A stretch of DNA of 15,606 nt from Pseudomonadota bacterium (lineage in GTDB: Bacteria > Myxococcota > Bradymonadia > UBA4248): the NCBI GenBank assembly GCA_017629415.1, contig JAGBXG010000445.1, positions 1-15,606 on the forward strand, in the 5' to 3' direction. Each line of letters opens with the position of its first letter. Position 1 is the first letter of the stretch. Position numbers and translations under genes: made by a program. Positions 1-15,606 of the stretch are shown piece by piece. Below the pieces are notes generated by a model. The model saw only the letters and a list, made by a program, of their open reading frames with translations, was not told where the DNA came from and searched no databases.

Positions 1-12
1 AAAAACAGCGCG

Positions 13-40
13 GCGTCTGGAGGCCAAAGGCCGACATAGT
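13..40 (+). repeat. Dispersed bulged-hairpin repeat, degenerate copy
   Basis: This copy has the same layout as the one at 56-83: a GCGTCTG left arm, GA, a GGCC-AAA-GGCC hairpin, GA, and a CATAGT right arm. The flanks GCGCGG (10-15 side) and CCGCGC (right side) can pair outside it. The outer arms carry substitutions that weaken the TATG/CATA pairing, so it looks like a decayed member. A run of five A's opens the window just to its left. Confidence 0.6.
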
Positions 41-55
41 CCGCGCGCGCGCCGG

Positions 56-83
56 GCGTATGGAGGCCGAAGGCCGACATAGC
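56..83 (+). repeat. Dispersed bulged-hairpin repeat, intact copy
   Basis: The structure is GC-g-TATG, GA, GGCC, loop GAA, GGCC, GA, CATA-GC. The outer arms pair with one bulged G, two facing GA dinucleotides could form tandem G-A pairs, and the inner stem is closed by a three-base loop. Outside it, CGGGC and GCCTG extend the stem with one G-T wobble. The element lies upstream of metH, with no transposase nearby. Matching hairpins occur at 7633, 7726 and 15477. Confidence 0.7.
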
Positions 84-180
84 CTGTGCTATACAATATG
101 TGCTACTCTAGGTAGACTATCGTTTCTGCGGTTCGATATGCCGCTTTTGTTCGTTTTTTTAGGTGATTTATTTTTAGGAC

Positions 181-3100
181 ATGACAGATATGCACAAACT
201 TCTCATTCTTGACGGCGGCATGGGCACGATGATTCAGCGTTACGGCTTGACTGAAGCGGATTATCGCGGGACGCAGTTTGCGGCGCATGCGCACGCGCTC
301 AAAGGCAATAACGATGTGCTGCCGATGACGCGGCCCGATGTGATTGGGGCGATTCATAGCGAGTATCTGCGCGCTGGTGCGGATATGATTGAGACATGCA
401 CGTTTAATGCGAATGCGGTGTCGCAGGCGGAGTATGGGCTATCTGAGCATGTGAGAGCGATGAATTTGGCGGCTGCGCGCGTGGCCAGGCAGGCGGCTGA
501 CGAAGTTGAAGCCGAGACGGGGCGGCGTTGTCTGGTGGCCGGGTCGGTCGGTCCGACGAGCGTCAGTCTTTCGATGGCGGCGGATGTCGATAATCCTGCG
601 AAAAGACCGTTCGATTTTGATACGCTTGCGGCTGCTTATGAAGAACAGATGGATGCGCTGATGGAAGGCGGCGTGGATCGCATTTTGATCGAGACGTGTT
701 TTGATACGCTGAATGCGAAAGCCGCTTGTTATGCGTTCCGGCGCGTGTGCGAACGGAGGCAGTGCAGCTTGCCGCTGATGATTTCGGCATCTTTGGCCGA
801 TAAAGCCGGTCGTTTGTTGAGCGGTCAGACTTTGGAAGCGTTTATCCATACGATGGTGCCGTTTAAACCTGCCAGTATCGGCTTAAATTGCGGTTTTGGC
901 GTGCAGGATATGATGGGGTTTTTGCCGACGTTGGTTGCTCATGTGCCGGCTGATATTGCCATCAGCTGTTATCCGAATGCCGGTTTACCGGATGCGGATG
1001 GCGGCTATCATGACGATGCGCGTCAAACGGCTCAATGGCTTGCCGATGCTGCACAGAAAGGCTGGATCGATATTGCCGGCGGCTGCTGTGGTACAACGCC
1101 GCAACATATTGCGGCCATTGCTGAGGCTTTTGGGCAGATTTCTTGTCGTGAAATGCGAAAACCGACGTTTGATCACGAAAAATGCGCCGTTTTTACCGGT
1201 TTGGAGGCTTTTGCAACCGGCGGCGAACGCATGATGATTGCCGAACGCGCCAATGTTGCGGGATCGCGCAAATTCCGACGCATGATCGAAGAAAAAACAT
1301 GGGATGAAGCCCTGAATATTGCGCGTCAGCAGATGAAAAATCAAAATGCACATTTGATCGATGTCTGTATGGATGCGCCCATGCTGGATGCTCAGGCTGC
1401 CATGGTTGAATTTTTGCGCAGAATGGCTGCTGAAGCTGATATTTCACGATATCCCGTGTGCATCGATAGCAGCGATTTTGAGGTTGTTCGCGCCGGATTG
1501 CGCCAATGTCAGGGTCGCTGCCTTGTCAATTCGATCAGCCTCAAAGAAGGTGAAGAGGCATTTTTGAAAAAGGCCAAAGAAATTAGGGATTTGGGTGCTG
1601 CCGTTGTCGTTATGGCTTTCGATGAACAAGGTCAGGCCGCCGATACCGAACGCCGTGTGCAGATTCTGTCTCGTGCCATCGATTTGCTCCTGAAAAAAGC
1701 CAACTATCGAACGACTGATATCGTCATTGATCCCAATATTTTGGCGATTGGCACGGGTATGGCCGAACATGCCGGACAAGCTATCAGCTTTGTTGAATGT
1801 TGTCGGCAAATGCTTGCCCAATATCCCGGCATCCAAACTGTGGGTGGCTTGAGCAATTTGTCCTTCTCGTTCCGGGGACGCGATGATGTGCGCCAGACGA
1901 TTCATGCCGAATTTTTAGAATATGCCGGCCATGATTTGACGATGGTGATTGCCAATCCCGGCGATCCTGCGGCTTCACAGCTGCCTGAATCAAGCCCGGT
2001 TGAACTGGCACGCGATCTCGTGCTGTGCCGCAATGATAATGCCACTGACAATATGTTGGCTTGGATGGCTCAAAATGCCCCTCAAAAACATCAAACGATA
2101 TCTGCGAAACGCGATGATTTGGGCGAAATCACCGATCCTGCCTTGCGTCTTTGTGTTGCCTTTTCGCGAGGGGAAACCGCATATCTTGCCGACGATATTG
2201 CCGCACTTGCCCAAAAAATGACCTCCCTCCAGGTCATTGAAGGCCCGTTGATGACTGCAATGAACGAAGTCGGCCGTCTTTTTGGCGAAGGTAAAATGTT
2301 TTTGCCGCAAATCGTTAAAGCTGCGCGCATGATGAAACAAGCTATTGCCTGTTTGGAAATGCCCGAGGCTACTGCAGATGCCCCAAGATTGCGCAAACGT
2401 GTGCTGATTGCCACGGTTTTTGGCGATGTTCATGATATTGGGAAAAATATCGTCAATGTGGTGCTGGCATGTAATGGTTATGAAGTCATCGATCTCGGGG
2501 TCATGGTTGAAACCGCCAAAATCGTGGAAGAAGCCCAAAAACATCAGGTGGATGCCATTGGTTTGAGCGGTTTGATTTCGCCGTCACTTAATGTCATGGT
2601 CGAAGTGGCTCAAGCATTGAAAGAAGCCGGCATTTGCGTGCCCTTGTTTGTGGGTGGGGCAGCCACCAATGATGCCTTTGCTGCCATTAAGCTTGCTCCG
2701 GCTTATGCGCCCGGCATCGCCTGTCATATTGCCGATGCCTCGCGAGTGCCCGGTGTCATTGGTCCGTGGCTGGCCGAAGAAACTCGCGGGGAGACTGAAA
2801 ACCAAATTTTGGCAAAACATGAGCAAATTCGTGCCGCTTGGCAACGCAAAACCGAGAACCTTTCCTTGCGTTCCCTGGCTCAAAGCCGTGCCGAAGCCCC
2901 CGCACGCCAGTTTGCGCCGGCACTCGTGCAAGCTTTGAATCATGTGGCAGCTTTGGGATGTCAAAAACTCGAGTGGACACCCTCGGAATTGCTGCCCCAC
3001 ATTCAATGGCATCGATTGGTCAAAGTTGCAACCGGCGGTCGTTGCCATTGCGCCGATGGCTTGTGTGAACGGGAACAACAGTTGATCGAAACGGCCAAAC

Positions 3101-3735
3101 GTATTGCCGCCGCTGCAGAACAAACGCCGGGATGCCTCGTCACGCAAGCCCGGCTCCAATTCGTCAAAGCTAAACCCCAGGATGAAGACATTCTTTTGCT
3201 CGATGATAACGGGAAAACGACAGCCACACTCTTTGGGTTCAGAGCTCAAGAAACTAAACTTGCAGCTCATGCACTGGCGGATTTTGTCGCGCCGCAAGAT
3301 GGTGTTGTTGGGCTCTTTGCCCTAACTTGTCACATCGGTTCCCCCAAAATGCATCTCGACAATGTCGAAGATGAACTCATTGAGATGGTATTGTCGACTT
3401 TGGCTACCGCTTTTGTCGATATTGCTAACGATGTTTTGCACGAAATTACCGTTGCCCCCCTTGGCAACTATATTTGTCCGGCTTCCGGTTACCCCATCAG
3501 CCCCGATCATACCCTTAAAACAGATATCTTGCGTCTGCTTAAAGCTGATGAAATAGGCATTCAGCTGACCGAAAGCGGCATGATGAACCCCCTGGCATCC
3601 ATCTGTGGATTTACCCTCGTACATCCCGATGCCGCTTACTTTTCATTAGGTACCATCGGCGATGATCAATGGAGCGATTATGCCCGACGCCGCCACCTGG
3701 ACGTCGCCGCAATCAAACAATACTGCGGGAAATAG
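181..3735 (+). CDS. metH: Cobalamin-dependent methionine synthase (MetH)
   Basis: The 1184-residue protein transfers a methyl group from methyltetrahydrofolate to homocysteine through B12, making methionine in the cytosol. All modules are visible. The homocysteine domain (about 1-320) has zinc ligands Cys237 (GLNCG) and Cys302/Cys303 (GGCCGTTP). The pterin domain (about 340-605) contains AERANVAGS and AFDEQGQA. The cap (about 645-730) precedes the B12 domain (about 738-870), which has DVHDIG with lower-axial His751, SGLIS and VGGAATN. The C-terminal reactivation domain (about 925-1184) contains SGYPISPDHT and SLGTIGDDQWSDYARRR. Length is close to the usual 1200-1230. Two features are odd. The AdoMet-binding RxxxGY motif reads CPASGY, with Cys1099 in place of Arg, and a cysteine cluster lies at 955/957/962. 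A start at 190 is possible; both starts have weak ribosome sites (AGGAC at 176-180). The gene appears monocistronic, and no B12 or SAM riboswitch was recognised upstream. Confidence 0.97.
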   Translation: MTDMHKLLILDGGMGTMIQRYGLTEADYRGTQFAAHAHALKGNNDVLPMTRPDVIGAIHSEYLRAGADMIETCTFNANAVSQAEYGLSEHVRAMNLAAARVARQAADEVEAETGRRCLVAGSVGPTSVSLSMAADVDNPAKRPFDFDTLAAAYEEQMDALMEGGVDRILIETCFDTLNAKAACYAFRRVCERRQCSLPLMISASLADKAGRLLSGQTLEAFIHTMVPFKPASIGLNCGFGVQDMMGFLPTLVAHVPADIAISCYPNAGLPDADGGYHDDARQTAQWLADAAQKGWIDIAGGCCGTTPQHIAAIAEAFGQISCREMRKPTFDHEKCAVFTGLEAFATGGERMMIAERANVAGSRKFRRMIEEKTWDEALNIARQQMKNQNAHLIDVCMDAPMLDAQAAMVEFLRRMAAEADISRYPVCIDSSDFEVVRAGLRQCQGRCLVNSISLKEGEEAFLKKAKEIRDLGAAVVVMAFDEQGQAADTERRVQILSRAIDLLLKKANYRTTDIVIDPNILAIGTGMAEHAGQAISFVECCRQMLAQYPGIQTVGGLSNLSFSFRGRDDVRQTIHAEFLEYAGHDLTMVIANPGDPAASQLPESSPVELARDLVLCRNDNATDNMLAWMAQNAPQKHQTISAKRDDLGEITDPALRLCVAFSRGETAYLADDIAALAQKMTSLQVIEGPLMTAMNEVGRLFGEGKMFLPQIVKAARMMKQAIACLEMPEATADAPRLRKRVLIATVFGDVHDIGKNIVNVVLACNGYEVIDLGVMVETAKIVEEAQKHQVDAIGLSGLISPSLNVMVEVAQALKEAGICVPLFVGGAATNDAFAAIKLAPAYAPGIACHIADASRVPGVIGPWLAEETRGETENQILAKHEQIRAAWQRKTENLSLRSLAQSRAEAPARQFAPALVQALNHVAALGCQKLEWTPSELLPHIQWHRLVKVATGGRCHCADGLCEREQQLIETAKRIAAAAEQTPGCLVTQARLQFVKAKPQDEDILLLDDNGKTTATLFGFRAQETKLAAHALADFVAPQDGVVGLFALTCHIGSPKMHLDNVEDELIEMVLSTLATAFVDIANDVLHEITVAPLGNYICPASGYPISPDHTLKTDILRLLKADEIGIQLTESGMMNPLASICGFTLVHPDAAYFSLGTIGDDQWSDYARRRHLDVAAIKQYCGK

Positions 3736-3743
3736 GGGCTTTT

Positions 3744-3819
3744 GGGTGGGGCTTTGCCCCGGACCCCACCAAAGGGCGCTGCCCTTTGGAATCCTGCCAA
3801 AGGGGCTGAGCCCCTTTGG
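3744..3819. repeat. GC-rich hairpin array after metH
   Basis: Three hairpins follow the metH stop. GGGGC-ttt-GCCCC (3748-3760) lies inside a larger GGTGGGG/CCCCACC pairing. AAAGGGC-gct-GCCCTTT spans 3771-3787. CCAAAGGGGC-tga-GCCCCTTTGG (3797-3819) is a perfect 10-bp stem. GGAATCC follows the second and third hairpins as a direct repeat. No T-run follows, so this is not a classical terminator, although the stems could slow polymerase or protect the metH mRNA 3' end. Short open frames here only translate the repeat. Confidence 0.75.
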
Positions 3820-3943
3820 AATCCCGCAATATGGGGCGGTTTTCGGGAGTTAGCCGGATACTGGTTGCTGAACTTTTTGGGGCGAAATGGGAACCCTGTA
3901 TCCCATTCCGCTTGGGTAAGTTTTAACACTTCGTGAATGCTGA

Positions 3944-3994
3944 CGTTTTTTGCCGCCAGTTGGATGTGATTTCGAGAAAACAAGGCAAAAAACG
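3944..3994. repeat. Large inverted repeat carrying a dispersed 37-nt repeat
   Basis: CGTTTTTTGCC (3944-3954) and GGCAAAAAACG (3984-3994) are perfect 11-bp inverted arms around a 29-nt loop. Positions 3948-3984 of this element recur at 15570-15606. The shared parts are TTTTGCCG, TTGGATG, ATTTCGAG and CAAG, at identical spacing. The element lies between the convergent ends of metH and the histidine kinase gene. Its function is unknown: it may be a miniature mobile element or a structured RNA. The right end at 15606 is cut by the window, so whether that copy has the same arms cannot be seen. Confidence 0.65.
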
Positions 3995-4025
3995 AGTTTG
4001 CTTTGATGAGCACAGCGAATCAGGT

Positions 4026-4060
4026 TTCTCTCCATGGATGGAGAGAACGCCCGAAGGGCG
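4026..4060. repeat. Two adjacent inverted repeats
   Basis: TTCTCTCCAT (4026-4035) and ATGGAGAGAA (4038-4047) form a near-continuous palindrome. CGCCC-gaa-GGGCG (4048-4060) follows directly. They lie downstream of the histidine kinase gene, beyond its probable terminator. They appear to belong to the same intergenic repeat tract as 3744-3994. No coding potential was found. Confidence 0.6.
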
Positions 4061-4071
4061 ATAGTGAGGTC

Positions 4072-4109
4072 AAAAAAGTCCCCCTCTCTGCCGGAGATGG
4101 GCTTTGGGG
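4072..4109 (-). terminator. Probable intrinsic terminator of the histidine kinase gene
   Basis: Read on the minus strand, CCCC pairs with GGGG (4106-4109 with 4081-4084) around an inner TCTC-CGGCA-GAGA hairpin. After a GAC spacer comes a run of six T's (complement of 4072-4077). It starts about 28 bases after the kinase stop. The stem has an eight-base asymmetric bulge, so strength is uncertain. Confidence 0.45.
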
Positions 4110-4136
4110 TGAGGCCAGATGAGCGCAGCAAAAGAG

Positions 4137-6017
4137 TTACATCAGTTTAAAAGCCATAATAAATTGAGTGCCATGCGGTTCAATGGGATGAACGGTAATG
4201 GTGGCTTTGTGTTCGTCGATAATTTTTTTGACAATTGAGAGTCCCAAGCCTGTGCCACCTTTTTTTCCGCTTGTGACAAAGGCATCAAATACGGAATTTG
4301 CGATTTGTGCTGGGATACCGGGGCCATTATCTGCAATAGAAAGATAGGCGTATTGGTTATCGGTGTATGTCGATATTGTGATTTGTCCATGATGATCAAT
4401 GGCTTCCATGGCGTTTTTGACGAGATTGACGATGACGCGCTGAAGTTTGTCATCATCACATGATATTTTGCCTTGGAATTTTTCATTGCGTTTGATTTCG
4501 ATATGTCGATTTTCGGCTTCGGTGCGCAAAAGATCGATGGCTTGATTGAGCATGGTATGGAGATCGTTGGGTCGAAGTATGATGGCTGATTCCCCGCGAG
4601 CAAATTGCAGAATTTCAGCACTCATGTTGGTTAATGTACGAATCTGACGTTCGACCACTTTGGCGTATTGAGTGCGGCGTTCCGGATTGTTTTCATCGGT
4701 CATAATATCGACATAGCCGGAAATATTGGCCAGTGGTGTTTTCATGTCATGAAGCAGCGATGACATCATTTGACCGATGGTGAAAAGGCGTTGTTTCTTT
4801 TCAGCCTCAACGCGATCCATTTGTGTGCTGACGGCTGGGGCAATATGTGCGGCAAAAAGTGCTGCTAATTTGGCATCTGACGATTGAAAATACCCTGGTA
4901 CAGGATTTTGAGTGCCCAAAATCAAGGCACCAATCGGATTGTCTTCAGCCAACAGAGGGGCCAAAAGAACGGAATTTAAAGCATATCCTAGAATATGTTC
5001 GGTTTGTTCGGGCAAACTTTCGGTTTCGCGAATGCAAAAACGCGTGCATTCCCCTTGATGAATGGCATTTTTCAAAAAACATGGGCATTTTTCGGGTTGG
5101 TCTTGGCGGTAAACGATATCATTTTCTGATGATTGAGCAGCAAAAAGTCGATTTTGTTCGCCATGAAAGACAAAGATGGCGGCAAATTCAACGCGAAAAG
5201 CCTGCATACATTTGGCGAGCATGCGTTCGAACAGGGATTTTAAGTTGGGGGCAACGGCAGCTTCACATTCGAGCTCATAGAGCATATCGAGTTCGTCATT
5301 TTTTTGTTTCAGTCGTTCGTGGGCCTCAAGGAGTTCTTCATTTTTTTCTTGGAGGTGTCGATGTGCTTCTAGGAGTTCTGCATTTTTATTGGCCAAAGAG
5401 GTATAAAACTGATGCTGAGTCAGGCTTACCCCAATCTGTGCGCATATCGATGTCATCATATCCTCGTCGTTTTGTGAAAAATAGTCGCCGTTGATCTTAT
5501 TGATGACTTGGACCACGCCCAGCAGATCGCGTTGAATGTTCATAATGGGCGCGGTCAGGCACGAGCGCGTCACAAAACCAGTCTTTCGATCGTTGGTCGG
5601 ATCAAAAAGTGAACATTGATAGACATCACGAATATTGAGCATCTCGCGTTGTTTGGCAACGGTTCCGGCAATGCCCTGACCAAAGGGGATTTCAAGGACA
5701 CCCGTGCCTTCTGCGATAAACGATTTCAGATAAGGTTTATCCTGGTGATGTTCGACGAGATATATCGTCGTACGTTCGGCGCGCATCAGCTGAGTCGTAT
5801 TGTCGCAAATACTCTTAAGAATGGTCTCAATCCCGACATCTGAACCGACAATGGAGGCAATGTTTAAAAATGCCGCCAACTGTTCTACTGTACGCAGATG
5901 CTTTTCGTGTGCATCTTTAAGCATATACCAGTCATCATTCTCATGAAGATGAATGGATCCCGATAAATCTTCGGAGGACTTCGCGAGCAAGTTTCGTTTC
6001 AGGCTGTCTGTAGTCAT
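4137..6017 (-). CDS. Soluble two-GAF sensor histidine kinase
   Basis: The 626-residue protein has no visible membrane segment, so it is probably a cytosolic sensor. GAF1 spans about 55-205. A heptad-like linker (about 207-247) repeats LLEAH and EKN/QKN. GAF2 spans about 255-400. The HisKA helix has SLLHDMKTPLANISGY with phospho-acceptor His423. The ATPase domain shows an N-box (NLVKNAMEAI, 531-540), DNGPGIP (563-569) and GGTGLGLSIVKKI (587-599). GAF2 contains Cys311, Cys313, Cys324 and Cys328 (CPC, then GECTRFC), an arrangement that could bind a metal or Fe-S cluster. No response regulator gene is adjacent, so the partner must be elsewhere. The start at 6017 has only a weak upstream GAGTGA. 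The gene is divergent from the RRM gene, with about 270 bp between them. Kinase assignment is firm; the signal is unknown. Confidence 0.93.
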   Translation of the reverse strand: MTTDSLKRNLLAKSSEDLSGSIHLHENDDWYMLKDAHEKHLRTVEQLAAFLNIASIVGSDVGIETILKSICDNTTQLMRAERTTIYLVEHHQDKPYLKSFIAEGTGVLEIPFGQGIAGTVAKQREMLNIRDVYQCSLFDPTNDRKTGFVTRSCLTAPIMNIQRDLLGVVQVINKINGDYFSQNDEDMMTSICAQIGVSLTQHQFYTSLANKNAELLEAHRHLQEKNEELLEAHERLKQKNDELDMLYELECEAAVAPNLKSLFERMLAKCMQAFRVEFAAIFVFHGEQNRLFAAQSSENDIVYRQDQPEKCPCFLKNAIHQGECTRFCIRETESLPEQTEHILGYALNSVLLAPLLAEDNPIGALILGTQNPVPGYFQSSDAKLAALFAAHIAPAVSTQMDRVEAEKKQRLFTIGQMMSSLLHDMKTPLANISGYVDIMTDENNPERRTQYAKVVERQIRTLTNMSAEILQFARGESAIILRPNDLHTMLNQAIDLLRTEAENRHIEIKRNEKFQGKISCDDDKLQRVIVNLVKNAMEAIDHHGQITISTYTDNQYAYLSIADNGPGIPAQIANSVFDAFVTSGKKGGTGLGLSIVKKIIDEHKATITVHPIEPHGTQFIMAFKLM

Positions 6018-6117
6018 GATATCACTCTGATTGTGACGCGTTGTAACATCTGTTACGTGAATGCTTATTCCCTTGAATTATCTGAAAAAATTACAAATGA
6101 AACAAGAACGATATTTT

Positions 6118-6146
6118 TTGAAAATATTTTTTTATTCGTTTTAAAT
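6118..6146 (+). promoter_or_regulatory. Candidate sigma70-type promoter for the RRM gene
   Basis: TTGAAA (6118-6123) and TTAAAT (6141-6146) are separated by 17 bases in the most AT-rich part of the divergent intergenic region. It would give an RRM mRNA leader of roughly 140 bases. The assignment rests on sequence pattern alone. Confidence 0.4.
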
Positions 6147-6186
6147 CGACACCATGATGCCTTGCGCGTATATGTAAAACGTGTGT

Positions 6187-6229
6187 GCAGTATCGAGATG
6201 ATACCTGCAGAAGCATCTTTTCAGGATGC
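6187..6229 (+). promoter_or_regulatory. Two hairpins in the RRM gene leader
   Basis: GCAG-TATC, loop GAGAT, GATA-c-CTGC (6187-6208) forms an 8-bp stem with one bulged C. GCATC ... GATGC (6213-6217 with 6225-6229) follows. Both lie 60-105 bases ahead of the RRM start codon, within the predicted long leader. Long structured leaders are known for cold-induced RNA-binding protein genes, so temperature or autoregulatory control is possible but not shown. Confidence 0.35.
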
Positions 6230-6291
6230 ATGCTCGCGGATGGCGTTCATTCGTATTATTTTGCATCATGGATGCAAAGAGAGAGACGGTT

Positions 6292-6579
6292 ATGTCAAAA
6301 AAGCTTTTTGTCGGTGGTTTGGCTTGGGCTACAACTTCGGAAAGTCTGCGCAAGGCTTTCGAAGTTTACGGGGATGTGGCTGAAGCCAAAGTTATTACAG
6401 ACCGTGAAACCGGTCGTTCACGCGGATTCGGCTTTGTCACCATGACAAATGCAGCGGATGCCGATGCAGCTATTACCGCAATGGATGGCAAAGAGCTTGA
6501 TGGACGTGCTGTTCGCGTCAATGAAGCCAGCCCTTCCAATAAATCCGGCGGCCGTCGTCCTAACAGACGCGATAGCTGA
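6292..6579 (+). CDS. Single-RRM RNA-binding protein
   Basis: The 95-residue protein is essentially one RNA-recognition motif. RNP2 is LFVGGL (5-10), RNP1 is RGFGFVTM (44-51), and the beta4 strand DGRAVRVNEA follows. A short basic Gly/Arg tail (GGRRPNRRDS) ends it, much shorter than the Gly-rich tails of many cyanobacterial or plant homologues. Bacterial proteins of this class bind single-stranded RNA and are often cold-induced; the target here is unknown. The frame is open upstream to 6226, but the RRM fold begins at MSKKLFVG, so the ATG at 6292 is chosen. An AGAGAGA tract lies just upstream as a weak ribosome site. The gene is monocistronic, with its own terminator. Confidence 0.93.
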   Translation: MSKKLFVGGLAWATTSESLRKAFEVYGDVAEAKVITDRETGRSRGFGFVTMTNAADADAAITAMDGKELDGRAVRVNEASPSNKSGGRRPNRRDS

Positions 6580-6590
6580 TAAATCTATCA

Positions 6591-6625
6591 AAGCTCGTCA
6601 TTCCCACATGGCGAGCTTTTTTTTT
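6591..6625 (+). terminator. Intrinsic terminator of the RRM gene
   Basis: AAGCTCG (6591-6597) pairs with CGAGCTT (6612-6618), followed by a run of T's to 6625. It begins 12 bases after the RRM stop codon. Confidence 0.88.
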
Positions 6626-6656
6626 CCATCAATCTTTTTTATCAATATAAAAATGG

Positions 6657-6686
6657 AAAAAAAAAACCGCCGTAAAGCGGTTTTTT
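6657..6686 (-). terminator. Strong intrinsic terminator, usable from both strands
   Basis: AAAAAACCGC (6661-6670), loop CGTAAA, GCGGTTTTTT (6677-6686). On the minus strand it is followed by ten T's (complement of 6657-6666), which ends transcription of the acidic-repeat gene 18 bases after its stop. On the plus strand it gives seven T's and backs up the RRM terminator. Confidence 0.9.
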
Positions 6687-6703
6687 TATATTTCAATGAA
6701 ATC

Positions 6704-7231
6704 CTAGTGTTTGGATTTTTTCTTGGATTTCTTGGGTGCCGGTGCATCTTCAGCAGCCGAAGTGTCTGCAGAGTCATCGCTTGTTTCCACTGTTTCTTCA
6801 GCGGCAGCATCAACGGTTTCTTCGATCGGTGTTTCAACGACGGCATCTTCGACCGGCGTTTCAACGACAGCATCTTCGACCGGTGCATCAACGACAGCAT
6901 CTTCGACCGGTGCATCAACGACGGTTTCTTCGACCGGTGTTTCAACGACGGTTTCTTCGACCGGTGTTTCAACGACGGTTTCTTCGACCGATGCGCAGCA
7001 GGCTTCACAGTCGCTCAGAATCAGGCGTTCAATGGCGGCATGCACGCGAGTGGCGTCTGCAGCATTTGTTTTCAAATAGGCAAGCAGGCATTTGAGCTGG
7101 CAATCGTCGAGACTTTCCAGTTCATCTTTGATGCCAACCGTTCTGCGCCAGTTGTTTAAAACATTGCGAGCCGACTGATAGTCAAAACGCATTTCGAGAT
7201 AGTTCATAATTTGGGTTTTGGATGCGCCCAT
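6704..7231 (-). CDS. Protein with acidic nonapeptide repeats and Lys-rich tail, unknown function
   Basis: The 175-residue protein is not recognised. The N-terminal part (1-80) looks helical (NYLEMRFDYQSARNVLNNWR) and carries Cys44, Cys48 and a C-E-A-C-C cluster (75, 78, 79). From about 81 to 139 a nine-residue unit of the type VEETVVETP repeats, with variants VEDAVVDAP. An acidic Ser/Ala/Asp stretch follows, then a basic tail PKKSKKKSKH. The ribosome site AGGAGG lies 5 bases before the ATG. It follows the small Cys4 gene after 28 bases and a strong terminator follows it, so the two probably form one transcript. The repeat tail is likely an extended, highly charged linker. There is no signal peptide or membrane segment. 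It is a real gene: good ribosome site, terminator, and repeats in whole codons. Confidence 0.75.
   Translation of the reverse strand: MGASKTQIMNYLEMRFDYQSARNVLNNWRRTVGIKDELESLDDCQLKCLLAYLKTNAADATRVHAAIERLILSDCEACCASVEETVVETPVEETVVETPVEETVVDAPVEDAVVDAPVEDAVVETPVEDAVVETPIEETVDAAAEETVETSDDSADTSAAEDAPAPKKSKKKSKH
6822..6990 (-). repeat. 27-bp in-frame tandem repeat
   Basis: The unit beginning TCGACCGG recurs exactly every 27 bases, at 6822, 6849, 6876, 6903, 6930, 6957 and 6984. This gives six full units plus a partial one. Units differ by synonymous changes and by GCATC versus GTTTC (Glu-Asp-Ala versus Glu-Glu-Thr types). The period is nine codons, so copy number can change without breaking the frame. 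Confidence 0.95.
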
Positions 7232-7259
7232 AAAAACCTCCTACAAAGTGTCAAAAAAA

Positions 7260-7538
7260 TTATTCTGCAGGTTCTACCGGCGCACCTTCCATGCCCATGG
7301 CATCGGCAGTTGTGCGCTGTTCTTCATTAATGGTCAGGCGATGTGCCGTTTTGCCGCGCTGCGGAAATTCAAAACATTTGTAGCAAAATGCCTGATGTGA
7401 GCCATCTTCCTGTTCCTCAACGACCCATCCGCCGGAAAGACCGCGAACTTCGAAGGCTTCCCATTTTAGGCGCGTACCGCAATAATGGCAACGGCCCTGG
7501 CGAACTTTAAAAATTTCGTAACGTTGTTTTTCGTCCAT
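7260..7538 (-). CDS. Small Cys4 zinc-binding-type protein, unknown function
   Basis: The 92-residue protein has two CxxC knuckles, Cys17/Cys20 (RCHYCGTRL) and Cys52/Cys55 (FCYKCF). About 30 residues separate them, including WEAFEV and GGWVVEE. This spacing resembles a treble-clef or HNH-like zinc fold. The histidine-rich catalytic core of an HNH nuclease is not evident, with only an isolated GSHQAF before the second knuckle, so no nuclease activity is claimed. The C-terminus (PVEPAE) is acidic. Upstream AGAGCTGATC gives a weak ribosome site. It is the first gene of a likely two-gene unit with the acidic-repeat protein. Confidence 0.7.
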   Translation of the reverse strand: MDEKQRYEIFKVRQGRCHYCGTRLKWEAFEVRGLSGGWVVEEQEDGSHQAFCYKCFEFPQRGKTAHRLTINEEQRTTADAMGMEGAPVEPAE

Positions 7539-7591
7539 GATCAGCTCTAAAGATAAAAGTGAATAAAATCTATCTGACTTTTGGGTGTATT

Positions 7592-7669
7592 CGGCTTTTT
7601 GGCGTATGCCAAATACGCCGGATTTTAGCTTCGCTATGTCGAGCCTGACGGCTCTTCATACGCTTCGCC
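7592..7669. repeat. 93-bp tandem duplication, copy 1 (78-bp conserved core)
   Basis: It contains a hairpin GGCGTAT-GCCAA-ATACGCC (7601-7619) and, at 7633-7663 on the minus strand, a bulged-hairpin repeat: GC-g-TATG, AA, GAGCC, loop GTCA, GGCTC, GA, CATA-GC. Copy 2 begins exactly 93 bases later and differs at only a few positions. It lies between the baseplate operon and the small Cys4 gene. Open frames across it are repeat translations. Confidence 0.9.
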
Positions 7670-7684
7670 ATGGTGTGGGGTATC

Positions 7685-7762
7685 CGGCTTTTTGGCGTAT
7701 GCCAAATACGCCGGATTTGGGCTTCGCTATGTCGAGCCTGACGGCTCTTCATACGCTTCGCC
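7685..7762. repeat. 93-bp tandem duplication, copy 2
   Basis: The same two hairpins occur here: one at 7682-7716, where outer arms ATCCGGC/GCCGGAT pair perfectly, and a bulged-hairpin repeat at 7726-7756 on the minus strand. Six T's (7765-7770) follow on the plus strand, so the plus strand reads as a hairpin plus T-run. No plus-strand gene precedes it. Confidence 0.9.
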
Positions 7763-7777
7763 CATTTTTTAGTGCAT

Positions 7778-7822
7778 CCCCGAGTTTTACCGGATCGGGG
7801 CGTTGCGGGGCGGCAGCCCCGC
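7778..7822. repeat. Two GC-rich hairpins
   Basis: CCCCGA (7778-7783) pairs with TCGGGG (7795-7800). GCGGGGC (7805-7811) pairs with GCCCCGC (7816-7822) around GGCA. They are part of the intergenic repeat island downstream of the baseplate operon. No coding potential was found. Confidence 0.7.
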
Positions 7823-7832
7823 ATTGGGGGTA

Positions 7833-7879
7833 GGCGCGTATTGGCGCAGCCAATAGCGCCGCAGGGGGCTTAGCCCCCT
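7833..7879 (+). repeat. Bulged-hairpin repeat plus adjoining hairpin
   Basis: GGCGC, bulged G7838, TATTGGC, loop GCA, GCCAATA, GCGCC (7833-7860) forms a 12-bp stem with one bulged G, in the same place as in the copies at 56 and 15515. AGGGGGC-tta-GCCCCCT (7863-7879) follows. The pair sits 55 bases past the stop of the last baseplate-operon gene and could act as a transcript 3' end, but no T-run follows on the minus strand. Confidence 0.75.
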
Positions 7880-7933
7880 AAAAGGAAAACTGCATGGTTC
7901 AAAGATTTCTGAGAACATGCAAAGTTCAAGGCA

Positions 7934-9481
7934 TTACAGCGCCTGATAGAACCAGAAGCGATACATATTGATATCACGTGCGGCGGTCACAGCTTTTTGT
8001 GTCACTTTCAGGACTTCGCTGGAAACGAATTCGGCCGGGATGAGGAACGGCCAGTTACGCCAACGGAAGCGTTTATCGGAGCCCGCGCATTGTGAAATAC
8101 CCACGCGGACGTCGTTGGCGGAGTATTCGATTTCGAAGTCCCCGCGAGCATAGTCCATACGGCGGAGGAGCATAATCGGGCGGTTGGGGGTGACATTATG
8201 GACTTCAAATGAAGTGTAGCCGCCTTCATGAGCGATACCGACGTCTTCGACGGTGACGCCGTCCGGGTAACGAATGCGCTGACGGGCGCGCCAAGAATCG
8301 CGAGCTTCCAAAATTTGGAACATGTGTGCGGTTTCGCTGTCTTTGTTCAAGACATCGATCATATCGATCAAAGTCCATTCCTGGCCATCGATGGTGATGA
8401 CTTCGGGCATGTCACCGCTCAATTCTTTCAGGCGTGTCCATTCCTGTGAAATTTCGTTTTCACCATTTTCCAGTACAGTTGGTGCCAGTTCTTCGCCGAC
8501 GATTGCGGAAAGTGACAAAGAGCCTTTTTCTTTGACGGCAATGACCTGATCCAAGCTGTTGAAATTGATGAGTTCATTTTCGTCGATCAAGAGTGCTTTA
8601 TCGTCCACGAGATCGCGGAACACTTCCACCGAGTGTTTGAACTGACCGAAGTCTTTCATGGCTTTCAAGGTCGGTTTAGTGGCTTCGATTTCTGTGATGG
8701 TATCCCATTCGAGGTTACCGATATCGGACAAGAGCGGCATAATATTCTGGGGACCGACGGTGCCGGATTCGAGCAACATATCGATCATCATCAAGCCCAG
8801 AGCCGCGCCGTTGGCGGCGAGAACTTTTTTATCGCGAGCCATGCGATAGTAGGAATCACGCTGACCGCGAATAATTTTGCGCAAACGATTGATGAGTTCC
8901 ATCGGCAGGTAACCGCCGACGACGCCCGCGCGAGGCACGAAACGCAGATCGATTTCATTCGGGCCGGGTTCCATGGGATCTTTGGCATCCGTAATTTTCT
9001 TGGCATCTTCGGTCAGATAAACGCGTGCGATTTCGACTTCACGGGAAATATCCGGTTCTGTGATTGAAATTTCAATCGCGGCTTTTTCCTGAATGCGGCG
9101 ATGACCTTTGAAATCAAGATTTTCTTTATAAGAAATGAAATCGGTGAATTCTTCGACGTATTTCACGACGAAATAAATCGTCAAAGGAAGTTTGAAATCT
9201 GCCTTATTGATGGCTTTGATTTCTGTTTCATAAAGAATGATATCGTTGCCCTGACCGTCAATGGCATAACCCGGTGAAACCTCGACCGACATATCTGCAC
9301 GACCGCGAGCGCGGACTTTCAGTTCCTGACGATATCCGGGAACCATGCCGGCCCCATGAAAACAGCGGTTATGGAGTTTGTGTTTTTCGACATGATACCG
9401 TTCAGCATCATTCCAGTCCTTGGTTGTCGTTACAAAACCCTTGAAAAAATTAATTCTCTTAAATCCCTGGTCTTCAGCCAT
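7934..9481 (-). CDS. Contractile-injection-associated protein, probable peripheral particle/baseplate component
   Basis: The 515-residue protein is the last gene of the baseplate operon. No signal peptide or membrane segment is seen. The N-terminal region (about 8-160) is beta-rich: FFKGFVTTTKDWNDAERYH, then LHNRCFHGAGMVPGY and VEVSPGYAIDGQGNDIILY. From memory, similar N-termini occur in uncharacterised proteins near tail/baseplate genes. The middle (about 190-400) is mainly helical. The C-terminal part (about 418-515) looks like a beta-sandwich (FEVHNVTPNRPIMLLRRMDY ... YRFWFYQAL). A fibre, tip or adaptor role is inferred from position. ATG at 9481 is chosen because AGGTGGAG ends 3 bases before it; an in-frame GTG at 9490 lies inside that site. 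It is separated from the tail-I gene by 120 bases with a hairpin. Confidence 0.8.
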   Translation of the reverse strand: MAEDQGFKRINFFKGFVTTTKDWNDAERYHVEKHKLHNRCFHGAGMVPGYRQELKVRARGRADMSVEVSPGYAIDGQGNDIILYETEIKAINKADFKLPLTIYFVVKYVEEFTDFISYKENLDFKGHRRIQEKAAIEISITEPDISREVEIARVYLTEDAKKITDAKDPMEPGPNEIDLRFVPRAGVVGGYLPMELINRLRKIIRGQRDSYYRMARDKKVLAANGAALGLMMIDMLLESGTVGPQNIMPLLSDIGNLEWDTITEIEATKPTLKAMKDFGQFKHSVEVFRDLVDDKALLIDENELINFNSLDQVIAVKEKGSLSLSAIVGEELAPTVLENGENEISQEWTRLKELSGDMPEVITIDGQEWTLIDMIDVLNKDSETAHMFQILEARDSWRARQRIRYPDGVTVEDVGIAHEGGYTSFEVHNVTPNRPIMLLRRMDYARGDFEIEYSANDVRVGISQCAGSDKRFRWRNWPFLIPAEFVSSEVLKVTQKAVTAARDINMYRFWFYQAL

Positions 9482-9502
9482 GATCTCCACCTGATGCGCA
9501 AG

Positions 9503-9521
9503 CTCTGAGAAACCCTCAGAG
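9503..9521 (-). promoter_or_regulatory. Hairpin in the leader of the 515-residue protein gene
   Basis: CTCTGAG (9503-9509) and CTCAGAG (9515-9521) form a 7-bp stem, 13 bases upstream of the ribosome site. The minus strand has no T-run after it, so it is more likely an mRNA processing or stability element than a terminator. Confidence 0.4.
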
Positions 9522-9601
9522 AATGTCTATATGATGAAATAATTTATTGAGATGATGCATAACGCATTTTAACGGATTTCAGAATACCGAAAAAATACGT
9601 T

Positions 9602-10495
9602 TTATTCTTCGCCCGGAAGCCGTTCAACTTCTGCTTCACCAAGCTCCACAATTTCTTCGCCGGAACCGATAACATAGCCGGAATCTTCGTCGCCGACCAT
9701 GAGTTGGAATTCCGAGAGTGCCACTTTTTTGCCCTTGAAACGAAGATAATACATCGTATGAGCAGGTTTTTCGGCACGAATAATGTCGTGAATCTTGATA
9801 ATCGTATGTTCCGAAACCTCTTCAGGTTCGAGCGGAATATCGACGATAAAACAGTGAGAAACATTCACTTGCGGGAAAATGATGGTGTCGATATCCATCG
9901 TGGAATGCACACCAATCTGGAAACCATGGAAAGGCCAGGCATTTTCGATAATCTCAGGTTCTACGCCTGTAAATATCGATAAAAATAACTTCAAACCTTT
10001 CACGGTGCCACGGATGCGATAATAATCTACCGCGCGACGCAGCAAATAACGTTTTTTACCTTCGGGCCAGTCTTCATCTAAAACAAACCCAATCCAGCTT
10101 GCAAGCCAAGGTAAAAACTTCTCCGGCGTCTCATATGGATCAAACATGCTTGCGATGTTGTTGACATTGATCGCCACCGAATCAAACATGTGGCGAATAA
10201 TCCACAGAAAATCGCGAAGATGCGTATGACCCTCATATATCGCCGTGCGATATATCCCAGGTAAAAATTCACAAAATGAACGCTGGGCGACATGAATCGT
10301 CACGATCGTGTCGGCATCGACGATCTGACCTTTCGGCGGATCCTGACTCAACACGGTCATTGGCGTTTCAAAACTTTCTTCGTAAAAAAGATCAGGCTTC
10401 GGAAATCCATTCAGCTCCAGATAGATCGAAGCATCGGCCGCCGTCAGCCCTTCAAGATCAGGAACGCTCAGTTTTCTTTTCGTTTGTACGCGCAT
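9602..10495 (-). CDS. PASTA domain fused to phage tail protein I-type baseplate protein
   Basis: The 297-residue protein has two parts. Residues about 8-70 look like a PASTA module (VPDLEGLTAADA ... LSQDPPKGQIVDADTIVTI). Residues about 72-255 match the P2 gpI/TIGR02242-type tail protein: FLPGIYR, FLPWLASWIGF, RRAVDYYRIRGTVKGLKLFL (153-172), and IIRAEKPAHTMYYLRF (238-253). The acidic C-terminus ends ERLPGEE. In contractile tails gpI binds gpJ to form the baseplate wedge, which fits its place directly after the J-like gene (34-bp gap). PASTA domains usually bind peptidoglycan or beta-lactam-like ligands in Ser/Thr kinases and PBPs, so a cell-wall-contact role is possible. GGAG 6 bases before the ATG supports the start. 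Confidence 0.9.
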   Translation of the reverse strand: MRVQTKRKLSVPDLEGLTAADASIYLELNGFPKPDLFYEESFETPMTVLSQDPPKGQIVDADTIVTIHVAQRSFCEFLPGIYRTAIYEGHTHLRDFLWIIRHMFDSVAINVNNIASMFDPYETPEKFLPWLASWIGFVLDEDWPEGKKRYLLRRAVDYYRIRGTVKGLKLFLSIFTGVEPEIIENAWPFHGFQIGVHSTMDIDTIIFPQVNVSHCFIVDIPLEPEEVSEHTIIKIHDIIRAEKPAHTMYYLRFKGKKVALSEFQLMVGDEDSGYVIGSGEEIVELGEAEVERLPGEE

Positions 10496-10529
10496 TTCCT
10501 ACTCCAGAGAATGGCTCGATAATACACAG

Positions 10530-13500
10530 TTACATCACGCGTTCGCGTGTTTTCTCTGTAATATCGACATTGACGAGATACGGCAGACCCTTAGGCCCGA
10601 GTTTAATTTGATCGACAAACATGCCTTTGTCTTCATCCAAAATTTGGACGCGATCGACAAAGTCCACGCCTTCGACATTTTCAATAATCTGATAAAGATC
10701 AACCTTCAGAACACTGCGACCAAATTTCCAGCCTTTGCCGTCGCGGCCACCCACAATCGGATGTAAGAAACGGCGAAGCGCCTTATTAATATCGCGTTTC
10801 AAACGTTCGCTGGCACCTGTCGATGTGCGGATAATATCCAGGTAAACGCTCATTTCCGTGTATTGTGGACGTTCGACGTTCACTTTAACAGTAATCAGAC
10901 GGCGTTCATCTAAATAGGCTTTTACACGACGCAACAGCTCTGTTGTCGGAACAAGCTTCTTGTCATATTCTTCTTTCTGTTCGTCAAATTTAGGCACGAC
11001 AACGATCGTGACAGCACCTTCGCGTTCGGTCGAAGGCAAGCAGCATGTACGCGCAATGGCATTTGAACTCTGAAGTGACAAAACTTCAAAGTCTTCCTGG
11101 GTGACGGCACGATAACGGCTCTTGATGACATAAGGTCCGCGTTGTTTGACAGATTCAAGCGTTTCAACATCACTGCCGCCGGCACCTGGATAATGGTTGG
11201 TCACACCATCAATATAGGCAATAGCCTGACGGATTGTCGTTGCCTGGTTCACACCAATGTTCCCTTTCACGCCGCCGCCCACGCAATAATGTGATGTACG
11301 GACGTTCTGATCGAGCAAAGGCACCATCATGCCGCGCGTACCATCACCAAATCGAACCTTACCGGTCAGACGATCCAAGCGGTAATGACGGCTGCGGTCA
11401 TTCGACATGAAGAAGCTTTCAACATTCTCCCAGCGAACCCAGTAACCGCCCAAACGCGTGTCTTCCTGAATAAACGGTGTGTCGCCATAAAGTTCTTTTA
11501 ATGCCGTGATTTCTTCATCTCGCGGCATTTCTTTTTCGCGAACCCAAATTTCTTCACCCTCAAGAACAGGTGTATTCAGGAATTTGAAAACCTGATTCGG
11601 GGTGCCGCGACCCGTGCCCATGATCTCATAATTCATCGTGCGGCGGTTGATCGCTTCAACGGTATTGAAAAGAATATGATCAATCTGCGGAAGTTCCTCA
11701 TAACCGCCCATCTCCAAACGTACGCGCAGCCAGAAAAGATTCTCGCCAAACTTGCGCGTCGGGGCCATGTTCTTCGGACCTAAAAATTCGAGATAACCCG
11801 ATTCGGTAAATGCACGAGTGCCGTCTGTCACATTCAGATCTTCCCACTCTTTACCATTCCAGAATTCCCAGACCAGCTTCTTGTTGCCATAGTACTCTTC
11901 TTCCATCTTCTGATAGTACTGGCGCAGGAAACGTTCATCCTCGTGTTTGCGTTCAATTTTGCCCGCTGTACGTGTCAGAACATGGACGTAAATCTGAACG
12001 CGTTCGTTCGGGAAAGGTCCGTTCATACCGAAGTACATGGACGGATTCTCATCGGGAATCGGTTCAAACACTTGGGTCAAAGACAAATCTTCGCTCAGCG
12101 CTGCCGTCACATCTTCATAACGGAAATCGTTATAAGTCAAAACGCGAGGCGGTGTCTGGCTGGCTTCCTCATACTTGATGCGGACTGATTTCATTTGAGG
12201 CGGACGCAGGGGACGTTCATCAAACCAAGCCCATTTGTCGCCATCGAGCATGTACATACCCGGAACGCCGTAATCGCCTTGTAAAATACGCGCACGGATG
12301 AAATAGGCTTCCTGATCCGAAACTTCGACTTTCGACATATTTTCGGGAACGGTGAAACTGACGGTACCATTGCGTGTGAAGCAATAAGTCGAATCATCAA
12401 ATTCCACACCCTTGAGGGATTCTTCCACGCCTTTGGGATTAACCACACCGATGCGCTGCCACTGACGTCCGTCGTAAAATTCCCAAGCGATCTGAAGATC
12501 CGAAGACGGATTCAATCCCTGAACAGCAATGACATCGGCAAGTTCAAAGTCGATGCGGATACGTGCTGCCGCATGGCCAAAAAGTTCGTCATTGCCAATG
12601 TAGAATGCACTGTCAATGCCCGGCTCTTTGTGGAACGGATAAAAGGCTTTGCTCAAATCTGTCGGGATAAAATCGTTGCTTTCTGTCTGGGTCAACGCTT
12701 TATCGGGCAAAATGCCTTCGCCGAGAATCTCAATACGCATTTTGAGACGTTCGACATTTGTCATATCAGTATTCTGGGGCACATTTACGAGATGTGCGCG
12801 AATCCAGAAGCCTTTTTCATCGTTGACAACGGTTTCTTCCATGCTGTCAACGCCCTCAAAGGCAACCCAGCCAATCGGCAGTTCTTGTGTTGAAGGCTCG
12901 AGTTCACGCCAGCGATGACCGTTCCAGTATTCCCATTCACACAACGTCGGAAAATCGGTATCCGGACTGTCTGGAGTTTCCACACCGATAATCAAAAGGG
13001 CTTCTTCGCTGAGCACTTCGAGGCGCGGATCCATAAAATACAGATAACGTTCAACGCGCTGACAGCCCATGAAGGCTTCAAAAGATTGCCCAGGACGTCC
13101 GTAAATATACGGCGTATTATCGGCATATGCATCGTGGAATTGAGAAAAACAGCGAACAATAGAAGTCGGAAGAACAACGAGATCTTTCAAGGTCTCAAAA
13201 ACGATGGGGTCTTCATCGCTTTTATAGTTTGTGGCTACACTTGTACCGGCAGGAACGACCTGATAATTGCGCGCTCCCGGAACAAGGCTGAATGTCAGGT
13301 GGCAATGCGCAGGTTGCGGTGGCTGAAGATCAATCCCCATCAGGTTTAAAAATGCCAAATAGTTCTTCTCACCCACGCGATTGAGACGATAAAGCAAGAC
13401 TTCAATCAGCCAGGCAAAGAGTTCAAGCAGCGTAATACCAGGATCTGACGCGTTGTGATTCGTCCATTCCGGGCAGTATTTCGGTATCAGTTCTACGGCC

Positions 13501-13553
13501 TCGCGGACGAGATCTTCCCATTTGCGATCGTCCAGTTTCGGTAATGGAATCAT
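10530..13553 (-). CDS. Putative baseplate assembly protein (gpJ-like, TIGR02243 type)
   Basis: The 1007-residue protein is the largest of the operon. The N-terminus has the family signature PEWTNHNASDPGITLLELFAW (29-49), followed by YRLNRVGEKNYL. Three internal modules begin with WEYWNGHRW (207-215), WEFYDGRQW (357-365) and WEFWNGKEW (562-570). Each ends in an aromatic-[IL]-R-[AV]-[RH] strand (FWIRAHL, YFIRARI, FWLRVRL). VRFGDGTRG (733-741) and NHYPGAGGSD (786-794) lead into the Baseplate_J-like part, with YRAVTQEDFE (814-823) and GRSVLKVDLYQIIENVEGVD (945-964). It should form the wedge or inner baseplate of a contractile injection particle, with the tail-I protein as partner. Its ATG overlaps the gp25-like stop codon by four bases (ATGA), which indicates translational coupling. 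Confidence 0.93.
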   Translation of the reverse strand: MIPLPKLDDRKWEDLVREAVELIPKYCPEWTNHNASDPGITLLELFAWLIEVLLYRLNRVGEKNYLAFLNLMGIDLQPPQPAHCHLTFSLVPGARNYQVVPAGTSVATNYKSDEDPIVFETLKDLVVLPTSIVRCFSQFHDAYADNTPYIYGRPGQSFEAFMGCQRVERYLYFMDPRLEVLSEEALLIIGVETPDSPDTDFPTLCEWEYWNGHRWRELEPSTQELPIGWVAFEGVDSMEETVVNDEKGFWIRAHLVNVPQNTDMTNVERLKMRIEILGEGILPDKALTQTESNDFIPTDLSKAFYPFHKEPGIDSAFYIGNDELFGHAAARIRIDFELADVIAVQGLNPSSDLQIAWEFYDGRQWQRIGVVNPKGVEESLKGVEFDDSTYCFTRNGTVSFTVPENMSKVEVSDQEAYFIRARILQGDYGVPGMYMLDGDKWAWFDERPLRPPQMKSVRIKYEEASQTPPRVLTYNDFRYEDVTAALSEDLSLTQVFEPIPDENPSMYFGMNGPFPNERVQIYVHVLTRTAGKIERKHEDERFLRQYYQKMEEEYYGNKKLVWEFWNGKEWEDLNVTDGTRAFTESGYLEFLGPKNMAPTRKFGENLFWLRVRLEMGGYEELPQIDHILFNTVEAINRRTMNYEIMGTGRGTPNQVFKFLNTPVLEGEEIWVREKEMPRDEEITALKELYGDTPFIQEDTRLGGYWVRWENVESFFMSNDRSRHYRLDRLTGKVRFGDGTRGMMVPLLDQNVRTSHYCVGGGVKGNIGVNQATTIRQAIAYIDGVTNHYPGAGGSDVETLESVKQRGPYVIKSRYRAVTQEDFEVLSLQSSNAIARTCCLPSTEREGAVTIVVVPKFDEQKEEYDKKLVPTTELLRRVKAYLDERRLITVKVNVERPQYTEMSVYLDIIRTSTGASERLKRDINKALRRFLHPIVGGRDGKGWKFGRSVLKVDLYQIIENVEGVDFVDRVQILDEDKGMFVDQIKLGPKGLPYLVNVDITEKTRERVM

Positions 13554-13954
13554 ACTTCTCCCTCTTTACGAAGATAAAATGGATAAACCAGATTCGATTT
13601 TGTGTTGGTCTTCCGAATTGTATATGAAATCGTCACATTCATGCGGCTCTGTTCTGAACTATCGGGCTGAGCCTCCACCTCGATGTCGGCCACACGAGGC
13701 TCAAATTCCATCAAGGCACGCTTCACTTCATATTCTATCTTGGCTGCTGTTATCGCCGTGTTCGGCTCAAACAAAATATCATGAATGGCACAGCCATAAT
13801 TTGGGCGTTTCATACGTTCGCCGGGTGCCGTGCCAAGTATCAGCATCATACTCTGACGAATATTCTCATCATCAGAGCTCATTTCTGTGCCGCCCAGGGC
13901 ATCTATCTGCATCGGAAAAGAAAATCCGCTGCCGATAATCTTGCTCTTTGCCAT
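13550..13954 (-). CDS. gpW/gp25-family baseplate wedge protein
   Basis: The 134-residue protein shows the gp25-like core ILGTAPGERMKRPNYGC (39-55), HDILFEPN, EPRV (85-88), and a C-terminal NLVYPFYL strand. In T4 and related contractile systems gp25 joins the baseplate to the first sheath ring and is among the most conserved baseplate parts. Start choice: the frame also opens at a GTG at 13963 with AAGGA a few bases ahead. The ATG at 13954 keeps MAKSKIIGSGF as the N-terminus and has GGTGA 5 bases upstream. Both are plausible. The gene follows the zinc-ribbon gene by 9-18 bases and overlaps the J-like gene by 4. Confidence 0.92.
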   Translation of the reverse strand: MAKSKIIGSGFSFPMQIDALGGTEMSSDDENIRQSMMLILGTAPGERMKRPNYGCAIHDILFEPNTAITAAKIEYEVKRALMEFEPRVADIEVEAQPDSSEQSRMNVTISYTIRKTNTKSNLVYPFYLRKEGEV

Positions 13955-13972
13955 TGCTGTCACCGATCCTTA

Positions 13973-14164
13973 TCAATAAGCACTGATGCCTTCAATCCAG
14001 CGCCCGCATTCCGTGCATTTCACGCTGATTGTTGCGCCTTCTGTATCGACTTCAACGGCCTTCTTGTCGCAAAATGGACATACAAGCCCATCCACGTGAC
14101 CATTCATCACATCGTCAAGCACATCCTGCCATACCGAAAGTTCATCATAATCACATTCTGACAT
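13973..14164 (-). CDS. Small zinc-ribbon protein heading the baseplate operon
   Basis: The 63-residue protein has an acidic N-terminal helix (YDELSVWQDVLDDVMNGH), followed by a zinc ribbon with Cys29/Cys32 (CPFC) and Cys50/Cys53 (CTEC) flanking ATISVK. The start is set by GGGAGGAG ending 5 bases before the ATG at 14164; the longer frame to 14179 begins at a TTG inside that site. Its tight link to the gp25-like gene suggests a particle-assembly or regulatory role, but I do not recognise the family. A tandem 10-bp repeat lies directly upstream of the ribosome site. Confidence 0.75.
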   Translation of the reverse strand: MSECDYDELSVWQDVLDDVMNGHVDGLVCPFCDKKAVEVDTEGATISVKCTECGRWIEGISAY

Positions 14165-14176
14165 CGCATCTCCTCC

Positions 14177-14196
14177 CAATGAGTTTCAATGAGTTT
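14177..14196. repeat. Tandem 10-bp direct repeat ahead of the baseplate operon
   Basis: CAATGAGTTT occurs twice with no spacer (14177-14186 and 14187-14196), overlapping the 5' edge of the zinc-ribbon ribosome site. One repeat equals about one helical turn, so the two copies face the same side of the DNA, as a regulator site might. The repeat is exact; an operator role is inference. Confidence 0.6.
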
Positions 14197-14249
14197 AGTT
14201 AGACCGTTTCCGCAGCAAATGCCGCGAGGTGACAGATGATAGAGGTTCT

Positions 14250-14268
14250 GCAGGCCTTCTTGGCCTGC
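14250..14268. promoter_or_regulatory. Perfect hairpin between the YchF-like gene and the baseplate operon
   Basis: GCAGGCC (14250-14256), loop TTCTT, GGCCTGC (14262-14268). No T-run follows on the minus strand, so it is not a standard terminator. It could separate transcripts by processing or serve as a protein site. It lies in the 145-bp gap that should also hold the operon promoter, for which no convincing -35/-10 pair was found. Confidence 0.45.
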
Positions 14269-14309
14269 CATCGCTCTCATAATCATTTAAAATATCGTAA
14301 GCAAAAAAC

Positions 14310-15338
14310 TTAGGCGTTTGCGCGGATATGCAAAATATCACCGTCTTGAGTAATATAACCTTTGCCTTCAAGCTTGAATTTGCCAGCTTCTTTGACAGCC
14401 GCTTCGCTTCCAAGTTCAAGAAGATCAGCGCTCGTCATCTTTTCAGCGCGAATGAAATGTTTGGCCAAATCAGTGTGAATACGACCGGCACTTTCCTGAG
14501 CTGTCGAACCATTACGAACTGTCCAGGCGCGAACTTCGTCTTCACCCACTGTAAAGAATGAAATCAAATCAAGCATGCCGTAAGCCGCGCGAATAAAACG
14601 ATCGCGAGCCGTTGCCGTAATGCCAAGATCCGCCAAGAAATCAGCTTGGTCTTCTTCCGGAAGCAAAGCAATTTCACTTTCTACACGCGCACTCAAGACA
14701 AATGTCGGTTCCTTCAATCCCAATGAGGCTGCCACCGATTCCGCATGCGCTTCATCGGCTTCCGATTCATCCACATTCACGACGATAATCGCAGGCTTGA
14801 GCGTCATCAGCTGATAACCGCGAAGCATATCTAACTCCGTTTTGTCCAGCTGAAGATCCTTTAACCACATTTCGTTTTCAAGCGCAGACTGCAGTTTCAA
14901 AAATAGCGCTTTTTCCTGCTCACTTGCCTTTTCCTTCTGCATGCGGCTTACTTTGCGCTCCACAATTTCCATATCACTCAACAGCAATTCGCTGAGCATG
15001 GAACGCGCTTCTCGGGCGGGTTCTACATCTGAATAACCATTCGAAAATCCGCGTACGACAATCGCAAGCAAATCTGCTTCACGAATCTTGCCTAAAACAT
15101 TGCCGTCCAAACCTTTGCCTACGGCTGCACCGCTCATGACATCCACAAACTGAATCGTCGCATAAATCGTCTTCTTCGGATTATACATCGCACTTAACGC
15201 ATCAATACGACTGTCAGGCACGCGCACTTCACGAATTTGCTGCTTCTGCTGAACAAGCTCTGCAGGATCTACGCCCGAAAGTGCTCCAAAAATGGTCGTT
15301 TTCCCGCTTCCCTCATAACCGATAATGCCGACTTTCAA
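14310..15338 (-). CDS. Divergent YchF/OLA1-like P-loop NTPase with TGS domain
   Basis: The 342-residue protein has a P-loop GYEGSGKTT (7/8-15), where typical YchF has GxPNVGKST. FVDVMSG (64-70) stands where DIAG-L is usual, with a short deletion. VNVDE (187-191) matches the NxxE element that makes YchF proteins ATP-preferring. The C-terminal TGS region is well kept: LISFFTVGEDEVRAW (258-272), GRIHTDLAKHFIRAE (285-299), and KEAGKFKLEGKGYITQDGD (316-334). YchF proteins bind ribosomes and affect translation and stress responses. This one may be a paralogue rather than the housekeeping copy. The start is TTG at 15338, with AGGAGG 6 bases upstream; an ATG further out (15371) would add 11 residues ahead of the P-loop strand and lacks such a site. 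Confidence 0.88.
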   Translation of the reverse strand: MKVGIIGYEGSGKTTIFGALSGVDPAELVQQKQQIREVRVPDSRIDALSAMYNPKKTIYATIQFVDVMSGAAVGKGLDGNVLGKIREADLLAIVVRGFSNGYSDVEPAREARSMLSELLLSDMEIVERKVSRMQKEKASEQEKALFLKLQSALENEMWLKDLQLDKTELDMLRGYQLMTLKPAIIVVNVDESEADEAHAESVAASLGLKEPTFVLSARVESEIALLPEEDQADFLADLGITATARDRFIRAAYGMLDLISFFTVGEDEVRAWTVRNGSTAQESAGRIHTDLAKHFIRAEKMTSADLLELGSEAAVKEAGKFKLEGKGYITQDGDILHIRANA

Positions 15339-15464
15339 TGATTCCTCCTGGATAAAATAAACGAATGTCATGGCAGACGAATGTCGTTCTGACTAAACTT
15401 TTACAATACCATATTTGGCTGCTTTTCACACATTTTATTCGTAAGGTTGCGGAAACGATAACAT
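15339..15464. other. Upstream region of the YchF-like gene, no gene seen
   Basis: The region is AT-rich, with the ribosome site at its left end. No convincing promoter pair or coding frame was identified. Confidence 0.5.
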
Positions 15465-15511
15465 AAAAAAAGCGGCGCGTATGGAGGGCGTATGCCCGAC
15501 ATAGCGTCGCT
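15465..15511 (-). terminator. Bulged-hairpin repeat that reads as an intrinsic terminator on the minus strand
   Basis: The repeat core (15477-15505, plus strand) is GC-g-TATG, GA, GGGC, loop GTAT, GCCC, GA, CATA-GC. GCGGCGC and GCGTCGC extend the outer stem with one G-T wobble. On the minus strand the hairpin is followed directly by seven T's (complement of 15465-15471). It could terminate a minus-strand gene beyond the right edge before the YchF-like gene begins. Confidence 0.7.
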
Positions 15512-15514
15512 CAA

Positions 15515-15548
15515 GCCCGGCGTATGGGCTGTAAGACCATAGCCGGGC
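15515..15548 (+). repeat. Bulged-hairpin repeat, long-stem copy
   Basis: GCCCGGC, bulged G15522, TATGG, nine-base loop, CCATA, GCCGGGC gives a 12-bp stem that is perfect except for the bulged G. It lies 9 bases after the previous hairpin, forming a pair. Confidence 0.8.
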
Positions 15549-15569
15549 ACCAAGATATATCATTTTGTC

Positions 15570-15606
15570 TTTTGCCGGTATTTGGATGCAATTTCGAGGA
15601 AGCAAG
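15570..15606. repeat. Second copy of the 37-nt dispersed repeat, cut by the window end
   Basis: It shares TTTTGCCG, TTGGATG, ATTTCGAG and CAAG, at identical spacing, with 3948-3984. The window stops exactly at the end of the match, so the true length is unknown. Confidence 0.65.

Follow-up and report, generated by a model that had tools for sequence, protein, structure and literature searches.

A family of dispersed bulged-G hairpins with compensated stems in one uncultured myxobacterial lineage

Hairpins of the window

The window (the whole 15,606-nt stretch of DNA analysed here, GC 48%) carries genes that, judged by their translations alone, appear to be metH, a GAF/histidine kinase gene, a gene for an RNA-binding protein, baseplate-like contractile-injection genes and ychF. 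The baseplate-like genes occupy 7934–13963 on the reverse strand and perhaps form a contractile injection system; the 518-aa product of this region has a second match, 34–36% identical, in each of four related genomes (G002, G004, G007 and G008). Downstream of the metH-like gene, positions 3735–3840 hold other GC-rich palindromes (GGGGCTTTGCCCC, AAAGGGCGCTGCCCTTT and AAAGGGGCTGAGCCCCTTT), which lack the bracket described below and are perhaps another repeat family. A 27-bp tandem repeat at 6777–7021 lies within a 175-aa ORF (6704–7231, reverse strand), where it encodes VEETVVETP-type repeats.

Folding of the window placed the hairpins named in an earlier note on this DNA within a few bases of the positions given there, with the folds it had claimed. 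A covariance model, R1, built from 34 equal-length copies of the family, matched five of the window's hairpins at E ≤ 1 and missed four. On the forward strand, hairpin 2 of the first double, at 51–89 (core 57–82; 56–83 in the earlier note), scores 19.4 bits, and its partner, hairpin 1 at 8–46, is a degenerate copy missed by R1, with the bracket CGTCT..ATAG (CGTCT for CGTAT), tandem GA/GA and the inner stem GGCC/GGCC. The reverse-strand stretch 7585–7762 comprises two tandem copies, A and B, of one double-hairpin unit, 95% identical over 86 nt. Their first hairpins, at 7720–7762 in A and 7627–7669 in B (inner stem GAGCC/GGCTC), are the two GAGCC copies previously placed at 7726–7756 and 7633–7663; both were missed by R1 and are identified by motif and fold. 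The hairpins at 7682–7716 and 7592–7621, which the earlier note had said approach the same plan, turned out to be the second hairpins of these tandem doubles with AAAG for ATAG in the right bracket: that of A (7681–7717) scores 18.4 bits, and that of B (7585–7626) is the fourth that R1 missed. On the forward strand, a single hairpin with G-rich arms (class 3, see below) spans 7805–7878 (core 7837–7856), scores 28.4 bits for 7830–7863 and is flanked by one more palindrome on each side. The last double, also on the forward strand, pairs hairpin 1 at 15471–15511 (core 15478–15504; 22.7 bits), which has tandem GA/GA and an A run before it, with hairpin 2 at 15514–15549 (core 15521–15542), which scores 43.3 bits and is itself one of the 34 copies in the model's seed. 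The window has four occurrences of the strict motif CGTATGRA..GACATAG, which was present in 1 of 500 dinucleotide-preserving shuffles.

Core motif, distribution and pairing

The constant part of these hairpins is smaller than the arms previously read as GC-g-TATG plus RA on the left and GA plus CATA-GC on the right: the bulged-G bracket is indeed constant, with only C-g-TAT ... ATA-G fixed. Sequence is almost unconstrained in the loop and in both stems, outer and inner, and the pairing is kept. Facing GA dinucleotides are present in some hairpins, as had been noticed, and are optional rather than part of the constant element; at the two steps past the first inner pair, 165 bracket hairpins from the collected loci (tips below 10 nt skipped) had Watson–Crick pairs in 91 cases, GA/GA in 24 and the next commonest form in 6. 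In a blind scan over all 1,024 bracket types (closing pair, bulged base and three pairs, with at least four outer pairs and one inner pair), CgTAT was found 69 times, against 6 for the runner-up, in 400 kb of genome G002 not picked for hits. The corresponding figures were 18 versus 2 in G004, 12 versus 2 in G007 (a 100-kb sample, 20 kb of it read as N) and 11 versus 3 in G008, and CgTAT was absent from the 12 commonest brackets of G009, a genome with no R1 match. A second class of hairpin (class 3), with the G-rich arms AGAGGGGGTAGCGG ... CCGCTCAGGGGGAGACTTCCCCC, occurs 20 times in the first 400 kb of G002; the copies are much alike outside and variable inside, and most carry GGTAG, some GGTCG, at the stem.

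In a collection of one genome per species covering 84,980 species, the strict pattern GCGTATGRARRSYN{3,8}RSYYGACATAGC matched seven stretches, all in two Myxococcales-titled MAGs (UBA4248 and SRR17382101_bin.24), and viral contigs gave no match to it. Going by its name, the former MAG would belong to the GTDB genus UBA4248, recorded from pig faeces in an excerpt of PMC8772591. Among nine genomes of the order of SRR17382101_bin.24 (G001–G009), CGTATGRA..GACATAG was found in seven, with 24 copies in G002, and a reversed control motif gave at most two in any genome and strand. R1 at E ≤ 0.1 matched eight of the nine (not G009), with 147–224 matches each, counts for which up to 150 candidates were scored per genome and both strands were included, palindromes also matching the reverse strand. 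On 377 genomes sampled from the phylum, under stricter filters, R1 matched eight, identical to the order's eight. The covariance search of relatives that the earlier note had proposed thus returned many more copies, and the dispersed family it had described is real and was understated, with hundreds of copies in the genomes of relatives. We counted 293 bracket hairpins in 800 kb of G002 (40 stretches, 10 of them picked for known hits), which extrapolates to about a thousand copies per genome; the MAGs of the hairpin lineage are fragmented. YchF of the window is 83% identical to its counterpart in G002, 84% in G007, 80% in G008, 58% in G009 and 36–38% in four others, with none found in G001 in this nine-genome comparison, and the 518-aa protein is 91% identical in G004, 90% in G002, 88% in G007, 83% in G008 and 35% in G001. 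The bracket hairpins are restricted to one uncultured myxobacterial lineage. Among the matches listed in the open-licence literature, we found no published account of such a family.

A stem that changes while keeping its pairing had been described for the window, and covariation exceeded control both in the seed copies and in sets assembled blind to pairing. In the 34 seed copies, 94 cells were changed on both sides (34 when shuffled), and the covariation score was 0.413, compared to 0.117 for shuffled copies and 0.045–0.102 for slid structures. Since the seed copies had been picked by pairing, we retested pairing on sites picked without it. First, at 40 sites picked by CGTAT-N-GA..GA-N-ATAG alone, inner pair 2 was Watson–Crick in 93% (48% shuffled) and outer pair 2 in 97% (56% shuffled); inner pair 1 and outer pairs 1 and 6 were not above the best shuffle. 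Second, a search by geometry only, for two brackets 13–16 nt apart, returned 173 doubles (83 + 68 + 22), and six control brackets gave 0 or 1 doubles each per sample. In the 173 doubles, 16 of 17 positions were 75–98% Watson–Crick, as against 33–69% after shuffling, with inner pair 1 of the two hairpins at 93% and 98% (34% and 36% shuffled). The weakest position, outer pair 4 of hairpin 2, stood at 50% (33% shuffled), and an extra bulged A is often found there. These data strongly support a structurally constrained, compensated hairpin family.

Covariation of this strength would suit structured RNA elements (UTR or small RNA) selected for RNA shape, as would the tandem GA/GA of the hairpins, which could form sheared pairs in RNA. 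However, the 2,817 pair cells of the 173 doubles comprise 2,388 Watson–Crick, 46 G-T, 31 A-C and 352 other combinations. RNA is expected to tolerate G-U well above A-C, and the near-equal rarity of G-T and A-C is better explained by DNA, or by copying between the arms. Also against an RNA element, no Rfam model reached its gathering score in the window.

Doubles, tips and genomic context

About half of the G002 hairpins (153 of 293) sit in 78 same-strand doubles, with a linker of 14 nt in 54 of the 78 and a range of 13–17 nt. Neighbours within 300 nt of each other are on the same strand in 82 cases and on opposite strands in 10, and 78 of the 82 lie at 10–19 nt. Merging of the hairpins in the 800 kb gave 206 clusters (123 single, 79 double and 4 triple), where some singles may hide a partner because the detector is strict. 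On their 5′ side doubles are flanked by A-rich sequence, and CCCA often follows on the 3′ side; beyond the A-rich flank no target signature was found.

The tips of the hairpins vary much more than their frames. In 56 pairs of doubles with frames at least 85% identical (mean 88%), identity was 48% for tip 1 and 62% for tip 2, compared to 49% for random tips. Mantel tests on the 54 doubles with a 14-nt linker left frame 1 and tip 1 unlinked (r = −0.05, p = 0.79) and linked frame 2 weakly to tip 2 (r = 0.20, p = 0.0065), which argues against fully free tips; frame 1 and frame 2 (r = 0.13, p = 0.037) were also weakly linked, and tip 1 and tip 2 gave r = 0.14 (p = 0.039). Common descent of the doubles was rejected, the Mantel links being weak, and the most alike pair of doubles is 92% identical, so that recent copying of a double is not directly visible. 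Opposite-strand doubles are nested within class-3 tips in two scanned cases (locus L079, 1679–1810, and locus L162, 4082–4170), and further nesting of this kind was seen by eye near L088 and L092. A second palindrome type, GAGACGYG..CRYGTCTC, also lies inside some tips (L064, L071 at 2594 and L140 at 2961, in G001, G007 and G005).

By the gene calls of a crude ORF caller, the 206 clusters comprise 53 sense and 46 antisense clusters in spacers between tandem genes, 29 in convergent and 16 in divergent spacers, 40 in predicted ORFs, 18 at edges and 4 in long gaps. The hairpins have no strand bias relative to genes; the 53 sense and 46 antisense clusters are a further point against structured RNA, which we regard as very unlikely. 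Cluster strand equals the GC-skew sign of the surrounding 20 kb in 110 of 206 cases; there is no link, and thus no lagging-strand signal. As G002 spacers of 100–1,500 nt are 167 tandem, 46 convergent and 46 divergent, the 29 convergent and 16 divergent clusters indicate that divergent spacers are used less. The nearer stop codon is a median 40–65 nt away in three of the four layouts. This proximity, together with the A-rich 5′ flank, which would appear as a T run on the opposite strand, would be expected of transcription terminators or 3′-end stabilisers that converged on a common hairpin plan. Terminators, however, need no invariant bulged G, no TAT/ATA and no fixed double geometry, and class-3 units were seen by eye to lack a T run after the hairpins; we give such convergence very little probability.

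We compared spacer occupancy between G002 and G007 (115 orthologs with a mean identity of 66%, 45 adjacent ortholog pairs), using all ORFs, with two G007 stretches read as N (37,022 bases). Hairpins were present in neither species at 35 of the 45 orthologous spacers, in both at 3, in G002 only at 5 and in G007 only at 2, so occupancy differs at 7 of the 10 occupied spacers. Five of these seven one-sided spacers measure 3–60 nt without hairpins and 145–320 nt with them; the other two (158/122 and 398/212 nt) have lengths other than simple insertion predicts. The differences in occupancy could be deletions. Of the three co-occupied spacers, inspected by eye, two have hairpins in the same orientation with similar arms and unrelated tips, and the third has different units. 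The window spacer around 7592–7860, the site of the earlier note's finding, is 395 nt long; its counterparts without hairpins are 12 nt in G007, 45 nt in G002 and 58 nt in G008, and in G004 the counterpart is 155 nt and holds a different double, seen by eye and missed by the detector.

Immobile chromosomal protein-binding sites (of nucleoid, gyrase or condensin type), in which proteins bind the hairpin or cruciform to organise the genome while ordinary mutation adds and removes copies, would account for the more than 100 matches that each of eight clade genomes has and for a location near gene 3′ ends with divergent spacers used less. The length contrast of the five one-sided spacers and the nesting of doubles within other units both speak against such sites, which we consider unlikely.

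Relation to known systems and a proposed mechanism

The closest likeness is to REP, BIME and REPIN elements, short intergenic palindromes in hundreds of copies, some REP stems having a bulge or mismatch in the passages available from PMC8266576; REP subfamilies whose stem residues differ yet stay complementary are described in an excerpt of PMC3733652. As with REP, the short palindrome studied here has many intergenic copies, with 40 of 206 clusters inside ORFs according to the crude caller. Unlike REP, the bracket doubles lack a conserved GTAG or CGTC foot (a profile of 50 doubles has no fixed 5′ tetranucleotide), their stem sequence is nearly free and no RAYT accompanies them consistently; unlike REPIN and BIME, they pair in direct orientation at about 14 nt and not inverted. 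Since neither the foot tag nor inverted pairing was found, we do not file the bracket family as REP. The ends of IS200/IS605 elements, as described in part of PMC8266576, are likewise same-strand hairpins with an irregular base that are recognised on single-stranded DNA, and the features contacted by TnpA-REP and IS200-type enzymes are bulges, mismatches or bases of the loop (same source). In contrast, no tnpA lies between the bracket hairpins, and IS200-type TnpA genes are not consistently beside them. Mitochondrial double-hairpin and repetitive hairpin elements are also short dispersed hairpin units, some of them double (excerpts of PMC2800124 and PMC4478555), but are organellar, and the likeness is one of description.

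Integron attC sites are recognised through their structure, their sequence not being conserved (PMC2727003, in the part consulted); recognition of this kind would suit a reading of the bracket hairpins as attC-like sites on which a tyrosine recombinase acts. The bracket hairpins, however, are dispersed singly or in short groups, and the integron integrase model TIGR02249 gave no match above cut-off in any of the nine genomes; its weaker matches, probably Xer-type, occur in eight of the nine and likewise in all 14 control genomes. We consider attC-like sites highly improbable. The integron integrase does not track the hairpin family and was rejected as a helper, as were an IS91-type Y2 transposase, present only in G009, which has no hairpins, and a reverse transcriptase, present only in G006, G007 and G009, a distribution unlike that of the hairpins.

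Searches for Y1_Tnp gave 17 matches in seven of the nine genomes; at E ≤ 0.001 there was none in G002 and G006, both hairpin-rich, and G009, without hairpins, has three. By class motifs taken from part of PMC6006769, the Y1 genes of hairpin genomes are 8 IS200-like and 6 RAYT-like, with L040 and L140 classed as RAYT-like on the sequence preceding the catalytic motif because the frames, as displayed, were cut off before it. Same-strand hairpins lie 31, 33 and 92 nt past the stop codon of three of the six RAYT-like genes (L141, L133 and L040), set beside a G002 baseline of 47 same-strand clusters within 100 nt downstream for 465 genes; the comparison is post hoc, across genomes and on few cases, and so a lead only. 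The RAYT-like Y1 proteins encoded next to hairpins are those of G003 and G008. Three of the eight IS200-like genes have same-strand hairpins 180–255 nt downstream. At the 17 Y1 loci we inspected up to 1.5 kb of flank, in some cases shortened by contig ends, and no gene stood between bracket hairpins. The RAYT-like gene flanked by the hairpin that the earlier note envisaged is therefore weakly indicated, by the downstream hairpins of three genes, and does not extend to hairpins on both sides or to the two hairpin-rich genomes without Y1. No helper enzyme is established, and a Y1 transposase of RAYT-like type offers a weak lead. At L128 (G005) and in a similar region, L129 (G007), an IS200-type TnpA gene has a long palindrome around GCGGCTTCCAGCCGC just downstream; the palindrome at L128 is unrelated to the bracket hairpin. 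In L040, L135 and L140 the RAYT-like domains lie in longer frames and are preceded by WHSRGYLPH, with AGVSPA-type repeats earlier in L040 and L140.

Of the two origins that had been offered for the hairpins, REP/RAYT-type or structured RNA, a DNA element of REP type fits better: the lack of strand bias, G-T hardly above A-C and the differences in occupancy together argue for a DNA-level element rather than RNA. We consider it probable that the family is a lineage-specific, REP-like, non-autonomous mobile DNA repeat, read as folded single-stranded DNA. Weighing against it are the lack of a helper gene that follows the hairpins, the limit of 92% identity between doubles, occupancy differences that deletion could also produce, and the absence of a further target signature and of a lagging-strand signal. 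The unit, in many cases a pair of hairpins on one strand with about 14 nt between them, would be recognised as a single-stranded fold exposed by replication, and recognition would occur via the bulged G of C-g-TAT/ATA-G, which may also mark the strand, and hardly via stem sequence. An enzyme acting on hairpins in single-stranded DNA, most likely of Y1/HUH type, would carry units into spacers, chiefly close to the 3′ ends of genes. Stems may stay paired both because template switching between arms, a published route that creates and maintains hairpins (PMC8794818, in excerpt), removes mismatches and because unpaired copies escape recognition, and tips would change fast, partly via nested insertion of other palindromes. 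A bolder version, which we hold to be possible but rather doubtful, is a shape-coded mobile repeat of roughly a thousand copies per genome (by extrapolation), addressed by the bulged-G bracket alone and moved by an undescribed enzyme that reads hairpins in single-stranded DNA, the inner hairpin being renewed at the tips by template switching and nested insertion so fast that near-identical frames carry random-like first tips.

A family defined by a five-base bracket plus pairing would be missed by repeat finders that cluster sequences, and other families may be hidden in the same way. Its hundreds of natural variants could be used to probe what a hairpin-reading enzyme needs, and they provide a test case in nature of what keeps stems paired, selection or template switching in replication.
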